A stretch of DNA of 64,000 nt from a virus. Under the pieces are notes generated by a model that was not told the origin of the DNA, searched no databases, and was given only the letters and a program-made list of their open reading frames with translations. A program made the translations under genes and the position numbers. Position 1 is the first letter of the stretch; every line of letters starts with the position of its first letter. Shown in pieces: positions 1 to 64,000 of the stretch. The stretch is from positions 1 through 64,000 of the IMG/VR virus record IMGVR_UViG_3300035703_000080. The stretch is one strand, 5' to 3'.

Positions 1-1427
1 AGGCGTTTACCGGCCTTGGTGCGCTCGGTCAGTTCAGTCCAACGCAGTTCAGCTCCGGCTACACGGCTCCCGGATTGTCTGGAGCTACGCAGTTTGGCAA
101 TCAGTTCGCCGCGCCGGGGGCGTACAACCCGACGCAGTTCAGCTCCGGTTACACGGCACCCGCGTTGTCGGGTGCCACACAGTTTGGTAGTACCTACCAA
201 GCGCCAAGCACTTACCAAACAGGGCAATTTAGCTCCGGCTACATCGCACCTACGCTTTCTGGTGCCACACAGTTTGGCAACCAATTCACCTCCCCCGGTG
301 CGTACAACGCTGCGCAGTTCAGCTCCGGTCTTGGGGCGGTGGGCTCGGTACAGGACTACATGTCGCCGTATCTGTCCAACGTCATGGACATCGAGGCGCG
401 GGAGGCGCGGAGGCAGGCGGACATCAGTCGCCAAGCGGAGCAGGCCCGCCTTGCGCAAGCAGGGGCATTCGGCGGATCGCGCCAAGCGATCATGGAGGCT
501 GAACGCCAACGCAACCTCGGGACGCAAATCGGGGACATCACTTCGCGGGGTCTCCAGAGTGCCTATGACCGGGCACTGGCGCAGCGTTTACAGGAGTCTC
601 AACTGGGGCTGGAGGCTCAACGCGGGACGGAAGCATCTCGTCAGTTTGGTGCTCAACAGGGCATGACCGCTGCGCAGCTTGCCGCCCAGTATGGGCTGTC
701 GGCACAGCAGGCACAGGAAGCCGCTCGCCAATTCCAAGAGCAACAACGTGCGCGGGGGGCAGAGTTTGGCGCAACCCAGGACTTGGAAGCCCAACGCCTT
801 GGCGAGTCCTCACGCCAGTTTGGAGCGCAACAAGGAGCACGTTCAGCGGAAGTCGCCGCCCAGTACGGGCTTGATGCCCTAAGGCAAACGGAAGCAGCCC
901 GCCAATTCCAAGAGCAGCAGCGTGCGCGGGGGGCAGAGTTTGGCGCAACCCAGGGCATGGAGGCTTTGCGTCTCGGTGAGCAGGCCAAGCAGTTCGGTGC
1001 CCAACAAGGCATGACCGCTGCGCAAGAAGCGGCGCGGTACGGGTTGGCAGGTCTGCAACAGACTGAAGCAGCGCGGCAGTTCCAAGAGCAACAACGTGCC
1101 AGGGGCGCGGAGTTTGGCGCAACTCAGGGGCTGGAAGCCCAACGCCTTGGCGAATCTTCTCGCCAGTTCGGTGCCAACTACGGGCTCAGTGCTCTCAGGG
1201 ATATGATGTCCGCAGGGGAGCGTCAACGTGCTATCGAGCAGGCACCGCTGGACTTCAAGTATCAGCAGTACCAAGAACAGATGAAGTACCCGTACCAGCA
1301 AGCGACGTTCATGCAGAGCTTGCTTGGCGGCTTGCCGTTGGAAGCGCCGCGATACCAGCCTGAACAAAGTGCACTGCTGGCTGCGTTGCAAGGTCTTTTC
1401 GGCGCGAAGATGATAGCGGGGGATTGA
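1..1427 (+). CDS. Repeat-rich virion-type protein, 5' end outside window
   Basis: The reading frame is already open at base 3, so this is the C-terminal part of a longer protein; a TTG at 75 is only an internal codon. Two repeat families are visible. The first (to about base 330) alternates QFSSGY-x-AP and SGATQFG motifs. The second is a 58-residue (174-bp) unit beginning EAARQFQEQQ, with copies starting at 717, 891 and 1065; it is rich in Gln, Ala and Arg and predicted helical. It is separated from the next gene by one base (TGA 1425-1427, ATG 1429). Repeats of this kind and the position next to tail genes and a giant polyvalent protein suggest a virion or internal head protein. No enzymatic motif was seen; function is unknown. 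Confidence 0.75.
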   Translation, partial: AFTGLGALGQFSPTQFSSGYTAPGLSGATQFGNQFAAPGAYNPTQFSSGYTAPALSGATQFGSTYQAPSTYQTGQFSSGYIAPTLSGATQFGNQFTSPGAYNAAQFSSGLGAVGSVQDYMSPYLSNVMDIEAREARRQADISRQAEQARLAQAGAFGGSRQAIMEAERQRNLGTQIGDITSRGLQSAYDRALAQRLQESQLGLEAQRGTEASRQFGAQQGMTAAQLAAQYGLSAQQAQEAARQFQEQQRARGAEFGATQDLEAQRLGESSRQFGAQQGARSAEVAAQYGLDALRQTEAARQFQEQQRARGAEFGATQGMEALRLGEQAKQFGAQQGMTAAQEAARYGLAGLQQTEAARQFQEQQRARGAEFGATQGLEAQRLGESSRQFGANYGLSALRDMMSAGERQRAIEQAPLDFKYQQYQEQMKYPYQQATFMQSLLGGLPLEAPRYQPEQSALLAALQGLFGAKMIAGD

Positions 1428-1428
1428 C

Positions 1429-3063
1429 ATGATGAACGCCGGACTCGGGGCTCTGGTTCCCAATGCGCCCAACCTGATGCCGGGGCAAGCTGCGCCCAAC
1501 ATGGCTGGTATGTTGCCCCAGCCGTCGCAAGCCGCACCTAATGCCGTGCCTAGCACGGTGGCCGCACTGGTGCGTTTACCTCCTGAGGTGCTACAGCAGC
1601 TTTACCGCAATCCGCCAAAAGGTGTGCCTACGTACGCCATCATTGCGGCACGAGACCAGCAGATAAAAGACGCGCGCCTGCGTCAGGCGCAGCAAGGCCT
1701 GATGGCGCAGCAACAAGTTGCAGGGCAGCAAGGGACCGTGGCAGACAATGTCATGGGCATGGACACTGTCTACGCCGCCAGTGGCGGGGAGATGCGCGTG
1801 CAGGGGTTTCAGTTTGGCGGGGCACCGCGTGCAGAAACGCTGTTTCCCGTGGATGGCGTCGAGTTGTTCCGGCCCAGAGAAGGCCCCGAGCGCGGCGAGT
1901 CACGTGACGAGTACGAGGCGCGTAAACGCAGAGAAGCGGAAGAGGCAGATGAAGTAGCCAACCGCCCGCTTCGCCGCGCCGGAAGAGCGGCATACGAGTT
2001 TTTGCGGTCTCTGTCAGAGGGGCCGCGTCAGTTTGGCGAACAGGTCGCGCGTGAACGCGGACTTCCTGCTGCCGCACAGGCGACGCAGCAATCTACGCCC
2101 AGCACCACATCGGCTGTTTCTCCGGCAGCGCAGCGTCGCGCAGCGCAGGTTTCTGGCCGACGCGGGCAAGCGGCAGCACCACTTGAAGAAGCCCCGCCGC
2201 CCGTAGACAGAGGCCTCGGCGCTGCCGCGCTTGCAGGCGCAGGTAGAACGCCCCCGCCCGCTGCCACGCAGCAGCGGCAACAGCCCCCGCAGGAAACGCC
2301 GGAATACATTCGGGAGCTGGTGACTGCGCTGCAAGGCGCAGGGCAGATGCCGCCGGAGATTTTGGAGCAGCGCAAGGCGCTGGCGGCTGCGCAGCAGGCA
2401 CAGCTCGATCGGCAGCGTGCCGCTCTTGACCGGTATACCGCCAGCATGCAGGAGTCGGACGAAGACAAGCGCACGCGCCGAATGGCGGCTATCTTGAAAG
2501 GGCTGGCGTCTGCTGACCGCTTGGGCCCGGGATTGGCCGCAGCGGGTGCTGCCGCAGGCGAGTCCGATGTCGAGGCTCGCCGCGCATCGCGCGAGGGCAT
2601 GAAGGAGGTCATGACGCTGGAGGACGCAGCGGCGAACCTCCAGATCGCCATGCAACAGCAGGCGCTCGCCGACGCCACAGGCGACTACAAAGCCAAGACC
2701 GCTGCGGCCATCGCCGTTGCGCAGGCGCAGCGCGACTTGCAGAAAACGATGTTTGAGCAGGGCATTGCCGCGCGTGAGGTAGGGGCAAAAGAGGTGGCGG
2801 CAAGTAACACCGGCCTTTCTCGTAGCGGTTCGACAGACAATACGCTGCTGCGCGAGCGTGCAGATGCGCTAAGCAAGCGTATAGAAACACTGGCGAAGAA
2901 AGCAGATCCGCTGTCGCCGTATTCGCAAGCAGAAAAAGCAGCAGCCCAGAAGCAGATGGAAGTGCTGCAAGCGCAGCTTGACCGCTTATTGGGTTTAGCG
3001 CCTGCGGCGCCTACCACCGCCTCCGACATACCGCCGCCCGGCGCAGTTCAGAGAGTGAAGTAA
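1429..3063 (+). CDS. Gln/Ala-rich hypothetical structural protein
   Basis: A 544-residue protein. The N-terminal 60 residues are Pro/Ala-rich and hydrophobic; a segment around residues 170-185 is strongly charged (repeated EAR/KRRE); residues 285-440 are Gln/Ala/Arg-rich and look like long coiled coil, and residues 455-525 are again helical and lysine-rich. No catalytic motif or signal peptide is visible. The ATG lies one base after the stop of the preceding repeat protein, and the next gene starts 9 bases after its stop, so these three genes are probably one late transcript. By context it is a virion or assembly protein; the sequence alone does not show which. Confidence 0.8.
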   Translation: MMNAGLGALVPNAPNLMPGQAAPNMAGMLPQPSQAAPNAVPSTVAALVRLPPEVLQQLYRNPPKGVPTYAIIAARDQQIKDARLRQAQQGLMAQQQVAGQQGTVADNVMGMDTVYAASGGEMRVQGFQFGGAPRAETLFPVDGVELFRPREGPERGESRDEYEARKRREAEEADEVANRPLRRAGRAAYEFLRSLSEGPRQFGEQVARERGLPAAAQATQQSTPSTTSAVSPAAQRRAAQVSGRRGQAAAPLEEAPPPVDRGLGAAALAGAGRTPPPAATQQRQQPPQETPEYIRELVTALQGAGQMPPEILEQRKALAAAQQAQLDRQRAALDRYTASMQESDEDKRTRRMAAILKGLASADRLGPGLAAAGAAAGESDVEARRASREGMKEVMTLEDAAANLQIAMQQQALADATGDYKAKTAAAIAVAQAQRDLQKTMFEQGIAAREVGAKEVAASNTGLSRSGSTDNTLLRERADALSKRIETLAKKADPLSPYSQAEKAAAQKQMEVLQAQLDRLLGLAPAAPTTASDIPPPGAVQRVK

Positions 3064-3072
3064 GGAGCACGA

Positions 3073-6000
3073 ATGCCCTCGTATGACGTTACCGTAGAAG
3101 GCGCGGTTTACCGCGTCGATGCTCCTGACGAGAACACCGCTTGGCGCTGGGCCAACTACACGCACCAGCAGGGGGCGGCAACGCCGCCGCAAAAGCGCAC
3201 AGGCGCCGGTGCAGCGCTGGCTACGGGTTTTGAAGGGTTCCTCGACCCCACCATCACGGCGGGGCAGGCAGCGGTTGGTGACGCCAACAAGGCAGCGGAG
3301 GAAGCGCTCAAGCGCGCGGCCAACTCGCCCTACGCCAGTCAGGTGAGCTGGGACAAGGTCAAGGAGAAGTTCAACACCGAGGGCGTCCTTGCAGCGGCGG
3401 CAGAGGTCGCACGGCAAGCGCCGCTTGCGCTTTTGGAGCAGGTTCCGCAGCTCGCGGCCACCCTGGGCGGCGCCTACGCAGGCGCCAAGGCGGGTGCTTT
3501 GACCTCGCCTGTCACGGGCCCGGTCGGGCCTATTGCGGGCGGTGTGTTTGGTGCAGCGGCGGCGACGGCGCCCGCGATATTCGGTTCGAACATCATCCGC
3601 CAAGCGGCGGAGCAGCAAGAGCGGGGCGAGGCTGTTGACGTCAACGTGCCTGCGGCAGCGGGCACTGCGGCGGTGCAGACGGCCTTGGAGAGTGCGGCCA
3701 CGTTCATCCCCCTGGGGCGGCGCGTGGTGCGCGGTGTCTTCGGCCCGCAGGTCGACGCCCTCTTCAAGCAGGGCAAGACGGAAGCCGCCGAGGCGCTGGC
3801 GCGAGAGTCGCTGGCGCGAGAGTCGCTGGCCAAGACGCTCGGCAAGGGCGTCGCCGTCGGTGTCGCGGCGGAAGCTCCCACGGAGGTCGTGCAGTCCGTG
3901 TTGGAGCGGTGGCAAGCAGGTCTGCCGCTGCTGGACGAGGATGCCCTCAAGGAGTACGGTGAGAGCGCCTATGCCGGTGCGCTGGTGGGCGGACCCGTTG
4001 GTGCCGCAGGCCGTGCCTACGGACGCTCGGGCGCCCGGGCCGAGATCCGTGAGCAAGAAGAAGCCGCTGCTGCCGAGCAGCGTCGGGCCGCAGCGCAGGC
4101 CGAGCAGGAGCAGCGCGAAGCGCCTGACTACATCCTGACGCTGAACGACGAGTACCAGAAGCTGCTGGCGCAAGAGAACGCGCTCAAGGCGCAGCGCAAG
4201 AAAGAAACCAAAGAAGCGCCGCTGACGCAAGAAGACAAAGACAACAACGAGCTGATCAACCGACAGCTTGCCGAAATTAAGGACCCCCTTGCGCAAGCAC
4301 GCAAAGCATTCAACGACGCAGGCGGCCCCCCGGCGCTGAAGAAGGTTCAAGATGCACGGCGCACTGCGGCGCTCAGTCCGCAAGAAGCCTTCCTCGAAAG
4401 CCTCGGTGTTTCCGCAGCAAAGCCGACGCCTTCGGCAGAAGCAGCAAGCATAGAGGAAGCAGCGCTTGAGTCTGCGGCGGCGACCGCGCCTTCGGCGCTT
4501 CAGCGCTACGCACAAAACCGCATAAGCCTTGCAAACGAGCAGACGTTCGGCACCGCTACTGCCAAAGACTACGTCGACTACCTGCTGGAGCGCCCATCTC
4601 TGGCACAAAAACTGGTAGACGAAAACCAACAGCTCCCCGGCATAGACAGCAAAAAGCTGAGCAACAGCGTTTTGTCTGGGTTGCGGCTGGCGCTGGCTGA
4701 GCGCAAGAAGCAAGCAGCCAAAGGCAGGCCGCTTGAAGGAACGCCGCTGTCACAGCTTGAAGCTGAAGAAGCTGCTGCACTGGAAGATGTATCCAGAGAA
4801 GAAGCTGCGCGTCTTGCAGAGACAGAAGAGCGGCGCAAACTCGGACCGGAACTGACGGCACTCCAGCGCATGCGTGCGCGGCGTTTGCCCGAGAGCGTGC
4901 GCGAAGAACCTTACATCGAGGCTGTTGCGGAGCGCGCCGCGCGTGCTGCGCCCGCACCGGAACCGCAGCCTTCTGCTGCTGTCGGACAGATGCAGCAGCT
5001 CCTCACGGGGCAAGACGTAACGTACACCGCAGAAGAGCCGAAAGCACGGCAACTGCGGCGTGTGCCGACGGAAGGGCTGACTCTTTTTGGAGAAAGCCAA
5101 CGCGAGGCTGAAGCCGCCCCTGCCAAGACGCCCGATCCCAAGCAGCTTCGCGAGCGCATCAATCGTGCGCTGCTGAACCCGAACCTTTCCGACGAGGCTT
5201 ACGACCTGTTGCGGCGGGCAGAAGACCTCATGCCCGACGTCGAGACGCGCATCGCTACGCGCAGGGCAACCGCCGAAGGGCGCACCCGGGAAGACGTCGC
5301 ACAAACGGCGGGGTTGCTGGAGCTGCTGGATCAGCAGCTCACCCGTATTGAGCGTGGGCAGGAGGGTGTGCCGACAGCGGGACGCACGCTTGTCCAAGAT
5401 GCGGCGCGCCGACCTGCATTGGGCGCAAGCGTTGTTTCGCCGTCCGAGGCGACGAAGGATGATATTCGCCTGCGGCGGCAGCAGACGTATGCGGACCTTG
5501 TAGCGCAAGGTTTTTCTCCTGGGGCAGCGGCCAAGCGTGCTTTCCAAATCGGCAAGCCTACGGCGCAAGCGCAAGAAGGCGCGCTGACGCGCTTCGACGT
5601 TCCGCAGCAACCTCAACGCCCCGAAGCGCAGGCCGAAGTCACACGCAAGGTGCCCGGGCGCATCACACCGATGGAGCCCCGCGCTGCCCGAGAAATGGCT
5701 CCGGGACCGGAGGCTGCGCGTCAGCCTGGGCGGCAGTTGGCGCAAGAACCGCGTCGAGGCACTATCCGGGGACGCGGCGCGCCGCTGTCACTGGCCGCAG
5801 AGATTGAGCCCTTGTTGCAGATGCAGGAGCGTGCGCGGGCCGAAGACGCGGGGCAGCAGGTGCTGTTTCCTGAGCTGGAGCGCGAGCGCGGCACCATTGC
5901 ATCTACGCCGGAAGCATTCCGTCGACGGCTCGACCGCTTGAAGGCGGTGAAGGACGGCTACGCACGAGAACTGTTGCGCAAAGAAGCGGCGGTGCAGCCG

Positions 6001-9000
6001 CTTGAACAAGAGATCCGAGAACTCGGAGCGACGTTGGACGAGTACCAACGACAGCAAAAAGCGTTGCAAGACGCGCAGTTTGTTTTGCGAAATAACGAGG
6101 CGCTGCTCAAAGAGCTGCGCGTGACCGGTGCCGGTACTGAAAAACTCAGCGGCGGTATCGGTGCGCTTACGGTAAGCGAGAACACGTTTCAGCAAGCAGC
6201 AGACGCCTTGAACAGACAGCGGGTGTTGCTACTCAACTACGCAGAACAACGGCGGCGTGAAAAGGAAGCTGCGCCAAAGCTCAAAACAAAAGACTTTGCA
6301 GAAATCAGCAAGTTGCTTGAAGTGCAAGCCAGCGACGACGCGCGGTTGGCCAATGCACTGGCTTCTATCGAAGCCGAAGTTGAGCGCATAAACGCGTTCG
6401 AGAAAGACGTCTACAAGCAGTTTCCGCTAATTGAGCGCGCAAAGGAAGCCGCGCGGGAGCGCATGCGTGACCTGCACCGCCGCTACGGTACCGCGTCCGA
6501 GTTTTTAGACGGTCTCAAAACACTGCGCGGAAAGATTGACCGGCAGTTGCAGACGGCAAAAGACAGCTATCGCAAAGACCCGTACAACGAAGAACTGCGA
6601 GAGCTTGTTTTTGAGCTTTTCCAGCAAACGCGCGAGATCGATTCACGGATCGACCGCAACAAAAAGCTGATGAGCAAGATCTCTGCACAGGTAGATGTCG
6701 CTGTCGCAGAGGCCAACATCAATCGCCTGAAGGCTGAAGCTCCGGCAGGTGCGGTAAAAAAGGCGGCAGACGCGCTGGCGGACGCAAAGCGGCGCTTGCA
6801 AACGCTGCGCTCCGATCTTGCCAAAGCACAACCGAAACCCGCAGCAACACCTGTCGAAGAAAAGGAAAGGCCTGCGTCTGCGGTTGCGGAAGGGCCGTTG
6901 CAAGAAGTCATTTCTTACTCGGCCAATCTGAACAGGCATCAGCGCATGTTGGAGGCCATGCAGTTGCGTACGAAGACCGGCACTATTGTTCCGGCACTTT
7001 CCTACGCGCAACGGCTTGCCCGAGAGTCAGGCGCAGAAGTCAAGTTCTCTGTAGACGACCTTGCGCTGCTGGACAAAGACCCCAAGCGTGTGCTTAACGG
7101 GCTTGTCAGTCGTGCAACGGATCTCGAGAACAAGATCAAAAAAGCGGTGGCTAACTCGCGCGGGGCGGTGCTGCGCGGCGAAGTAGAACTGATCAACCGT
7201 TACAAGCAACTGGTGCAGGACTACGAAAACGCAGAGTCCTCGTTGGAGCGTTCGCAGATCGAGCCGGAACTGGACCTAGTTGCCAAAGAGTACAGCACCG
7301 CGCTCAATGAGTCTTTGGCCAAGCGCGTTGTTTGGAAAGGCCAAAAGCGAGATACGGCAGAGCTGCTCAATCTCTACCAAAAAATTGCCTATCTCGAAGA
7401 GCGGTTCTTCTTGCCGCAGGCGGCGGAAAAACGCACGTACCGCCCCGAGACAGAAGCGGAGATCGCGGAGCGCGAGCGCGAAGCTGCGGCCATTTTCGAG
7501 TCTCAGCGCGAAGCGCAAGCCGGTGCGGGCACGACTTCTGGCGAAGCCCTCACGCGTTCGCAAGTTGCAAAGCGCCGCAAAGCGCAAAAAACGCTGTACA
7601 GCAGCAAGGGTGTTACGGCCCAAGAAGAGCTGTCCAACGAGGCGCTCATCGAAAACGCCAAGGCCTACGCAACGGCGCAGGAAGTTGCGTTGTTGCGCAG
7701 CGCGCTTGAAAAACGAGATCGCCTTGAGCCGCTGACGGATCTTGAGCAGTTTGCGTACAACAGCGCCGTAGAAGCAAACCGCCCCAGCTTTGCGGACTTC
7801 GAGCCTCTGGCGGACGTCGTGCAAAAAGAGCGCAAGGGTACGCGCAAGCGCGGCGCGGCGTTGTCAGAGGAAGGCGCACTTTCTGAAGAAGCGCTGGATG
7901 TTATTGCCGAAGGGCGCGACATCGAAGAGGAAGTAAAGGCAGAAGAAGCCGCAGAGAAAGAATTTGAGCAGCGTGTCATGTACAGCGAGAGCGCTGCTAC
8001 AGAAGCACCGCCAGAAAAGAAGAGTGTTGGTCGAGGCTTCTCTAAGAAAGAGATGCAAAAAGCCAACGAAATTTCTAGACTTTTCCGCGAGATCAAAGAT
8101 GCGGAAGCAGAGTTGCAGGCAGAGGCGCAGAAGAGCCTAGAAAACAAAACGCTTCTTGCAGACCGCAAACCCCTGCTGGACCGCCGCAAAAAAGTCGAAG
8201 CGTTGCGCAGCGAGCTTCAGCGATTGCTGAAGAAGGAAAAAACGGTTGCCGACGACGACGAAGGGGGTGTTGAGCTGTCGCGCGGTGCAACCGCCACGCC
8301 GTCCACTACCGCCACGGTCCGCGCGGAGTTGGGCAAAATGTTCCCTGACCTCGGTCGGGTGCAGATCTACGACTCGGTTGACGCGCTCGTCCAGGCCAAC
8401 CCGCAGTACAAGGGGCGCATCCCGGCGGATGCGCGGGGCTTCGTGGACTCGGCAGGCAACAAGGCCTTCCTGATCGCGGAGAACATCGACCAGGGCCGTG
8501 CGTTGGGCGTGCTGCTGCACGAGGTTGGTTCGCACATCGGCCTGAAGAACACGCTTGGTGAGGCCCAGTACAACGCGTTGGTCAAGGCAGTGCAGACGTG
8601 GGCCAAGAAGACCGACGGCAGCACCGAGGCCAAGGTCGCCCAGGCGGCGCTGGCGCGTGTGGAGGCGGCGCAGACACCGGCCAGCCAGCGGGCAGACGAG
8701 ACGCTGGCCTACGCCATCGAGGAAGCGGTCAACGCAGGCGTCAAGCCGATGGAGACCAAGAGCGTCCTGGGGCAGTGGCTCAGCCGCGTCGCCCAGCTCT
8801 TCCGCCGTGCACTGGAGAAGTTCGGCCTGCCGCCCAAGGCGCTCGATGCGCAAGGGCTCGTGGACATGGCGTTCGGTGCGGCCAAGATGGAGATGCGCGG
8901 CATGCGCCCGGAGGGCGCTGTGCCGAAACGCGGCGAGCTGCTTTTCTCCCGCAAGACCGACTACGCCCCCGGACTCGCCGCCGCAGGCAAAGTCTCGGAG

Positions 9001-11670
9001 CAGCTTGTCGGAGGCCAACGCTCGTTCGTCGACAAAGTCAAGGCCAACCTGCTGGGCTTCCGCGCGCAGGTGGTAGACAAGCTCGCGCCGCTGGAGAAGG
9101 TCGCCTACGCCAACATGGACGACATGAAGGCGGCGCAGTTGATGTTCTACATGCGCATGTACGACCAGCGCAACCACTTCACGTCGGAGTCGCTGGCCAC
9201 CGGGGTGCCGGAACGCAAGGAGATCGTTCGCGCAGACGGGCGTAAGGAGTTCGTCATCGAGTCCAAGCCCGGTGCGAACATCAAGCAGATCGTCGACAGG
9301 CTGAGCACCAAAGCCGTCGTCAAGGAAGCAGGCAGCGTCGACGCGGCCAACAGGCTGTTCACGCTCTACACCGCCGCCAAGCGTGCGGATCGTGTGGGCT
9401 ACCAGAAGCTCGGGTTTGGCCGCGCCGCCGCCGAGGCAGAGCTGCGCCAGATCGATGCCGATCTGCGCTCGCCTACGCTGGACCCCAACGACCGCAAGCG
9501 CCTGCTCCAGCGCAAGGACTACTTGGAGAAGAACGCCGCCCAGATGCCGAGCGAAGCCGACATCCGCGCCGCCGTCAAGGAGATCGAGGCCAACACGACT
9601 CTGCGCGATGCGTTCAAGGATGCGCGGGAGATGTACAACGAATACAACCGCAACCTGCTCAACTTCGCCGTGCAGGCGGGCACTATCTCTGACGCCGAGG
9701 CCAAGCGCCTGCTTGCGGCCAAGGACTACGTCCCGTACTACCGTGTGCGCGGCGGCAACGCCGAGCTGGTGATCGGCGGCGAGAACCCCATCCGCATCGG
9801 CAACCTGAAGGACAACCCGCAGCTCGAAGAGCTGGTCGGCGGCGAAGAACCCATCTTCGACTTCCTCACCAGCAGCGTGCAGAACACCTCGATGCTGCTC
9901 GACATGTCCCTGCGCAACTTGGCGGTGAAGAACGCCATGCACGAGCTGCGCGACGTCGGGCTGGCCAAGGTGTACTCGGAGCGCAACGAGAAGGGCAAGC
10001 GCCGCTCGGTGCCTGACAACGCCGTGAAGTTCCGCGTCAAGGGCGAGGACTGGTTCGCCATCGTCAACACCGACGCCGCTGGCGTGCCCTCTGATCTACT
10101 GGTCAAGGGTCTGGCGGGCATCCCGACGATGCTCCCGGCAGTGGTGCGGATGATGGCGGTCCCGGCGCGCATCCTGCGCCGCGCCATCGTGGCGTCCCCT
10201 GTCTACGTCGCCCGACAAGTCGTGCGGGACTCGGTGTCCGCTGCGCTTGCCAGCGGGGCCAACATGACGCCGATACTGAGCAGCCTGCGCAAGATCCGCA
10301 AGAAGGGCGCGCTCGACGCGCGGGGCGTCACGGGCGGGCAGGTGTTCACCGGCATGCCTGAGGACATGGCGCGGTTGCTGCGCGAGATGCAGACCGGCAG
10401 GCCTGGGTGGGCCAAGGCGTGGAGCATGATGGAGCGCGTCGCGATGGAGGCGGATGCCACCACTCGCCGCGCCCAGTACGACAGCTACCGGGAGCAGGGG
10501 CTGTCCGAGATGGAGGCAACGCTGGCGTCGCTGGAGTCGATGAACTTCAGCAGGCGCGGGCTGTCTCCGTCGGTGCACTTCGCCAACGCCGTCATCCCGT
10601 TCTTCAACGCGCAGATCCAAGGCCTGGACGTGCTGTACCGCTCGCTGCGCGGGCAGATGCCGTTCGACAAGCGCCTGGACATCCGCAACAAGCTGCTCAC
10701 GCGCGGCGCGCTGCTGGCCGGTATGTCGCTGGCTTACGCCGCGTCCATGCAGGACGAGGAGGAGTACAAGAACGCCCGCCCCGACGAGAAGTACGGGAAC
10801 TGGTTCGTGCGCATGCCGTTCTTGGACGAGTACGCCGACGAGCCGGTGGTCGTGCGCGTGCCGATCCCGTTCGAGCTGGGCTACATCTTCAAGTCGCTGC
10901 CTGAGGCGCTCGTCAACACGATGGCGTCCGAGGAAGGCGGCAAGGAGGCGCTGCAAGCGCTGAAGCAGATCGCGATCAACACGATCCCAGGCGGCTCGTC
11001 TTACGGCATCCCTGCTGCGGCCAAGCCGCTCATTGAGGTCGGCTTGGGCCGGTCGTTCTTCACCGGGCGCGACATCGAGTCGATGCAGGAGCAGCAGCGC
11101 GAGCCTGGGGAGCGGTTCCGCGACGGCACCTCTGAGGTGGCCAAGGCCATTGGCCAGACCTTCAACGTCTCGCCCATCAAGCTGGAGTACCTGCTCCGGG
11201 GCTACACCGGTAGCCTGGGCGTGGCGCTGGTGCAGTCGCTGAACTTCCTCACGCCTGCCCCCGAGGGTTCGGAGAAAGCGCTCAAGCGCCTGTCTGAGCT
11301 GCCTGTGGTCGGCACCGTGTTCCAGCCGATGGACGCCGGAGGCATCATCGACGCCGCCTACGCCCGGGTCAACGAGATCCGCCAAGCGCAGGAGACCCAC
11401 GAGAACATGATCACCACCGGACGCACGGCGGATGCCCAGGCGTATCTGGAGCGCAAGGCTGATGAACTGGCGCTGGCGTCGGTGGCCGGTGATTTTCGCA
11501 AGCGCATGGGGGACGTGACGAAGGCCGAGCGGGCCATCCGCGACGCGCCGTCACTGTCCGCGCAGGAGAAGCGCGAGCGGCTCAACGAGCTGCGTCAGGT
11601 GAAGCTCCAAATCGCCTCCGCAGCTCGGGCGATTTTCGATAGAAAAACACCCCAAGCCGCCCCTGCTTGA
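3073..11670 (+). CDS. Giant polyvalent virion protein (zincin-like motif, LPD38-like C-terminus)
   Basis: A 2,865-residue protein, the largest of the window. It opens with a short domain (residues 1-32, MPSYDVTVEGAVYRVDAP) common at the start of phage virion proteins, then an Ala/Gly-rich hydrophobic segment at about 130-200. Residues about 330-1730 are long charged Glu/Lys/Ala/Gln helices. A metallopeptidase-like LLHEVGSHIGL motif lies at about 1813-1823 (HE at 1816-1817). The C-terminal third resembles the large polyvalent-protein associated domain LPD38, with the NFSRRG...VIPFFNAQIQGLD signature near 2490-2520. Polyvalent proteins are packaged and injected with phage DNA and carry several effector domains; that role is inferred from the family. 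The ATG follows a GGAG six bases upstream. Codon choice shifts in the middle of the gene (see findings). Confidence 0.85.
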   Translation: MPSYDVTVEGAVYRVDAPDENTAWRWANYTHQQGAATPPQKRTGAGAALATGFEGFLDPTITAGQAAVGDANKAAEEALKRAANSPYASQVSWDKVKEKFNTEGVLAAAAEVARQAPLALLEQVPQLAATLGGAYAGAKAGALTSPVTGPVGPIAGGVFGAAAATAPAIFGSNIIRQAAEQQERGEAVDVNVPAAAGTAAVQTALESAATFIPLGRRVVRGVFGPQVDALFKQGKTEAAEALARESLARESLAKTLGKGVAVGVAAEAPTEVVQSVLERWQAGLPLLDEDALKEYGESAYAGALVGGPVGAAGRAYGRSGARAEIREQEEAAAAEQRRAAAQAEQEQREAPDYILTLNDEYQKLLAQENALKAQRKKETKEAPLTQEDKDNNELINRQLAEIKDPLAQARKAFNDAGGPPALKKVQDARRTAALSPQEAFLESLGVSAAKPTPSAEAASIEEAALESAAATAPSALQRYAQNRISLANEQTFGTATAKDYVDYLLERPSLAQKLVDENQQLPGIDSKKLSNSVLSGLRLALAERKKQAAKGRPLEGTPLSQLEAEEAAALEDVSREEAARLAETEERRKLGPELTALQRMRARRLPESVREEPYIEAVAERAARAAPAPEPQPSAAVGQMQQLLTGQDVTYTAEEPKARQLRRVPTEGLTLFGESQREAEAAPAKTPDPKQLRERINRALLNPNLSDEAYDLLRRAEDLMPDVETRIATRRATAEGRTREDVAQTAGLLELLDQQLTRIERGQEGVPTAGRTLVQDAARRPALGASVVSPSEATKDDIRLRRQQTYADLVAQGFSPGAAAKRAFQIGKPTAQAQEGALTRFDVPQQPQRPEAQAEVTRKVPGRITPMEPRAAREMAPGPEAARQPGRQLAQEPRRGTIRGRGAPLSLAAEIEPLLQMQERARAEDAGQQVLFPELERERGTIASTPEAFRRRLDRLKAVKDGYARELLRKEAAVQPLEQEIRELGATLDEYQRQQKALQDAQFVLRNNEALLKELRVTGAGTEKLSGGIGALTVSENTFQQAADALNRQRVLLLNYAEQRRREKEAAPKLKTKDFAEISKLLEVQASDDARLANALASIEAEVERINAFEKDVYKQFPLIERAKEAARERMRDLHRRYGTASEFLDGLKTLRGKIDRQLQTAKDSYRKDPYNEELRELVFELFQQTREIDSRIDRNKKLMSKISAQVDVAVAEANINRLKAEAPAGAVKKAADALADAKRRLQTLRSDLAKAQPKPAATPVEEKERPASAVAEGPLQEVISYSANLNRHQRMLEAMQLRTKTGTIVPALSYAQRLARESGAEVKFSVDDLALLDKDPKRVLNGLVSRATDLENKIKKAVANSRGAVLRGEVELINRYKQLVQDYENAESSLERSQIEPELDLVAKEYSTALNESLAKRVVWKGQKRDTAELLNLYQKIAYLEERFFLPQAAEKRTYRPETEAEIAEREREAAAIFESQREAQAGAGTTSGEALTRSQVAKRRKAQKTLYSSKGVTAQEELSNEALIENAKAYATAQEVALLRSALEKRDRLEPLTDLEQFAYNSAVEANRPSFADFEPLADVVQKERKGTRKRGAALSEEGALSEEALDVIAEGRDIEEEVKAEEAAEKEFEQRVMYSESAATEAPPEKKSVGRGFSKKEMQKANEISRLFREIKDAEAELQAEAQKSLENKTLLADRKPLLDRRKKVEALRSELQRLLKKEKTVADDDEGGVELSRGATATPSTTATVRAELGKMFPDLGRVQIYDSVDALVQANPQYKGRIPADARGFVDSAGNKAFLIAENIDQGRALGVLLHEVGSHIGLKNTLGEAQYNALVKAVQTWAKKTDGSTEAKVAQAALARVEAAQTPASQRADETLAYAIEEAVNAGVKPMETKSVLGQWLSRVAQLFRRALEKFGLPPKALDAQGLVDMAFGAAKMEMRGMRPEGAVPKRGELLFSRKTDYAPGLAAAGKVSEQLVGGQRSFVDKVKANLLGFRAQVVDKLAPLEKVAYANMDDMKAAQLMFYMRMYDQRNHFTSESLATGVPERKEIVRADGRKEFVIESKPGANIKQIVDRLSTKAVVKEAGSVDAANRLFTLYTAAKRADRVGYQKLGFGRAAAEAELRQIDADLRSPTLDPNDRKRLLQRKDYLEKNAAQMPSEADIRAAVKEIEANTTLRDAFKDAREMYNEYNRNLLNFAVQAGTISDAEAKRLLAAKDYVPYYRVRGGNAELVIGGENPIRIGNLKDNPQLEELVGGEEPIFDFLTSSVQNTSMLLDMSLRNLAVKNAMHELRDVGLAKVYSERNEKGKRRSVPDNAVKFRVKGEDWFAIVNTDAAGVPSDLLVKGLAGIPTMLPAVVRMMAVPARILRRAIVASPVYVARQVVRDSVSAALASGANMTPILSSLRKIRKKGALDARGVTGGQVFTGMPEDMARLLREMQTGRPGWAKAWSMMERVAMEADATTRRAQYDSYREQGLSEMEATLASLESMNFSRRGLSPSVHFANAVIPFFNAQIQGLDVLYRSLRGQMPFDKRLDIRNKLLTRGALLAGMSLAYAASMQDEEEYKNARPDEKYGNWFVRMPFLDEYADEPVVVRVPIPFELGYIFKSLPEALVNTMASEEGGKEALQALKQIAINTIPGGSSYGIPAAAKPLIEVGLGRSFFTGRDIESMQEQQREPGERFRDGTSEVAKAIGQTFNVSPIKLEYLLRGYTGSLGVALVQSLNFLTPAPEGSEKALKRLSELPVVGTVFQPMDAGGIIDAAYARVNEIRQAQETHENMITTGRTADAQAYLERKADELALASVAGDFRKRMGDVTKAERAIRDAPSLSAQEKRERLNELRQVKLQIASAARAIFDRKTPQAAPA

Positions 11671-11824
11671 CGCAGTAAACTGCCGCCGCGTCACGCAGTT
11701 TGTGACTAACGGCGGCAAGTAAACCTGCACTACGTGTCGCTTCGAGATCAAGGGCAGGGATGAAGAATCCCTCCCCTTTCTCTAGCTTATCCCACGGCAG
11801 CTTCGTTAGCTTGACTGTCGACAT
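11582..11824 (-). CDS. Small conserved phage protein with GEGFFIP motif
   Basis: An 80-residue protein with the pattern KLEKGEGFFIPALD near the N-terminus and GRLGVFFYR near the end, a layout seen in many small phage proteins whose function is unknown; the 90-residue protein at 29250 has a related KGDSFLIPFD motif. The gene's first 38 bases overlap the end of the upstream primase-helicase gene, and its last 89 bases lie antisense to the 3' end of the polyvalent gene, so the two transcription blocks converge inside coding sequence. It is probably the last gene of the leftward replication operon. The start is the ATG at 11824. Confidence 0.7.
   Translation of the reverse strand: MSTVKLTKLPWDKLEKGEGFFIPALDLEATRSAGLLAAVSHKLRDAAAVYCVKQGRLGVFFYRKSPELRRRFGASPDAAR
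11681..11717. repeat. Nested inverted repeat at the convergent gene boundary
   Basis: TGCCGCCG pairs with CGGCGGCA, and inside it GTCAC pairs with GTGAC around a 7-base loop. It sits 10 bases after the stop of the polyvalent gene. No T-run follows on either strand and it is coding for the leftward 80-residue protein, so terminator function is possible but unproven. Confidence 0.4.
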
Positions 11825-14678
11825 CTTTTGGTCGGCTGATCATCATTGCGTGCACGCGCATCTGTGGACCGCGTGTTCTAGACGTCATGTCCTTGCGCAG
11901 GAACTTCACCGAGTAACCGTCGAGCCGCTGTATCTGGCGCTTGAAGTCCTCGTACCCGAACGACAGCGCGACGCAGTGTGACTTCATCACTTGCTCCTCG
12001 ATGTAGTAGTCGACGTACCCCTTGCGGTCGATCTCGTGCTCCACACGCCCCATGATGCGGCTGCGCGTGATGGTCTGGTCGACAGTCTCCCCGTTACCCA
12101 GTGACGCCAGCAACGACCCGTCGCTCACGCGCACCACCACGAAGTGGCCGTAGTGCTCCCGGGTGAAGGCGTTGAGCACGTCCTCTGCGGAGCGCACCCC
12201 TGCGCGCACAACCTTGCGGGCCTTCTCGACCAGCTTGAACAGGCTGTTGATCACGGCGTCCGTCGGGATGTCGACCACGTCCGCGTACTTGCTGGAGGCC
12301 AGGATCGCCCCGGCCACCACCGCCGCACAGCCCGCCGCCCAGAACCGCTCGTCGCCCGACATGCGCCACGTCTGCTTGAGCTGCTCCTCGGCCAGCCGCA
12401 CCACGCTGCGCGCTGTGTCCTGATGCTGGACGAGCCAGCGCAGGTACTTCTCCCCCGCCACGCCGTAGTTGCTGTAGAGCAGCTTGAGCGTCTCGGTCTC
12501 CTCCGGCGACCAGTTCAGCGCTTCGTTGGGCGTCCACTCCAGCATGCGGAACAGCTCGCCGTTGGACGAGTGCTGGCGTGAGCCAGACATGTAGTCCTGC
12601 ATGTGCATGTTGCTGGTCAGGAAGGCCAGCAGGGACCACGACACGTTGTTGATGCGTTCGCGGTTGGCGTAGACCTCGGACTTCTCCTTGCCTTTGCCCT
12701 CCGCCGTGTCGAAGATCAGCCCCGGGAACCACTCCATGTCCTGGCGGGACTTGTGCGTGATCTCGTCGCTGACGAACGGCAGGCTGTTGAGGTTGCCCAT
12801 GCGCTGCTGCATGGTCACGGGGCTGGTGGACTTGCCTGTGCGGTAGTTGACCGGGTGCCCCATGATCGACGCGATGGCCGTCAGGGTCAGCGACTTGCCC
12901 GTGCCTGACTCCGTGGAGCCCGCATGGAACGTCAACGCGCTCATCTGCGTGAACCGCATGAGTGGCGAGCCGAACCCGATGCACAGCATCGCCAGCATGT
13001 CGTACAGCCGCCGCTTGACCAGCATCTGTGGGAACTTGCGCCAGTTCTCCAGCGTGCCCATCGGGCGCGTGGCGCGGTTGAGGTTGGCCAGATCCGGCAT
13101 CGGCACGGTCCGCTCTGTGCCGTTCTGGAAGAACACACGCCCGTTGTAGACGAACGTCCCGTCCTCTTGCCACCCGTACTGCTGCGGCACGCGCACCGCC
13201 TTCTTGGTCAGGCTCGCCTCCTCCACACAGGCGCGAATGTAGTCGAACAGGTTCTTGTCGTTGCCTGCACCGAACGAAGCCAGGATGTTCTGCTCGGCCA
13301 GCTTCTTGACGCAGTCGTCCTTGCTCACCGTGTACCGCTGCGGCATGAGGATGTCGACCGGTGCGTCCTTCTTGTTGGCCACCATGTGCACGGTGTGCTC
13401 GCCCTCCTTGACCAGCAGGTCGACCACGAACATGTCGTAGGGCAGCAGCATGACGTTCTGCTTGCGCTTGGTACCGTCCGCCTCCTCGATGATGCGCTCC
13501 ACGTAGATGCCGCCGTTGGCCCCGTAGCTGTACCCCTTGGGCGGCGCAGGGCGCATGACCTTGATGGTCTCGCGCTCTTCGGTGATCTCATCGACCTTGT
13601 GGATCTCGACCTCTTTCTCGGCGTTGTCCGCAAGCAGCTCGCGACCCAGGGCCAGCGGGTTGGTGATGTTGCTCCAGTGCTTGCAGCCGCTGCACACGCC
13701 GGGGTTCACCCCTTCGAGCTTCACGCACGAGTACGGCCCCTTGATCTCGTTCAGCTTCGTCCGCATCCGCGTGTCGTCGTACGGGTGCAGCTTGCTCAAC
13801 CACACCGCCGCGCGCTCCCCGTCGGTGCAGAACTTGGCTTGCGACAGCAGCCCGCGCCACAGCGGCTCCATGCCCTCTTCTGCGGCGTGCTCGACGTAGT
13901 ACGCGAGCTGCGCGCAGCCGTCGCCACGCTTCGTCCGATCGACGATGTTCTTGAACCTCGACGTCGTGTTCTCGACGAGCTTCACGCGGGTGGGGGAGGC
14001 GTTGGTCGGGCGTTGCCCGGGCAGCTCCAGTGCAGGCAGCGCAGGGCCCGCCAGCGGGTCGGCCTCGACCAGCGCAAAGACCGCGTCGCGCAGCGCCTCG
14101 AACGCCACCGGACGCCCCTCCAGCAGCACCTGAACCGGGCGGGGCTTGGGGTATGCGGGCTTGAAGTTGATCGTCCCCGGGATGCGCAGCACACGTGCGG
14201 CGTCGGCGGTGACGGTCATGTCGATGGACAGGTCCCGGGCCTTGCACAGGCGCTTGAACCGCTCTGCCAACGGGCGCCACTCGGGGATGCTGACCTCGCG
14301 GTCGAAGGACCAGTAGCAGTGCAGCCCGCCGCCGCTGGCAACAACCCACGGGGCGCCAAAGCGGTGCAGGCCAGTGTCGTCGAGGAACCCGGACAGGGCG
14401 TTGGCGGCGTCCTTCTTGGAGGCGTAGCCGTCCATGTCGATAAACAACGCGCGAACGTAGCGCGCGTTGACTGCTTCTCTGCTTCCTTTGTTCTCGAATG
14501 TGGATAGTGCGAAGTAGACATCAAACCCTCTGCCTACCCACGCATCGATTGTTTCTTCGTTACTGGCTAAGTCCTCTACGAACACGTGGTCGCGCTTGGG
14601 TGCTTTGTACCCTGCAAGACAGTAGTATCCGTGACCGGGTGACGGAAGGACAGCCGCTAGAAAATCGAGCGGTTCCAT
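11787..14678 (-). CDS. Bifunctional primase-helicase
   Basis: A 963-residue replication protein. The N-terminal part looks like an archaeo-eukaryotic type primase: FIDMDGY with acidic residues D81 and D83, then SGGGLHCYW with H120, and a later LRIPGT motif. A Cys-rich stretch near residues 312-330 (CxxxxxxxxxxCxxC) may bind zinc. The C-terminal half is a P-loop helicase of the phage/plasmid primase type, with Walker A GSTESGTGKS near residue 590 followed by an acidic FVSDEITH segment. It would unwind DNA at the fork and make primers for the phage DNA polymerase encoded about 6 kb upstream in the same block. The ATG at 14678 lies 15 bases after the stop of the 48-residue gene; overlapping genes on both sides indicate an operon. 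Confidence 0.85.
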   Translation of the reverse strand: MEPLDFLAAVLPSPGHGYYCLAGYKAPKRDHVFVEDLASNEETIDAWVGRGFDVYFALSTFENKGSREAVNARYVRALFIDMDGYASKKDAANALSGFLDDTGLHRFGAPWVVASGGGLHCYWSFDREVSIPEWRPLAERFKRLCKARDLSIDMTVTADAARVLRIPGTINFKPAYPKPRPVQVLLEGRPVAFEALRDAVFALVEADPLAGPALPALELPGQRPTNASPTRVKLVENTTSRFKNIVDRTKRGDGCAQLAYYVEHAAEEGMEPLWRGLLSQAKFCTDGERAAVWLSKLHPYDDTRMRTKLNEIKGPYSCVKLEGVNPGVCSGCKHWSNITNPLALGRELLADNAEKEVEIHKVDEITEERETIKVMRPAPPKGYSYGANGGIYVERIIEEADGTKRKQNVMLLPYDMFVVDLLVKEGEHTVHMVANKKDAPVDILMPQRYTVSKDDCVKKLAEQNILASFGAGNDKNLFDYIRACVEEASLTKKAVRVPQQYGWQEDGTFVYNGRVFFQNGTERTVPMPDLANLNRATRPMGTLENWRKFPQMLVKRRLYDMLAMLCIGFGSPLMRFTQMSALTFHAGSTESGTGKSLTLTAIASIMGHPVNYRTGKSTSPVTMQQRMGNLNSLPFVSDEITHKSRQDMEWFPGLIFDTAEGKGKEKSEVYANRERINNVSWSLLAFLTSNMHMQDYMSGSRQHSSNGELFRMLEWTPNEALNWSPEETETLKLLYSNYGVAGEKYLRWLVQHQDTARSVVRLAEEQLKQTWRMSGDERFWAAGCAAVVAGAILASSKYADVVDIPTDAVINSLFKLVEKARKVVRAGVRSAEDVLNAFTREHYGHFVVVRVSDGSLLASLGNGETVDQTITRSRIMGRVEHEIDRKGYVDYYIEEQVMKSHCVALSFGYEDFKRQIQRLDGYSVKFLRKDMTSRTRGPQMRVHAMMISRPKDVDSQANEAAVG

Positions 14679-14693
14679 GAAACTTCCCCGGAC

Positions 14694-14840
14694 TTAGCGC
14701 TGCGTGTTCGCGTCGATCTGTTTCTCTAGCGCATCGACAAGCGCATCGACCCACTCCTTCGGTAACCCTTCTGTGTTGTACAAGCGCGCGTAGCGTGCCA
14801 GTTCTTCGGGCGTCAGACTTTGCGGTTGAATTCTTGGCAT
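14694..14840 (-). CDS. 48-residue hypothetical protein
   Basis: A short acidic/helical protein (MPRIQPQSLTPEELARYARL...) with no recognised domain. Its ATG at 14840 overlaps the end of the HTH gene by 28 bases, and it ends 15 bases before the primase-helicase start, so it is translationally packed into the operon. Function unknown. Confidence 0.65.
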   Translation of the reverse strand: MPRIQPQSLTPEELARYARLYNTEGLPKEWVDALVDALEKQIDANTQR

Positions 14841-15091
14841 GCTTGTATCCACGCTGTATCTGCGTTGGTGCTGGATTGAAGGATGTCGATCAGCTTCTCC
14901 ACCAACGGACGATAGGGGGCGAGCACGTCACCCCCGACGATCCAGTTGTAAACGGTCTGGCGCGAGGCGCCAGTGAGCCGACCGATACGCATGACGGAGA
15001 AGTCTAGATCGACCGCCAGCCGCCCCAGCTTGTTGCCGAGCGACCGGTTGCCGTGCTTCACCGTGGTGATGGTTTTGACTGCGTAGGGCAT
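14813..15091 (-). CDS. Helix-turn-helix DNA-binding protein
   Basis: A 92-residue protein from the ATG at 15091. Residues about 35-55 form a helix-turn-helix (FSVMRIGRLTGASRQTVYNW) like those of phage repressor/XRE-type regulators, followed by a short helical C-terminus. The frame is open upstream to a GTG at 15166; neither start has a good Shine-Dalgarno, and I chose the ATG because the added N-terminus is low-complexity Pro/Ala. It lies between the SSB-like gene and the primase-helicase, so it may autoregulate the replication operon or bind an origin; that is inference. Confidence 0.7.
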   Translation of the reverse strand: MPYAVKTITTVKHGNRSLGNKLGRLAVDLDFSVMRIGRLTGASRQTVYNWIVGGDVLAPYRPLVEKLIDILQSSTNADTAWIQACQEFNRKV

Positions 15092-15200
15092 GGTGTGGGG
15101 TGGGGTGGGGGCGGCCCCGGCGCAACCCGGGGCTATCGCGGTGCGGAGACACTCAAGCGAGAACACCGCTCACGGCGCTGACCGCCGCCCCCGTAAGGGG

Positions 15201-16214
15201 TCAGTCGTCGTCCCAGTCCGCAGCCAGCTCAGCCAGCCGAGACTTGCCCGGTGCCGGGGCAGGGGCGGGAGGGTCTGCGCGGCGCACTTGCGGCTCCACG
15301 TCTTCCTCTTCAGGCGCAGGCTTCGTGGCTTCAGCGGCCTTGCGCGCCTCGACCACAGCCTTGGGCGGGCGCCCACGACGTGGGGCGGGAGCAGGCGGCT
15401 CGGCCTCCTCCGCCACCGGAGCGGGTGCAGGAGCAGGCACCGGGGCCGGCGCTGCGCCGCGCGGCGGCGCACCGTCCAGCTTGAGCCCTCCGACCTTGTC
15501 GGTCTGCGCCACCGTCATGGTGATCGCCGCCTTGGCGTCGTCCGTCTGGCCTTGCTCCTGCACGATGGCGTACTCGTCCTCGTTCAGCCAGCGCATCGGC
15601 TTGAAGCACAGCTTCGGCGCCTCCGCCTTGGTGTCGAACTTCAGGCGGGTGACCACCGTCTCGACGCCCACGTTCTGCGTGGCCAGCAGCCGCGCGTAGG
15701 CTTGCAGCGGCATGTTCTCGCCCTCGGCCTTGCCGAACAGCGACGCCGCCGGGACCTGCAACTGCATGACATCACCCTCGATGTCGTTGGCCAGCACCAC
15801 CGCCAGACGCTGGCTGAACCGGCAGGCGCGAGACTCGCCTTGACCGGAGCCCCGCACGTTCTGCGGGCACGTGGCGCAGCGGTCCGCCTGGGGGTTCTGT
15901 GCCGAAGCATCAGGACGCTCGCCGTCCGCACTCCAGCAGTCCGGGCCTGCGGGAGAGTCCGGGTCGTACGACTTGAGGTAGAACGTGCGCCCGATCTTGG
16001 GCGCGGCGGAGACCACGACCACGTCGAGGTAGCGCTCATCGATGGCCGCGACTTGCTGGCCGTCCACCAACAGGCGGAACACGCCGCCCTTGATGGAGAT
16101 GCGCTTGCCGCCCGCACCACCGCCTCCGGCGAGGGCCTTGGTCAGCGCGGATGCCGCCGCAGTGCGTGCGAAGGCGGGAACATTGGAACCAGAAAACAGA
16201 GCGATATTGCTCAC
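15201..16214 (-). CDS. Single-stranded DNA-binding protein-like, acidic C-terminal tail
   Basis: A 337-residue protein. I start it at the GTG at 16214 because a GGAG lies six bases upstream and overlaps the previous gene's stop. The N-terminal part (about 1-200) is a globular domain with Cys residues that could bind zinc (CWSADG..., DRCATCPQN..., ACRF). Residues about 225-320 form a Pro/Ala-rich linker, and the protein ends in an acidic tip with an aromatic residue (ELAADWDDD), the classic arrangement by which SSBs recruit other replication proteins. No OB-fold signature can be proven by eye. Position between helicase and primase genes supports a role as phage SSB. Confidence 0.6.
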   Translation of the reverse strand: MSNIALFSGSNVPAFARTAAASALTKALAGGGGAGGKRISIKGGVFRLLVDGQQVAAIDERYLDVVVVSAAPKIGRTFYLKSYDPDSPAGPDCWSADGERPDASAQNPQADRCATCPQNVRGSGQGESRACRFSQRLAVVLANDIEGDVMQLQVPAASLFGKAEGENMPLQAYARLLATQNVGVETVVTRLKFDTKAEAPKLCFKPMRWLNEDEYAIVQEQGQTDDAKAAITMTVAQTDKVGGLKLDGAPPRGAAPAPVPAPAPAPVAEEAEPPAPAPRRGRPPKAVVEARKAAEATKPAPEEEDVEPQVRRADPPAPAPAPGKSRLAELAADWDDD

Positions 16215-16224
16215 AGAGAACTCC

Positions 16225-16641
16225 TTACTTGGTGGAGGGTTTGCGGACAGAGACATCGAACTCCGTGTCGGAGTTCAGCCCCGGCGGCATCAGCGCGGGG
16301 TTCTCTTCCAAGAACTTCGCCATATTGCCTTGGTGAATACGTCGCTCAAGCAGGTCCACCGCTTCCTGCTCAACAACGAACGTCTTGAAAGATTCCCAGT
16401 CCTGCGTGTAGAACCGAGTCTTCTCAGACAAGACCACGGTGCCGTGGTCGGTGCGAACGGAACGCGAGCCCTGCGAGAGCATCATGTCCTTGATCGCGTT
16501 CTTGACTTCTTTCTGCTGCTCTTTCAGCGCGTCGATCTTGGCGTCGTATTCAGCCTCGATCTCCGACAGCTTGGTGCGCATCTTCATGTAGATACGCACG
16601 AGCTTATCCAGAGGGATGACCTCCGGTGTGGGTGCTTCCAT
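16225..16641 (-). CDS. Coiled-coil hypothetical protein of the replication operon
   Basis: A 138-residue protein with a helical, heptad-like stretch at about 20-55 (MKMRTKLSEIEAEYDAKIDA) and a short beta-like segment TVVLSEKTRFYT. Such proteins commonly sit next to phage SSB genes, but no function is established that I can name. It begins at an ATG with GGAG upstream, 55 bases after the helicase stop, behind a good promoter (16687-16714), and ends where the SSB-like gene's Shine-Dalgarno begins, so the two are co-translated. Confidence 0.7.
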   Translation of the reverse strand: MEAPTPEVIPLDKLVRIYMKMRTKLSEIEAEYDAKIDALKEQQKEVKNAIKDMMLSQGSRSVRTDHGTVVLSEKTRFYTQDWESFKTFVVEQEAVDLLERRIHQGNMAKFLEENPALMPPGLNSDTEFDVSVRKPSTK

Positions 16642-16686
16642 GCTTACTCCTTCAACGCAACCCGCTGAACTGCGGGTGTGTCTAAC

Positions 16687-16714
16687 ATTGTACAGGTCAC
16701 TTCTTGGCCGTCAA
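16687..16714 (-). promoter_or_regulatory. Sigma70-like leftward promoter
   Basis: On the minus strand TTGACG (16709-16714), a 16-base spacer and TACAAT (16687-16692). It lies across the 3' end of the helicase gene and would drive the 138-residue gene, the SSB-like gene and the primase-helicase. A short CCCGC/GCGGG hairpin follows in the leader. Confidence 0.6.
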
Positions 16715-19141
16715 CCCCCTTTCCGCGATCTCAGACTTGAACAGATCGACCAGCAGCCGGTTGTCGTCAACCTTGCCCGCCAGGGCGGCGAACATCTTCT
16801 TCTCGACGGGCGAGCCTTGGATGTGGACGACGGTGACCTTGTCGCTGGTCTGCCCCTTGCGGTCGGCCCGGGCGCAGGCCTGGACGTACTGCTCGACGCT
16901 CATCAGCGGGCCGAAGAACACGACGGTGTCCGCCGCAGTCAGCGTGATCCCGTGCGCAGCCGCCTGGGGCTGCATGACCAGCACGCGCGGATCGGGCAGG
17001 GTCTGGAAGCGCTTGATGATGTCGCCTCGCTTGGTGGCCGTCACCCCGCCGTGGATCTCCTCGCACGCCACCCCGCGCTTGTTGAGGAACACCGAGATCG
17101 TCTCGATGGCCGCGCGGAACAGCGCGAACACGATGACCTTGCGGTCGGTCTCCTCCAGCACCTCCAGCAGCACGTTGAGCCGAGGCGTGGCGTCGAACTC
17201 CACCGTCTCCCCGTTGTCCGAGTAAGCCACGCCGCAACTGATCTGGAGCAGCTTGTTGAGCGCTGCCGCTGCGTTCACTGCCGTGATCGTCTCGCCTGCC
17301 GCCTGCGCCACCATCGCCGTCTTCAGCGCGTTGTAGTACTTGGCCTGCTGCGGGGTCAGCGGCACCTCTCGCGTCATCGTCACGACGGGCGGTAGGTCCA
17401 GGCACTGCTCCTTGGTGTAGCGGATGGCAGGCTGCAACGCCCGGTGCACGCGGTCGGCGGCGTCGGCCTTGGGCGCCCACTTGAACATGGTGACCTTGTT
17501 CATCACCGTGTCGCGCCACGCGGTCTGGAAGGCGGGCACGCCCTTGGGGTTGACGAGCTTGGCCAGCCCGTAGGCGTCCACGGGCGACTGCGCCGCAGGC
17601 GTGCCGGTCATCATCCAGAGATAGGTGTTGGATGTCAGCAGCGAGTTGAGCACCTTCCACCGCTTGGTCTGCGGGTTCTTGTAGGCGTTGCAGTTGTGTA
17701 CTACCCAGTGATCCCCAACAAGGTAGTTAGGTGCTCCTTCAACTTCGAGGTTGAAGACATCGACACCGCTTGGACATTCGATATACGAAACACTTTCCAC
17801 CCAAGCGTCGCCAGTTTCTCTTCCTTCTTGCGATCCTGCTCTTGCCGTATTTTCGCCGTATGGCTGTTGCCGTCCACTTCCAACCCCACCATCTGGTCGG
17901 GCCACGCGAAGTCGAGCTTGTAGTTCGTAGGAAAGCCGGGTTGCCTCCCACCCAACGCTATTGGGTAGTTCCATACCCACCCCGCAGGCAAGACCTCGGA
18001 AATCAGTTGTTCGGCAGGCGTCATGCCCCTGCCGTTGCCGCCCTGTACTTTCGGTTTGTGCCATCGCGCCTTCAGTGCCGCCGACAGTTTCGCCCGATGC
18101 TCCGCTGTTTTCGGGCCTGTAGACTTGCCCCGTTGCTCTGGCGGCATTTTGTTGAAGTAGCTGGCCCCCGGATTCCGAGAGTGATACCTCTTCCGCGCGC
18201 AGGATTTCGAGCAGGTCAGGCCAAGCGGGTGGTTCTTTGCCATACCCCAAAGTACCCGGTGCCGCATATGGCGGAATTCCTGCCCGCAGGTATGACAGCT
18301 CAACACCAGATATGAGCCTTCTTCCCGTAAGATTTTTGGCGCACACCCATCCGGCGTCTGTGAAGAAGGGGTGCTCGGGGGTGCATCGCAGTGTTTTTTC
18401 GTTTCCAAGACGGACCTCGACAAGTCGCGTAGCGGTATTGCGTACAAGACGTTTTATACGTGCTACGCCGTTAGAAGTCAAGACCTTGTCCCCGGGCTGA
18501 AGCTGCTCGATTGAGTGTCGCCCCAGCGGCGTGCCCACGAGCGTGCCTGCCACAAAGCACTCATCGACGATCACGAGGTCGAAGCGCCCGTCGTTCTTCA
18601 CCTCGGTCGAGATCAGGTCGAGCCCCTCGTAGTTGGTGATGACGATGTCATGCCCTTCCTGCACGGCCTCTATGCGGCGCGATGCTTGCGCATGGTGGGC
18701 CACGATGGCGCTGCGGTGAATGACGGAGTTGCCGATGTCTTGCATCCACGCGCTGTGCATGATCGACATGGGGCACAGGATGAGCACGCGCCGCACATCC
18801 CCGCGCGTCATCAGGTAGTCCGCCGCCCACAGCGCCGACAGCGTTTTGCCCGTCCCCGGCTCCGACAGCACGAACGCCCGCCGGTTGAGCGTGAGGAAGC
18901 TCGCTGTCTCCTGCTGGTGCGCCATCGGCTTGAAGCGCCCGGGCCAGTCGTAGCGCCCGTAGATGGGAGAGGGGACGTTGCGCACGCCCAGGTTGCGCAG
19001 GACCCGCGCTTCGTCCAAGCCCCAGTAGACCGCGATCTCGTAGCCCCCCGGGATCGGGAAGGCCTTGTGCTTGGGGATGATGCTGTACCGTTGCGGGTGC
19101 TGTGTCCTGAACAACAGGATCTTGTTTTCTACGATTTGCAC
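16697..19141 (-). CDS. SNF2/DEAD-type helicase interrupted by an intein
   Basis: An 814-residue precursor; removing the intein (residues 195-483) gives a 525-residue superfamily 2 helicase. Seen motifs: Walker A EPGTGKT (94-100), motif II VIVDE (190-194) with the intein inserted directly after the DE, extein resuming as CNAYKN, motif III MMTGTPA, and a C-terminal QACARADRKGQ motif VI. These belong to SNF2/UvsW-like ATP-driven DNA translocases used in phage replication or recombination. Activity must depend on splicing, since motif II is split. The start is a GTG at 19141 with GGAG five bases upstream. It sits 13 bases after an HNH gene. Confidence 0.88.
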   Translation of the reverse strand: MQIVENKILLFRTQHPQRYSIIPKHKAFPIPGGYEIAVYWGLDEARVLRNLGVRNVPSPIYGRYDWPGRFKPMAHQQETASFLTLNRRAFVLSEPGTGKTLSALWAADYLMTRGDVRRVLILCPMSIMHSAWMQDIGNSVIHRSAIVAHHAQASRRIEAVQEGHDIVITNYEGLDLISTEVKNDGRFDLVIVDECFVAGTLVGTPLGRHSIEQLQPGDKVLTSNGVARIKRLVRNTATRLVEVRLGNEKTLRCTPEHPFFTDAGWVCAKNLTGRRLISGVELSYLRAGIPPYAAPGTLGYGKEPPAWPDLLEILRAEEVSLSESGGQLLQQNAARATGQVYRPENSGASGETVGGTEGAMAQTESTGRQRQGHDACRTTDFRGLACGVGMELPNSVGWEATRLSYELQARLRVARPDGGVGSGRQQPYGENTARAGSQEGRETGDAWVESVSYIECPSGVDVFNLEVEGAPNYLVGDHWVVHNCNAYKNPQTKRWKVLNSLLTSNTYLWMMTGTPAAQSPVDAYGLAKLVNPKGVPAFQTAWRDTVMNKVTMFKWAPKADAADRVHRALQPAIRYTKEQCLDLPPVVTMTREVPLTPQQAKYYNALKTAMVAQAAGETITAVNAAAALNKLLQISCGVAYSDNGETVEFDATPRLNVLLEVLEETDRKVIVFALFRAAIETISVFLNKRGVACEEIHGGVTATKRGDIIKRFQTLPDPRVLVMQPQAAAHGITLTAADTVVFFGPLMSVEQYVQACARADRKGQTSDKVTVVHIQGSPVEKKMFAALAGKVDDNRLLVDLFKSEIAERGLTAKK
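17693..18559 (-). other. Intein in helicase motif II (289 residues)
   Basis: Class 1 splicing signature: Cys1 in block A (CFVAGT, coded from 18559), block B TPEHPFF, block F GVDVFNLEVEGAPNYLVG, and block G ending VVHN followed by a +1 Cys in the extein. Together these predict removal of 289 residues to join VIVDE to CNAYKN. Between blocks B and F the intein frame has no recognisable endonuclease, only low-complexity Gly/Arg/Glu/Ala/Gln-rich sequence, yet it stays free of stops; the +1 frame of the same DNA encodes an EDxHD endonuclease. Confidence 0.9.
17701..18447 (-). CDS. EDxHD (Vsr-type) homing endonuclease nested out of frame in the helicase intein
   Basis: An open frame of up to 248 residues in the +1 frame of the intein. 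Numbering from the TTG at 18447: a zinc ribbon with C51/C54 and C79/C83, a NUMOD3-like helix (KTAEHRAKLSAALKARW, 113-129), then a Vsr-like nuclease fold with E146, D179 (KLDFAWP), E190-V-D192, H196 and D205, ending in a strand GWKVFRIS. E, D, H, D in this order match the EDxHD homing endonuclease family whose prototype is I-Bth0305I. The likelier start is the GTG at 18306, after AAGAAGG and just past intein block B. It ends at TAG 17701-17703, inside the intein C-terminal block. It would cut intein-less helicase alleles to copy the intein. Confidence 0.85.
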   Translation of the reverse strand: MYAIPLRDLSRSVLETKKHCDAPPSTPSSQTPDGCAPKILREEGSYLVLSCHTCGQEFRHMRHRVLWGMAKNHPLGLTCSKSCARKRYHSRNPGASYFNKMPPEQRGKSTGPKTAEHRAKLSAALKARWHKPKVQGGNGRGMTPAEQLISEVLPAGWVWNYPIALGGRQPGFPTNYKLDFAWPDQMVGLEVDGNSHTAKIRQEQDRKKEEKLATLGWKVFRISNVQAVSMSSTSKLKEHLTTLLGITG

Positions 19142-19154
19142 ATTTGCTCCTGCG

Positions 19155-19415
19155 TCACTTCATCGAGTGATCCTTGTTGCGCTTGAACGTCCGGTTCTTG
19201 CTTGCCGGTACAACCGACAAGTTCCCCGGGGATGTCTTGCCGCCCTTGCTCAGCGGCGTCTTGTGGTGCACGTCTTTCCCATCTCCTTTCTGGACTTTGC
19301 CTGCGGCCATCATCTGACGCCGCGCCTTGTTCCGTTCAGCGCGAGCCTTCTTGGCTTTCTCTGTCTGGTCGTAGGCGGGATAGGTATCTCGATCGTTCAT
19401 GTCCTTGTACGGCAT
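19155..19415 (-). CDS. Small HNH nuclease-like protein
   Basis: An 86-residue basic protein whose C-terminal half carries an HNH-type pattern: VHHKTPLSKGGKTSPGNLSV followed by an asparagine (SKNR). The N-terminal half is a Lys/Arg-rich helix without the Cys pairs often found in HNH enzymes, so catalytic competence is uncertain. ATG with GGAGG four bases upstream. It sits between the Cas4-like nuclease and the intein-bearing helicase; it could be a homing endonuclease beside its target or a processing nuclease. Confidence 0.7.
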   Translation of the reverse strand: MPYKDMNDRDTYPAYDQTEKAKKARAERNKARRQMMAAGKVQKGDGKDVHHKTPLSKGGKTSPGNLSVVPASKNRTFKRNKDHSMK

Positions 19416-19423
19416 AAGCCCTC

Positions 19424-20092
19424 CTAATGTTCAGGATGAAACACGCAAGTCTTGACCGGGCACCACCCGCACAGCGGGCTCTGCGACGGGTTCCACACGT
19501 CGTTGGCGTGCGCTGCTTCGAGCTTCGCCACCCGCTCTCGGTACTTCCACCACGCCGCCTCGGCCTCCTCACGCTCCATGCGGTGCTTGAACATGCTGCC
19601 CTTGACGATGAACATCAGGGCGGAGGACACGCGCCGGATGTGGGGGAAGTGCGTGAAGACCATCAGCGACATCAGCATGAGCTGGTCTTTGTCCGGGTAC
19701 TTGTCGTTACCCGTTTTCCAGTCCACGACCCGCGCCGTCAGGTTGTCGTCGTTGATGATCAGCAGGTCTGCGATGCCCCGGACCCAGCGGTCCTTGGCGT
19801 CGAACGCGCAGGGCCTGAGGTCCGCCGTGACGCCCATCTCATGCTCGAACAGCTTGCGCCCAGGGTGCGCCAGCACCGCGTCCACAACAGGCTGGAAGCC
19901 CGCCAGTGCCGGGGGCAATGGCGTGTTGTCCTTGCCGTACAGCTCGATGGCCTTGTGTACGTCCTTGCCGTAGATGGTGTGCTTGGTGTCCTTGAACGGG
20001 AACTTCTTGAGCACCTTGACTTCGTGGTAGCGCCGTGCGCAACCCTCGAAATCCTTGAGCCCGCTGTGCGACCATGTGATGGGAGTTGTCAT
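19424..20092 (-). CDS. Cas4/RecB-like PD-(D/E)XK nuclease
   Basis: A 222-residue protein with the RecB-type nuclease layout: an early WSHSGLKDFEGCARRY motif with Cys18, then HKAIE, the catalytic IADLLIIN...ARVVDWKTG segment (D and the DWK triad), a QLMLMSLMV helix (QxxxY-like motif without the Tyr), and a C-terminal CGWCPVKTC cluster. The four cysteines suggest an iron-sulphur cluster as in Cas4/AddB-like exonucleases. In phage these enzymes process DNA ends in recombination or replication. Its start overlaps the stop of the metallopeptidase gene (ATGA), so the two are coupled. Confidence 0.82.
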   Translation of the reverse strand: MTTPITWSHSGLKDFEGCARRYHEVKVLKKFPFKDTKHTIYGKDVHKAIELYGKDNTPLPPALAGFQPVVDAVLAHPGRKLFEHEMGVTADLRPCAFDAKDRWVRGIADLLIINDDNLTARVVDWKTGNDKYPDKDQLMLMSLMVFTHFPHIRRVSSALMFIVKGSMFKHRMEREEAEAAWWKYRERVAKLEAAHANDVWNPSQSPLCGWCPVKTCVFHPEH

Positions 20093-20391
20093 CAGAACTT
20101 AGCCGAGAGGATGGCTTTGTTGAGCAGGCCGGAGAACTGGGTCACGAACGCTTCGTCGTTGTGCAGCGGACTGCCCATCTCGTGAAGAATGGCATGCGTC
20201 AGCTCATGCCAGAACGTGTCGTAAAGCTCCTCGCGCTTGAACGCGCGGCCCGTGAAGTTGCTGTGCGTGACGACGTCGATGTACTTGGCGTCGTAGTTGA
20301 CCTCACCAACCGTGAATCGCTTCCTCGGCTTGGCGCGCTGGTTGATGATGTACAGCTTCTTGCCGACCTTGATTTGCTTTGGTATCTGCAT
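20092..20391 (-). CDS. SprT/ImmA-like zinc metallopeptidase
   Basis: A 99-residue protein with a clear HExxH zinc-binding motif (WHELTHAILHEMG, about residues 62-74) and a downstream NDEAFV acidic segment that can supply the third ligand. Size and layout fit minimal gluzincin/SprT-like phage proteins; the substrate is unknown. It overlaps the preceding 94-residue gene by 89 bases and the following nuclease gene by the ATGA junction. Confidence 0.75.
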   Translation of the reverse strand: MQIPKQIKVGKKLYIINQRAKPRKRFTVGEVNYDAKYIDVVTHSNFTGRAFKREELYDTFWHELTHAILHEMGSPLHNDEAFVTQFSGLLNKAILSAKF

Positions 20392-20587
20392 ACAGTGCTT
20401 TCTCCTTTTCGTCCATCAACTTGAGCACATGCTGAAGCATGCGCGCTTCTGCCCCGAGTTCAATCGCCGCGTCTCGGGCTTCTGAGTACCTGTGCTCTAG
20501 GCACAGGTCGTGTGTGCGCTTGAGCATCTGCTCCATGCGAATCATGGGCGCGGCGTAATCAACGATGTCAGTCTTTTGCAAGTCCAT
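20303..20587 (-). CDS. Small helical phage protein
   Basis: A 94-residue protein from the ATG at 20587, which lies 20 bases inside the end of the DNA polymerase gene. The middle (MIRMEQMLKRTHDLCLEHRY... EARDAAIELGAEARMLQHVL) is a pair of amphipathic helices seen in many small phage replication-region proteins of unknown role. The last 30 codons overlap the metallopeptidase gene in another frame and read as low complexity. Confidence 0.65.
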   Translation of the reverse strand: MDLQKTDIVDYAAPMIRMEQMLKRTHDLCLEHRYSEARDAAIELGAEARMLQHVLKLMDEKEKALYADTKANQGRQEAVHHQPARQAEEAIHGW

Positions 20588-23447
20588 AGCGTTTGTGCAC
20601 GCCCCCGCTTGCCGATAGCGGAATCCCCGGCAAGTATGGAGGCTCAATAGTCATCTGCGCCAAGACCCATGTCTTGGCGTCATCCGCTTCGCTCTCCGGC
20701 GCGACTGCGATGGCCTCGTCATGCACCGTGCCCGCCACAGGGTAGCGTTTGTCGATGCGTAGCATGCCGTCGGTCATCACGATCCGTGCGGTGCCTTGGA
20801 CACAGTTGTGTACTATGAAAGGGCCTGTGGCTCCTTTGACAACGAATCTGTTTCTCGGGCCACAGTTGACAATATCGTACACCTGTTGCTGAACGAGGGC
20901 GGCAGCGTCAGCAGTTCCACGGGCCAGCCCGATTTGAGTCGGTTGTACAACGTAGTTCTCCCTATGCCCGTAGCCGCGCTTAGCGCAGGTACGTCTACCG
21001 CCCGAACTGTTGTGCGTTTGTTCATAGAATTCGTCTGCCGAGACACCCACCGACAGTTCTCCGGCGAGTACGGGCCGTTGTTGTCCATACGATCCAAGTC
21101 CAAGCCTCGCGCATACGTAGCGCCCATGTCTTCCCAAAAAGCCGCGAAGCTGTTGCGCCATCTCTCGCAAACGTACACCCCCCTTGCGCCATAGTTTTTG
21201 TACGCTGCTTCCGCCTTGCTGTAACACCGCGCATGCATGTTGCGCCAAACGATATAGGCGGGGTGCCGGCTCATACCGTGCGTGGTGTTCTTCTCCCCTA
21301 TCAGCCGCCGCGTCATACAACCGCAGTTCGGAATCCCCCCGCGTTTGGTTTCTTTCGTTACGTCTGCGCCGAGCTTCACTGTCTGCGCACCGCATTCGCA
21401 GCGGAAGCGCCATTTCCACGACTTCCCGGTGGACGCCTCCGGGTGCAACGCCGTCAACATGCCGAAGGTCTGGCCGGAAAGGTTCTTGAACTTGTGATGC
21501 GGCTTCCCATCCATGATCTGTGAGAACGAGGTGTTCCGGGGTAATGAGGACGCCGTCCACGGTAACACAACCCTGAACTCCGGTCAAGATCTTCCCCGCA
21601 TGCCGCACGAACTCCACCCCGTCGTGCACCAAGTCTTGCGGTTCGACGCTCTCTATGGGCACCCAGCCTCGCGCAGTAAGCACGGGCGTTCCTGCGGCCA
21701 AGCAGTTGTTGGTGATCTTCCCGGCGTACAGCTTCGACCGCTTCTTGCCGTCTGCGTACGTCCACTGGATGCGCCGCCCGTCGCCTTCGGGCTTGAGGTC
21801 AGGATACCGCAAGCTCATGCCGTTTGGCAAGACGATCTCCTCCTTGCGGAAGGTCAGGCACTTGTGGCGGTACTCGTTGCCCTTGAACAGGCTGTGGGTG
21901 ATGAGGTTCTGGAAGAGTTCCCACAGACGCACGACGGGCTGCGCCGTGGCGCGGTACCGGGTGATGATGGCCTGAGCGGCGAGGCAGTGGATGAGCAGCT
22001 CCTGCGCCGTGCAGGAGTGCGGGATGGCCTCCATCGCCTTGACGAGATGCTCGGAGCCGATGAAGACGTCGACGTCGCGTGACGTCACGCCGAGCTGCCG
22101 CGCTTCTGCTTTTGTGTACCTTTTAGGTGGTGCACCGAGGAAACCCGTCAATAATTGTGCCGCGAAACTTGCCCACCCCAATTGGTACCCGCACCCAAGC
22201 AAAGCAGACTTTGCACTTTGTCTCTCCACCGGATGAGAGTCTTTAGTCATACCGGGTATATTGAACATGCCCGCGCCGAATGTGGCGTAGGGGTCGCCGC
22301 CACCCTTGAAGATGTCGAGCAGCGTGCCGTAGTCGGCCAGCCACGCCAGCACGCGCGGCTCGATCTGGGACAGGTCTCCCACCACCAGCACGTGGCCCTC
22401 GGGGGCGGTGATGGCCTTGCGCAGGAAGCTCCCGCGCTTGAGGTTCTGGAGGTTGATCTGACTGCCCTTGCTGGCCGTGTACCGGCCCGTGGCGGCGCCG
22501 TAGTAGTTGACCGGGAAGGGCAGCGGCCCGCGCCGCGAGATGTCGAGGAACCGTTGCGCACGGGTGCGCTGGAGCGTGGACTTGACCATCAGCCGCGCCT
22601 CGCACAGCAGGGCGACGGCCTCGTTGTCGGAGTTCATCATCGCCTGGAACAGCGCGTCGTTCTTGGCGAACGCGAACGTCTTCTCCCCGGTGGTCTTGCT
22701 GACCTTCGTCGGCGGCTCGACGCCCATGCCCTCCAGCACGGCGGCGAACTTGTCGTTGGACGCCAGCGCCGCCTCCTCCACGCCCAGGCGTGTGAGCAGC
22801 TCCTCCCGTGCTTGGCGCTCTTCCTCGATGGCGGGCTCCAGCATCGCCCCGTCCAGCACCAGCAGCGGGCGCGTGTACATGCGCAGGGTCAGGTCGATCA
22901 GGCGCAGCTCCTTGGACGGGTACCCGGGCAGCATGCGTAGGAAGATCTGCTCGCACAGCCACGTGTCGTGCTTGCAGTAGTCGGCCAGCGTCTGCTCGAC
23001 GTCGAAGGGCAGCTCGTCGAGGATGTTCTCGGACGGGCTGAGCCCGTCTCCCTTGGGCGGCAGACCGTAGCGCTCGGCCAGCACCTTCAGGCTGTTGCCC
23101 ACCTCGACGCCGTGCAGGGCGCGGCCCATGCTGAGCGTGTCGAACATGAAGCACGGCTGCACGCCGTAGTGCCACGACAGGATGCTGCCGTCGAACTGGG
23201 TGTTCTGGCAGACGAGCGCGGTACGCGTCCAGTCGATGCTGTCCGCCCAGTCTTGGATGCCGTTGCGGCGGACCCAGACGGCCTTGTTGTCCGTCCCGAC
23301 CTCCTTCCACGACAGGCCCCACGCCTTGAAGCGCGGGTCGCGCAGGTACTCCTCGTTGGTCTGGCACGAGAACCCGAGCTTGACCTCGCGCCCCCAGGAC
23401 GTCTCGAAGTCCACCGCCAGTATGCGGTCGAATGGCGGCTTGCTCAA
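20568..23447 (-). CDS. Family A DNA polymerase interrupted by an intein
   Basis: A 959-residue precursor; excision of residues 582-881 leaves a 659-residue polymerase. The 3'-5' exonuclease shows AVDFET (D13, E15), CQNTQFD and YCKHD motifs. Polymerase motif A is VVGDLSQIEPR near 356, motif B is RQSAKSALLGCGYQLG near 407, and motif C is VHDE near 908, after the intein. The intein splits the conserved N-N/C-V-Q-G-x-A-R segment between motifs B and C, so polymerase activity needs splicing. It is the replicative enzyme of the phage, working with the primase-helicase and SSB-like protein. ATG overlaps the upstream stop (ATGA). Confidence 0.93.
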   Translation of the reverse strand: MSKPPFDRILAVDFETSWGREVKLGFSCQTNEEYLRDPRFKAWGLSWKEVGTDNKAVWVRRNGIQDWADSIDWTRTALVCQNTQFDGSILSWHYGVQPCFMFDTLSMGRALHGVEVGNSLKVLAERYGLPPKGDGLSPSENILDELPFDVEQTLADYCKHDTWLCEQIFLRMLPGYPSKELRLIDLTLRMYTRPLLVLDGAMLEPAIEEERQAREELLTRLGVEEAALASNDKFAAVLEGMGVEPPTKVSKTTGEKTFAFAKNDALFQAMMNSDNEAVALLCEARLMVKSTLQRTRAQRFLDISRRGPLPFPVNYYGAATGRYTASKGSQINLQNLKRGSFLRKAITAPEGHVLVVGDLSQIEPRVLAWLADYGTLLDIFKGGGDPYATFGAGMFNIPGMTKDSHPVERQSAKSALLGCGYQLGWASFAAQLLTGFLGAPPKRYTKAEARQLGVTSRDVDVFIGSEHLVKAMEAIPHSCTAQELLIHCLAAQAIITRYRATAQPVVRLWELFQNLITHSLFKGNEYRHKCLTFRKEEIVLPNGMSLRYPDLKPEGDGRRIQWTYADGKKRSKLYAGKITNNCLAAGTPVLTARGWVPIESVEPQDLVHDGVEFVRHAGKILTGVQGCVTVDGVLITPEHLVLTDHGWEAASQVQEPFRPDLRHVDGVAPGGVHREVVEMALPLRMRCADSEARRRRNERNQTRGDSELRLYDAAADRGEEHHARYEPAPRLYRLAQHACAVLQQGGSSVQKLWRKGGVRLREMAQQLRGFLGRHGRYVCARLGLGSYGQQRPVLAGELSVGVSADEFYEQTHNSSGGRRTCAKRGYGHRENYVVQPTQIGLARGTADAAALVQQQVYDIVNCGPRNRFVVKGATGPFIVHNCVQGTARIVMTDGMLRIDKRYPVAGTVHDEAIAVAPESEADDAKTWVLAQMTIEPPYLPGIPLSASGGVHKRYGLAKD
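20805..21704 (-). other. Intein in the DNA polymerase (300 residues)
   Basis: Block A CLAAGTPVLT with Cys1 coded at 21702-21704, block B TPEHLVLTDHGW, block F VYDIVNCGPRNRFVVKG, block G FIVHN and a +1 Cys (CVQGTAR). Splicing joins KITNN to CVQGT. The frame between blocks B and F is Arg/Gly/Gln/Ala-rich without a domain, and remains stop-free, while the +1 frame of the same DNA encodes an HNH endonuclease. Confidence 0.9.
20813..21514 (-). CDS. HNH homing endonuclease nested out of frame in the polymerase intein
   Basis: A 233-residue protein from ATG 21514 (the frame is open to a GTG at 21568). It begins with the FKNLSGQTFGMLTAL motif typical of phage HNH endonucleases, then Cys pairs (RCECG, NCGC), THGMSRHPAYIVWRNMHARC, GVYVCERWRN and the HNH-type core LDRMDNNGPYSPENCRW, followed by a helix-turn-helix (ALSAATGIGRTTLYNRLKSG). 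It occupies the +1 frame of the intein and ends at TAG 20813-20815 in intein block G. The ATG lies within intein block B; no strong Shine-Dalgarno is visible, so initiation may be weak or coupled. A free-standing homologue is at 50366. Confidence 0.85.
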   Translation of the reverse strand: MDGKPHHKFKNLSGQTFGMLTALHPEASTGKSWKWRFRCECGAQTVKLGADVTKETKRGGIPNCGCMTRRLIGEKNTTHGMSRHPAYIVWRNMHARCYSKAEAAYKNYGARGVYVCERWRNSFAAFWEDMGATYARGLDLDRMDNNGPYSPENCRWVSRQTNSMNKRTTVRAVDVPALSAATGIGRTTLYNRLKSGWPVELLTLPPSFSNRCTILSTVARETDSLSKEPQALS

Positions 23448-23740
23448 TGCACTTCTCCGTTTTGCGCAGCGGTGGCGGCGTCTTGTTGGAACGAGTCCAG
23501 AAACGAGTCATGCGCTGTGCGCAACAGCACGAGCACGTCGAGGTGCGAGGCGTTGACGCCGTGAACGCGCAGCGTCTCCTCGTCCTCCGTCCAGACGAAA
23601 ACCCCGTGGCTGCGCGGGGAAGTGAAGCACGTGAGCAGCGACGTCATCGTGTCCAGCAGTGCCGTGCGTACCTCCGGGTCAAGACTGTTGGCCTTCAAGA
23701 GGAGTTGCTTGGCGTTATTCAGTAGGGTTTCAGTGTCCAT
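23444..23740 (-). CDS. 98-residue hypothetical protein upstream of DNA polymerase
   Basis: No domain is recognised. The N-terminus is helical (LLNNAKQLLLKANSLDPEV), the middle has a beta-like FVWTEDEETLRVHG, and the end is acidic/Gln-rich. It overlaps the VRR-NUC gene by 11 bases upstream and the polymerase by ATGA downstream, so it is translated with the replication genes. Confidence 0.65.
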   Translation of the reverse strand: MDTETLLNNAKQLLLKANSLDPEVRTALLDTMTSLLTCFTSPRSHGVFVWTEDEETLRVHGVNASHLDVLVLLRTAHDSFLDSFQQDAATAAQNGEVH

Positions 23741-24032
23741 GTTTGATGCTCCTGAGCGTGTCGATGAGTAAGTTGATCGTGTCTTCGCGCACGACTAGCG
23801 TTGTGCCCCCTGCTGCGGATATGGCTGCAAGCTCTTTGTCTTGCAGCGCGGTTGTCTTGTTGAAGCCCGCTTTGCACTCGATGCCGATGAACTTGCCGTT
23901 GAGGCATGCGATGATGTCCGGGACGCCCGAGCGTCCGTAACCGCCCATGACGGGGAAGAAATGATATGCGCCGTATGTCTTCAACACAGCAACGCACATG
24001 TCCTTGACGATTTTCTCTGGTGTCTTTGCCAT
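23730..24032 (-). CDS. VRR-NUC family nuclease
   Basis: A 100-residue protein that is almost entirely a VRR-NUC domain (PD-(D/E)XK fold): GRSGVPDIIACLNGKFIGIE with catalytic D and E, followed by CKAG (the K of ExK) and a Q-x-x-E-like LQDKELAAI helix. Stand-alone phage VRR-NUC proteins are predicted structure-specific nucleases such as Holliday-junction resolvases. It is the first gene after the duplicated structured element at 24051-24393, which forms its leader. Confidence 0.85.
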   Translation of the reverse strand: MAKTPEKIVKDMCVAVLKTYGAYHFFPVMGGYGRSGVPDIIACLNGKFIGIECKAGFNKTTALQDKELAAISAAGGTTLVVREDTINLLIDTLRSIKHGH

Positions 24033-24050
24033 TTAGTTTCCTTGTTGGGC

Positions 24051-24214
24051 GGGGGAGGAGACGCACATTCCCAGCCTCCCCCGACTTCTGGGTATGAAAG
24101 CCACTTAGGCTCTCTCGCGCCAACGAGAGCGGTTCGCCATAAGTGCGGCGACAGGTTCGCATGTGCGATGCATACTACTGCCTCCGTGGAGCCCAACCCC
24201 TGACCGCTACGGGG
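24051..24214. repeat. Structured element, copy 1 (164 bp)
   Basis: Contains GGGGGAGG (24051-24058) pairing with CCTCCCCC (24075-24082), an AGCC/GGCT hairpin, CTCTCG/CGAGAG (112-117 with 124-129 of this stretch) and CCCC-TGACCGCTAC-GGGG at the right end. Copy 2 has the same stems in the same order with compensating sequence changes, suggesting a conserved RNA or DNA structure. No gene was found in it on either strand. Confidence 0.65.
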
Positions 24215-24229
24215 CTGATGTGTTTGGTA

Positions 24230-24393
24230 GGGGAGGAAACGCACATTCCCAGCCTCCCCTGATCTCTGGGTGATCGGATCACCACGGCTTTCTCGCTGGC
24301 AGACGAGAACGGTTCGCCGTAAGTACTGTACGCAGCGCTACATGTGCGAGGTGTTGTCTGCATACAGGTATCTGTCCCTGACCGTTACGGGAC
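24230..24393. repeat. Structured element, copy 2 (164 bp)
   Basis: GGGGAGG (24230-24236) pairs with CCTCCCC (24253-24259); GTGATC/GATCAC at 24270-24282; TCTCG (24291-24295) with CGAGA (24304-24308); GTCCC-TGACCGTTAC-GGGAC (24374-24393). Strongly conserved unpaired segments shared with copy 1 are CGCACATTCCCAG, GGTTCGCC-x-TAAGT and CATGTGCGA. It lies upstream of the VRR-NUC gene in the leftward operon. Confidence 0.65.
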
Positions 24394-24415
24394 GGAGTAG
24401 CTTGATTGTATCTGT

Positions 24416-24553
24416 TTACCACCGCGCTGCTTCGCTGTTGATCAGTTCTATTTTGGCCTGCTTGGCGAACCACCGTGCGACCAGTACGCGCTCCGCGTCG
24501 GTCTTGAAGGGCCACGCCCAGCGGGCGAGCGTCAGTCCTGATGGGTGCATCAT
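24416..24553 (-). CDS. 45-residue hypothetical protein
   Basis: A short protein with the pattern LTLARWAWPFKTDAERVLVA followed by a basic/helical end (AKQAKIELINSEAARW). Start ATG at 24553 overlaps the TGA of the preceding membrane peptide (ATGA), which supports real translation. Unknown function. Confidence 0.6.
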   Translation of the reverse strand: MMHPSGLTLARWAWPFKTDAERVLVARWFAKQAKIELINSEAARW

Positions 24554-24639
24554 TCACACCACAACAAGAGGACCAATGTACCAACGATGTTGGCGATGGC
24601 GATGGCGATGGCGATGGCGATGGCGATGAGTTCGATCAT
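24550..24639 (-). CDS. 29-residue membrane peptide with an Ile-Ala repeat
   Basis: Sequence begins MIELIAIAIAIAIAIANIVG and ends in LVLLLWCE: a single strongly hydrophobic segment in which Ile and Ala alternate six times, encoded by a GATGGC hexanucleotide tandem repeat. The ATG overlaps the upstream TGA (ATGA), an AAGGA lies six bases before it, and its own TGA overlaps the next ATG, so it is embedded in a coupled operon. A tiny inner-membrane protein is the best guess; role unknown. Confidence 0.6.
   Translation of the reverse strand: MIELIAIAIAIAIAIANIVGTLVLLLWCE
24595..24624. repeat. Hexanucleotide tandem repeat (GATGGC)x5
   Basis: Five perfect GATGGC units, flanked by degenerate copies, lie within the 29-residue membrane peptide gene; slippage would add or remove Ile-Ala pairs without a frameshift. 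Confidence 0.85.
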
Positions 24640-24860
24640 GGTTTGTCCTTCGTTGGTGGGTTCCAGATCCATATGACAGCCTTGGCTTCTGTCTTCCCGC
24701 ACTTGCATAGCAGGCCTTCATCTTCCAGAGCCTTGCGCCAGCGGTAGACCGTGCCTCTGTCGAGCCCGGTCAGCGCGGTCAGTTCGTCAATGGTTCTCGG
24801 AGCCTTGACCCACAGGGCCAGCATGTCGGCGCATTTCTTGATGTTATCAGTTCTTGGCAC
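24636..24860 (-). CDS. Winged-helix/HTH DNA-binding protein
   Basis: A 74-residue protein started at the GTG at 24860 because AAGGAG lies five bases upstream. IDELTALTGLDRGTVYRWRK followed by ALEDEGLL is a helix-turn-helix with a wing, as in MarR/GntR-like small regulators. Possibly a regulator of the early block. Confidence 0.75.
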   Translation of the reverse strand: MPRTDNIKKCADMLALWVKAPRTIDELTALTGLDRGTVYRWRKALEDEGLLCKCGKTEAKAVIWIWNPPTKDKP

Positions 24861-25059
24861 CTTCTCTCCTTTGAATTTCTCTGTCGATATACCACCGGGC
24901 CTTCTTGAGATCCTCAATGGCGTCGTGTTTCAGGTCGGCACGCCAGATGTACTTCACCGCGTTACCAAGACAGAAGTTCATGTGCTCGGTGATTTGTATG
25001 CACTCGACACCTGACGGGTGCTCGGTGTAGTGCTGGGGGTGGTTGACTGGGTCGTGCAT
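24847..25059 (-). CDS. DUF3310 protein
   Basis: A 70-residue protein matching the DUF3310 pattern along its whole length: VNHPQHYTEHPSGVECI, FCLGNAVKYIWRA and a DLKKARWYIDREI end. DUF3310 proteins are widespread in phages and often annotated as nucleotide-kinase-like, without a proven activity. ATG with GAGGA seven bases upstream; it overlaps the preceding gene by 82 bases. Confidence 0.85.
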   Translation of the reverse strand: MHDPVNHPQHYTEHPSGVECIQITEHMNFCLGNAVKYIWRADLKHDAIEDLKKARWYIDREIQRREGAKN

Positions 25060-25211
25060 ATTGGTATCCTCATTTCACAAGGAACCCCTTCGAGTTCCCA
25101 CGGGCCTGTCCATGTCTGCCGCTCATGCGGCGGGTCGGTGTGGCGGCGGCAGGTGCTGCACTCGGCAGCACCGTACCCCGCGCAGCGGGCGACGTCGGCT
25201 GGGAGGGTCAT
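24978..25211 (-). CDS. Small Cys-rich (zinc ribbon-like) phage protein
   Basis: A 77-residue protein from ATG 25211 (GGAGG seven bases upstream). The first 45 residues contain CAGYGAAECSTCRRHTDPPH and a later Cys (VPCEM), a pattern of small phage zinc-ribbon proteins. The last 27 codons overlap DUF3310 in another frame and read as Thr/Ser/Pro-rich sequence that is probably not conserved. Confidence 0.65.
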   Translation of the reverse strand: MTLPADVARCAGYGAAECSTCRRHTDPPHERQTWTGPWELEGVPCEMRIPICTTQSTTPSTTPSTRQVSSAYKSPST

Positions 25212-25381
25212 GTCTGCGCCTCCAGCGCTGCCCGCGCCTTGGCGTACGCTTCGCGCAGGGCAGCGCTTAGCTTGACTCCAGCGGCTCGCACCTGTGCCCA
25301 CGCCTTCCGCCTGCGGTCTGTATAGATCCACCACGGGTAAAGGTGGTTCTTGAGTCTTCTGATTCTGGTGCGTTGTTTCAC
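25208..25381 (-). CDS. 57-residue basic hypothetical protein
   Basis: Starts at a GTG (25379-25381) that overlaps the upstream TGA and ends in a TGA overlapping the next ATG. The N-terminus is Arg/Lys-rich (MKQRTRIRRLKNHLYPWWIY) and the rest is an Ala-rich helix. The double overlap supports translation; function unknown. Confidence 0.6.
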   Translation of the reverse strand: MKQRTRIRRLKNHLYPWWIYTDRRRKAWAQVRAAGVKLSAALREAYAKARAALEAQT

Positions 25382-25629
25382 TTCTTCCCCCCTACCTTAT
25401 GCGCCAGCTCAGCCTTGAGGTAGCCCGCGAAGAAAGCCTCTACAAGCTCCCACGATGGGAAGCGCTCCAGGCACACGTCCTTTGCGAACACCGTGTTGTC
25501 AGGCGCGGCGTACAGATAAATCTCCCCGGCCACGTGGCGGTTGCCAACCTCGCGCAACTCAAACCCGCACTCCTTGGCGAGCCGGAAGCAGTTGTCGATC
25601 TTGATCTTGATGGCGTATGGTCCGTTCAT
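25378..25629 (-). CDS. 83-residue hypothetical protein
   Basis: A compact mixed alpha/beta protein (DNCFRLAKECGFELREVG, GEIYLYA, VEAFFAGYLKAEL). No family recognised. ATGA-coupled at its start and GTGA-coupled at its end. Confidence 0.65.
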   Translation of the reverse strand: MNGPYAIKIKIDNCFRLAKECGFELREVGNRHVAGEIYLYAAPDNTVFAKDVCLERFPSWELVEAFFAGYLKAELAHKVGGKK

Positions 25630-25859
25630 GTCTTGCTCCTATGCTCCTCAAGAGCGGTGTTGATGATGTAGAGCAGGTCGTCCACGTTGCCGCCGTGCAG
25701 CGTCTCGCGGATCATGTCCAGCGCCCCAGCGAGCTTGACGTTCGCTGAGCGAAGTCGGCGCAGTTCGGCTGCGGTGTCTTGCTCATTGCCCTGATCTCGG
25801 CGATGTAATATTTTGCGGCCCACTTCCCGATGTGTGCGTACAACGTCGTCTCGGGTCAC
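25626..25859 (-). CDS. 77-residue hypothetical protein
   Basis: Helical protein with a heptad-like AELRRLRSANVKLAGALDMI segment, resembling short phage coiled-coil proteins. Start overlaps the upstream stop (ATGA). Its AAELRRLR segment also occurs in the 88-residue protein at 26433, hinting at duplication. Confidence 0.6.
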   Translation of the reverse strand: MTRDDVVRTHREVGRKILHRRDQGNEQDTAAELRRLRSANVKLAGALDMIRETLHGGNVDDLLYIINTALEEHRSKT

Positions 25860-26017
25860 TTCTTTTCCTCGGCATCAGTTATGTGGTCTTGCAACAACTG
25901 GCACTTGACAATTTCAAGCACGCCTAATGCAGTTGCAAACGGCATGGCATCGCTGTATTTGTAAATGACATCCAATATTTCTTGGGTCATTCCTTCGGCA
26001 AGTTTCAAGGGGTTCAT
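25856..26017 (-). CDS. 53-residue hypothetical protein
   Basis: I start it at ATG 26017, which has AAGGAG and a CAAGAC spacer upstream and forms an ATGA overlap. Mostly helical (EILDVIYKYSDAMPFATALG). Unknown function. Confidence 0.6.
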   Translation of the reverse strand: MNPLKLAEGMTQEILDVIYKYSDAMPFATALGVLEIVKCQLLQDHITDAEEKK

Positions 26018-26436
26018 GTCTTGCTCCTTGCGCGGATGGCGGCGGCGCATCTATCCGCCTCTTTGCCGTCGTGATAAATGATGCCGTCGCAGATGTCGGC
26101 ACACGCTTCGCGCTCTGCCTCAACCTCGATCTTGATCTCGCGCTCGTAGCTTGCCTTTTGCAGGGCGAGGGTGTGTTCGTACTGTTTGCGCTCCATCAGC
26201 ACCTCAACCTCCAGTCCCTCGGCGATCTGCGTGCCGAGGTGGTCCAGCAGATCTTCTATCGTGTCGCCGTGGCCGGTGGCGTAGCCCATGCTGCGCATCC
26301 AGTGGGCGAGTTTCTCGCGTTGGGCTGCGGCGATGAGGGCGGCAAACTCTGTAAGCTCTGGCGTGAGCAACTCCAACGATCCGTCAGGGTCTGCAAAGCA
26401 TTCCCGCGCCATGCGGATGATGTCGTCTTGAGTCAT
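26014..26436 (-). CDS. 140-residue hypothetical helical protein
   Basis: Two helical regions separated by a GHGDTIEDLLDHLG turn; residues 80-110 are a highly charged coiled coil (EREIKIEVEAEREACADICDG). The end resembles the EREACA...AAAIRAR tail common in small phage proteins. ATGA-coupled on both sides. Confidence 0.65.
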   Translation of the reverse strand: MTQDDIIRMARECFADPDGSLELLTPELTEFAALIAAAQREKLAHWMRSMGYATGHGDTIEDLLDHLGTQIAEGLEVEVLMERKQYEHTLALQKASYEREIKIEVEAEREACADICDGIIYHDGKEADRCAAAIRARSKT

Positions 26437-26699
26437 TGCTGTCCCTCCGCTTTGGCTATGGCTGCGCGGGCGTTATGCAAAGCCATCCCGTATGTGTTGA
26501 AATTCTGCGCAGTGGTCAAGGCCTTCAACGCCTCCAGCAATTCTTTCAGAACACCGTTGTCGAAGTGATGGCGCTCATGAAGTAGCGCGTTCTCGGCGTA
26601 CAACCGGCGCAGTTCGGCTGCAACAGCCTTGGTTCCTCCGCAGCGGTCGCATTTCTCAATGCGTTCAGCCAGCCGCAGGGCTTCGGGTTGGTCAGCCAT
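26433..26699 (-). CDS. 88-residue phage protein with a CxxC
   Basis: Begins with ADQPEALRLAERIEKCDRCG, then AAELRRLYAENALLHERHH, a layout found in many phage accessory proteins (Ea8.5/Eaa-like neighbourhoods). Possible zinc knuckle CDRC. Overlaps the 310-residue gene upstream by 8 bases. Confidence 0.65.
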   Translation of the reverse strand: MADQPEALRLAERIEKCDRCGGTKAVAAELRRLYAENALLHERHHFDNGVLKELLEALKALTTAQNFNTYGMALHNARAAIAKAEGQQ

Positions 26700-27624
26700 T
26701 GTTCTTCTCCTTCAGCGCTCGCTCGACGGCGCGTGCGAAAGCCAGATTCCACCCACCCTGCTGCCCAGGCGTCTCAATGCCCATGCGTCGAATCTCCTTA
26801 TCCGTCAGCGGATGCCACTCGCGGTGGGGTGGGGCGGTGTAGAGGGCAAACGCCTTGTACGCGCCGACCAGATCGTGCGGGTTATCGGTGACATACGCCG
26901 ACTTGCCATCCTCCGTGTAGACCATCCACGCCACCGGCTCCTGCTCCTGCTGCGGTGCATTTACCCACTGCTCGAAAGGTATGCCGCTTGGATGCTGGTC
27001 ATCAACCACAGTACATTTGTAGCGTGCTGTTGGCTCCTGTTTTTCCTGCGCCAGCGCTGCCTTGACTGCGGTGATGGCATTCGCAATCTTCTGCACATCC
27101 GCATCCATCTCGGCGTGCCGCTCGGGCCGGTATCCCGCCATCGCAGCGTGGTACTGCGCCGCCTCGGCCTGCGCAGCGGCGTAGCCGATTTCGAGCGCCT
27201 CCAGTATCAGCGGCGACTTGCGACAGCAGTCGATCACCTCACACACGCCGTCCTCGGCGATGTCGCAGGGGGGTTGTGCGGGATCGGCCCGCTCCTGCTC
27301 TGGCACATACCGTTGCCGTCCGACGTAAACGGCAGCCGGTTGTCCGTTAGCACCAAAGGCTTGGCAGTCTTCCGGAGTGTGGCGCAACGCTCCGTTGTTG
27401 TCCTCGAAAAAAAGGTGCATTTTCGCCGCCGGCTCCTGCTCCTCCAATCCCCGCGCACACACCGCACAGAGCTTGGCACGCTCGCAGGTTTCGCCGCACT
27501 GGTTGCGTGGTTCGGGCTGCGCCAGCGCTTTGCGGAGGGCGACGGCTGCTCGCAGTTGGATGTCAGGGTGTTCAGAGTCCAACGCCTCCAGCGCCTGCTG
27601 GGCGGCTTCGCGTAGCGTAGTCAT
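26692..27624 (-). CDS. 310-residue phage accessory protein (Eaa-like end)
   Basis: N-terminus TTLREAAQQALEALDSEHPD, then a Cys cluster CGETCERAKLCAVC near 43-56 that could bind zinc, further Cys at about 118-132, and a C-terminus with VAWMVYTEDGKSAYV, AFALYTAPPHREWHPLTD, the signature end of many temperate and lytic phage accessory proteins. Function unknown. ATGA-coupled to the upstream 84-residue gene, which starts with a very similar MTTLREAVQE. Confidence 0.7.
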   Translation of the reverse strand: MTTLREAAQQALEALDSEHPDIQLRAAVALRKALAQPEPRNQCGETCERAKLCAVCARGLEEQEPAAKMHLFFEDNNGALRHTPEDCQAFGANGQPAAVYVGRQRYVPEQERADPAQPPCDIAEDGVCEVIDCCRKSPLILEALEIGYAAAQAEAAQYHAAMAGYRPERHAEMDADVQKIANAITAVKAALAQEKQEPTARYKCTVVDDQHPSGIPFEQWVNAPQQEQEPVAWMVYTEDGKSAYVTDNPHDLVGAYKAFALYTAPPHREWHPLTDKEIRRMGIETPGQQGGWNLAFARAVERALKEKNNG

Positions 27625-27875
27625 TGCTTCTCTCCAATGTTGTGCGCACGTTCGACAGTGCGGACAAATTTTGTGCGGAAGGTTGCATCTTTTGACGGGA
27701 ATCCATACACCGCCGCTGCGATGGATGTAATTTCTTCATCCGTCAGGGGTTTCTTGTCTGGATCAGGCTGCGCCAGCAGCTTGCGGAAACGCTCGGCGTA
27801 GGCCGCGAAGTGGCCGCACCCACCGCAGTCGTAGTCGGCCACGAACTCTTGAACGGCTTCGCGTAGCGTGGTCAT
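27621..27875 (-). CDS. 84-residue paralogue of the 310-residue protein's ends
   Basis: From ATG 27875 the protein reads MTTLREAVQEFVADYDCGGC and ends with PLTDEEITSIAAAVYGF and a VERAHNIG tail, i.e. it has the N- and C-terminal motifs of the neighbouring 310-residue protein without its middle. Tandem duplication with internal deletion, or insertion in the neighbour, is likely. ATGA-coupled on both sides. Confidence 0.65.
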   Translation of the reverse strand: MTTLREAVQEFVADYDCGGCGHFAAYAERFRKLLAQPDPDKKPLTDEEITSIAAAVYGFPSKDATFRTKFVRTVERAHNIGEKQ

Positions 27876-28081
27876 GCCAACCCCTCCCATGCTGCCGCCA
27901 CCACAACGGCGGTGAAGATCACGACGATCACGACCCAGAACCACATCGTGTCTTCCTTCGGGTCTTCGTCCTCCTGCCCGACGTCGGTGCAGGGCTCTGC
28001 GGCTTCGGGGTGACGCCCTTGGTAGTCGGCGCCCTTGGGGAGCCGACGCACTGTCGGCGTAGTGTCGTCATCGTGTTTCAT
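27872..28081 (-). CDS. Small membrane-anchored hypothetical protein
   Basis: 69 residues: an acidic soluble N-terminus followed by one hydrophobic segment (MWFWVVIVVIFTAVVVAAAW) at residues 46-65. No signal peptide cleavage motif. ATGA-coupled. Unknown function, likely inner membrane. Confidence 0.65.
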   Translation of the reverse strand: MKHDDDTTPTVRRLPKGADYQGRHPEAAEPCTDVGQEDEDPKEDTMWFWVVIVVIFTAVVVAAAWEGLA

Positions 28082-28335
28082 GGTGCATCCTTAATTGATA
28101 GTTTGTCCATGTCGTGGTGTAACCGCTCGTGGAACGACTCTTCGCTGTCGTCACTAGAGAGTAGGAAGTCGATACGCTCCAAGTACACCGCCGCCGCGCG
28201 AAGCGTGGCGAGTCCCTTACCGAATTCCGCCAACGTCTCCTTGCTGAACTCGTCATTGGTCTCGATGACGGACGCAAGTCTGTCCGCCATGTTCTGCATC
28301 CGACACTGCTCGTAGTCGAAGTAGCCGCCGCTCAT
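28078..28335 (-). CDS. Conserved small phage protein (MSGGYFDY type)
   Basis: 85 residues starting MSGGYFDYEQCRMQNMADRL, a start shared by many phage and prophage proteins of unknown function; the rest is helical and acidic (SSDDSEESFHERLHHDMD). An AAGGAG lies eight bases upstream, within the preceding gene. Confidence 0.75.
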   Translation of the reverse strand: MSGGYFDYEQCRMQNMADRLASVIETNDEFSKETLAEFGKGLATLRAAAVYLERIDFLLSSDDSEESFHERLHHDMDKLSIKDAP

Positions 28336-28487
28336 ACCAACTCCTTTCTGGGCACGTGCGTGGCGAGTAGCCAGCGGCTACCCAGCCGACGGATAGCGCG
28401 GGCCCATGCCCGCTGATTGTGGCGGTCGAGTTGTCGATCACCCGAGGCCCACAGGGCCCGGGCACGTCGTAGCATCTTGGTGTTCAT
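28332..28487 (-). CDS. 51-residue basic hypothetical protein
   Basis: Arg-rich protein (MNTKMLRRARALWASGDRQL) between two ATGA junctions; the overlaps with both neighbours and the embedded Shine-Dalgarno for the next gene support translation. Unknown function. Confidence 0.6.
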   Translation of the reverse strand: MNTKMLRRARALWASGDRQLDRHNQRAWARAIRRLGSRWLLATHVPRKELV

Positions 28488-28792
28488 GCGTCACCTCGCA
28501 CTCGTGCGATCAGACTCTTCGCCGCGTTGACGGCCGCGATAGTGGCGTCGTCGCGTTCTCTGTCGTGGATAACGGCGAGCAGCTTCTCCACGCACTGGAG
28601 CAATTCCGGCGAAGCCGCGATCAGGCGTGCATTGGCAGCGTTCTCACCGATCACATACCCATCAGGGCACGCCGCCACTTGTAGATGTAGCGTCGTGTCG
28701 GCGCCAACCCAAAACCAAGGTTCTTCTCCGCGCAAATGCCCGGTACCCATAGGCCCGTACAGCGTCCACGGTCCCGGTGTGTGCTTGCTCAT
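28484..28792 (-). CDS. Conserved phage protein (KHTPGPW / ARLIAASPELL)
   Basis: 102 residues. The start KHTPGPWTLYG and the central NAANARLIAASPELLQCVEK are the two hallmarks of a very common phage protein of unknown function. ATGA-coupled on both sides. Confidence 0.8.
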   Translation of the reverse strand: MSKHTPGPWTLYGPMGTGHLRGEEPWFWVGADTTLHLQVAACPDGYVIGENAANARLIAASPELLQCVEKLLAVIHDRERDDATIAAVNAAKSLIARVRGDA

Positions 28793-29097
28793 ACCGCCTC
28801 CTTCACCTCATACCCTGCGTTGCGCAGTGCCTGCGGGATGTCCATCGCGCCCTTGAAGCTGCCCGGGAGTTCTGACCAGCTCACCACCTCACCATCGGCA
28901 TTGGCACCGAAGATGTACGTCTCGGGATCGAGGAGTCCCGGGAAGGTGTCGATTTCAGGGATACCCGTGGGCTTGGGATTGATAGCGCTGACCACGACGT
29001 ACTCGTGACCTTCGTGCGGGGGCTCCATGCGGAACAGCTCCGCTTCGCCCCGGAAGCTGTCCAGCTTCTTGATCTTGTGTGCAATCTTGTTTGTCAT
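28789..29097 (-). CDS. 102-residue hypothetical protein
   Basis: From ATG 29097, which has GGAG seven bases upstream. The protein has alternating beta-like segments (EYVVVSAINP, ETYIFGANADGEVV) and a Gly/Ser-rich SWSELPGSF loop. Unknown function. It is the first gene of the long ATGA-coupled run and follows two terminators. Confidence 0.65.
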   Translation of the reverse strand: MTNKIAHKIKKLDSFRGEAELFRMEPPHEGHEYVVVSAINPKPTGIPEIDTFPGLLDPETYIFGANADGEVVSWSELPGSFKGAMDIPQALRNAGYEVKEAV

Positions 29098-29159
29098 TTG
29101 TGCTCTCCTAGAGTTACCGCCCTTCGGGCGGATGCCCAATCGCAAAGCGATCAGGCAAC

Positions 29160-29192
29160 AAAAACGCCCTGCCCTGGCGGGTGTTGAGCGTT
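29160..29192 (-). terminator. Possible second leftward terminator
   Basis: On the minus strand an imperfect ACGC...GCGT stem ends in five T residues. It follows the stronger terminator and may reduce read-through into the coupled operon. Confidence 0.45.
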
Positions 29193-29200
29193 CGGCCATG

Positions 29201-29226
29201 AAAAACGCCCTGCGTTTGCAGAGCGT
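29201..29226 (-). terminator. Leftward rho-independent terminator
   Basis: Minus strand CGC-T-CTGC, loop AAAC, GCAG-G-GCG followed by TTTTT. It lies 24 bases after the stop of the 90-residue gene. Confidence 0.65.
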
Positions 29227-29249
29227 TGAGTGGGGAACGTTGTCGTCGT

Positions 29250-29522
29250 TCAGGCGGTGCGCCACACGCGCAGACCGGCGCCGTTCGCGTCGTTGACGAC
29301 AGCCGTGCGGTATGCGGCATCGGGGTGCTCAAGGAGCACCTTCTTCTTGGACGCCAGCACCTTGCGGCGCCACGACTCCAGGGTCTTCTTTGCCCCTTCT
29401 CCCGTGACGTCGAAGGGGATGAGGAACGAGTCGCCCTTGTTCATCTGCACGAGGGGCAGGTCGACGGCCTTGCGACCACGGGCAGCGGCGGGCAGCGGGA
29501 TGCCCGAAACGATTTGGAACAT
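29250..29522 (-). CDS. Conserved small phage protein (GDSFLIP motif)
   Basis: 90 residues. LPLVQMNKGDSFLIPFD followed by a Lys-rich helix (TLESWRRKVLASKKKVL) and a final GAGLRVWRTA strand. This layout (short N-terminal Pro-rich segment, GDSF-x-P, helix, strand ending R-x-W/T) is common in phage early regions, function unknown. A promoter lies at 29596-29625 and terminators follow, so this is a separate transcription unit. Confidence 0.75.
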   Translation of the reverse strand: MFQIVSGIPLPAAARGRKAVDLPLVQMNKGDSFLIPFDVTGEGAKKTLESWRRKVLASKKKVLLEHPDAAYRTAVVNDANGAGLRVWRTA

Positions 29523-29595
29523 GTGTTCTCCACACGCAGCGTACCGAGCAGCGATACGCAGAGATCAGGACAGTGGCTGCTCCACAGGGAACCGC

Positions 29596-29625
29596 AGTGT
29601 ATGCGAGTTCAACCACACGCGTCAA
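29596..29625 (-). promoter_or_regulatory. Sigma70-like leftward promoter
   Basis: Minus strand TTGACG (29620-29625), 18-base spacer, TACACT (29596-29601), about 75 bases before the ATG of the 90-residue gene. The same TACACT hexamer occurs in the rightward promoter at 39476. Confidence 0.55.
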
Positions 29626-29655
29626 GACTTGGACGAGAGTGATGACTGTTCCCGA

Positions 29656-30282
29656 TCAGTACTTCTTGACCTTCTCGACGATGGTGGTCACGCCGTTGCC
29701 AGGGGTATAGCACAGCAGGCAGTCAGCGCACTTCTGCCCGGTGCAGTTCTGGCGGTCGACAAACTCGTGCTCCAGCACGTTGTTGAACGTGCGGTCGAAG
29801 TAGCGAGGGGGCCTGCGCATGATGTTGCTGATCTTGGGGTTGCTGTAGATCAGGATCAGGTTGACGGGCTTCGGCGTGGTGCGGAAGAACTTCGACACGA
29901 TGTCGTTGCGCTTGGTCCACAGAGCGAAGGACGTGCGCGGGTTGCGCTCACTGATGGCGCACAGGTTGGCGAGGTGGGTGTCGTTGATCAGCTCGCCGTG
30001 CGCGTCGAAGCGGAAGACGGCATCGATGATGCGCGGGATCTCATGCTCACCCAGCATGCGCGCGGACAGCGCGTCGCTGTTGCGCTGCAACGCGGGCTGC
30101 ATGTTCTTGCGGTAGCTCGACAGCATCGTGTGGCTGTAGCACTTGGTGCAGATGTTGTCTGCACCGCCCGAGGCGTTCTGCTTGATGCAGTACGGGTTGG
30201 TGCGGGTGTTGGTGCTGATGGCGCGAAGGCCGTCGAGCTTGCCGGTCATGACCGAGATGTGGATGGGTTGGGTGGTGGGCAT
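29656..30282 (-). CDS. GP88-like Cys-rich phage protein
   Basis: 208 residues from ATG 30282 (GGAGG five bases upstream). Paired cysteines ICTKCYS near residue 43-49, a central FALWTKRNDIV segment, LILIYSNPKI, and a C-terminal NCTGQKCADCLLC cluster suggest a metal or iron-sulphur protein. The pattern resembles the phage gene product 88 (GP88) family, whose function is unknown. A copy of the 18-bp palindrome lies 30 bases before the start. Confidence 0.6.
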   Translation of the reverse strand: MPTTQPIHISVMTGKLDGLRAISTNTRTNPYCIKQNASGGADNICTKCYSHTMLSSYRKNMQPALQRNSDALSARMLGEHEIPRIIDAVFRFDAHGELINDTHLANLCAISERNPRTSFALWTKRNDIVSKFFRTTPKPVNLILIYSNPKISNIMRRPPRYFDRTFNNVLEHEFVDRQNCTGQKCADCLLCYTPGNGVTTIVEKVKKY

Positions 30283-30311
30283 AGATACCTCCGGTGGTTG
30301 GGGGAAGGGAT

Positions 30312-30329
30312 GGGGGACATGTGTCCCCC
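30312..30329. repeat. 18-bp palindrome, copy 1
   Basis: GGGGGACA-TG-TGTCCCCC, upstream of the GP88-like gene. Confidence 0.9.
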
Positions 30330-30341
30330 GGGAGAAAGGCT

Positions 30342-30674
30342 TCAGTCCGCGTTGACGTAGGCGCACTGCGCCTCCAGCCAGTGCTCGACGAGCGACATGT
30401 GCTCAGCGCTCACGGTCCAGCGAGGCGCGCCTGCGTGCAGGCACAGCGGCATGCCGGGGTGGTCGCGGGTCAGGATGGTCGGCGCGCCGTAGCGGCTGAC
30501 GAACTGGCCCCACGGGCCGAACTTGGTGAGGCTCTGCTCGGCGTCGTAGAACTCCACGAGCGGCATGTCTTCGGCATGCTCGATGACGTTGTTCAGGCCG
30601 TAGCGCTCGCCCTTCCAGACGATGCGCACGGTCCACGGGCCGATGCGGGCGGTGGTGTGACGGGTGGTGTCCAT
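30342..30674 (-). CDS. 110-residue hypothetical protein
   Basis: Begins MDTTRHTTARIGPWTVRIVW; beta-rich with GPWGQFVSRYGAPTIL and ends in a helical SLVEHWLEAQCAYV segment. A palindrome copy lies 18 bases before the ATG. Unknown function. Confidence 0.65.
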   Translation of the reverse strand: MDTTRHTTARIGPWTVRIVWKGERYGLNNVIEHAEDMPLVEFYDAEQSLTKFGPWGQFVSRYGAPTILTRDHPGMPLCLHAGAPRWTVSAEHMSLVEHWLEAQCAYVNAD

Positions 30675-30691
30675 GATGCTCCTGTGAAAAA

Positions 30692-30709
30692 GGGGGACAC
30701 ATGTCCCCC
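30692..30709. repeat. 18-bp palindrome, copy 2
   Basis: GGGGGACA-CA-TGTCCCCC, upstream of the 110-residue gene. Confidence 0.9.
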
Positions 30710-30764
30710 GGGGTTACGCTTCTGGGGATGGGTTAGCATTAGCGTTGCTTAATGGGGATCTCCT

Positions 30765-31328
30765 ATGATGAAGCTGAAGGTGGGCGCGGTGCGCGGGGAC
30801 GGGAAGGTCTTTCGCGGCTACCGCAAAGGGGCCAACGGCCTGCTTGAGCACTGGGTTTCCGCCGAAGCGTTTGAACGCAGGCGGCTGCGGATCAACGAAC
30901 TCAACCGGGCGCGGGCGCAAAGGCTGCGTAGCAGCCCTGAAGGACGCGCAAACATGAACGCGCGGTGGGGCGAATACATGCGTTTGTCTCGTCAGAAGAA
31001 TCCAATTGTGCATATGCTCGCAAGAGCAAAAGCACGCGCGAAAGCCAAAGGCATGGTGTTTGCGTTGACTAAAGAAGACGTTGTTGTTCCTTTGGTTTGC
31101 CCTGTTTTGGGCATCGCACTGTATGTAGGCAGCGGCACGGCCAGCGATCACTCTCCTGAACTTGACCGCATCGACAATACGAAGGGTTACGTAAAGGAAA
31201 ATGTGCTGGTTGTATCGCGCCGTGCCAACAGAATAAAGAATGATGCGACACTAGCGGAACTCGAACGAGTAGCCGCTTTTTACCGCACGTTTACGCAGCC
31301 AGGGCGATCTCAAGCGCACGGCTCTTAG
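30765..31328 (+). CDS. Free-standing HNH endonuclease on the opposite strand
   Basis: 187 residues, the only rightward gene inside the early leftward block. After a basic N-terminus comes CPVLGIALYVG and the core SPELDRIDNTKGYVKENVLV with VVSRRANRIKND, an HNH/endonuclease VII-like pattern in which one Cys and Asp/Asn/His residues would bind metal. Two ATG codons (30765, 30768) are possible. Its last 38 bases lie antisense to the end of the DUF932 gene. Orientation and AAA/GAA-richer codons relative to neighbours suggest a recent insertion. Confidence 0.75.
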   Translation: MMKLKVGAVRGDGKVFRGYRKGANGLLEHWVSAEAFERRRLRINELNRARAQRLRSSPEGRANMNARWGEYMRLSRQKNPIVHMLARAKARAKAKGMVFALTKEDVVVPLVCPVLGIALYVGSGTASDHSPELDRIDNTKGYVKENVLVVSRRANRIKNDATLAELERVAAFYRTFTQPGRSQAHGS

Positions 31329-32283
31329 CCGCATCTCCGGGACCCCACAAAGTTGACGCCAAACGGTGTTCAGAAGAGTGTGCACGTACTTCGTGATCAA
31401 AGTACTGTGTGCACGCGTTCAGCCAGCCCCAGGCCGTACCGCGCGCAGTCTCCAGCATGGCGCCCTTGCCTGCGCCTGCGAACAGGCTCATGACAGAGGC
31501 GAAGCCACGGGACTCGCGCACCTTGTCGGCATCGGACTCGGCGCCCTTCTTGAACAGCGCCACGGTCATCTCCTCGGCCCGCCTGGACTCGACACGGATG
31601 GCGGCGAGCTTGCGCGACGTCTCCATGAAGGTGCCGAACTCGGCGTGGGCGGTCTCGATGACAGCGCGGAACTTCTCGGGCTTCCACTCCGAGCGGTGGG
31701 TCACACGGAAGGCAGTAGCGCCCTCCTGCGCCATGCGCAGCGTGTTGTTGCACACCACGCGCACCGTCGTCCACCGACCCTCGGTGGCCAGCGAGCCGTC
31801 AGCGGAGGTGCTGAGCAGGGCGTAGGGCACGACCTTGTCCCGGGAGCCGTCCACGCACACGCCCTCGGCCAGCTTCGCCGTGGCGAAGTAGCGCTTGCCG
31901 CCGAACAGCACGCCTGCCGACTCGATGGTGAGTCCGCCTGCGTCCGCCCACTCGCGGAAGAACTCCAGCACCTCCTGGGGCTGCACGACCTTGTAGCCGT
32001 CGCTGACCACGCCCAGGGGGGCGTGCGTGTCCGAGCGGAACAGCACGACCTTGTCCTCGACTTGGCGCAGGGAGGTGGCGGGGATGTGCGAGGCGGCGGG
32101 GTCGATGCGCTCGATGGCGTACCGGGGGTACGCACGCTGGACCTTGTAGCCCATCCCGGCAGCAGCCGCCCAGGCGGCGAGGTCTGCGCCTGCGGGCATG
32201 AGCTGCCCCAGGCCGTGCCACTCGCGCTGAGTGGAGGCGTAGGAAGCGGCGGCGCGGGAGGTGGTGTCGATCATGTGAGCCAT
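31291..32283 (-). CDS. DUF932 (phage/plasmid-like) protein
   Basis: 330 residues from ATG 32283 (CTTTCTCC complement gives GGAG). The pattern REWHGLGQLMPAGADLAAWA, LFRSDTHAPLGVVSDGYKVV, QPQEVLEFF, and VVCNNTLRMA is that of DUF932, common in phages and plasmids; the role is unknown, though these proteins are often expressed early and in large amounts. The C-terminus keeps TAWGWLNACTQYFDHE. A palindrome copy lies 59 bases upstream. Confidence 0.85.
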   Translation of the reverse strand: MAHMIDTTSRAAASYASTQREWHGLGQLMPAGADLAAWAAAAGMGYKVQRAYPRYAIERIDPAASHIPATSLRQVEDKVVLFRSDTHAPLGVVSDGYKVVQPQEVLEFFREWADAGGLTIESAGVLFGGKRYFATAKLAEGVCVDGSRDKVVPYALLSTSADGSLATEGRWTTVRVVCNNTLRMAQEGATAFRVTHRSEWKPEKFRAVIETAHAEFGTFMETSRKLAAIRVESRRAEEMTVALFKKGAESDADKVRESRGFASVMSLFAGAGKGAMLETARGTAWGWLNACTQYFDHEVRAHSSEHRLASTLWGPGDAAKSRALEIALAA

Positions 32284-32341
32284 TACTTTCTCCTTGCTGC
32301 GGTGCAGCATTGCTTGCCCCTGGGCCGCAGGGGCGACGGTT

Positions 32342-32359
32342 GGGGGACAGGTGTCCCCC
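32342..32359. repeat. 18-bp palindrome, copy 3
   Basis: GGGGGACA-GG-TGTCCCCC, upstream of the DUF932 gene. Confidence 0.9.
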
Positions 32360-32433
32360 GTGTCCAAGGCTTGACTATATCAGGTTCCTGAACCTGTGGG
32401 AAGGGGTTCCTGCGTCTGTGCCGCTGCGCGGCT

Positions 32434-32826
32434 TCAGACGCTGATGCTGAGGGTCGCGCCGTTCAGCAGCTTCTGGACCATCTCCTCGATGTCGTCGTTG
32501 TCGCCGTGCGTGCGGTTCTCCTCGTGGTTGTCGATGGCCGTTTCGATCAGGGAGTGGACGTCGTCCTCGTCGAGGTGGTCCGCGTTCTCCAGATGGGCGT
32601 CGATGGCGTCCGCCGTGCGCGTCTGCACGAAGCACTCGATGCGGTGCCAGAAGGACTCGGCGTTGTCGAGGTAGGCGGACACCGCCTCCTCCATCTGCGG
32701 AGCAGGCGCAGCCTGGACCTGCGCGAGCTGCACCTCCAGGGCGGCGATGCGCTCCACGAGGGGCTTGGTGGCCTCGGCCACGGCGGTGGTGAGGGCTTGG
32801 GTGAGGATGGTGTTGATGTCGATCAT
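32434..32826 (-). CDS. Acidic 130-residue hypothetical protein
   Basis: From ATG 32826. The first 45 residues are helical (TILTQALTTAVAEATKPLVE), followed by Asp/Glu/His-rich sequence (ADHLDEDDVHSLIETAID). Strong acidity suggests a protein- rather than DNA-binding role; possibly a DNA mimic, but nothing specific supports that. Palindrome copy 22 bases upstream. Confidence 0.65.
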   Translation of the reverse strand: MIDINTILTQALTTAVAEATKPLVERIAALEVQLAQVQAAPAPQMEEAVSAYLDNAESFWHRIECFVQTRTADAIDAHLENADHLDEDDVHSLIETAIDNHEENRTHGDNDDIEEMVQKLLNGATLSISV

Positions 32827-32847
32827 GGTGCTTTCTCCTTGGTGAAT

Positions 32848-32865
32848 GGGGGACACATGTCCCCC
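32848..32865. repeat. 18-bp palindrome, copy 4
   Basis: GGGGGACA-CA-TGTCCCCC, upstream of the acidic 130-residue gene. Confidence 0.9.
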
Positions 32866-32875
32866 GGGGTTGATA

Positions 32876-33163
32876 TCAGGCGTGAGCCTGGGTTGTGGCG
32901 GGCTCGTTCACGGGGACCCACACGAGGTCGACCACGGCGGGGAAGAACTCGATCTCTTCGGGCGAGGCGGAGCCGAACGGCCTGACGTACACGCGCCCGC
33001 TGCTGCTGGGCTTGTGCGGGGCGGCGCCCCCGGAGACGACGAACTTCTCGCCACGGAACGACGTGACCACGCGGCCCACGCCGATGGCTTTGTTGCTCGT
33101 GCCACTGCCCGGGCGCAGCACACACTGGCGCCCTTGATAGTCGGTCGAGATGATGGTAGGCAT
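32876..33163 (-). CDS. 95-residue hypothetical protein
   Basis: From ATG 33163, with AAAGGAG upstream. Beta-rich (QCVLRPGSG, KFVVSGGAAP, GRVYVRPFG, FPAVVDLVWV). Lies 14 bases after the stop of the next upstream gene and shares its palindrome-led transcript. Unknown function. Confidence 0.65.
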   Translation of the reverse strand: MPTIISTDYQGRQCVLRPGSGTSNKAIGVGRVVTSFRGEKFVVSGGAAPHKPSSSGRVYVRPFGSASPEEIEFFPAVVDLVWVPVNEPATTQAHA

Positions 33164-33177
33164 GATGGAGACTCCTT

Positions 33178-33483
33178 TCACTTGCTGGTCTTGTGCGCAG
33201 ACAGGCGCACGGCTGCGTAGGGCTCGCCTACGGTGGTGTGGGCGGTGATGAGCTGGCGTGAGGGCTGGAACCGCATGGCGATGGTCTGCCAGTCGGTGGT
33301 CGAGCGTCCCTCGCACAGCGACACCGTGGCGCGGTGCGTGGTGCCCATGATGACGGGCTGCTCGGCGCTGGTGAGGAACTGCTTCAGCTCGGCCTCCTCC
33401 TTCTGGAGCGTGGCGATCTGCGCCTTGACGAGCGCGAGCCGGTCGACGGCGGTGACGAGGATGTGTGGCGTGTCGTTGTGCAT
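33178..33483 (-). CDS. 101-residue hypothetical protein
   Basis: From ATG 33483 with GGAGG upstream. Helical coiled-coil start (VDRLALVKAQIATLQKEEAE) followed by beta segments. Palindrome copy 35 bases upstream. Unknown function. Confidence 0.65.
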   Translation of the reverse strand: MHNDTPHILVTAVDRLALVKAQIATLQKEEAELKQFLTSAEQPVIMGTTHRATVSLCEGRSTTDWQTIAMRFQPSRQLITAHTTVGEPYAAVRLSAHKTSK

Positions 33484-33517
33484 GGATACCTCCAGTGGGT
33501 TGGGAAAGGAAGGGGAT

Positions 33518-33535
33518 GGGGGACACATGTCCCCC
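33518..33535. repeat. 18-bp palindrome, copy 5
   Basis: GGGGGACA-CA-TGTCCCCC, upstream of the 101-residue gene. Confidence 0.9.
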
Positions 33536-33576
33536 GGGGTTAGCGCAGGCTCACGCCTGCGGGCTCAGGCGCAGGC

Positions 33577-33834
33577 TCAGTAGTCGCTCCAGTCTGCGCG
33601 GGCGGCGAGCAGCTCCTCACCGATGCGCACCTCGTCGGCGTCGGTCATCTTGCGCTCCAGCCAGGGGGCGGGGCGTCCGCGCCTGTCGAGGATGTCGTAG
33701 TCCAGCTCCTCCGGCTCCTCGGGATAGCAGTCCTCCGGCGGGCCGTAGATACGCGCGGGGCGACCCCCGGCGTAGTAGGTGATGCGTGCGCGGCACGGGA
33801 TGCCCTGCACGTGGGTGTCGATGGTGATGCTCAT
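33577..33834 (-). CDS. 85-residue conserved phage protein
   Basis: From ATG 33834. [20 protein letters not shown] followed by [11 protein letters not shown] is a conserved pattern of small phage proteins (beta strand, then GPPE and acidic loop). Unknown function. It starts two bases before the upstream gene's stop. Confidence 0.7.
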
Positions 33835-33835
33835 C

Positions 33836-34339
33836 TCAAACTCCGATCTCATTGACGGGGTAGACACTGCGCGCGATCTGGCGCAGGCACTGCTCAGCCA
33901 GCTCCTCGATGATCTCCTTGTGGTACTCAGTGGCGTCGGACTCGATGCGCCACAGCGAGTCGCTCACCGCACCGTCCTCGGTGCGAACCACAATGCCGAT
34001 GAAGAACCAGTCGCCCTGACACCACCTCCGCAGGTACTGGAAGTCGGCCTCCACCGCTGCTGCGGCCTGCTGCCGCTTGGTGGCGAAGGTCTGCCCGGCA
34101 ACACCCCAGCCATCACGCAGTGCGATGGCCGTGGTCTGCTGGACGTCGTAGTAGAGCCGAGCGCCACGGTCCTCGTGCAGCACACGCTCACCGGGTCTCT
34201 TATCCCGGTAGGTCCACTCAGACACGACACCGAGTCCGTCGCTGTCCTTCCAGGGCTTCCCGGAGTCATCGTCGTAGTAGTACTCGACCACGAGGGTCGT
34301 GTTGTTGCGGGTGATGGTCTGGGTCTCGTATGGGCGCAT
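33836..34339 (-). CDS. 167-residue hypothetical protein
   Basis: Beta-rich N-terminus ([20 protein letters not shown]), central aromatic segment, acidic C-terminus ending [20 protein letters not shown]. Starts with the reused AAGGAGAAAGTAATG junction. Unknown function. Confidence 0.65.
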
Positions 34340-34351
34340 TACTTTCTCCTT

Positions 34352-34495
34352 TCAGTTCTTCCTTGACAGCCACGCGATGGCCTCTTCCTTGGTGTCGAAG
34401 CGCCCGGCGAGGGGCGTCTGGTGTGCTCCGCGCACGACGAACCAACCGCCGAGGATGCGGTTGTAGATGATGCGGACTCCGGTCTTTGCGCTCAC
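34352..34495 (-). CDS. 47-residue hypothetical protein
   Basis: GTG start at 34495 with GGGAGGAG upstream. Pattern RIIYNRILGGWFVVRGAHQT, then FDTKEEAIAWLSRKN: a small strand-strand-helix protein seen in phage early regions. GTGA overlap with the upstream gene; its TGA is part of the next gene's ribosome-binding junction. Confidence 0.65.
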   Translation of the reverse strand: MSAKTGVRIIYNRILGGWFVVRGAHQTPLAGRFDTKEEAIAWLSRKN

Positions 34496-34644
34496 TTCAT
34501 CTCCTCCCATCCGTAGGCGAGCATGCCCTGCGGCTCGGAGTCGCGCGTCCACTTGTACATGTTGCGCGCTTGGGTGAGCGTCAGCCCAGGCCAGCGCAAC
34601 TCCTTGTCGCCTTCGAGGCGTATGAAAAATACGTACTTCTTCAC
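34492..34644 (-). CDS. 50-residue hypothetical protein
   Basis: GTG start at 34644 after AAGGAG. Sequence KKYVFFIRLEGDKELRWPGL then LTQARNMYKWTR, similar in plan to the neighbouring 47-residue protein. Overlaps it by four bases. Unknown function. Confidence 0.6.
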   Translation of the reverse strand: MKKYVFFIRLEGDKELRWPGLTLTQARNMYKWTRDSEPQGMLAYGWEEMK

Positions 34645-34661
34645 TTGCTTTCTCCTTCAGT

Positions 34662-34805
34662 TCAGACCAGTACCCATGTGATGCGCACGCCGTCGCGCTC
34701 GCGCAGGCGGCGCTGCTCCTGCCAGTACGGCAGGGCCCAGGCGATGTTGGTCTCCACGACGGTGCGGCGTCCGTTGACGGACACGTGCATGTGCATGTGC
34801 TTCAT
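34662..34805 (-). CDS. 47-residue hypothetical protein
   Basis: Starts MKHMHMHVSVNGRRTVVETN at ATG 34805, behind the same AAGGAGAAAGTAATG junction as the 167-residue gene. His/Met-rich start might bind metal. Unknown function. Confidence 0.6.
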   Translation of the reverse strand: MKHMHMHVSVNGRRTVVETNIAWALPYWQEQRRLRERDGVRITWVLV

Positions 34806-34817
34806 TACTTTCTCCTT

Positions 34818-35144
34818 TCAGCGGACGAACCGCGTGTTGACGTAGTTCTTGAGGATGATCTGCTTGGCCTCGTCTCGTGACCATGCGCGGACGTACAGGC
34901 GTGTGCCCATCGCCGCCGGGGCCGTCGCCGTGTCGGGGTTGAACGCACACCAGAGGTGCGGCGCAGACGTGCCGCCGCCCCAGTACGTCCCGTCGGGTGC
35001 GTAGCCACCATCGACGAAGCGCACGCGCTGTAGGCGCAGCACGATGTGCCCGTCGTACTGGTCACTGGCACCGAGCGGTGCACCACCACGCCGTAACGGG
35101 CGTGGGTTCTGTCTGAGTATGCGGTTGATGTCGAGCTTGTTCAT
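34818..35144 (-). CDS. 108-residue hypothetical protein
   Basis: N-terminus MNKLDINRILRQNPRPLRRG; beta-rich middle (GHIVLRLQRVRFVDGGYAPD, TRLYVRAWS) and final helix. Palindrome copy 26 bases upstream. Unknown function. Confidence 0.65.
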   Translation of the reverse strand: MNKLDINRILRQNPRPLRRGGAPLGASDQYDGHIVLRLQRVRFVDGGYAPDGTYWGGGTSAPHLWCAFNPDTATAPAAMGTRLYVRAWSRDEAKQIILKNYVNTRFVR

Positions 35145-35169
35145 GCTTGCTTTCTCCTTCAGTTGAAAC

Positions 35170-35187
35170 GGGGGACAAATGTCCCCC
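35170..35187. repeat. 18-bp palindrome, copy 6
   Basis: GGGGGACA-AA-TGTCCCCC, upstream of the 108-residue gene. Confidence 0.9.
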
Positions 35188-35204
35188 GGCAGGCTACGCG
35201 TGCG

Positions 35205-35936
35205 CTACGCGCACACGATCTCCTTCTTCTCCTCGCGGACCACGCGCTCGGTCACGCCCGTGACCACCACGCGGCACAGCGGGCTGTCGCTCTTCACGTA
35301 GGCGTACACGTTCACGATGATCTTCAACTCACTGGGCGTGGTCGGGTCCCAGTGGCTGAGCGCGGACAAGGCGTCGTGCGCCCGGGCGAGGGCCTTGCGC
35401 AGCCCCGGCGGGAGCCGGGTCGGGTCGGCCAGCGACAGCCTGCGTTCGAACGCGTAGTCGCGGTTGGGCATGGTGAACGCGTAGTTCGCCGTCGAGGCCT
35501 CCCACTCGGTGCCGTCGGCGCCGGCGGTGCCAACGAACGCCTCCAGCACCTTCAGCAAGCGCGGGTCTTTGAACGACTCCAAGTCACGCAGGGACACGCC
35601 GATGCGCACGGTCTCGGCATGCTGGTCCACGTCCAGCCAAGGCTGGATGGCCCCGGAGGAGACGTAGACGTCGCCGGAGGAGGCAGGCGTGTCGCCGGTG
35701 GGCGTGGGTGCAGGCACCGCGTAGGCACGGGCCAGGGCCCGGGTGAGCGTGGCGTAGGCCTTGCGCACCTCGGGATGGGTGAGCATGTGCGGAGCCAGTG
35801 CCGCCAGGGTCTGCGTCCTGCGCAGGTTGGAGTGCACTCCGTGCGCGGCGTTGGCGAACGTGCGCATGCTGGGGAAGATGAGGGAGGAGGCGCGGGGGGT
35901 GTTGGCGCGGGAGGCAGGGGCGTTGGTCTTCTTCAT
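35205..35936 (-). CDS. 243-residue hypothetical protein
   Basis: From ATG 35936 (AAAGGA upstream). N-terminal 75 residues are basic and helical (RTQTLAALAPHMLTHPEVRK); the C-terminal half has repeated amphipathic strands and ends with VVREEKKEIVCA. No family recognised; its size suggests a stable globular early protein. Palindrome copy 25 bases upstream. Confidence 0.65.
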   Translation of the reverse strand: MKKTNAPASRANTPRASSLIFPSMRTFANAAHGVHSNLRRTQTLAALAPHMLTHPEVRKAYATLTRALARAYAVPAPTPTGDTPASSGDVYVSSGAIQPWLDVDQHAETVRIGVSLRDLESFKDPRLLKVLEAFVGTAGADGTEWEASTANYAFTMPNRDYAFERRLSLADPTRLPPGLRKALARAHDALSALSHWDPTTPSELKIIVNVYAYVKSDSPLCRVVVTGVTERVVREEKKEIVCA

Positions 35937-35960
35937 GATGACTTCCTTTCGGGAGTTGAT

Positions 35961-35978
35961 GGGGGACATGTGTCCCCC
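35961..35978. repeat. 18-bp palindrome, copy 7
   Basis: GGGGGACA-TG-TGTCCCCC, upstream of the 243-residue gene. Confidence 0.9.
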
Positions 35979-36013
35979 GAGGATGGCGCGGGTGCGCCGG
36001 GGATGGCGCGGTG

Positions 36014-36088
36014 TCAGATGACACCAAGGAGCAACAGGGCTGCGATGAGCGTGCAGAGCACGAGCAAGAGGGCGTCGTCGATGTTCAC
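36014..36088 (-). CDS. 24-residue membrane peptide
   Basis: GTG start overlapping the upstream TGA, with GGGAGGGG five bases before it. Sequence NIDDALLLVLCTLIAALLLL is one hydrophobic helix. Gene-sized evidence is thin, but the coupled start and strong Shine-Dalgarno argue for translation. Confidence 0.45.
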   Translation of the reverse strand: MNIDDALLLVLCTLIAALLLLGVI

Positions 36089-36273
36089 TTCACCCCTCCC
36101 TTACGGGAGGTGCGCCGCACGTAGCGCAGGGAGGCGAGGATCTGCTCGATGCTCGTAGCCAGCGCCGGGGTCGGGCGCTGGTAGAACGCCCGCTGGGCGC
36201 GGGCGAGTTCGTCGAGCAAGGCGTCGTGCCGCGAGAGGGGGTTGGTGAGGGTGCGGGGGTTGGTGTCTTTCAT
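36085..36273 (-). CDS. 62-residue basic helical protein
   Basis: From ATG 36273. Helical and Arg-rich (HDALLDELARAQRAFYQRPT, LASLRYVRRTSRKGG). Starts 23 bases after the stop of the 229-residue gene. Unknown function. Confidence 0.6.
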   Translation of the reverse strand: MKDTNPRTLTNPLSRHDALLDELARAQRAFYQRPTPALATSIEQILASLRYVRRTSRKGGVK

Positions 36274-36295
36274 GACGGGTTCCTTTCTTTTGGGG

Positions 36296-36985
36296 CTACT
36301 TCTTTTCCCAAGAGTGCAGCCAAGGGCTGCGGGATGTGCGTCGGCCTGGGATGGGCTGACACACGGCGTACAGGCGGCGTAGCCGCCCGATCTCGTGCGC
36401 AAGCACGTAGGTGCACGGGTCTGCCTGCTCTGGCGTGGGGCGTCGGCGCCGCATCCCCGTGTCTGGGTCGATGGTGAGTTCCGCGCGAGCGTACTCGGCG
36501 CGTGCGCCGTCCAACATGCGCTGGAGAACCTCGGCGTAGTAGGTGAAGAAGGCCAGCCAAGGCCTGCCGTAGTCGGGATGCAGCGGGAAGCGCTCGCGGA
36601 TGCCCGGGCGTGGGTGCTCCCACAACGCCAACTGGTGCGTGTACCGGTCACGCATGGACTCGGCCCAGGTCAGTTCCTTCTGAAGAGGCGTGAGGATGGC
36701 CTCGGCCCAGGCTTCGCGACCCAAGCGGCGCTGCGTGAGCAGGGCGGTGGTTGCCTGCTTCCCGCGAAATTCGTCGCGCTCCTGGCGCTCCATCGCCGCA
36801 ACGATGAGCCAGTTCACCCGACCATGCGCCACCTCGTTGGCGCGCTGCTTTTTTGTCATCTGCTTGAGCGTGCGCGGGGGATCGCACACGTTGCAGACCG
36901 AGCGCTGGATTTTCTTGCGCCCCGAAAATCGGCGGAATAATTGGAGCGGACGGGACTGTGCGCACTGTGCGCAGACTTTTTCCAT
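36296..36985 (-). CDS. 229-residue zinc-finger hypothetical protein
   Basis: From ATG 36985 with GGAG six bases upstream. The first 40 residues hold two Cys pairs (CAQCAQSRPLQLF, CNVCDPPRTL), a zinc ribbon like those at the start of HNH proteins, but no HNH core follows. The rest is a long basic helical region. It is the last gene before a 480-base gap, and palindrome copy 8 lies 15 bases upstream. Confidence 0.65.
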   Translation of the reverse strand: MEKVCAQCAQSRPLQLFRRFSGRKKIQRSVCNVCDPPRTLKQMTKKQRANEVAHGRVNWLIVAAMERQERDEFRGKQATTALLTQRRLGREAWAEAILTPLQKELTWAESMRDRYTHQLALWEHPRPGIRERFPLHPDYGRPWLAFFTYYAEVLQRMLDGARAEYARAELTIDPDTGMRRRRPTPEQADPCTYVLAHEIGRLRRLYAVCQPIPGRRTSRSPWLHSWEKK

Positions 36986-36999
36986 GCATTTCTCCTTGC

Positions 37000-37017
37000 G
37001 GGGGACATTTGTCCCCG
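37000..37017. repeat. 18-bp palindrome, copy 8 (one end mismatched)
   Basis: GGGGACA-TT-TGTCCCC with one outer base pair missing; upstream of the zinc-finger gene. Confidence 0.8.
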
Positions 37018-37477
37018 GATTTTCCGGGGATTTTTGAGGAATTTTTCTAAGGGTAAACCCTGACAAACGCTTGACCACTGGCCCAAGAATCGACGGGACT
37101 GGCCCCGGAGTTGAACTTTTGTGGTGGGAATCGGGACGCGCTAAGTTGTTGATCTGTAAGGGGTGCGCAAGCGCACTGGTTGAGTAGTGTATCCAAAAAA
37201 AGTACCCCTCTCTCCCTCTCTCTCCCTAGAGAAAAAAGGAAAAAAGGAAAAAGCAAAAATATAGAAATAAAAAAATACTTTCTTATATATATATATATAT
37301 AGAAGGTAGTAGTAGTAGTAAGTAAGAAAAAATGTTTAAGATCAAGGGGTTAGCGCGGCAGCACGCGTGGTTGGGCTGCGCAAGAGCGGGGCCAGTGGCC
37401 CTATTGCGAATGCGTTCGCATTAGCACCGGTATCCGGGGCCTTTGGCGCGGTATCCGGGGCCTTTGGCGCGGTATCC
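37018..37477. other. AT-rich intergenic region with simple repeats
   Basis: No convincing gene on either strand. From about 37195 it changes to purine-rich tracts (TCTCTCCC-type pyrimidine run, AAAAAGGAAAAAAGG), a (TA) run at about 37276-37291 and (GTA)-type triplet repeats, all unusual in this GC-rich genome, then a 14-bp palindrome AATGCGTTCGCATT near 37408 and 21-bp tandem repeats. Candidate replication origin or upstream activating region; no direct proof. Confidence 0.5.
37429..37477. repeat. 21-bp tandem repeat (2.3 copies)
   Basis: Units starting GGTATCCGGGG at 37429 and 37450 are identical; a third partial unit at 37471 runs directly into palindrome copy 9. No start codon opens the leftward frame here, so I treat it as non-coding. 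Confidence 0.85.
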
Positions 37478-37495
37478 GGGGGACACTTGTCCCCC
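37478..37495. repeat. 18-bp palindrome, copy 9
   Basis: GGGGGACA-CT-TGTCCCCC; it lies between the stop of the 43-residue gene and the 21-bp repeats, with no gene start nearby on its left. Confidence 0.9.
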
Positions 37496-37507
37496 GGAGA
37501 GGGGCGT

Positions 37508-37639
37508 TCAGCCCTTCTTTGCCGCACGCGGCTTGCGCTCGGTCTTGAAGGCGCGGGCCTGGGCCCGGGCTTGCCGGTCAAGCAGGCGCTTGATTTCTTT
37601 CGCCACGAAGGCGGCGCGGATTTCCTTTTGGAGGTTCAT
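37508..37639 (-). CDS. 43-residue basic peptide
   Basis: From ATG 37639: NLQKEIRAAFVAKEIKRLL then Arg/Lys/Ala-rich C-terminus ending AAKKG. Palindrome copy 35 bases upstream. Shares AFKTE-R motif with the 59-residue neighbour, so the two may be paralogues. Confidence 0.6.
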   Translation of the reverse strand: MNLQKEIRAAFVAKEIKRLLDRQARAQARAFKTERKPRAAKKG

Positions 37640-37673
37640 GACTGTTCCTTTCAGGGGCGTGCGCCCCGTTGAC

Positions 37674-37691
37674 GGGGGACAAATGTCCCCC
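37674..37691. repeat. 18-bp palindrome, copy 10
   Basis: GGGGGACA-AA-TGTCCCCC, upstream of the 43-residue gene; a GGGGCGTGCGCCCC hairpin (37654-37667) lies between. Confidence 0.9.
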
Positions 37692-37714
37692 GGGTTGTGC
37701 CTGCGTCGCAGGCT

Positions 37715-37894
37715 TCAGCGCAGCGGGGTCACGCCGCGCAGCGCTTGCTCCCAGGTCTCCGCCCGGGCTTCCTTCACCTGCGCTGTGCGCAGGGCCTGGG
37801 CCTTGCGGCGGGCAGCAGCCCGCTCTTCCTGCGCACGCGTGCGCAGTTCGGTCTTGAACGCCCTGAGGGCGTCGCGTTGGGTTTCCTTCAGCAT
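37715..37894 (-). CDS. 59-residue basic helical protein
   Basis: From ATG 37894. LKETQRDALRAFKTELRTRA then Glu/Ala/Arg-rich helix: a single long amphipathic helix, similar to the neighbouring 43-residue peptide. Palindrome copy 19 bases upstream. Confidence 0.6.
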   Translation of the reverse strand: MLKETQRDALRAFKTELRTRAQEERAAARRKAQALRTAQVKEARAETWEQALRGVTPLR

Positions 37895-37912
37895 TTGCTC
37901 TCTCCTGTGAAT

Positions 37913-37930
37913 GGGGGACAAATGTCCCCC
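37913..37930. repeat. 18-bp palindrome, copy 11
   Basis: GGGGGACA-AA-TGTCCCCC, upstream of the 59-residue gene. Confidence 0.9.
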
Positions 37931-37941
37931 GCCGATTACGC

Positions 37942-38244
37942 CTAGGCTATGAGCGTCCACTCGTTCTTGCCCGTCTTGCGGTATGTGGTCACCCACTCCG
38001 TTTCTTCCTCTTCCGGGCGGCACTTCCGCGTCACTTCGTACAACGACCCGACAGGGGCGAGCGCCAGCATGGCGAGGGCTTCTTCCCTCGATGCGTGGTC
38101 TTGCGGGCCTTTGGAGGTGATGACCTCCATCGGCAGTGCCGTTTCTTCGCCCTCAGGCGTGTGCAGCACGCCGTACTGGCGGTCGCTGTACAGGTAGCCG
38201 CCTGCGTACCGCTGTGGCAGCGGCAGGTTTTTGGTCATGAGCAT
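37942..38244 (-). CDS. 100-residue hypothetical protein
   Basis: From ATG 38244, with GGAG six bases upstream. Beta-rich (GGYLYSDRQYGVLHTPEGE, GSLYEVTRKC, EWVTTYRKTGKNEWTL). Unknown function. Palindrome copy 54 bases upstream. Confidence 0.65.
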   Translation of the reverse strand: MLMTKNLPLPQRYAGGYLYSDRQYGVLHTPEGEETALPMEVITSKGPQDHASREEALAMLALAPVGSLYEVTRKCRPEEEETEWVTTYRKTGKNEWTLIA

Positions 38245-38297
38245 GGCTTTCTCCAACAGCACGCCGCTCCCGACGGGAGCATCAAGCGCACTCGCAA

Positions 38298-38315
38298 GGG
38301 GGACACGTGTCCCCC
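38298..38315. repeat. 18-bp palindrome, copy 12
   Basis: GGGGGACA-CG-TGTCCCCC; a second inverted repeat GCTCCCG-A-CGGGAGC lies at 38267-38281, between it and the gene. Confidence 0.9.
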
Positions 38316-38328
38316 TTAGCGGCTACGC

Positions 38329-38490
38329 TCAGAACTCGTAGTCTTCCAGCGCCGCAGGCGCATATCCGCCCACGGGTTCGCTCTCGTAGACAGGTAGATC
38401 GCACATTTGTGCAGCCTCTTGCGGCAGTTCTTGCACAGGCAGTTTTCCGCCGTTGTGCACGAAGCGCGTGGCGTAGTAGAGAACGTCCAC
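38329..38490 (-). CDS. 53-residue hypothetical protein
   Basis: GTG start at 38490 with AAGGAG six bases upstream. VLYYATRFVHNGGKLPVQEL then an acidic tail. Unknown function. Palindrome copy 13 is 117 bases upstream with a GCGCCCG/CGGGCGC hairpin between. Confidence 0.6.
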   Translation of the reverse strand: MDVLYYATRFVHNGGKLPVQELPQEAAQMCDLPVYESEPVGGYAPAALEDYEF

Positions 38491-38606
38491 TTCACTCTCC
38501 TTTGCAGGGCTGTGCCCTGACGTACGGACAGCGCCCGTCGGGCGCGTCACATCCGCACTGGTCTGCGCCCCGTAGGACGCAGCACCGCTGCGGACGCAGC
38601 GATGAT

Positions 38607-38627
38607 GGGGGGACATCGCGTCCCCCC
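38607..38627. repeat. Palindrome family, copy 13 (divergent centre)
   Basis: GGGGGGAC-ATCGC-GTCCCCCC: arms conserved and extended by one pair, centre 5 bases. Confidence 0.8.
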
Positions 38628-38634
38628 TGAGGGA

Positions 38635-39030
38635 TCACTCGAACGTGATCCCGTCCTTGACGGCCTTGAGCACGCCCGCTACTTCGGCCTTGCTCAGGCC
38701 TGCGGCCACGAGGGCCGCGATCACATCGGTGGCCACGCGGGCCACGACGCGACTCCGCACAGGCTCAGCCTTGTGCTGGCGAGAGCCACCGACGAACTCC
38801 GGGTGCGCACGGCGCAGACGCTTCAGGCGCTGGTACGCCGCAGCGTCTGCCTTGGGTAGCGTGCCGTCCTCGTTCAGGGCCGTGCCGTACTTGGCGGCGA
38901 TCGCCTGGATACAGGCGGTTTCGTAGGCGGGATAGGAAACCCGCTTCGCTGCCTCTTGCAGAGCGAGCCAAGCCGTGGCGAGCGCGTCGCCGTGCGTCAG
39001 CACGGCAGCGATTGCAGTCTTCAGAGACAT
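38635..39030 (-). CDS. 131-residue hypothetical protein, first leftward gene
   Basis: From ATG 39030. Helical: SLKTAIAAVLTHGDALATAW, then basic AYQRLKRLRRAHPEF and a C-terminal AALVAAGLSKAEVAGVL repeat of small helices. No family recognised. It is the first gene of the leftward block and so probably among the earliest expressed; palindrome copy 14 is 21 bases upstream and the promoter at 39444-39472 about 410 bases upstream. Confidence 0.65.
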   Translation of the reverse strand: MSLKTAIAAVLTHGDALATAWLALQEAAKRVSYPAYETACIQAIAAKYGTALNEDGTLPKADAAAYQRLKRLRRAHPEFVGGSRQHKAEPVRSRVVARVATDVIAALVAAGLSKAEVAGVLKAVKDGITFE

Positions 39031-39050
39031 ATGAGATACCTTCCGATCAT

Positions 39051-39069
39051 GGGGGACATTGTGTCCCCC
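39051..39069. repeat. Palindrome family, copy 14
   Basis: GGGGGACA-TTG-TGTCCCCC (3-base centre), in the leader of the first leftward gene. Confidence 0.85.
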
Positions 39070-39090
39070 CAGCGTACACGACGCTGGCAC

Positions 39091-39370
39091 GTCGAGAGCG
39101 AAGTGCTCTCATAAGTAGTGCTACCCCCCTGCCGAGGGGGTCAAAAGCCCCTGCTGCGGCGACCCCACCCCGCCCCACCACCCCCCTGTGTAGGGCTGAT
39201 ACGCGACATAATATAAACACTAATCCACAACCATAATCACAATTTTTACAAAAACGGCAGTTTTCATAAAAACACAAAACAAAAATTCTAAAAAACACAA
39301 AATTACAAACCAAAAAATACACAAATAAAATTTCTACAAAAATTCTACAAAAATACCTTACACACTGTCT
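39091..39370. other. A-rich intergenic region between the two transcription blocks
   Basis: No gene. 39091-39190 is C-rich on the plus strand (CCCCACCCCGCCCCACC); from about 39200 to 39365 it is extremely A-rich with repeated ACAAAA/AAAATT blocks and almost no G. A short ACACT-GTCT-AGTGT hairpin lies near 39364. Probably the early leader and possibly an origin or DNA-unwinding element. Confidence 0.5.
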
Positions 39371-39443
39371 AGTGTTTGACACGTATGCAGAAAAAAATCC
39401 CGGGGAGCAAGCTCAACCCGGGCCAAGGCACAGAAGCCTTTGT

Positions 39444-39472
39444 AGTATAGGCTTGCGACGCGCGGGTTGCAA
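39444..39472 (-). promoter_or_regulatory. Leftward sigma70-like early promoter
   Basis: Minus strand TTGCAA (39467-39472), 17-base spacer, TATACT (39444-39449); reads through the A-rich region into the first early gene. Confidence 0.6.
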
Positions 39473-39481
39473 CGCTACACT
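39453..39481 (+). promoter_or_regulatory. Rightward sigma70-like promoter overlapping the leftward one
   Basis: TTGCGA (39453-39458), 17-base spacer, TACACT (39476-39481), about 38 bases before the terS-like ATG. Each promoter's -35 hexamer lies in the other's spacer. Confidence 0.5.
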
Positions 39482-39518
39482 GCGCGCACTGGGGCGCTTT
39501 GACGCGGCCCTGCGCCAT

Positions 39519-40124
39519 ATGCTGGAACACCTCCTCGATTTCGAACCGCCCATTGAAAGCCCCGACCGTGTAGTGCCGGTGACACAGGTGTCTGCGCCAG
39601 AACTTGTAGCCGCTCAACAGGGCACCGTGGACTGGCTGGCTTCTCTGGGCGCGCCTACCGAAGCCTCTACCGACGCACAGCTTGCCGCTGCGCTGGCACA
39701 ACAGGCCTTTACGGCGGTCACGACGTCGACTCCGACGCCCGATCAGCACGCTGCGCTGTTGCAGTTGAAGACGCCTCCGGCGGTGCGCCACCTTGTGGGC
39801 ATGTTGACCGCCTACGACTGGGCATTCGTTGAGCAGGCGCGAGAGTTGCGCGGCTACGCGGTGTCGCAGATCTTGGAGGAGACGAAAAACCCCGACCCGC
39901 GCATCCGCTTGCGGGCGCTGGAGATGCTGGGCCGCGTCACCGAGGTGGCACTGTTCACCGACCGGGTGGAGGTCAAGAAGACCAGCGTCAACGACGCCGA
40001 GTTGGACGCCAAGATCAAGGAGAAGTTGTCGCGGTTCATGGCGGTCACGGACGTCTCTGACGTCTCTGACGCCTCCGTCGTCTTCGACGTCTCCGACGTC
40101 TCCGCCGAGGCAGATGCCTCGTGA
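39519..40124 (+). CDS. Terminase small subunit-like protein
   Basis: 201 residues from ATG 39519, chosen because upstream codons would overlap both promoters; no clear Shine-Dalgarno precedes it. A basic/helical middle (LQLKTPPAVRHLVGMLTAYD, EQARELRGYAVSQILEET) is followed by LRALEMLGRVTEVALFTDRV, the region typical of small terminases before a large subunit, then a Ser/Asp/Val repeat tail (DVSDVSDAS...). Its stop overlaps the TerL GTG. Family assignment rests mainly on position. Confidence 0.6.
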   Translation: MLEHLLDFEPPIESPDRVVPVTQVSAPELVAAQQGTVDWLASLGAPTEASTDAQLAAALAQQAFTAVTTSTPTPDQHAALLQLKTPPAVRHLVGMLTAYDWAFVEQARELRGYAVSQILEETKNPDPRIRLRALEMLGRVTEVALFTDRVEVKKTSVNDAELDAKIKEKLSRFMAVTDVSDVSDASVVFDVSDVSAEADAS

Positions 40125-41674
40125 AGTTCCCTGACTTCCTGACCCCCGCAGAGGCCGCAGCGCTTCAGCGCGCGTTGCCCACGATGACGGCCAAGGAGAA
40201 GGCCGAGCTGTTCGACCTGCTGGAGGAGCGCGAGAAGCGCGCCAAGCTCAGCGCCGCCCGCACAGGTCTGCTGGGCTACGCCCACGCCATCTACCCGGGG
40301 TTCAAGGAGGGGCCGCATCACCGCAAGCTGGCGCAGATCTTCGACGCCGTGGTCAGGGGCGAGAAGACACGCGTGATCATCAACATCGCGCCTCGCATGG
40401 GCAAGTCGGAGTTCTCCTCGTACCTGTTCCCGTCGTACTTCCTCGGACGCTTCCCCGAGAAGAAGATCATCATGGGCACGCACACGTCGTCGCTCTCGGA
40501 GGACTTCGGGCGCCGGATCAGAAACCTCATCGAGACCGAGGACTACCAGCAGATCTTCCCCAGCACCCAGGTGGCTGATGACCAGAAGGCCTCCGGCAAG
40601 TGGTCGACCGCATCGGGCGGGCAGTACTACGCCGTCGGTGTGGGCGGCAGCATCGCAGGCCGGGGCGCGGACCTGTTCGTCATTGACGACCCGCACTCGG
40701 AGCAGGACCTGAAGGCGGGCACACGCACGCCCTTCGACGCGGCATGGAACTGGTTCCAGACCGGCCCTTTGCAGCGCCTGATGCCCAACGGGGCGATCAT
40801 CGTGATCATGACGCGGTGGTCGCAGATCGACCTCACGGGCCAGTTGATCAGCCACCAGATCAAGAACCCCGACGCCACGCCTTGGGAGATCGTCGAGCTG
40901 CCCGCCATCCTCAACGAGAACACCGCCGAGGAGAAGAGCCTGTGGCCCGGACAGTGGCCGTTGGAGCAGTTGCAGGCAAAGCGCGCAGGCATGGACCCGC
41001 GCTTCTGGCAGGCGCAGTACCAGCAGAATCCCACGAGCGAGATTGCGGCGGTCATCCGGCGCGATGCATGGCGTATATGGGAGCGTGATCAGCCGCCCAG
41101 GTGCGACTACGTCATCCAGTCATGGGACACCGCGCACGAGACCAAGACCGCTGCGGACTTCAGCGCCTGCACCACGTGGGGCGTGTGGTTCAACGAGGAC
41201 GACAACAACAACGCGCACATCATCCTGCTGGACGCCATCAAGCACCGTTGGACGTTCCCGGAGTTGAAAAAGCGCGCGTTGGACTACTACAGGGAGTGGG
41301 AGCCCGACACGTGTCTTGTTGAGAAGAAAGCCGCAGGGGCGCCTCTGATACAAGAGCTACGCGCAACCGGCGTGCCGGTGTCGGAGTTTTCGCCTTCAAG
41401 AGGTAAAGTTGGCACAAAGACAGACAAAATGGCGCGTTTGAACTCCGTGTCGGACATGTTCATGTCTGGGCGCGTGTGGGCACCGGACACTCGCTGGGCT
41501 AAAGAGGTCATTGAGGAGGTTGCCGCGTTCCCCGCAGGGGACCACGACGACTACGTGGACACGTGCATACAGGCCCTGATGCGCCTGCGCATGGGCGGGT
41601 TCGTCAGCCTGCCGTCTGACGTGCCGGATGAACCGCCACAATTCCGTGGGTTCAGGAAGACGGCGTACTACTGA
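40121..41674 (+). CDS. terL: Terminase large subunit
   Basis: 517 residues, GTG start overlapping the upstream TGA. ATPase: Walker A-like APRMGKS (90-96), Walker B LFVIDDPH (about 184-191), and the coupling segment IVIMTRW. Nuclease (RNase H fold): QSWDTAHETK near 334, a second acidic LVEKKAAG region and C-terminal DHDDYVDT. It packages DNA into proheads with the portal encoded next. Length and motif order are complete. Confidence 0.93.
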   Translation: MKFPDFLTPAEAAALQRALPTMTAKEKAELFDLLEEREKRAKLSAARTGLLGYAHAIYPGFKEGPHHRKLAQIFDAVVRGEKTRVIINIAPRMGKSEFSSYLFPSYFLGRFPEKKIIMGTHTSSLSEDFGRRIRNLIETEDYQQIFPSTQVADDQKASGKWSTASGGQYYAVGVGGSIAGRGADLFVIDDPHSEQDLKAGTRTPFDAAWNWFQTGPLQRLMPNGAIIVIMTRWSQIDLTGQLISHQIKNPDATPWEIVELPAILNENTAEEKSLWPGQWPLEQLQAKRAGMDPRFWQAQYQQNPTSEIAAVIRRDAWRIWERDQPPRCDYVIQSWDTAHETKTAADFSACTTWGVWFNEDDNNNAHIILLDAIKHRWTFPELKKRALDYYREWEPDTCLVEKKAAGAPLIQELRATGVPVSEFSPSRGKVGTKTDKMARLNSVSDMFMSGRVWAPDTRWAKEVIEEVAAFPAGDHDDYVDTCIQALMRLRMGGFVSLPSDVPDEPPQFRGFRKTAYY

Positions 41675-41684
41675 GGAGCCAGAT

Positions 41685-44114
41685 ATGGCAACGAACTTCG
41701 ACCGGGCGATGACGCCCTCTCCCCTGGCGCTGCTGCCGGAGCCCAGCCTGGACGACCCGGGCATGATCGAGATTGAGATCGAGAACCCGGACAGCGTCAC
41801 GGTCGGCGTGGACGGCATGGAGATCACGCTGGCGCCCGGCGAAACGGGCCCGGAGGAGTTCGGTGCCAACCTTGCCGAAACGATGCCTGAGGACGCCCTA
41901 CAGGCCCTGGCGAGCGACCTGCTGGAGCTGGTGGACGCCGACATCAACAGCCGCAAGGACTGGGTCAAGGCCTACATCGACGGGCTGGAGGTGCTGGGGC
42001 TGAAGTACGAGGAGCGCACCGAGCCCTGGTCGGGCGCGTGCGGGGTGTACAGCCCGCTGCTGGCCGAGGCGGCGATCAGGTTCCAGTCCGAGATGATCAC
42101 CGAGACGTTCCCCGCGCAAGGTCCGGTGAAGACGCAGATCGTCGGGGCGATCAACCGCCTGAAGGAGGAGGCTGCGGAGCGCGTCCGTGAGGACATGAAC
42201 TACCGCCTGACCGAGGAGATGGTGTCTTACCGCCCGGAGCACGAGCGGTTGCTGTTCTCCCTGGGCCTTGTCGGCGCGGCATTCAAGAAGCTCTACAAGG
42301 TGCCCGGGCAGAAGAACCCCGAAGCGCCGTACATCCCCGCAGAAGACCTCATCATCCCCTACGGCGCGGCCAACGTGTACGTCGCCGAACGCGTGACGCA
42401 CATCATGCGCAAGACCAAGAACGAGGTCAAGAAGCTGCAAGTGGCGGGGTTCTACCGCGACGTGGAGCTGGGCGAGCCTGAACACATCGTCACCGACATC
42501 GAGAAGAAGAAAGCCGAGGAAGAGGGCTACGCGCTCAACGAGGACAACCGGTACCAGTTGCTGGAGATCCACGTCGACTACGACATGCCCGGGCATGAGG
42601 ACGAGGACGGTGTGGCGCTGCCCTACGTGATCACGCTGGAGCGCGGCACGCAGCAGATCCTGGCCATCCGGCGTAACTGGGACGAGGACGACGAGACCCA
42701 CCAGAAGCAGCAGCACTTCGTGCAGTACACGTACATCCCGGGCTTCGGGGCGTACGGGCTGGGCTTCTTCCACATCATCGGCGGCTACGCGCGCGGCGGC
42801 ACGTCCATCATCCGGCAACTGGTCGATGCGGGCACGCTGAGCAACCTGCCCGGGGGGTTGAAAGCCAGAGGACTGCGAATCAAAGGGGACGATACCCCCA
42901 TCGCCCCGGGCGAGTTCAGGGACGTCGACGTGCCCTCCGGCGTGGTGCGCGACAACATCATGCCGCTGCCCTACAAGGAGCCGTCGCAGGTGCTGGCGGG
43001 CCTGCTGGAGCGCATCACGGACGAGGGGCGCAGGCTTGCAGCCATCGGGGACTTGAAGGTCTCCGACATGTCCTCCGAGGCGCCCGTGGGCACCACGCTG
43101 GCGCTGCTGGAGCGCCAGCTCAAGACGATGAGCGCCGTTCAGGCCCGGGTCCACGCCAGCTTGCGGATGGAGTTCAAGCTCCTGAAGAAGCTCATCCGTG
43201 ACGACACCCCGCCCGATTACAGCTACGAGCCCGAAGGGGCCACGCGCAGGGCCAAGCAGAGCGACTACGACATCGTTGAGATCATCCCGGTCAGCGACCC
43301 CAACGCGGCCACGATGGCGCAGCGGATCGCGCAGTACCAAGCCGTGTTGCAGCTCGCGAGCAGCGCGCCGCAGATCTACAACATGCCGCAGCTCCACCGA
43401 GGGATGCTGGAGGTGATCGGGATCAAGAACGCCGACAAGCTCGTCGCCTTGCCGGAGGACCAGAAGCCGCAGGACCCGGTCACCGAGAACATGCACGTGC
43501 TCATGGGCACGCCCGTCAAGGCGTTCGTGTACCAAGACCACGAGGCGCACATCATGGTGCACCAGTCGTTCATGCAGGACCCGAAGATCGCCGCCACGCT
43601 GGGTCAGAACCCGATGGCGCAGCAGATGATGGCCGCGCTCATGGCGCACATCGCGGAGCACACGGCGTTCGCGTATCGCGCGCAGGTCGAGCAGGCGCTG
43701 GGGGTGCCGTTGCCCGCGCTGGACGAGGACTCTCAGGCGCCCATCGCCCCGGCGGACGAGAAGGCCCTGGCCCCGCTCATCGCCGCTGCCGCGCAGCGCA
43801 CGATGCTCCAGAACCAAGCTGCTGCCGCCCAGATGCAGGCCCAGCAGCAGGCGATGGACCCGACGGTCCAGATGCAGATGCAGGAGCTTCAGCTCAAGGC
43901 GCAGGAGTTGCAGCGCAAGGAGGCCGACAGCCAGCGGGACTTTGCGATTTCGCAGCAGAAGCTCCAGCTTGAGGGCCAGCGCCTCGCGCTGGACGCGCGC
44001 AAGGAGGGTGCACGGCTCCAGTCCCAAGAGCGACAGGGTGACAAGCGCATCCAGGCGGACATGGTCAAGAGCATGATGAAGCCGCGCCCGCAGCCTAAAG
44101 GACCGGCCAAATGA
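41685..44114 (+). CDS. Portal protein
   Basis: 809 residues from ATG 41685 (GGAG six bases upstream). Residues about 80-560 form the portal core (PWSGACGVYSPLLAEAAIRF, LFSLGLVGAAFKKLYKVPG, PAEDLIIPYGA, VDVPSGVVRDNIMPLPYKEP, APVGTTLALLERQLKTMSAV); the last 110 residues are a long Gln/Ala/Lys-rich helix expected to reach into the capsid. It forms the dodecameric ring through which TerL pumps DNA. Position directly after TerL agrees. Confidence 0.9.
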   Translation: MATNFDRAMTPSPLALLPEPSLDDPGMIEIEIENPDSVTVGVDGMEITLAPGETGPEEFGANLAETMPEDALQALASDLLELVDADINSRKDWVKAYIDGLEVLGLKYEERTEPWSGACGVYSPLLAEAAIRFQSEMITETFPAQGPVKTQIVGAINRLKEEAAERVREDMNYRLTEEMVSYRPEHERLLFSLGLVGAAFKKLYKVPGQKNPEAPYIPAEDLIIPYGAANVYVAERVTHIMRKTKNEVKKLQVAGFYRDVELGEPEHIVTDIEKKKAEEEGYALNEDNRYQLLEIHVDYDMPGHEDEDGVALPYVITLERGTQQILAIRRNWDEDDETHQKQQHFVQYTYIPGFGAYGLGFFHIIGGYARGGTSIIRQLVDAGTLSNLPGGLKARGLRIKGDDTPIAPGEFRDVDVPSGVVRDNIMPLPYKEPSQVLAGLLERITDEGRRLAAIGDLKVSDMSSEAPVGTTLALLERQLKTMSAVQARVHASLRMEFKLLKKLIRDDTPPDYSYEPEGATRRAKQSDYDIVEIIPVSDPNAATMAQRIAQYQAVLQLASSAPQIYNMPQLHRGMLEVIGIKNADKLVALPEDQKPQDPVTENMHVLMGTPVKAFVYQDHEAHIMVHQSFMQDPKIAATLGQNPMAQQMMAALMAHIAEHTAFAYRAQVEQALGVPLPALDEDSQAPIAPADEKALAPLIAAAAQRTMLQNQAAAAQMQAQQQAMDPTVQMQMQELQLKAQELQRKEADSQRDFAISQQKLQLEGQRLALDARKEGARLQSQERQGDKRIQADMVKSMMKPRPQPKGPAK

Positions 44115-44299
44115 ACGTGTTCGAGGCGGCGCTCAAAGAGATCGTATGGAAGCGTCAGTCGCTTGAGACGGCGCTGTGCGGGGGTCAAGCAGAAGACTTT
44201 CCCGCATACAAAGGACTCGCAGGGGAAATCCGAGGTCTTTCCTTTGCCGAGATGGTAATCAACGACCTTGTGCGTAAATTGGAGAATGGCGATGAGTGA
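44111..44299 (+). CDS. 62-residue helical hypothetical protein
   Basis: Starts within the end of the portal gene (ATGA overlap) and overlaps the GroES-like start. Sequence NVFEAALKEIVWKRQSLETA ... LRGLSFAEMVINDLVRK-like helices. A small protein at this place is frequent in related head modules; function unknown. Confidence 0.7.
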   Translation: MNVFEAALKEIVWKRQSLETALCGGQAEDFPAYKGLAGEIRGLSFAEMVINDLVRKLENGDE

Positions 44300-44693
44300 A
44301 CTGCTCCTAGCGGATGCAGAGGGGAGTACGTCTGTTTTGCCTCAAACTGACGCCGAAAAGGCACGTCAAGTGCCCGATCCGGCGACCTACCACATTTTGT
44401 GCATGGTGCCAAAGGCAGAACAGGAGTACGAGAGCGGTCTGGCCAAGGCCGGACAGACGATGCACTACGAAGAAGTGCTGTCACCCGTGCTGTTCGTGGC
44501 CAAAATGGGCCCGGACTGCTACAAAGACCCCCTGCGCTTCCCTTCCGGGCCGTCGTGCAAGGTCGGAGACTTTGTGCTCGTGCGTCCGAACTCGGGCACT
44601 CGACTGAAGATCCACGGAACCGAGTGGCGGATCATCAATGATGACTCCGTCGAAGCGGTGGTTCAAGACCCGCGCGGCATCAAGCGCGCATAA
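44292..44693 (+). CDS. GroES-like co-chaperonin protein
   Basis: 133 residues from ATG 44292 (GGAG upstream). The C-terminal two thirds match a GroES-type beta barrel: VLSPVLFVAKMGPDCYKDPL, CKVGDFVLVRPNSGTRLKIH, EWRIINDDSVEAVV. It would cap host GroEL during capsid folding, as phage GroES homologues do; the N-terminal 45 residues are extra. Location among head genes supports this. Confidence 0.75.
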   Translation: MSELLLADAEGSTSVLPQTDAEKARQVPDPATYHILCMVPKAEQEYESGLAKAGQTMHYEEVLSPVLFVAKMGPDCYKDPLRFPSGPSCKVGDFVLVRPNSGTRLKIHGTEWRIINDDSVEAVVQDPRGIKRA

Positions 44694-44703
44694 GGAGTAG
44701 GAC

Positions 44704-45639
44704 ATGGCTGATTTCAAGTTCCCTGACGAGCAGGAAAACGACAAGGCTGAAGCCAAAGTCGACTACGAGGTCGAAGGCGACACCGAGATCGAGGTCATTG
44801 ACGATACGCCGCCGGAGGACCGGGGCCGCACGCCGATGAAGGACCCCCCGCCGGAGGTGACGGACGAAGAGCTGGAGCAGTACGGCGACAGTGTGCGCAA
44901 GCGCATCCAGCACCTCTCCAAGGGCTACCACGAGGAGCGCAGGGCCAAGGAAGCGGCGCAGCGCGAGCGCGATGAGGCGGCGCGACTGGTCAACTCGCTG
45001 CTCAACGAGAACAAGAAGCTCCAGGGCACGGTGGGTCAGGGGCAGCAAGTGCTCGTCGAGCAGGCCAAAAAGGTCGCCCAGACCGAGTTGGACGAAGCCA
45101 AGCGCAAACTCAAGGAGGCGCACGAGGCGTTCGACACCGACGCCATCATCGAGGCGCAAGAGGCCCTGACGGCGGCAAAGATGCGTGTAGAGCGCATCAA
45201 CAGTTTCAAGCCCGCCCCTTTACAGCAAGGTCAAAATGCGGTACAACCCGCACAGCAGCCCCCGGCGCAAGCGCCACAACAGCAGCTCGACCCCAAAACC
45301 AATGCGTGGATGCAAGCCAATCCTTGGTTCGGGAAAAACAAGCGGCTGACGGCCTTTGCGATGGCGCTGCATGAAGAGCTTGTGGAAGAAGGCGTCGACC
45401 CTCGGGATGATGCATACTTCCAACGGATCGACTCAGAGCTGCGCGACAACTTCCCGAGCGCGTTTTCCTCGGTGAAGAAGCCAGCGAAGGCGTCCGTGGT
45501 GGCACCGGCCACGCGCAGCACAGCGCCCAAGAAGATCGTGCTGACGCAGTCGGCGCTTGCCCTTGCAAAGCGGCTCGGCTTGACGCCGGAGCAGTATGCC
45601 CGCGCGGCAGCAGAGGAAATGAGGAAGCAAAATGGCTGA
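44704..45639 (+). CDS. Probable scaffolding protein
   Basis: 311 residues, very acidic start (EGDTEIEVIDDTPPEDRGRT), then a coiled coil at about 60-165 (EERRAKEAAQRERDEAARLV), a Pro/Gln-rich linker near 180-200 (QQPPAQAPQQQ) and a folded C-terminus. This charge pattern and position between portal and capsid genes are typical of phage scaffolds. AAGGAG precedes the ATG. Confidence 0.75.
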   Translation: MADFKFPDEQENDKAEAKVDYEVEGDTEIEVIDDTPPEDRGRTPMKDPPPEVTDEELEQYGDSVRKRIQHLSKGYHEERRAKEAAQRERDEAARLVNSLLNENKKLQGTVGQGQQVLVEQAKKVAQTELDEAKRKLKEAHEAFDTDAIIEAQEALTAAKMRVERINSFKPAPLQQGQNAVQPAQQPPAQAPQQQLDPKTNAWMQANPWFGKNKRLTAFAMALHEELVEEGVDPRDDAYFQRIDSELRDNFPSAFSSVKKPAKASVVAPATRSTAPKKIVLTQSALALAKRLGLTPEQYARAAAEEMRKQNG

Positions 45640-46087
45640 TCGTACCCCCCGTGATCTGGACACTCGTGCGCGAACCGAGCGTCCTCGCCAATGGGTTCAA
45701 CCCGATCTTCTGCCGAGCCCGACCCCTCAAGAGGGGTACGAGTACCGGTGGATTCGCCTGAGCACTTTGGGCACGCATGACCCGAAGAACATTTCTTCCA
45801 AGATGCGCGAAGGCTGGGAACCTGTCAAAGCAGCCGACCACCCCGAACTCATGATGGCTGGGAACAACGACAATCCTCGTTTTCCTGACTGCGTCGAGAT
45901 CGGCGGGTTGATGCTCTGCAAAACCCCCAAAGAGTTCGTTCAACAGCGCAATGCCCACTTTCAACGCATGACTGACGGGCAGATGCACTCTGTTGACAAT
46001 TCGTTGATGCGCGAGAACGACGCCCGCATGCCGCTGTTCAATGAACGGCGCTCGGAGGTGAAGTTCGGACGTGGTGCAGCAAACTAG
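45632..46087 (+). CDS. Conserved head-module protein
   Basis: 151 residues with EGYEYRWIRLSTLGTHDPKN, REGWEPVKAADHPELM and IGGLMLCKTPKEFVQQR, a pattern often seen just before capsid genes in podovirus-like genomes. Function unknown; possibly a capsid-assembly protein. It overlaps the scaffold gene by eight bases. Confidence 0.75.
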   Translation: MADRTPRDLDTRARTERPRQWVQPDLLPSPTPQEGYEYRWIRLSTLGTHDPKNISSKMREGWEPVKAADHPELMMAGNNDNPRFPDCVEIGGLMLCKTPKEFVQQRNAHFQRMTDGQMHSVDNSLMRENDARMPLFNERRSEVKFGRGAAN

Positions 46088-46096
46088 GAGTTCTAG

Positions 46097-46960
46097 ATGT
46101 CTTACCCCTCTGTTGATCGGCCTTACGGCCTGATTCCGCAGAACCTGATCGGCGGACAAGTCTTCGCAGGTTCGACGCGGATGATCCCGATTGCCTCCGG
46201 CTACACCACGGGTGTGTCGGGCGGCGGTCTTTTCTTCGGTGACCCGGTGAAGTTCACCAACACCGGCACGCTGATCACCTCTGGTCTGGCGTACAACTCG
46301 GCTGCGGCGGAGACGGGCGGCACGCTCGGCATCTTCCTGGGCTGTGAGTACACCCAGGCGGGCGGTCCGATCTACGGCAAGCTGCGGTCCCAGTACTGGG
46401 CCAACGGCACGGTCGCCCCCGACGCCGTGGCTTACGTCTGCGATGACCCCGACGTCGTCATGAAGGCGGCGGTGATCAGCTACACCAGCGGCTCGACCAT
46501 CACTGCCGGTGCGGTCAGCGCCCTGTCCCTGGGCACGAACGTGTCCACGATGGCCACCAACACCGCCAACACGGGTGTGAACGCCAACACGGCGGGCAAC
46601 TCCAACGTCGGCGTGATGGGCGGCTCGACCAACGCCCGCCTGCTGACCACGACCCCGTTCCGCATCGTCCAGTTGGTGGAAGACACCAAGATGGTCACGC
46701 AGTCCATCGGGACCACGACCAGCGGCAGCGCCTCGGTCACGCTGGCAGCGGCCAACGCCGACATCCGCACGGGCATGCTCGTGACGGGCACTGGTGTTCC
46801 CGCAGGCACCACCGTCAACGCGGTCTCCGGCACGTCGGTCACTCTGTCGGCCAACGCCTCCGCTTCCGGCACCGTCACGCTGACCTTCGTCGGCTACCCC
46901 GAAGTGCTGCTGAAGTGGAACTTCGGCTACCACGCCTACCAAGTCGCCGTGGCGATCTGA
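46097..46960 (+). CDS. Capsid decoration-like protein
   Basis: 287 residues, Gly/Thr/Ala-rich and beta-predicted. Early motif PSVDRPYGLIPQNLIGGQVF and a C-terminal Ig-like/beta region with many small residues (GSASVTLAAANADIRTGMLV). The position between scaffold and major capsid protein suggests a capsid cement or decoration protein. Evidence is positional; no enzymatic motif. Confidence 0.7.
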   Translation: MSYPSVDRPYGLIPQNLIGGQVFAGSTRMIPIASGYTTGVSGGGLFFGDPVKFTNTGTLITSGLAYNSAAAETGGTLGIFLGCEYTQAGGPIYGKLRSQYWANGTVAPDAVAYVCDDPDVVMKAAVISYTSGSTITAGAVSALSLGTNVSTMATNTANTGVNANTAGNSNVGVMGGSTNARLLTTTPFRIVQLVEDTKMVTQSIGTTTSGSASVTLAAANADIRTGMLVTGTGVPAGTTVNAVSGTSVTLSANASASGTVTLTFVGYPEVLLKWNFGYHAYQVAVAI

Positions 46961-46972
46961 GGAGTCTGAATC

Positions 46973-47884
46973 ATGGCAATTTCTCGCGCACAACTTCTCA
47001 AGGAGCTGCTCCCCGGCCTGAACGCCCTGTTCGGCATGGAGTACAAGCGCTACGGCGAAGAGCACAAGGAGATCTACGAAACGGAGACCTCCGACCGCTC
47101 GTTCGAGGAAGAGACCAAGCTCGCTGGTTTCTCCGCCGCTCCGGTGAAAAACGAAGGACAGGCCATCGCGTACGACAACGCGCAGGAAGCCTGGACCGCT
47201 CGTTACAACCACGAGACCATCGCTATGGGCTTCTCCATCACCGAAGAGGCGATGGAAGACAACCTGTACGACAGTCTGTCGGCGCGGTACACCAAGGCTC
47301 TGGCTCGGGCGATGTCCTACACCAAGCAGGTCAAGGCCGCTGCGATCCTGAACAACGGCTTCAACAGCTCGGTCACCTACGGTGATGGGCAGTCGCTGTT
47401 CTCGACCGCGCACCCGCTGGTCTCTGGGGGCACCAACAGCAACCGTCCTGCGACGGCGGCTGACCTCAACGAGACCTCGCTGGAGAACGCGGTGATCCAG
47501 ATCGCTGCGTGGACGGACGAGAAGGGCCTCCTGATCGCCGCCAAGCCGCGCAAGCTCATCGTGCCCCCGGCCCTGATGTTCGTCGCAACCCGTCTGCTGG
47601 AGACCAACCTCCGCGTGGGCACCAACGACAACGACCTCAACGCGCTGAAGAACAACGGTGCCATCCCGGAAGGGTACACCGTCAACCACTTCCTGACCGA
47701 CAACAACGCTTGGTTCCTCAAGACCGACGTTCCCAACGGTCTGAAGCACTTCGTGCGCGTGGCCATGTCGACGTCGATGGACGCCGACTTCGATACCGGC
47801 AACAGCCGGTACAAGGCGCGTGAGAGGTATTCGTTTGGCGTGTCGGATGCTTTGGGAGTGTACGGCTCCCCCGGCGCAAGCTGA
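46973..47884 (+). CDS. Major capsid protein
   Basis: 303 residues with an HK97/Mu-type capsid layout: AISRAQLLKELLPGLNALFG, helical region ETETSDRSFEEETKLAGFSA, NHETIAMGFSITEEAMEDNL, SLFSTAHPLVSGGTNSNRPA (P-loop/strand region), AAKPRKLIVPPALMFVATRL and final DFDTGNSRYKARERYSFGV. A strong terminator follows, as expected for the most abundant product. Confidence 0.85.
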   Translation: MAISRAQLLKELLPGLNALFGMEYKRYGEEHKEIYETETSDRSFEEETKLAGFSAAPVKNEGQAIAYDNAQEAWTARYNHETIAMGFSITEEAMEDNLYDSLSARYTKALARAMSYTKQVKAAAILNNGFNSSVTYGDGQSLFSTAHPLVSGGTNSNRPATAADLNETSLENAVIQIAAWTDEKGLLIAAKPRKLIVPPALMFVATRLLETNLRVGTNDNDLNALKNNGAIPEGYTVNHFLTDNNAWFLKTDVPNGLKHFVRVAMSTSMDADFDTGNSRYKARERYSFGVSDALGVYGSPGAS

Positions 47885-47938
47885 GCCAGAACAAACCCCG
47901 CACGCCTCTCAACGATGCGCACCAGCGGGGTTCCTCAA

Positions 47939-47964
47939 GGCCCCCTCGGGGGCCTTTTCTTTTT
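47939..47964 (+). terminator. Rho-independent terminator after the capsid gene
   Basis: GGCCCCC-TC-GGGGGCC stem followed by TTTTCTTTTT, 54 bases after the capsid stop. A second stem CTCGGGC-TT-GCCCGAG lies at 47982-47997. Confidence 0.85.
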
Positions 47965-48079
47965 GGGTCAGGTATGCTAGGCTCGGGCTTGCCCGAGACC
48001 CCACTCACCCCTAAACCACTGCACCGACCGGCTCGGCGGACTGTCTCCTCAAGACGGTGCGGTATGACGAGGAACCATC

Positions 48080-48574
48080 ATGGGATTCAGTACCTTCTCC
48101 GGCCCAATCCGCTCGGGCACGCAACGCTACGGCGCAGGACGCAACACGGGTCTAACGCTGCTGACGCAGTCCAAGACCATCGACATGGCGGGTGTGGCGC
48201 TGACCTCCGCGCCTCCGGCGCAGGACCTGTTTACGCTGCCTGCGGGCTCGAAGATCGTCTCGATCATCGCGGACAAGACTGTGGCGCTGACGGGCAACTC
48301 TGTCTCGCAGGTCGCGCTGATCGTGGGCAACGCATCGGACGACAACCAATATCTGGAGTCGGTGAATCTGGCCACGACCAAGGGCCGTGCTGCACAGGCT
48401 ACGGTCGACGCGGGCCTTCAGGTGGACGACTGCGACAACATCGGCACCTCCGACGTCATGCTTCAGGCCAAGTTCACGGCGACCACGGGTAACCCCACGG
48501 CGGGGCAGATCATCGTGACGGTGGTGTACGTCCAGCGCGCCGACGACGGTTCTGCGAACCCGTCGCAGGTCTAA
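48080..48574 (+). CDS. Beta-rich structural protein
   Basis: 164 residues with repeated hydrophobic strands (GSKIVSIIADKTVALTGN, SDVMLQAKFTATTGNPTAG, QIIVTVVYVQRADDG). GAGGA precedes the ATG. Typical of small phage head or tail proteins; role unknown. A 25-bp hairpin (48583-48607) separates it from the next gene. Confidence 0.7.
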   Translation: MGFSTFSGPIRSGTQRYGAGRNTGLTLLTQSKTIDMAGVALTSAPPAQDLFTLPAGSKIVSIIADKTVALTGNSVSQVALIVGNASDDNQYLESVNLATTKGRAAQATVDAGLQVDDCDNIGTSDVMLQAKFTATTGNPTAGQIIVTVVYVQRADDGSANPSQV

Positions 48575-48582
48575 CCCCATAA

Positions 48583-48607
48583 GCCCCGCCTCTTGACGGG
48601 GCGGGGC
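48583..48607 (+). repeat. Hairpin between structural genes
   Basis: GCCCCGCC pairs with GGCGGGGC; no T-run, so it may stabilise or attenuate the message rather than terminate it. Confidence 0.6.
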
Positions 48608-48618
48608 AGGAGCCCCGT

Positions 48619-48870
48619 ATGGCAAAGACCAACTACAGCCCGACGTTCCCGATGTTTCCTGGGGACGCGGCGTCTGTCACGCCCAGTGATACCGTTACTT
48701 TTGAACCCTCCATCATTTTTGTTGGCGGGTTGGGTAACGTCACTGTCAAAACAGCGCAGGGGAGTACTGTGCTGTTCTTCTCTGTCCCCGGCGGTACAGT
48801 GATACCTGTGCAGGTAATACAAGTCTTGGCCACGGGTACCAATGCGTCAAATCTAGTGCGGATCTTCTGA
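48619..48870 (+). CDS. Small beta-helical structural protein
   Basis: 83 residues dominated by beta (FVGGLGNVTVKTAQGSTVLF, IPVQVIQVLATGTNASNLV), a design common in phage spike and decoration proteins. ATGA overlap with the next gene. Confidence 0.65.
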   Translation: MAKTNYSPTFPMFPGDAASVTPSDTVTFEPSIIFVGGLGNVTVKTAQGSTVLFFSVPGGTVIPVQVIQVLATGTNASNLVRIF

Positions 48871-49148
48871 TGTCGCTCAATTTTGGGTTTTCGCTTCCGG
48901 CGTTTGTACAACCCAAAGCGGGTAGCTCAAATTTGCTTGGTCCGTCGCTTGACTTACAGTTCATTGCGATGGACACCAGCTACGCAACAGGCGAAACGCT
49001 GGACCTGTCGTTCACAGATCAACAGTACGAAGAGTGGGCACTGCCTGCGGAGCCGCAGGGTCTCTATTTTGTCTGGGACGGTTACGCTCCGTGGGAGCCT
49101 TACCTTGACCTTGACTTCATTGCGCAACGTTACCTTGAGGAGACTTGA
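48870..49148 (+). CDS. 92-residue structural protein
   Basis: Short protein with repeated LDLSF/LDLDF motifs (LDLQFIAMDTSYATGE, DQQYEEWALP, YLDLDFIAQRYLEET). The same LDLDFV-type motif recurs inside the tail protein at 61030. Function unknown. Confidence 0.65.
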   Translation: MSLNFGFSLPAFVQPKAGSSNLLGPSLDLQFIAMDTSYATGETLDLSFTDQQYEEWALPAEPQGLYFVWDGYAPWEPYLDLDFIAQRYLEET

Positions 49149-50363
49149 ATGCCCCTCGTCAGCAAAACCTTCTCGCAGATCATCACCTTCACCCGCGCAA
49201 GCACGGCGACGTACTTCGACGCCACGGGTACGCTCCAGAGCGCAGCGATTGATGTGCCACGCTTCGACTACAACCCCGCCACGCTGGCTGCGCAGGGGTT
49301 TTTGATTGAGGAGTCGAGGACGAATAGCATCCGCAACAACACGATGCAAGGTGCGGTGGCGGGTACGCCGGGGACTGCGCCGACGAATTGGCAAGCTACA
49401 GTTTCTTTAAACGGAATTACACGCGAGATAATTGGTGTTGGAACGGAAAGCGGCATCACATATATAGATGTCAAATATAGCGGCACGCCAACTGCAAATA
49501 CTACTTTTCAAATAATTTTTGAAGCAAACAATCAAATTGCAGCGACATCTGGGCAAACATGGACGCAATCTCAGTTTATGCGTCTTGCCGCTGGCGCGTT
49601 GACAAACGTAACTTCATTTTTGATGGTTTTAAGTGGGCGCGACAGTGGCGGTGCGAGTACAGGCGAACAATTTTCCGACACGATTACCCCAACATCAGCC
49701 GGCTTAAGCTCTCAAAGAGAAACCTTAACGGGAACTTTTTTTAACGCTGCAACTGCGTTTGTGCGGCCAAGTTTGCAATTCAACGTCACCAACGGCGCAG
49801 CCATTGACATCACCCTCCGCATCGGCCTTCCCCAGCTAGAGCAAGGCGCATTCGCCACCTCCGTCATCCCCACCACCACCACAGCCCTGACCCGTGCGGC
49901 AGATGTGGCGAGTGTGAATACGCTGAGTCCTTGGTATAACGCGAGTGCTGGAACTTTGTATGCGGAATACAGCCGTTTAGCAAACGTATCTGGGCGTATC
50001 GTCACTTTCCATGACACTACATCCGGAGAGCAGATTCGAATTAACGGAAGCGTCAGCGTAAACATTCGGCCTGATTGGCAAATTATTGATGGCGGAGTTA
50101 CTCAAGCAAACGTGATCGGTACTGTTGAAATTGCGCCTAATGCTATCGGAAAAACGGCAGGTGCCTACTCAGTAAACGATTTTCAGCAAGCTACAAACAC
50201 AAGCCTTGGTGTTGCGGATACTAGCGGTACGGTACCAACAGTGTCAAAAGTAAATTTAGGCACTAATGAAGTAGGCGCTTCAAATATAAACGGCTACCTC
50301 CGCCGTATAGTATACTATCCTCGTAGGCTCTCGGACGCAGAGCTTCAAAGCATAACGAGCTAG
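49149..50363 (+). CDS. Receptor-binding tail fibre/LamG-like protein
   Basis: 404 residues. Starts PLVSKTFSQIITFTRASTAT and ends RRIVYYPRRLSDAELQS, the two conserved ends of many phage tail-fibre proteins with a concanavalin/LamG-like middle (SGRIVTFHDTTSGEQIRING, beta strands). The middle is richer in AT and uses AAT/AAA codons more than its ends, a mark of recombination in a receptor-binding region. Confidence 0.75.
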   Translation: MPLVSKTFSQIITFTRASTATYFDATGTLQSAAIDVPRFDYNPATLAAQGFLIEESRTNSIRNNTMQGAVAGTPGTAPTNWQATVSLNGITREIIGVGTESGITYIDVKYSGTPTANTTFQIIFEANNQIAATSGQTWTQSQFMRLAAGALTNVTSFLMVLSGRDSGGASTGEQFSDTITPTSAGLSSQRETLTGTFFNAATAFVRPSLQFNVTNGAAIDITLRIGLPQLEQGAFATSVIPTTTTALTRAADVASVNTLSPWYNASAGTLYAEYSRLANVSGRIVTFHDTTSGEQIRINGSVSVNIRPDWQIIDGGVTQANVIGTVEIAPNAIGKTAGAYSVNDFQQATNTSLGVADTSGTVPTVSKVNLGTNEVGASNINGYLRRIVYYPRRLSDAELQSITS

Positions 50364-50365
50364 TA

Positions 50366-50965
50366 ATGGGAAAACCTCTAATCGACCTTACGGGCCAGCG
50401 TTTTGGCAGGCTTACCGTGGTGGAGCGTGCAGGCTTCAACGGTAAGACGCTGTGGCGCTGCGCATGTGACTGCGGCAAAGAAATAACTGCGCTCAGTCCA
50501 AACCTGCGTAAGGGTGTGACCCGTTCGTGTGGCTGTCTGAAAACTGACTTGCAGCGCCAGCGCATGACCAAGCACGGCAGCGGCGTTAAAGGCGCGGAAA
50601 CTCTGCTGTACCGCATTTGGAAAAACATGCGTCAGCGTTGCTTGAACGACAAGCATCCTCGCTATGCGGACTACGGAGGCAGAGGCATCGCTATCTGTGA
50701 CCGTTGGAATGACTTTGCTGCGTTTGCTCAAGATATGGGCGAAGCACAGGAAGGTTTGACGCTTGATCGCATTGACGTCAACGGCCCTTACGCCCCCGAA
50801 AACTGCCGGTGGGTGGACTACAAAGCGCAGATGCGAAACAAGCGCAACAACGTCTGGGTTGATGTGCAAGGCCAGCGCATGGTGCGTGAAGACGCTCGGA
50901 AAATGCTTGGCATCAACAACAAACGCATGAATCAGATTGTTGCGGCTCAGGCCATCACAGCATGA
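50366..50965 (+). CDS. Free-standing HNH homing endonuclease, homologue of the polymerase-intein enzyme
   Basis: 199 residues: KPLIDLTGQRFGRLTVVERA, Cys pairs (RCACDCGK, SCGCLK), LYRIWKNMRQRCLN, GIAICDRWND and core LDRIDVNGPYAPENCRW followed by KAQMRNKRNN. Same order and spacing as the protein nested in the polymerase intein. It sits in the late tail region, its stop overlapping the next gene, and could home into the adjacent tail-fibre gene. Confidence 0.85.
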   Translation: MGKPLIDLTGQRFGRLTVVERAGFNGKTLWRCACDCGKEITALSPNLRKGVTRSCGCLKTDLQRQRMTKHGSGVKGAETLLYRIWKNMRQRCLNDKHPRYADYGGRGIAICDRWNDFAAFAQDMGEAQEGLTLDRIDVNGPYAPENCRWVDYKAQMRNKRNNVWVDVQGQRMVREDARKMLGINNKRMNQIVAAQAITA

Positions 50966-51177
50966 CCTACGACCCCTGCGATCCATTCAACCAACTCCTG
51001 AAGGAGACACCGGCTCATCTGCTGGCATCGGGTGGGTTCTGGGTTCAGCAACATTTTTACGACGAGTTGGCTGCTGAAGTGGCGGACCTGAAGCAGACCA
51101 GCGGAGAGCTTTGCGAATCTTGCGGCTGGCGGTTTGTTGTGCCGGGCCGGGGATGCCTGAACTGTGAGAAAGGATGA
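50962..51177 (+). CDS. 71-residue zinc-ribbon protein
   Basis: Two Cys pairs at the C-terminus (LCESCGWRFVV, GCLNCEKG) after a helical start; ATGA overlap with the HNH gene. Small zinc ribbons like this occur in phage tail or accessory regions; role unknown. Confidence 0.65.
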   Translation: MTYDPCDPFNQLLKETPAHLLASGGFWVQQHFYDELAAEVADLKQTSGELCESCGWRFVVPGRGCLNCEKG

Positions 51178-51593
51178 CCATGTATCGCGACTACTACATC
51201 CGCGCACTGCCGAAAGACTGGCCCACGCTGATTGCGCTGGGGGAGAAGCTCGGGGCGCTGTCGGTCTACGAGTCTGAGGACGGCGAGTCTGTCGTCTCGG
51301 CCAAGACGCCGGGGTCCTGGGACTTCATCGGGGTGCTGTACAAGCCCACAGGGAACATCATCGAGACCGAAGATGGGGACATCCCTGAGATGACCGAAGT
51401 CACCGACGAAAAGGGCACGGCCTACTGGCACGCCAACCTGCGCACCACGGTGCATCTGGGTGAGGTCGCGCGGGAGATGGCCAAGACGGACCCCGAGATT
51501 GCCGATGCCATGCAGGCGCTGGATCGGTTCTTCCTGCTGGATGAGCAGGGCAATCCTCGGGCTCCAGCGCAGCCTGCAAGGGGTTACGCATGA
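51174..51593 (+). CDS. 139-residue conserved phage protein
   Basis: YRDYYIRALPKDWPTLIALG, GSWDFIGVLYKPTGNIIET and YWHANLRTTVHLGEVARE form alternating strands and helices, a pattern found in phage proteins of unknown function. An in-frame ATG at 51180 with AAAGGA upstream is an alternative start. Confidence 0.65.
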   Translation: MTMYRDYYIRALPKDWPTLIALGEKLGALSVYESEDGESVVSAKTPGSWDFIGVLYKPTGNIIETEDGDIPEMTEVTDEKGTAYWHANLRTTVHLGEVAREMAKTDPEIADAMQALDRFFLLDEQGNPRAPAQPARGYA

Positions 51594-51778
51594 TCGCCGC
51601 CGCTCTGAAATCCCGCACCGTCTGGTTCGCCATAGCGCTGGCGGTGCTGTCCGTCCTGCAAGGCTTCGTGCTGCAACTGCCGATCCCGGCCTGGGGCCAC
51701 GCCATCGTGGGCAGCGTGATCGCTGCGGCCATCGTCGTGCTGCGCATCATCACCACCCAGCCGCTGTCGGAGAAGTGA
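51590..51778 (+). CDS. Two-helix membrane protein (holin-like)
   Basis: 62 residues with two hydrophobic segments (VWFAIALAVLSVLQGFVLQL and AIVGSVIAAAIVVLRII) joined by a short PIPAWGH loop and a charged tail. Length and topology fit class II holins or a tail membrane protein; a second holin candidate is at 60621, so its role is uncertain. Confidence 0.6.
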   Translation: MIAAALKSRTVWFAIALAVLSVLQGFVLQLPIPAWGHAIVGSVIAAAIVVLRIITTQPLSEK

Positions 51779-51779
51779 A

Positions 51780-52058
51780 ATGCCCACGCCCCCGCTCAGC
51801 AAATCCAAGATGGCTTGTAACTCGCCCCGTGCCACGCCCGGGCATCCGAAGAAGTCTCACGTGGTCAAGGCCTGTGCTGGCGGCAAAGAGAAGGTCATCC
51901 GTTTTGGTGAGCAAGGTGCTTCAACGGCAGGCAAGCCGAAGGCGGGCGAGTCTGAGCGGATGACCAAGAAGCGTGCTTCGTTCAAAGCGCGGCACAGTGC
52001 GAATATCGCAAAGGGCAAGATGTCCGCAGCCTACTGGGCGGACAAGGTCAAGTGGTAA
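51780..52058 (+). CDS. Small basic conserved virome protein
   Basis: 92 residues; the core MACNSPRATPGHPKKSHVVK, ACAGGKEKVIRFGEQG and C-terminal RHSANIAKGKMSAAYWADKV match a basic protein common in aquatic phages. An internal Met before the core may be the true start. Unknown function. Confidence 0.7.
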   Translation: MPTPPLSKSKMACNSPRATPGHPKKSHVVKACAGGKEKVIRFGEQGASTAGKPKAGESERMTKKRASFKARHSANIAKGKMSAAYWADKVKW

Positions 52059-52064
52059 GGCATC

Positions 52065-52310
52065 ATGGAAGCAACTCTCTTGTGGAACACCCTTCTGACT
52101 GTCCTTCTGGGCGTGGTGGCATTCTTCATGGCTGCAAAGTTCCGTGAACTCGACCGGCTCAGCATTCTGCTCAACCGGACCCGGGAAGAGGTGGCGCGTG
52201 ACCACATCACTCGTTCAGAGTTCCGTCAGGACATGAAAGAGTTGCTCGAACGCTTTGACAGGCTAGAGGCCAAGATCGACAATCTCAAGAACCGCCCCAA
52301 CCCGGGCTGA
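52065..52310 (+). CDS. Membrane-anchored coiled-coil protein
   Basis: 81 residues: one N-terminal transmembrane helix (LLWNTLLTVLLGVVAFFMAA) then a charged coiled coil (ELLERFDRLEAKIDNLKNR). Layout resembles i-spanin or small tail/membrane proteins. Confidence 0.6.
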   Translation: MEATLLWNTLLTVLLGVVAFFMAAKFRELDRLSILLNRTREEVARDHITRSEFRQDMKELLERFDRLEAKIDNLKNRPNPG

Positions 52311-52327
52311 CCCAACTGGAGTTCAAG

Positions 52328-52531
52328 ATGGCGCTGAAAAACGACCCCACGCCGCAGATGGTGACGGACCCGGACTACAAGGACGGCAGGCCGACCAAGT
52401 CGCAATATCCGCTTCCGCCTGCGCCCCCGCCCAGCAAGCGCAGACCTGCTCCCAAGAAGTACGCCAAGGGTGGCGTGACCCGCGCTGATGGCTGCGCTGT
52501 CAAAGGCCATACCAAGGGAAGGATGGTGTGA
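52328..52531 (+). CDS. Basic Pro-rich protein with KGGVT tail
   Basis: 67 residues; Pro-rich middle (YPLPPAPPPSKRRPAPKK) and a conserved end KYAKGGVTRADGCAVKGHTK. One of several adjacent basic proteins sharing a KGG(V/M)T segment. Possibly virion protein. Confidence 0.6.
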   Translation: MALKNDPTPQMVTDPDYKDGRPTKSQYPLPPAPPPSKRRPAPKKYAKGGVTRADGCAVKGHTKGRMV

Positions 52532-52532
52532 G

Positions 52533-52673
52533 ATGATGAAGAAGCCCCCGATGTCCGCCAAGACGCCCGCCAAGGCGAAAGGCAAGAAGGAACTGCCGTT
52601 CTTCATGAAGAAGGACGCCCCCAAGGCCAAAGCCAAACCCAAGAAGATGATGGGCGGCGGTAGCTGCAAGTGA
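52533..52673 (+). CDS. 46-residue Lys-rich protein
   Basis: KKPPMSAKTPAKAKGKKELP ... ends PKKMMGGGSCK. ATG one base after the upstream stop, with GGATGG upstream. Highly basic, likely nucleic-acid-binding or virion protein; related in style to its neighbours. Confidence 0.6.
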   Translation: MMKKPPMSAKTPAKAKGKKELPFFMKKDAPKAKAKPKKMMGGGSCK

Positions 52674-52680
52674 GGTAGAG

Positions 52681-53412
52681 ATGGTACGCCCCAACTACGC
52701 CAAAGATGCGGCGTCGACTCCTGGCGCGAAAAGGCTCAGGCAGGAGCTGGCGGGCGTTCTTGAGCCCAAGAAACCGCGTTGGAAGACGTCGTACAAGGGG
52801 CCTGACCCCGACCGTCAGAAGATCGACGGGAAGATGGTCGTCAGCCGTGAGGAACTTGCGGACTTCCGCAAGCGCTTCGGCGCGGACAAAACGCTGCGGG
52901 ATTTGCTGAACGCAGACCGCACGGGCAAGCTGCCGACACCTGTCGGCGCAGGCGCGGGTCGCGGCGCAGCCGAAGGCCGTAAGGCAGAAGACAGAGACGT
53001 CTACCGTCCTACGCCCAAAATGGAGCGTGAGTTGGCCGAGATGAAGCGTCCGGGGCGTGACGCCATCGAGCCTACGCTTGGTCCTGAAATGGGTCTTGCC
53101 GCGCTTGGAAGAGCGGGAGCCGGTGCGCTGGTTCGCGGACTGGCGGGCATGGCGGGGCGCCGCACGGCAACCAAAGCAGCTCCTGAACGCAAGGAACCCT
53201 CTTCGCTGTACCCCGACCCACCCAAGACTGGCGGGGTCTTCAGCAGCGCAAGGCGCGGCACTCGCGGTGAGCAGCAAGCCGCAGGTCGCAAAGCGTCGGA
53301 GGACTACGCTCGCGACGTCATGGAGCGGGGCGCCGAGATGGGCTTCAAGAAGGGCGGCATGACCAAGGGTGGCGGGTGCGAGACTCGCGGCAAGAAGGCA
53401 AGGTACGTCTGA
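52681..53412 (+). CDS. 243-residue basic protein with KGGMT tail
   Basis: Long Arg/Lys/Gly-rich chain (VRPNYAKDAASTPGAKRLRQ; GLAGMAGRRTATKAAPERKE) ending FKKGGMTKGGGCETRGKK, the same KGG(V/M)T...GC tail as the 67-residue protein. Alpha-helical middle with REELADFRKRFG. Unknown function. Confidence 0.65.
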   Translation: MVRPNYAKDAASTPGAKRLRQELAGVLEPKKPRWKTSYKGPDPDRQKIDGKMVVSREELADFRKRFGADKTLRDLLNADRTGKLPTPVGAGAGRGAAEGRKAEDRDVYRPTPKMERELAEMKRPGRDAIEPTLGPEMGLAALGRAGAGALVRGLAGMAGRRTATKAAPERKEPSSLYPDPPKTGGVFSSARRGTRGEQQAAGRKASEDYARDVMERGAEMGFKKGGMTKGGGCETRGKKARYV

Positions 53413-53666
53413 TGCGTGCGTCCCGTGGCATGGGGTGCATCCGCCCCGAATTGATCAAGTCCCGGGCTCGGGCCCCGGGATATGTTAAGGGCGGCGAAGC
53501 AAAGTCGACCCCCAAGAACGCCTCCTTGTGGTCCCAGGTCAAGTCTGAAGCCAAGAGCAAGTTTGACGTGTACCCGAGCGCCTACGCCAACGCGTGGGCC
53601 GCGAAGGAATACAAGAAGCGTGGGGGGTCTTGGGGCGGTGCTGACAACCGGGTGAAGCGTGGCTAA
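53412..53666 (+). CDS. 84-residue basic conserved protein
   Basis: From ATG 53412 (overlaps upstream TGA). RASRGMGCIRPELIKSRARA, then LWSQVKSEAKSKFDVYPSAY and NAWAAKEYKKRGGSW, a motif shared by many phage proteins of unknown function. Overlaps the next gene by eight bases. Confidence 0.7.
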   Translation: MRASRGMGCIRPELIKSRARAPGYVKGGEAKSTPKNASLWSQVKSEAKSKFDVYPSAYANAWAAKEYKKRGGSWGGADNRVKRG

Positions 53667-53895
53667 GGGCGGGCTCGGCAAGTGGTTCGGCGAGAAGTGG
53701 GTCGACGTGAAGACAGGCAAGGCCTGCGGTCGCTCAGGGGAGGAGAAGTCCTCCCGCGCCTACCCCGCATGCCGCCCCGCCAAAGCGGCGAGTAAGCTCT
53801 CCACTGCCCAGCGCAAGACGATGGCGCAGCGCAAAACGGGCCCTGCTAGGCAATCCTGGCCGGTGAGTCCTTCGGGGAAGAAACGGAGTGCATGA
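53659..53895 (+). CDS. 78-residue conserved phage protein
   Basis: GLGKWFGEKWVDVKTGKACG then RSGEEKSSRAYPACRPA: a well-conserved basic motif in phage and bacterial small proteins of unknown function, with two Cys that may bind metal. Overlaps both neighbours. Confidence 0.7.
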   Translation: MAKGGLGKWFGEKWVDVKTGKACGRSGEEKSSRAYPACRPAKAASKLSTAQRKTMAQRKTGPARQSWPVSPSGKKRSA

Positions 53896-54071
53896 TGGCC
53901 AAGAATTGGATCAAAGGAGCCATAAAGGCCCCTGGTTCCCTGCGCAAATCTCTTGGCGTCAAGGAAGGCGAGAAGATCCCCGCCAAGAAACTCGCCGCAG
54001 CAGCCAAGGCTCCCGGTAAGATGGGTCAGCGTGCGCGTCTGGCGCAGACGCTGAAAGGGTTCAAGAAGTGA
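53892..54071 (+). CDS. 59-residue basic conserved protein
   Basis: AKNWIKGAIKAPGSLRKSLG and LAAAAKAPGKMGQRARLAQT form two basic helices; widespread in aquatic phage contigs. Too short for the usual length cut-off but overlapping starts and stops with both neighbours support it. Confidence 0.7.
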   Translation: MMAKNWIKGAIKAPGSLRKSLGVKEGEKIPAKKLAAAAKAPGKMGQRARLAQTLKGFKK

Positions 54072-54763
54072 CTACCTCCGGCACCACATCATTCAACCTT
54101 GACCTCAACGAAGCGGTCGAGGAAGCCTTCGAGCGCTGTGGTGCTGAGCTACGCACGGGCTACGACCTGCGCACGGCGCGTCGGTCTCTGAACCTGCTGT
54201 TCGCAGACTGGGCCAACCGAGGGGTGAACCTCTGGACGGTGAACCAAGACACGATCAACCTGACGCAGGGCACCAACACCTACAACCTCCCGCTGGACAC
54301 CGTCGATCTGCTCGAACACGTCATCAGGACCGGTGCGGGCAACGTCAGCACGCAGGTCGACCTGACCATCACGCGCATCAGCGTCAGCACCTACTCGTCC
54401 ATCCCGAACAAGCTCCAGCAGGCGCGGCCCATTCAGGTCTGGATTAACCGCCAAGCACCAACACCGCAGATCGTCGTGTGGCCTACGCCGGATCAGACGG
54501 GCGTCTATCAGTTCGTCTACTGGTATTTGCGGCGCATTCAAGATGCGGGTGCAGGCGGTGGCTATACGCAGGACATCCCCTTCCGCTTCCTCCCGTGCTT
54601 GGTCTCTGGTCTGGCGTACTACTTGGCACTGAAGATCCCCGGCGCGATGGAGCGCCTGCCGGTGCTGAAAGCACAATATGACGAGGATTGGCGAAACGCT
54701 GCGGAAGAAGATAGAGAAAAGGCATCCGTAAGATTTGTGCCCAGACAGATGTTCATTGCTTAA
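54068..54763 (+). CDS. Head-tail adaptor (P22 gp4-like) protein
   Basis: 231 residues, GTG start overlapping the upstream TGA. TTSFNLDLNEAVEEAFERCG then RRSLNLLFADWANRGVNLWT and the core DTVDLLEHVIRT, RPIQVWINRQAPTPQIVVWP resemble phage tail accessory factor/adaptor proteins that bind below the portal. Its TAA overlaps the HNH ATG (TAATG). Confidence 0.7.
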   Translation: MTTSGTTSFNLDLNEAVEEAFERCGAELRTGYDLRTARRSLNLLFADWANRGVNLWTVNQDTINLTQGTNTYNLPLDTVDLLEHVIRTGAGNVSTQVDLTITRISVSTYSSIPNKLQQARPIQVWINRQAPTPQIVVWPTPDQTGVYQFVYWYLRRIQDAGAGGGYTQDIPFRFLPCLVSGLAYYLALKIPGAMERLPVLKAQYDEDWRNAAEEDREKASVRFVPRQMFIA

Positions 54764-55551
54764 TGCCTAAAATGCTTACGTGTTCTAAATGCGGGATTGA
54801 AAAATCTTTGGAGTTATTTCCAAAGAAAGGTCGCTGCTGTAAGGCATGTAAAGCCATTCTGGACGCGGCATATACAGCAAAAAACAAAGACAAAATACAA
54901 GCACGTAAAAATGAATGGCAGCGTAATGCCAGAGCAGAAGCACGTCTACTCAATCCCCGCGCAGTGTCTACTCTTCAAAAGGCTAAAGACGCTGGGCATA
55001 CACTTTACAACACAGGCAAACCCTGTCCACAAGGGCATATTGCGGATCGTCTGGTAAGCAACCGCGCATGCGTTGAGTGTCAAAGACTTCGTGCGCTAGC
55101 GTATAAGGAGCAGCACCGCGAAGAGCTTCTTCCAAAGAAAAGGGCTTACGCAAAAATGCGTAATGAGGAGTCCCACGAAACGGTGCGCGCTATAGCAAAA
55201 CGCGCCTACGACTCCCGTACAGAAGAACAGCGTAGAAAAGATAGCGAGAATGCAAAAAAGTGGCGGATAAAAAACAAAGGGCGCGTACTTGCATGGACGA
55301 GGAACCGGCAGCTTGCAAAAAAGCAGCGCACTCCTGCGTGGCTAACAGCGTCTGACAAACTTAAAATTGAGCATTTGTATTCGATTGCAGCTACATTGAC
55401 GCGTACTAGTAGTGAGTCTTGGCATGTCGATCACATAATACCTTTACAAGGTGAGAACGTTTCTGGCCTTCACGTCCCCTCAAATCTACGTGTGTTACGC
55501 GGCAAAGAAAATGCCCGTAAACGTAACAAGTTTGAGGTGACAGATGGCTAA
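54763..55551 (+). CDS. HNH homing endonuclease (zinc-ribbon type)
   Basis: 262 residues. Two zinc ribbons at the start (LTCSKCGIEKSLELF, CCKACKAIL, and CPQGH...CVECQRL), basic helices, then the HNH core WHVDHIIPLQGENVSGLHVP with SNLRVL and ENARKRNKF. Unlike neighbours it uses AAA/GAA codons and is AT-richer, evidence of transfer. Wedged between the adaptor gene and the Gly-rich tail gene it overlaps both, so it is a free-standing homing gene in the late operon. Confidence 0.9.
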   Translation: MPKMLTCSKCGIEKSLELFPKKGRCCKACKAILDAAYTAKNKDKIQARKNEWQRNARAEARLLNPRAVSTLQKAKDAGHTLYNTGKPCPQGHIADRLVSNRACVECQRLRALAYKEQHREELLPKKRAYAKMRNEESHETVRAIAKRAYDSRTEEQRRKDSENAKKWRIKNKGRVLAWTRNRQLAKKQRTPAWLTASDKLKIEHLYSIAATLTRTSSESWHVDHIIPLQGENVSGLHVPSNLRVLRGKENARKRNKFEVTDG

Positions 55552-56656
55552 CCGTTTTGCTAACGGTAAGAACGCTTTTGGGTTCTGTGATGTGTGTTCT
55601 TTTAGGTTTCCTCTAAGGAGACTGAAGAACCTCGTCGTCAAGACGAAAGAGACACAGATCAAGGCTTGTCCGCAGTGCTGGACACCGGATCAGCCGCAGT
55701 TGCAACTCGGGATGTACCCGATCAGCGACCCGCAGGCTATCAGAGACCCACGCCCGGACACAAACACGTGGTATCAGTCTGGCGTCAATGCTATCGGCAA
55801 CGTCAGCGAAGGCATGTTGGTCACCCAGTGGGGCTGGGGCCCTATCGGTGGTGCGCGAGACTTCACTGATCCGTTGACCCCCAACGCGCTTGTCGGCGTG
55901 GGGCAGGTTGGTCAGGTGACCTCTTTTGCCCCTTGGACCTCCCTTTTGTTCACCACGCCCGGTACATATTCTTGGACTGCACCTGTTGGCGTCACGCAGG
56001 TGTATGTTCTTTGCGTTGGCGGCGGAGGAAGTGGTAGGTCTATTGGTGGTCCAGGGGCCCCAGGAGGTGATTCTAGTTTTGACACCTTCTTTGCCGGTGG
56101 GGGCGCAGGCAGTATAAGTTCGCTAGGCGGTGCTGGCGGCACGGGCACTACATTGAGTGCCACCGTTTTTGGTGGTAACGGTGGTGCAGGGGGTAACTAC
56201 ACTGTCTTTCCGCCCGGTGGCGGCGGGGGCGCAGGTGGTTATGCAGGCGCGGGCGGTGCCGGTAGTGCGTTCCCTTCGGCGGGCGGTACAGGTGTAGGCG
56301 GAGCTGCTGGAGGCGGTTCTAGTGGGATTTCTTTGGGCGCTGGCGGTGGCGGTGTCGGTTTGAACGGTCAGGGGGCAAGCGGCGCAGGCGGCACAACCGT
56401 GACTGGAGGCTATGGTTTTGGTGGCTCCGGTGGCCAAAACGGTGACGCAAACGGTAACGGAGGCCTTTACGGTGGCGGCGGAGGCGGAAATAGTTCTTTT
56501 TGTGGCGGCGGAGGCGGCGGCGGACTTCGTTGGACATTCTTGCCCGTCGTTCCCGGAACCACATATCCCGTTGTTGTTGGCGCAGGTGGTGTTGCTCCAG
56601 TAGGACCTAGCGGTGGTAACGGAGCAGTTCGCATCGACTATCTGCTGGTTCCCTAA
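55544..56656 (+). CDS. Gly-rich tail spike/fibre protein with N-terminal zinc ribbon
   Basis: 370 residues. The N-terminus FCDVCSFRFPLRRLKNLVV and KACPQCWTPDQPQLQLG is a four-Cys zinc ribbon; then MYPISDPQAIRDPRPDTNTW, and from about 140 a long Gly-rich beta/loop domain (GVTQVYVLCVGGGGSGRSIG, many GGGG) ending VPVVPGTTYPVVVGAGGVA. Gly-rich domains of this type occur in tail spike proteins that bind carbohydrate. ATG overlaps the HNH gene end. Confidence 0.7.
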   Translation: MANRFANGKNAFGFCDVCSFRFPLRRLKNLVVKTKETQIKACPQCWTPDQPQLQLGMYPISDPQAIRDPRPDTNTWYQSGVNAIGNVSEGMLVTQWGWGPIGGARDFTDPLTPNALVGVGQVGQVTSFAPWTSLLFTTPGTYSWTAPVGVTQVYVLCVGGGGSGRSIGGPGAPGGDSSFDTFFAGGGAGSISSLGGAGGTGTTLSATVFGGNGGAGGNYTVFPPGGGGGAGGYAGAGGAGSAFPSAGGTGVGGAAGGGSSGISLGAGGGGVGLNGQGASGAGGTTVTGGYGFGGSGGQNGDANGNGGLYGGGGGGNSSFCGGGGGGGLRWTFLPVVPGTTYPVVVGAGGVAPVGPSGGNGAVRIDYLLVP

Positions 56657-56707
56657 ACCGCCGGTCAGCGGTATCATTCACACGGGCGCAGCCCGAAGGA
56701 GTTCAAG

Positions 56708-56884
56708 ATGAAAAAGTCCATGTCCCCCAAGCAAGCCGTGCACAAGCACGAGACGGCGATGCACCCGGGCAAGCCCAAGACGAAGCTCGCCAAGGGTGGT
56801 GTCACCACGCAGGCCGCTCAGCAGATGGGCCGCAACATGGCCCGTGCGGCCAACCAAGGCGCTGTCGGGCGCAAGAAGGGGTGA
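56708..56884 (+). CDS. 58-residue basic protein with KGGVT motif
   Basis: KKSMSPKQAVHKHETAMHPG then TKLAKGGVTTQAAQQMGRNM and AARAANQGAVGRKKG-like end. Another member of the KGGVT set. GGAG precedes the ATG. Confidence 0.65.
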   Translation: MKKSMSPKQAVHKHETAMHPGKPKTKLAKGGVTTQAAQQMGRNMARAANQGAVGRKKG

Positions 56885-56888
56885 CCCC

Positions 56889-57068
56889 ATGATGAAGGCC
56901 AAACGTGTCCCTACGCCGTCGCTGAGCGACCCTGAGCGCACTCCCCCACGCCTTGTGGTCGGCACTGCCGCCACGGCTCCCTGCCCGCCTGTGAAGACCT
57001 CCGGGATCAAGGTGCGCGGCACGGGTGCGGCCACCAAAGGTACGATGGCCCGAGGGCCGATGGCGTAA
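56889..57068 (+). CDS. 59-residue basic hypothetical protein
   Basis: AKRVPTPSLSDPERTPPRLV ... IKVRGTGAATKGTMARGPMA: basic, Pro/Gly-rich, probably disordered. Four bases after the stop of the previous gene; role unknown. Confidence 0.6.
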   Translation: MMKAKRVPTPSLSDPERTPPRLVVGTAATAPCPPVKTSGIKVRGTGAATKGTMARGPMA

Positions 57069-57071
57069 GCC

Positions 57072-57725
57072 ATGAACTACACCGCGCTCAAGGCCGCTGT
57101 CGAGGACGCTGTTGAGAATACATTCTCAGCAGCGGACTTTGAAACGCTCACCAAACTGGCTGAGCAGAAGATCTACCAGTCGGTTCAGCTTCCGATTCTG
57201 CGGAAGGACGCGACGCTGGCCCTGACCAGCGGCGTGCAAACGCTTGACCTACCGACAGACTTCTTGGCGATGTACAGCCTCGCGGTGTACTCGACGTTGC
57301 TGGGTGGCGGAGACCGGGAGTTCCTCCTGAACAAGGACGTGAACTTCATGCGCGAGAGCTACCCCAACCCGGCCACCACAGGCACGCCACGGTACTACGC
57401 GCTCGACGGGACCAGCACACCGCTGGTGCAGAAGATCATCCTCGGCCCCACGCCCGGTGCGAATTTCAGTGCTGAGCTGAACTACTTCTACCAGCCGGAG
57501 AGCATCGTCACCGCAGGCAATACGTGGCTGGGTGACAACTTCGAGTCGGTGCTGTTCAACGCGGTCATGGTCGAGGCTGCTCGGTTCATGAAGGAAGAGG
57601 CGGACATCGTCACGATGTACCAGAACCAGTTCAACGAGTCGTTCCTGCTGCTCAAGAACCTTGGGGATGGCAAGAACCGCATGGACGCCTACCGCAGCGG
57701 GCAGGTACGGACTCCTGTCAAGTAA
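57072..57725 (+). CDS. Head-tail connector-like protein
   Basis: 217 residues: NYTALKAAVEDAVENTFSAA, LAEQKIYQSVQLPILRKD, LPTDFLAMYSLAVYSTLL, FNAVMVEAARFMKEEADIVT. This helix-plus-strand layout is common for tail-connector or adaptor proteins encoded with head-tail genes. Unknown partner. Confidence 0.65.
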   Translation: MNYTALKAAVEDAVENTFSAADFETLTKLAEQKIYQSVQLPILRKDATLALTSGVQTLDLPTDFLAMYSLAVYSTLLGGGDREFLLNKDVNFMRESYPNPATTGTPRYYALDGTSTPLVQKIILGPTPGANFSAELNYFYQPESIVTAGNTWLGDNFESVLFNAVMVEAARFMKEEADIVTMYQNQFNESFLLLKNLGDGKNRMDAYRSGQVRTPVK

Positions 57726-57734
57726 GGCGACGCT

Positions 57735-58151
57735 ATGGCAATCCTTCAAGGCATGTGTTCGTCGTTCAAACAGGAGTCCTGGCTGGGCATCCATGACCTC
57801 GCCACTGACACCCTGAAGCTGGCGCTCTACACCGCTGCGGCTGATCTGAGCCAAGCGACGACGGTTTACACGCCGACCGGCGAGGTGGCCGGTACGGGCT
57901 ACATTGCGGGCGGCATTCCGCTTGTCAACGTCCAAGTTCTCCTGTCCGGGACCACTGCCTACGTCACCTTCGACAACCCGGTGTTCGCCAACGCCTCGTT
58001 CGTCTGCCGGGGCGGGCTGATCTACAACGCCAGCAAGGCCGACCGCGCCATCGCGGTGCTGGACTTCGGCGCGGACAAGACGGCATCGGGCACGTTCACC
58101 ATTCAACTCCCTGCGGCCACAGCCGCGTCGGCGCTGCTGCGCTTCGCTTGA
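57735..58151 (+). CDS. Tail structural protein
   Basis: 138 residues, beta-rich: FKQESWLGIHDLATDTLKLA, GEVAGTGYIAGGIPLVNVQV, TTAYVTFDNPVFANASFV, ending in an Ala-rich strand. It precedes the S74 fibre and resembles small phage tail proteins of unknown role. Confidence 0.7.
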   Translation: MAILQGMCSSFKQESWLGIHDLATDTLKLALYTAAADLSQATTVYTPTGEVAGTGYIAGGIPLVNVQVLLSGTTAYVTFDNPVFANASFVCRGGLIYNASKADRAIAVLDFGADKTASGTFTIQLPAATAASALLRFA

Positions 58152-58158
58152 GGTCACC

Positions 58159-59883
58159 ATGCCGTCCACCTTTACCCCTCTTCTTCGCCTGACCAAGCCT
58201 GGACTCAATGACACGGGCTGGGGCACCACGGTCAACAACGGTACGTTCGAGCTGATCGACAACTCCATCGCCGGTCTGGTGAGTGTGGATGTCACGTCGG
58301 GCAACGCGACCCTGACGACGGCCAACGGGGCGACGGATCAGGCGCGCTACATGTTCATCCGCGCCTTCGGCGCATCGGTGGCCCGGGACGTGGTGGTCCC
58401 TGCGACCAGCAAGCTGTACTTCGTCATCAACGACTGCACGGCGGCGGTGACGTTCAAGGTCTCTGGTCAGACAGGTGTGACTGTTCCTGGGGGTAAGACG
58501 GCAGTTCTCCGCTGCGATGGCACCGATGTGGTGGCGGCGGTGACGCACCTTACGGCGCTGTCAGTGGACGGTGATTTGGGCGTGGGGACGAGTTCGCCGG
58601 GCTACAAACTAGATATACAGGGCGCGTCAGGTGTCGGTATTCAAATCTATGAAACATCGACAGGTTTTAACAACAGGCTCAGGATTACCCAAGACGCAGG
58701 TTTGGCGACATACGACACGACATACACCAGCAGTTCTACAAACGCGCATGTCTGGAAGATTGCGGCTTTCGAGTACATGCGCCTCGACGCATCCGGAAAC
58801 CTCGGGATTGGGACGAGTTCGCCGGCTTATAAGTTGGTCGTATCAAGCAACGGCGCAAGTGGTATCGAGTTTGGTCCAGCCTTTTCTGGCACGGCAAACC
58901 TAATTCAAAGCTACAACCGCAGCGGTAGCGCGTACGTGAACACCGTGTACGACGCAGCGTCCCACATTTACCAAGTAAGTGGCACCGAGCACATGCGCCT
59001 CGACGCATCCGGCAACCTCGGCCTGGGGGTGACGCCGAGTGCTTGGGCGAGCGGGTACGCCGCGCTGCAAATGAAATCGGGCGGCGCATCTTTGTGGTCA
59101 GACGGAACACAACGATTCTTCTTGTCTGCAAACGTCTACTACAACGGAACAAACCGCATCTATCAGACCACAGGCGTGGCAAGTGAGTACATCCAAAACG
59201 GCGGCGCTCATTCTTGGTACACCGCCCCCTCCGGCACCGCAGGCAATCCCATCTCCTTCACGCAGGCGATGACGCTGGATGCGAATGGGAATTTGTTGGT
59301 GGGGACGACAAGCACCACTCTAGTTGGCGGTCGCGCTTCGAAAGTTAATGTTGTACAAGACGCTATCGGGACTTGGGCTGGCGGCTTTATACACACTACG
59401 TCTAATAGCGCCGAACCGTTTGGTATAGCGGTTTTTTACTCTAACGCGGCACCAAACAACGTACAAAATCCATTTTTATATCTTGTAGACAACGCTGCAT
59501 TGCGGGCAGAGATTCGTTCTAACGGAGGTCTTGCCAACTACAGCGGCAACGACGTCAACCTTTCAGACCGCCGCGAGAAGACCAACTTCGCGCCTGCCAA
59601 GGCCTATCTCGACACCATCTGCGCCATCCCGGTTCAGACGTTCAACTACATCGACCAGAGCGAAGACGATCCGGGGCTAACTCTCGGCGTAGTCGCGCAA
59701 GACGTTCAAGCAGTCGCGCCTGAACTGGTGATGGAGTCCAACTGGGGCACGAAAGACAACCCCAAGATGCGCCTGAGCATTTACCAGACTGACCTGCAAT
59801 ACGCCCTAATGAAGTGCATTCAGGAGCTGAAGGCAGAACTTGATCAGACCAAGGCGCGGCTTGTTGCACTGGAGTCCAAATGA
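58159..59883 (+). CDS. Tail fibre with S74 intramolecular chaperone
   Basis: 574 residues. Start PSTFTPLLRLTKPGLNDTGW, repeated MRLDASGNLGLG units (near 208, 277 and later), then a C-terminal peptidase S74 domain with LSDRREKTNF (Ser469), LGVVAQDVQAVAPELV and a coiled-coil tail. S74 domains trimerise the fibre and then cleave themselves at the Ser. The repeats form a beta-helix shaft for host recognition. Confidence 0.85.
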   Translation: MPSTFTPLLRLTKPGLNDTGWGTTVNNGTFELIDNSIAGLVSVDVTSGNATLTTANGATDQARYMFIRAFGASVARDVVVPATSKLYFVINDCTAAVTFKVSGQTGVTVPGGKTAVLRCDGTDVVAAVTHLTALSVDGDLGVGTSSPGYKLDIQGASGVGIQIYETSTGFNNRLRITQDAGLATYDTTYTSSSTNAHVWKIAAFEYMRLDASGNLGIGTSSPAYKLVVSSNGASGIEFGPAFSGTANLIQSYNRSGSAYVNTVYDAASHIYQVSGTEHMRLDASGNLGLGVTPSAWASGYAALQMKSGGASLWSDGTQRFFLSANVYYNGTNRIYQTTGVASEYIQNGGAHSWYTAPSGTAGNPISFTQAMTLDANGNLLVGTTSTTLVGGRASKVNVVQDAIGTWAGGFIHTTSNSAEPFGIAVFYSNAAPNNVQNPFLYLVDNAALRAEIRSNGGLANYSGNDVNLSDRREKTNFAPAKAYLDTICAIPVQTFNYIDQSEDDPGLTLGVVAQDVQAVAPELVMESNWGTKDNPKMRLSIYQTDLQYALMKCIQELKAELDQTKARLVALESK

Positions 59884-60356
59884 ACTTCGACGCAGCATTC
59901 GACGTTCTCCTCAAGCATGAGGGCGGCTTCTCTGACCACGCCGCTGACCCGGGCGGCAAGACCCGCTACGGCATCACCGAGGCCGTCGCACGCAGGGTGG
60001 GCTACCGGGGCGACATGCGCGAGCTGCCGCTCGATCTGGCCAAGCGAATCTACCGTGAGGACTACTGGCAAGCTGTCCGTGCCGAGCAACTGCCCCCTGC
60101 GGTCCGCTACGCCGTCTTCGACGCTGCGGTGAACTCAGGCCCTGCGCAGTCTGTGCGCTGGCTACAGCGGGCCCTTGGCGTAACGGACGACGGTGTCATC
60201 GGACCCCAGACCCTGTCTGCGGCCAACCAAGCCAACCCCGACGCGCTCCGCGCCCGCCTCGTGGCCCAGCGCCTGCGCTTCATGACCAACCTCGACACCT
60301 TCGGCACTTTCGGTCGTGGGTGGACCCGTCGCTGCTGTGACATCCTGACCATGTGA
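59880..60356 (+). CDS. Endolysin, GH108 (zliS-like) muramidase
   Basis: 158 residues. FDVLLKHEGGFSDHAADPGG with catalytic Glu14, GKTRYGITEAVAR, and a C-terminal QSVRWLQRALGVTDDGVIGP peptidoglycan-binding-type segment match GH108 lysozymes. No signal peptide, so export depends on the downstream holin. ATGA overlap with the fibre gene. Confidence 0.88.
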   Translation: MNFDAAFDVLLKHEGGFSDHAADPGGKTRYGITEAVARRVGYRGDMRELPLDLAKRIYREDYWQAVRAEQLPPAVRYAVFDAAVNSGPAQSVRWLQRALGVTDDGVIGPQTLSAANQANPDALRARLVAQRLRFMTNLDTFGTFGRGWTRRCCDILTM

Positions 60357-60363
60357 GGCCACT

Positions 60364-60624
60364 ATGACCGCTCTTGCCGTCGCGCTGCTGCTTGCCGCAG
60401 CTCCGGTCCCTGTGGCCGAGTATCGTGAGGGCGATGCGCGGGTCGAGCTGTACGCCGAAGCAGGCCCCTGTGTGGGTAGCGCCCGGTGGGCGGTGTTCCT
60501 CCAAGGCCCGGTGCGCGTGCCGGGGTGCTGGCTTCTGACAGGAGACTCTGTTCAAATCGCGTGGCTGGACGGTGATTTCACCAGAGTGCCCACGCATGTG
60601 TTTCGCAAACCGGAGGTTCTATGA
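60364..60624 (+). CDS. Small secreted protein of the lysis cassette
   Basis: 86 residues: N-terminal signal-like stretch MTALAVALLLAAAPVPVA, then beta strands with two Cys (GPCVGS, VPGCWLL). Its place between endolysin and holin suggests an outer-membrane or spanin-like lysis factor; no lipobox seen, so not a clear Rz1. Confidence 0.6.
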   Translation: MTALAVALLLAAAPVPVAEYREGDARVELYAEAGPCVGSARWAVFLQGPVRVPGCWLLTGDSVQIAWLDGDFTRVPTHVFRKPEVL

Positions 60625-61025
60625 ACCCGCTCTTTCTCGGCCCCATCCTTGAGGTGGGAAAGACGCTCCTTGATCGGTTCGTCCCCGACCCCGAAAAGCG
60701 CCGTGAGGCAGAGGCTGAGTTCCTCAAGCAGGCGATGGACGGCGAACTCAAGCAGGTCATCGCCCAATTGGAGATCAACGCCAAAGAGGCGCTGCACCCC
60801 TCTGTGTGGGTTGCGGGATGGCGACCTTTCGTGGGTTGGGTCGGTGGCCTGGGGCTCATGTACGCCACGCTTGGTCAACCGGTGCTGACTTGGGTAGGTT
60901 CTATCCACGGCTGGCCTGCACCCCCTACGGTTGAGACCGACCTTTTGTGGGTTGTTCTGTCTGGCATGCTAGGTATTGGTGGCCTCAGAAGTGTGGAAAA
61001 GATCAAGGGCGTAGCTACGAAGTAA
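60621..61025 (+). CDS. Holin, 3-TM GTA-type
   Basis: 134 residues: helical start (LEVGKTLLDRFVPDPEKRRE), then HPSVWVAGWRPFVGWVGGLG, the hallmark of the 3TM holin family of gene transfer agents, and a final TM (LLWVVLSGMLGIGGLRSVEK). It would make the pore releasing the adjacent endolysin. ATGA overlap upstream. Confidence 0.85.
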   Translation: MNPLFLGPILEVGKTLLDRFVPDPEKRREAEAEFLKQAMDGELKQVIAQLEINAKEALHPSVWVAGWRPFVGWVGGLGLMYATLGQPVLTWVGSIHGWPAPPTVETDLLWVVLSGMLGIGGLRSVEKIKGVATK

Positions 61026-61029
61026 CACC

Positions 61030-62964
61030 ATGCCGCTGAAAGCACTACGTCTCAAACCCGGTATCTTCCGGGAGAACACACGCTACTCCGCAGAAGGCGG
61101 ATGGTACGAGTGTGACAAAGTGCGTTTCCGCTCGGGGCAACCTGAAAAGATCGGCGGCTGGCAGCAGCTCAGCAACGACCAATTCCTGGGGGTATGTCGT
61201 TCTCTCTGGCCCTGGACAAGCTACATCGGTGTAGGAACAAACCTCAAGTACTACATCTATTTCGGCACCTACGACGACATAACCCCCATACGCCGTGTAA
61301 CAACTCCTGGGACTATAAGCCTTTCTGTCACAGCAGGGTCAAACATCATGACCGTGACAGATAATAATCATGGATGTATTACAGGAGACTTTGTAACATT
61401 CAGCGGTGCAACAGGCTTTGGCGGGAATGTCACACCCGCTGTGATTGACCAAGAGTACCAAGTAACTGTAATAGATGCAAACACATACACTGTTGTTCTG
61501 CCTGTTGTTGCCAACGTAGCAGACGAAATCTACCTTGACCTTGACTTTGTTACCGACACCTATGACGAGTGGGATACCACAGAAACGGTTGTCGGTACAT
61601 ACCAAATCAACGTAGGTAATGCCATCCAAATCGCCACGGTGGGCTGGGGTTCAGGCGGCTGGGATTCAGGCGGTTGGGGAGGATCAGGCACAGGTGTTTC
61701 ACAAATCGGCATCTGGACGGCATATAACTTCGGCGAAGATCTATTGATCAATCCTATCGGCGGAGGTGTCTACTACTGGGACGCTTCTGCGGGGACATCA
61801 GTACGAGCAGTTGATATCTCAACCCTCTCCGGTGCCAGTGACACGCCCAGCAAGGCGAACTATATTGTCGTCTCCGATGCCTCGCGCTTCGTCTTGGCTT
61901 TCGGCACGACGGACTACGGCTCGCCTTCGTTGGACCCCATGCTGATCCGCTGGTCGGATCAGGAGACCGCTGCCAACTGGACACCCGCAGCCACTACGCA
62001 GGCCGGTAGCCTACGTCTGTCGCATGGTTCAAAGATCGAAGCTGTAGCGCAGGTGCGTCAAGAGATTCTTGTTTGGACGGACACCTCGCTCTACTCCCTC
62101 CAATACCTCGGCCCGCCCATCGTCTGGGGCTCGCAGATCCTCGCGGACAATATCACCATCGTCAGTGACCGCGCCTGGGCCACGGCTGCGGGTGTCACCT
62201 ACTGGATGGGCTACGAGAAGTTCTACATGTTCGACGGGCGCGTGCAAACGCTCAACTGCGACATCCGCCAGTTCATCTTCAACGATTTCAACTACAGTCA
62301 GAACCTACAGGTCTTTTGCTCAACGGTCGAACAATTCAGCGAGGTCTGGTGGTTCTATTGTTCCGCTAACTCTACTACGGTAGACCGCTACGCGGTGTTC
62401 AATTACGCTGAAAATATCTGGTACTACGGGTCGTTGGCGCGTACCGCGTGGGTCGATGCGAGTGTGATAGCGGATGTCCCCATCTCTGCGGACTACAACA
62501 ACCGGTTGAATTTTCAAGAAACAGGTTGTGATGATGCGTCCACAGTGTCCCCCCAGCCTATTGACGCCTACATCACGTCGTCTGAGTTTGATATTGACGA
62601 CGGACACAACTTTGGTTTTGTCTGGCGCGTAATCCCGGACGTCACGTTCAACGGGTCTACGACGGTCCTGCCTGCACAGCCCAGCGTCGAACTATCGCTC
62701 CTCACGCTGCAAAACTCCGGTTCAGGATACACGCGGGGCGTGGACCCGGTGACTACCGAAACCTCTAACATGTCGGTTGCGGGGAGCAACGCATTCCCCG
62801 TGGCGCGAGTAGCGACAACGACGGTGGAGCGCTTCACTCAACAGGTCAACATCCGAATCAGGGCACGCCAGATGGCGCTCAAGGTAGGGTCTACAGGCCT
62901 GGGGGTGCAGTGGCAGCTTGGTGTGCCGCGTATTGATCTGCGGCCAGATGGTCGTAAGTCATGA
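61030..62964 (+). CDS. Large tail tube/stabilisation protein
   Basis: 644 residues. KALRLKPGIFRENTRYSAEG GWYECDKVRFRSGQPEKIGGW-type start, middle beta domain, repeated DLDFV segments, VYYWDASAGTSVRAVDIS, VTYWMGYEKFYMFDGRVQTL and C-terminal strands. The pattern matches conserved podovirus tail proteins of the P22 gp10/phage stabilisation type that close the tail channel. Name is inference. Confidence 0.7.
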   Translation: MPLKALRLKPGIFRENTRYSAEGGWYECDKVRFRSGQPEKIGGWQQLSNDQFLGVCRSLWPWTSYIGVGTNLKYYIYFGTYDDITPIRRVTTPGTISLSVTAGSNIMTVTDNNHGCITGDFVTFSGATGFGGNVTPAVIDQEYQVTVIDANTYTVVLPVVANVADEIYLDLDFVTDTYDEWDTTETVVGTYQINVGNAIQIATVGWGSGGWDSGGWGGSGTGVSQIGIWTAYNFGEDLLINPIGGGVYYWDASAGTSVRAVDISTLSGASDTPSKANYIVVSDASRFVLAFGTTDYGSPSLDPMLIRWSDQETAANWTPAATTQAGSLRLSHGSKIEAVAQVRQEILVWTDTSLYSLQYLGPPIVWGSQILADNITIVSDRAWATAAGVTYWMGYEKFYMFDGRVQTLNCDIRQFIFNDFNYSQNLQVFCSTVEQFSEVWWFYCSANSTTVDRYAVFNYAENIWYYGSLARTAWVDASVIADVPISADYNNRLNFQETGCDDASTVSPQPIDAYITSSEFDIDDGHNFGFVWRVIPDVTFNGSTTVLPAQPSVELSLLTLQNSGSGYTRGVDPVTTETSNMSVAGSNAFPVARVATTTVERFTQQVNIRIRARQMALKVGSTGLGVQWQLGVPRIDLRPDGRKS

Positions 62965-64000
62965 GTATCTGGGCCAATATCGTCAAACGCTTCAAAGCAC
63001 CGGCACTGCCGTTGCCCACGCGTGAGTACGACCTGAACTACTTCAACCAGCTTCTCAGTGTTCTCCGCCTTTACTTCAACCAACTGGATAACCTGCTTGG
63101 AGAAATCGTGGCCGCACAACCTGTAAACGTCCAGTTCTACGGCTCTGCCTTGGACGCGTTTGGCCGCGCACGGTTCAGCCAGCCTTTCACCCTGTTTGAC
63201 AGCCAGAACAGGTACGCCAAGAATGACGATTTTGATGAGGCACTGACCGGGTCTGGCACGGTGACCTACGTCACCAATGAGTCCACGGTAGAGTTGAACA
63301 CCACCACAGCTTCCGGCGACAAGGTCATTCGGCAAACCAAGCGCTCGTTCTCGTACCAACCCGGGAAGAGTCTGCTGACGTTCAACACTTTTGTGATGAG
63401 CGCAGCGCAGCCGGATCTTCGGATGCGGGTTGGGTATTTCAACGATCAGAACGGCGTGTTCTTTGACCGCAGCGGGTCAACGCTGTACTTCGTGCGCAGG
63501 ACGTATGTTTCGGGTGCGGCGGTAGACACTCCCGTAGCCCAGATTGACTGGAACGGCGACAAGTTGGACGGCACTGGAGATTCAGGGCTTACCCTCGACG
63601 TTACTAAGGCGCAAATTCTTTGGCAGGACTTCGAGTGGCTTGGAGTTGGCTCCGTCCGGTGCGGCTTCGTGATCGACGGGCAGGTCATCATCTGCCATAC
63701 GTTTCAAAATGCCAACAACCTGACCAGCGTTTACATGACGACGGCAATTCTGCCGCTGCGGTACGAGGTCGAAAACGTCGGGTCGATTGCTTCCAACGCC
63801 AAGCTCAAGCAGATCTGCTCGACGGTGATCTCGGAAGGCGGGTATGAGAAAAAGGTGAACCTGAACGTCGCCCGAATGACCACGGCGAACACCGGCGTCA
63901 CCACGAGTTTCATCCCCCTGGTCTCCATCCGTCTTGCCTCGGGCCGCACGGGTGCGGTGGTGCTGCCTGACGGATACTCTGCTCTGTGCAGCGGGACGAA
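62961..64000 (+). CDS. Tail protein, 3' end beyond the window
   Basis: ATG 62961 overlaps the previous stop (ATGA). Visible part has 346 residues: SIWANIVKRFKAPALPLPTR, LLSVLRLYFNQLDNLLGEIV, and beta strands of a tail-fibre/adhesin type (FGRARFSQPFTLFDSQNRYA, LRMRVGYFNDQNGVFFDRSG). No stop before base 64000. Likely tail or receptor-binding protein. Confidence 0.75.
   Translation, partial: MSIWANIVKRFKAPALPLPTREYDLNYFNQLLSVLRLYFNQLDNLLGEIVAAQPVNVQFYGSALDAFGRARFSQPFTLFDSQNRYAKNDDFDEALTGSGTVTYVTNESTVELNTTTASGDKVIRQTKRSFSYQPGKSLLTFNTFVMSAAQPDLRMRVGYFNDQNGVFFDRSGSTLYFVRRTYVSGAAVDTPVAQIDWNGDKLDGTGDSGLTLDVTKAQILWQDFEWLGVGSVRCGFVIDGQVIICHTFQNANNLTSVYMTTAILPLRYEVENVGSIASNAKLKQICSTVISEGGYEKKVNLNVARMTTANTGVTTSFIPLVSIRLASGRTGAVVLPDGYSALCSGT

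Follow-up and report, generated by a model that had tools for sequence, protein, structure and literature searches.

A putative homing endonuclease gene overprinted on the intein of a phage helicase

Described inteins and the closest known systems

Fractured genes with split inteins and EDxHD endonucleases (gp41-1 type) were reportedly described by Dassa et al. 2009. In this class, the endonuclease gene has been reported between the intein halves. The window analyzed here, a 64,000-nucleotide stretch of viral DNA (IMG/VR record IMGVR_UViG_3300035703_000080, positions 1 to 64,000), contains a helicase intein with a Hint domain related to that of gp41-1, as its profile matches include the gp41-1 intein (6qaz, E=8.5e-20) and the bacterial intein-like domain 2lwy. 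In the gp41-1 loci, however, a stop ends IntN after 88 aa, and IntC follows as its own ORF at a distance of 0.4-1.9 kb, with no fixed frame relation. We considered these loci as overprinted relatives and rejected them, because their IntN and IntC are on separate ORFs without overprinting. The EDxHD homing endonuclease I-Bth0305I (PDB 3r3p) is the best structural match of the helicase-intein nuclease, but it is encoded in a phage group I intron, whereas window positions 16500-24000 gave no Rfam match to any intron family up to E=1.

Intein endonucleases are described in reviews as in-frame fusions (PMC3943268). Bifunctional inteins of the PI-SceI type, with LAGLIDADG or HNH in frame, resemble the window element in having a splicing domain and a homing endonuclease in one mobile insert. 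They differ in that their endonuclease is fused in frame (PMC3943268), while that of the window is predicted to be a separate protein from another frame.

Two precedents for out-of-frame endonucleases limit the statement of the initial annotation that it knew of no described case. ShiLan is an out-of-frame HNH endonuclease in phage methylase insertions without splicing domains (Arsenault, Gosselin and Gogarten 2025, PMC11855218). Like the helicase element, it has a homing-type endonuclease out of frame, an insertion that is stop-free in the host frame, and a patchy distribution (PMC11855218). Unlike the helicase element, which is a complete Hint intein with an EDxHD/Vsr-fold nuclease, it has no splicing domain, is not an intein by its authors' tests, and encodes an HNH enzyme. 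The helicase element thus does not qualify as ShiLan-type, as a splicing domain is present and the nuclease is not HNH. In APSE-1 (NC_000935), an HNH ORF, P46, is annotated inside the DNA polymerase P45 CDS in the +1 frame, and it is homologous to the second element of the window described below. P46 is annotated as an ORF only, and the GenBank record states no link to an intein or to overprinting. For inteins themselves, we found no description of overprinted endonucleases in the open-access literature. Two further sources named in the ShiLan paper, a preprint about non-canonical architectures of inteins and, on overlapping frames, Gorbalenya 1998 (PMC11855218), are outside that scope, and priority for the bare idea remains open.

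A helicase intein with a nuclease in the +1 frame

The initial annotation proposed that a helicase precursor in the window carries an intein with normal splicing blocks. Our analysis agrees. The insert is 867 nt long, and the precursor reads ...VDE/CFVAGT...TPEHPFF...VFNLEVEGAPNYLVGDHWVVHN/CNAYK (slashes mark the intein boundaries), with Cys1, the TPEH of block B, and the VVHN/C end intact. The Hint and intein Pfam matches fall in the helicase frame, and the Hint fold is supported by Pfam, NCBIfam, and PDB profile matches. The class 1 intein residues C1, H63, H288, and N289 are invariant in 46 inteins, T60 is nearly so, and the +1 extein residue is C or S. In the AlphaFold model, the two Hint halves (residues 1-90 and 250-289) have a pLDDT of 91-97, and the linker between them (residues 124-249), which is the overprinted part, is disordered with a pLDDT of 25-45. 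No in-frame endonuclease was found in the helicase intein, as the nuclease of each scored locus lies in +1 and the helicase-frame linker is predicted to be disordered. A split-intein layout, with IntN and IntC on separate ORFs, was not found either, and every scored locus has a single continuous ORF. Directly upstream of the helicase, at positions 19155-19415 on the minus strand, there is a small 86-aa HNH-like protein (phrog_4590, unknown function) without a Pfam match.

Table 1 Features of the window and of related loci. Slashes mark intein boundaries; positions are those of the window unless a locus is named.
Feature	Position or loci	Strand	Basis or remark
SF2/SNF2-type helicase precursor ORF, 814 aa, open through intein	16697-19141	-	Pfam SNF2-rel_dom and Helicase_C
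Intein, 289 aa, in helicase motif II, DE/C...HN/C	17693-18559	-	Hint profile matches and AlphaFold
N-terminal splicing region IntN, ~85 aa, blocks A and B	18305-18559	-	
C-terminal splicing region IntC, ~39 aa, blocks F and G; dual coding with nuclease C-terminus	17693-17809	-	
Insertion site DE/C; GACGAA/GCC (DE/A) in empty alleles	18557-18562	-	
Putative overprinted homing endonuclease, +1 frame, 201 aa from candidate GTG 18306; stop codon 17703-17701	17701-18306	-	
Zinc ribbon CxxC...CxxxC of nuclease	18199-18297	-	Four Cys invariant, 56 sequences
Vsr-like/EDxHD catalytic domain of nuclease	17752-18021	-	Foldseek and profile search
AAGAAGG, a candidate Shine-Dalgarno that precedes GTG 18306 by 10 nt	18317-18323	-	Conserved only in part among relatives
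Family A DNA polymerase precursor ORF, 959 aa, host of the second intein	20568-23447	-	
Second intein, 300 aa, NN/C...VHN/C	20805-21704	-	Missing from near relatives
Second putative overprinted endonuclease, HNH/His-Me type (DRMDNNGPYSPENCRW), +1, start at ATG 21514; frame stop-free from 21583	20813-21514	-	
HNH-type overprinted phage inteins, +2, mostly large terminases	L272, L280-L282, L284, L286, L289-L291, L293, L296-L298, L303-L306, L309, L312, L313, L315; isolates L316, L317, L319		
APSE-1 P45 and P46	L399, 514-3495 and 2768-3190		Public annotation; HNH ORF overlapping polymerase in +1

The proposal that the +1 frame of the same DNA encodes a nuclease also held. The ORF at 17701-18447 contains no stop codon, and the frame is open from 18447 and beyond; it ends 8 nt short of the intein end. 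In the predicted product, a zinc ribbon is accompanied by a Vsr-like catalytic domain and by a conserved stretch, H-P-x(3)-GGNG, and DUF559 exceeds the Pfam cut-off. The catalytic residues E146, D179, H196, and D205 are at the positions first given for them, whereas the suggested NUMOD3-like helix is not confirmed, with no Pfam match. Invariant residues in 56 relatives (201-aa numbering) are C4, C7, C32, C36, D132, E143, H149, and D158. The D, H, and D of the EDxHD set are invariant in these relatives, and its first position is E in 32 and Q in 24 of them. The AlphaFold model, based on 51 aligned nucleases, has a pLDDT of 83. Its best PDB fold by Foldseek is 3r3p (probability 1.00, TM-score by target 0.54-0.61, although the E-value is only 4e-3), followed by 3hrl; the profile search gave 3hrl at E=1e-9 and 3r3p at E=0.04. 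In 42 of 63 non-redundant loci, as in the polymerase intein of the window, 8 nt separate the nuclease stop codon from the end of the intein. In the helicase intein of the window this stop is TAG, formed within the codons of the conserved VVHN read in +1.

An IMG/VR scan with the nuclease alignment gave 80 loci. The scored set comprised the scan loci, isolates, the window, and earlier loci, and both intein halves could be scored in 81. The openness of the helicase frame played no part in choosing these loci. In all 81, both intein halves are in one open ORF and the nuclease is in +1. The 81 include phages CP-T1, MR14, and phi673, and the arrangement is likewise present in isolated Vibrio phages, a Verrucomicrobium genome contig, and a planctomycete contig. 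When nuclease codons were shuffled synonymously, ~420 helicase-frame stops were expected in the 63 non-redundant loci, and none was observed. For the window locus alone, 5.6 stops were expected, with P(no stop) = 0.00065. Thus the stop-free second frame is beyond chance. The reading of the initial annotation, that splicing element and endonuclease are two proteins in overlapping frames with a linker kept free of stops, is supported.

Codon-position rates were estimated as changes per site among 15 ungapped close relatives. At helicase codon positions 1, 2, and 3, the rates were 1.07, 0.60, and 3.64 before the overlap, position 3 being the fastest, versus 3.18, 1.51, and 1.77 within it, where the fast position 1 is nuclease position 3. 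Where IntC and the nuclease overlap, they were 1.72, 1.40, and 2.00, with no fast position matching either frame. A second search was seeded with a single IntN query and not with the nuclease, and it found a +1 nuclease in every complete motif-II helicase intein. In no scored homologue is the nuclease in frame, and none pairs an intact motif-II intein with a broken nuclease, the observation named at the outset as refuting. At the level of sequence, dual coding is confirmed as real, conserved, and recurrent. Across loci, the distances of IntN and nuclease correlate only weakly (0.25), those of nuclease and extein at 0.48 and those of IntN and extein at 0.25; IntN is short, and this weak result is not taken as support. 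Joint descent of IntN and the nuclease is therefore not shown for the whole family. In L099, the planctomycete contig, the intein is a few residues downstream (DEAHHA/C) with the same +1 nuclease, a shifted insertion site.

Two trivial origins of such an arrangement can be weighed here. A sequencing or assembly indel that split an ordinary in-frame bifunctional intein has no support beyond the in-frame fusion that is expected of intein endonucleases (PMC3943268). The identical +1 relation recurs in every scored locus, including independently sequenced isolates, and one indel alone would interrupt the helicase frame, yet this frame is open; the explanation is refuted by these loci. A chance opening of the second frame through high GC content, or a frame that no longer functions, gains something from the many long spurious ORFs in the GC-rich window. 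Either is refuted by the homology and the invariant catalytic and zinc residues across phages, the confident fold, and the third-position drift of the nuclease frame. The 63 non-redundant loci range from 29 to 63% GC, and those of 29-45% GC share the same structure.

Overprinted inteins in polymerase and other genes

The window contains a second intein, in a family A DNA polymerase, again with a putative endonuclease in +1 (Table 1). This intein and its nuclease are unrelated to those of the helicase. When its nuclease codons were shuffled, 7.2 host-frame stops were expected, and none of 5000 shuffles was stop-free. Compared with L322, host positions 1, 2, and 3 have 2, 4, and 14 differences before the overlap and 61, 18, and 24 within it, which means that the fast position switches. 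This nuclease has relatives overprinted in +1 at 31 loci, whose host genes are polymerases and SNF2-type helicases. For in-frame versions of the His-Me nuclease, three long own-frame ORFs were checked, and none had an intein on either side. L036 and L037 contain a second, different overprinted intein in the helicase (LLQIS/C...VHN/CG), with a DRIDNNG-type nuclease in +1.

The IntN search also led to inteins in other genes, mostly large terminases, with HNH_3 nucleases in +2. A long +2 ORF is present in 21 non-redundant loci, most of them with an HNH motif. The terminase form is found in isolates, namely Tetrasphaera phage TJE1, Acinetobacter phage Highwayman, and a Rhodobacteraceae phage. In Acinetobacter phage BP10 (L318, 2495-3136), a related HNH is a free gene beside an intein-free terminase. 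The same search gave HNH in +1 in L300 and L301, and among the other-gene inteins EDxHD is in +1 in L269-L271, L273, L278, and L279; endonuclease-free inteins and in-frame LAGLIDADG-like inteins were recovered as well. The overprinted nucleases are thus of unrelated types: EDxHD in +1, HNH_3 in +2 (terminases), HNH in +1, and His-Me DRxDNNG in +1 (PolA and SNF2 helicases). The second window intein and the terminase inteins with +2 HNH indicate that overprinting is a recurrent intein architecture.

Expression, mobility and alternative explanations

The initial annotation suggested that the nuclease is made by internal initiation at GTG 18306, following AAGAAGG. The mode is the best supported one, but it is only inferred, and the particular codon is not confirmed, as GTG 18306 is present in only 12 of 18 close relatives. 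In the window clade, the candidates are GTG 18306, TTG 18303, or an upstream TTG, and the start codon is not strictly conserved. In CP-T1, MR14, and other clades, GAGG is found 7-10 nt before an ATG that is 2-5 codons ahead of the first zinc Cys. In 11 of 62 loci, an in-frame stop closes the nuclease frame 2-9 codons before that Cys. Two free-standing relatives begin at the same point as the overprinted nucleases, L080 (3358-3999) directly upstream of an intein-free helicase and L085 (4782-5435) adjoining a terminase-like gene. Taken together, these observations make internal initiation inside the helicase mRNA most likely, although the exact start in the window is unsettled. Start-site statistics are suggestive only, because ATG before the zinc ribbon is enriched in the nuclease frame (30 versus 10.4 expected) and in the host frame too (28 versus 7.7), and the Shine-Dalgarno energy at candidate starts is only slightly better than background. 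The free-standing relatives, including L318 of BP10, are possible ancestors or escapees.

All scored inteins from the first scan are located at motif II of helicase-like genes, at DE/C or DE/S. Most close relatives of the window helicase read DE/ANAYKN and have no intein. The insert is absent from L111, which has 98.1% DNA identity around the site, and from L106, and the insertion in the window is exact. L111 reads GTCGACGAA/GCCAACGCC, against GTCGATGAG/intein/TGCAACGCC in the window; apart from the insert, the changed bases therefore fall within a few nt of the site, a pattern as after recent homing. The polymerase insert is absent from L403-L405, relatives of 98-99% identity in which GTC replaces TGT at the +1 codon. 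L403 and L405 come from the same contigs as L111 and L106, relatives that therefore lack both inteins. Between the window and L001, the inteins have identities of 0.80 and 0.87, versus 0.66 and 0.69 for the exteins, and in the L021-L023 pair the inteins are likewise more alike than the exteins. L119 has the DEC codon of the intein type but no intein, perhaps a scar of precise intein loss.

In our view, this is very probably a mobile intein with a homing endonuclease gene that is overprinted and not fused, so that one DNA yields a splicing protein and a free endonuclease. Points that weigh against this view are the start codon that varies within the clade, the weak Shine-Dalgarno signal, the Q at the first EDxHD position in 24 of 56 relatives, and the weak correlation of IntN and nuclease distances. 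The sequences establish the dual coding and its conservation, the fold assignment, the splicing residues, and the empty alleles with exact insertion, whereas splicing, internal initiation, cleavage, and homing are inferred, without protein-level or activity data. The helicase frame would provide the Hint domain, its two parts (residues 1-90 and 250-289) joined by an unstructured linker, and the intein would splice out of helicase motif II, with DEC preserved. The +1 frame would provide a zinc-ribbon EDxHD/Vsr-fold nuclease as a protein of its own, whose translation most likely begins shortly ahead of the zinc ribbon. This nuclease may cut the motif-II site of insert-free helicase genes, and break repair would then copy the whole insert into the cut gene.

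Two other accounts concern the product and its role. Programmed ribosomal frameshifting from the helicase frame would give an N-extein-IntN-nuclease fusion and no free protein. A shifted ribosome could enter the +1 frame in the window, since this frame is free of stops from intein offset 106 onwards, far ahead of the zinc ribbon, but the stops shortly before the first zinc Cys, the Shine-Dalgarno and ATG exactly at that point in several clades, and the same start in the free-standing L080 and L085 make this account unlikely. The nuclease might also be produced but now act otherwise, for instance to exclude competing phages or to control the helicase, with homing in the past. We regard this as improbable, since presence and absence between near-identical phages are exact, recent, and site-specific at two loci, even though the free-standing relatives are neighbours of helicase or terminase genes that lack inteins, an arrangement shared with exclusion-type homing endonucleases.

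Beyond the overprinted homing intein of this helicase, overprinting is probably a general third way of building mobile inteins, the others being in-frame fusion and forms that are split or have no endonuclease. It would have arisen repeatedly, each time with an unrelated nuclease, and two such elements can be present in one phage. The nuclease would be freed from the splicing protein while the two genes stay tied, and one stop in the linker could yield a fractured gene with a split intein, making overprinting a simple route to split inteins. In the standard view, an endonuclease intein is one polypeptide with two activities; here, two predicted proteins share one stretch of DNA in two frames. 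The arrangement is conserved over a wide range of phages and was missed by annotation, in which the whole ORF is called helicase, polymerase, or terminase. This suggests that some inteins scored as endonuclease-free may hide an endonuclease in another frame. The apparently recent natural homing events at two loci provide material for experiments, and the loci add a large and replicated collection of long overlapping genes on one strand, in which the origin and translation of such genes can be studied.
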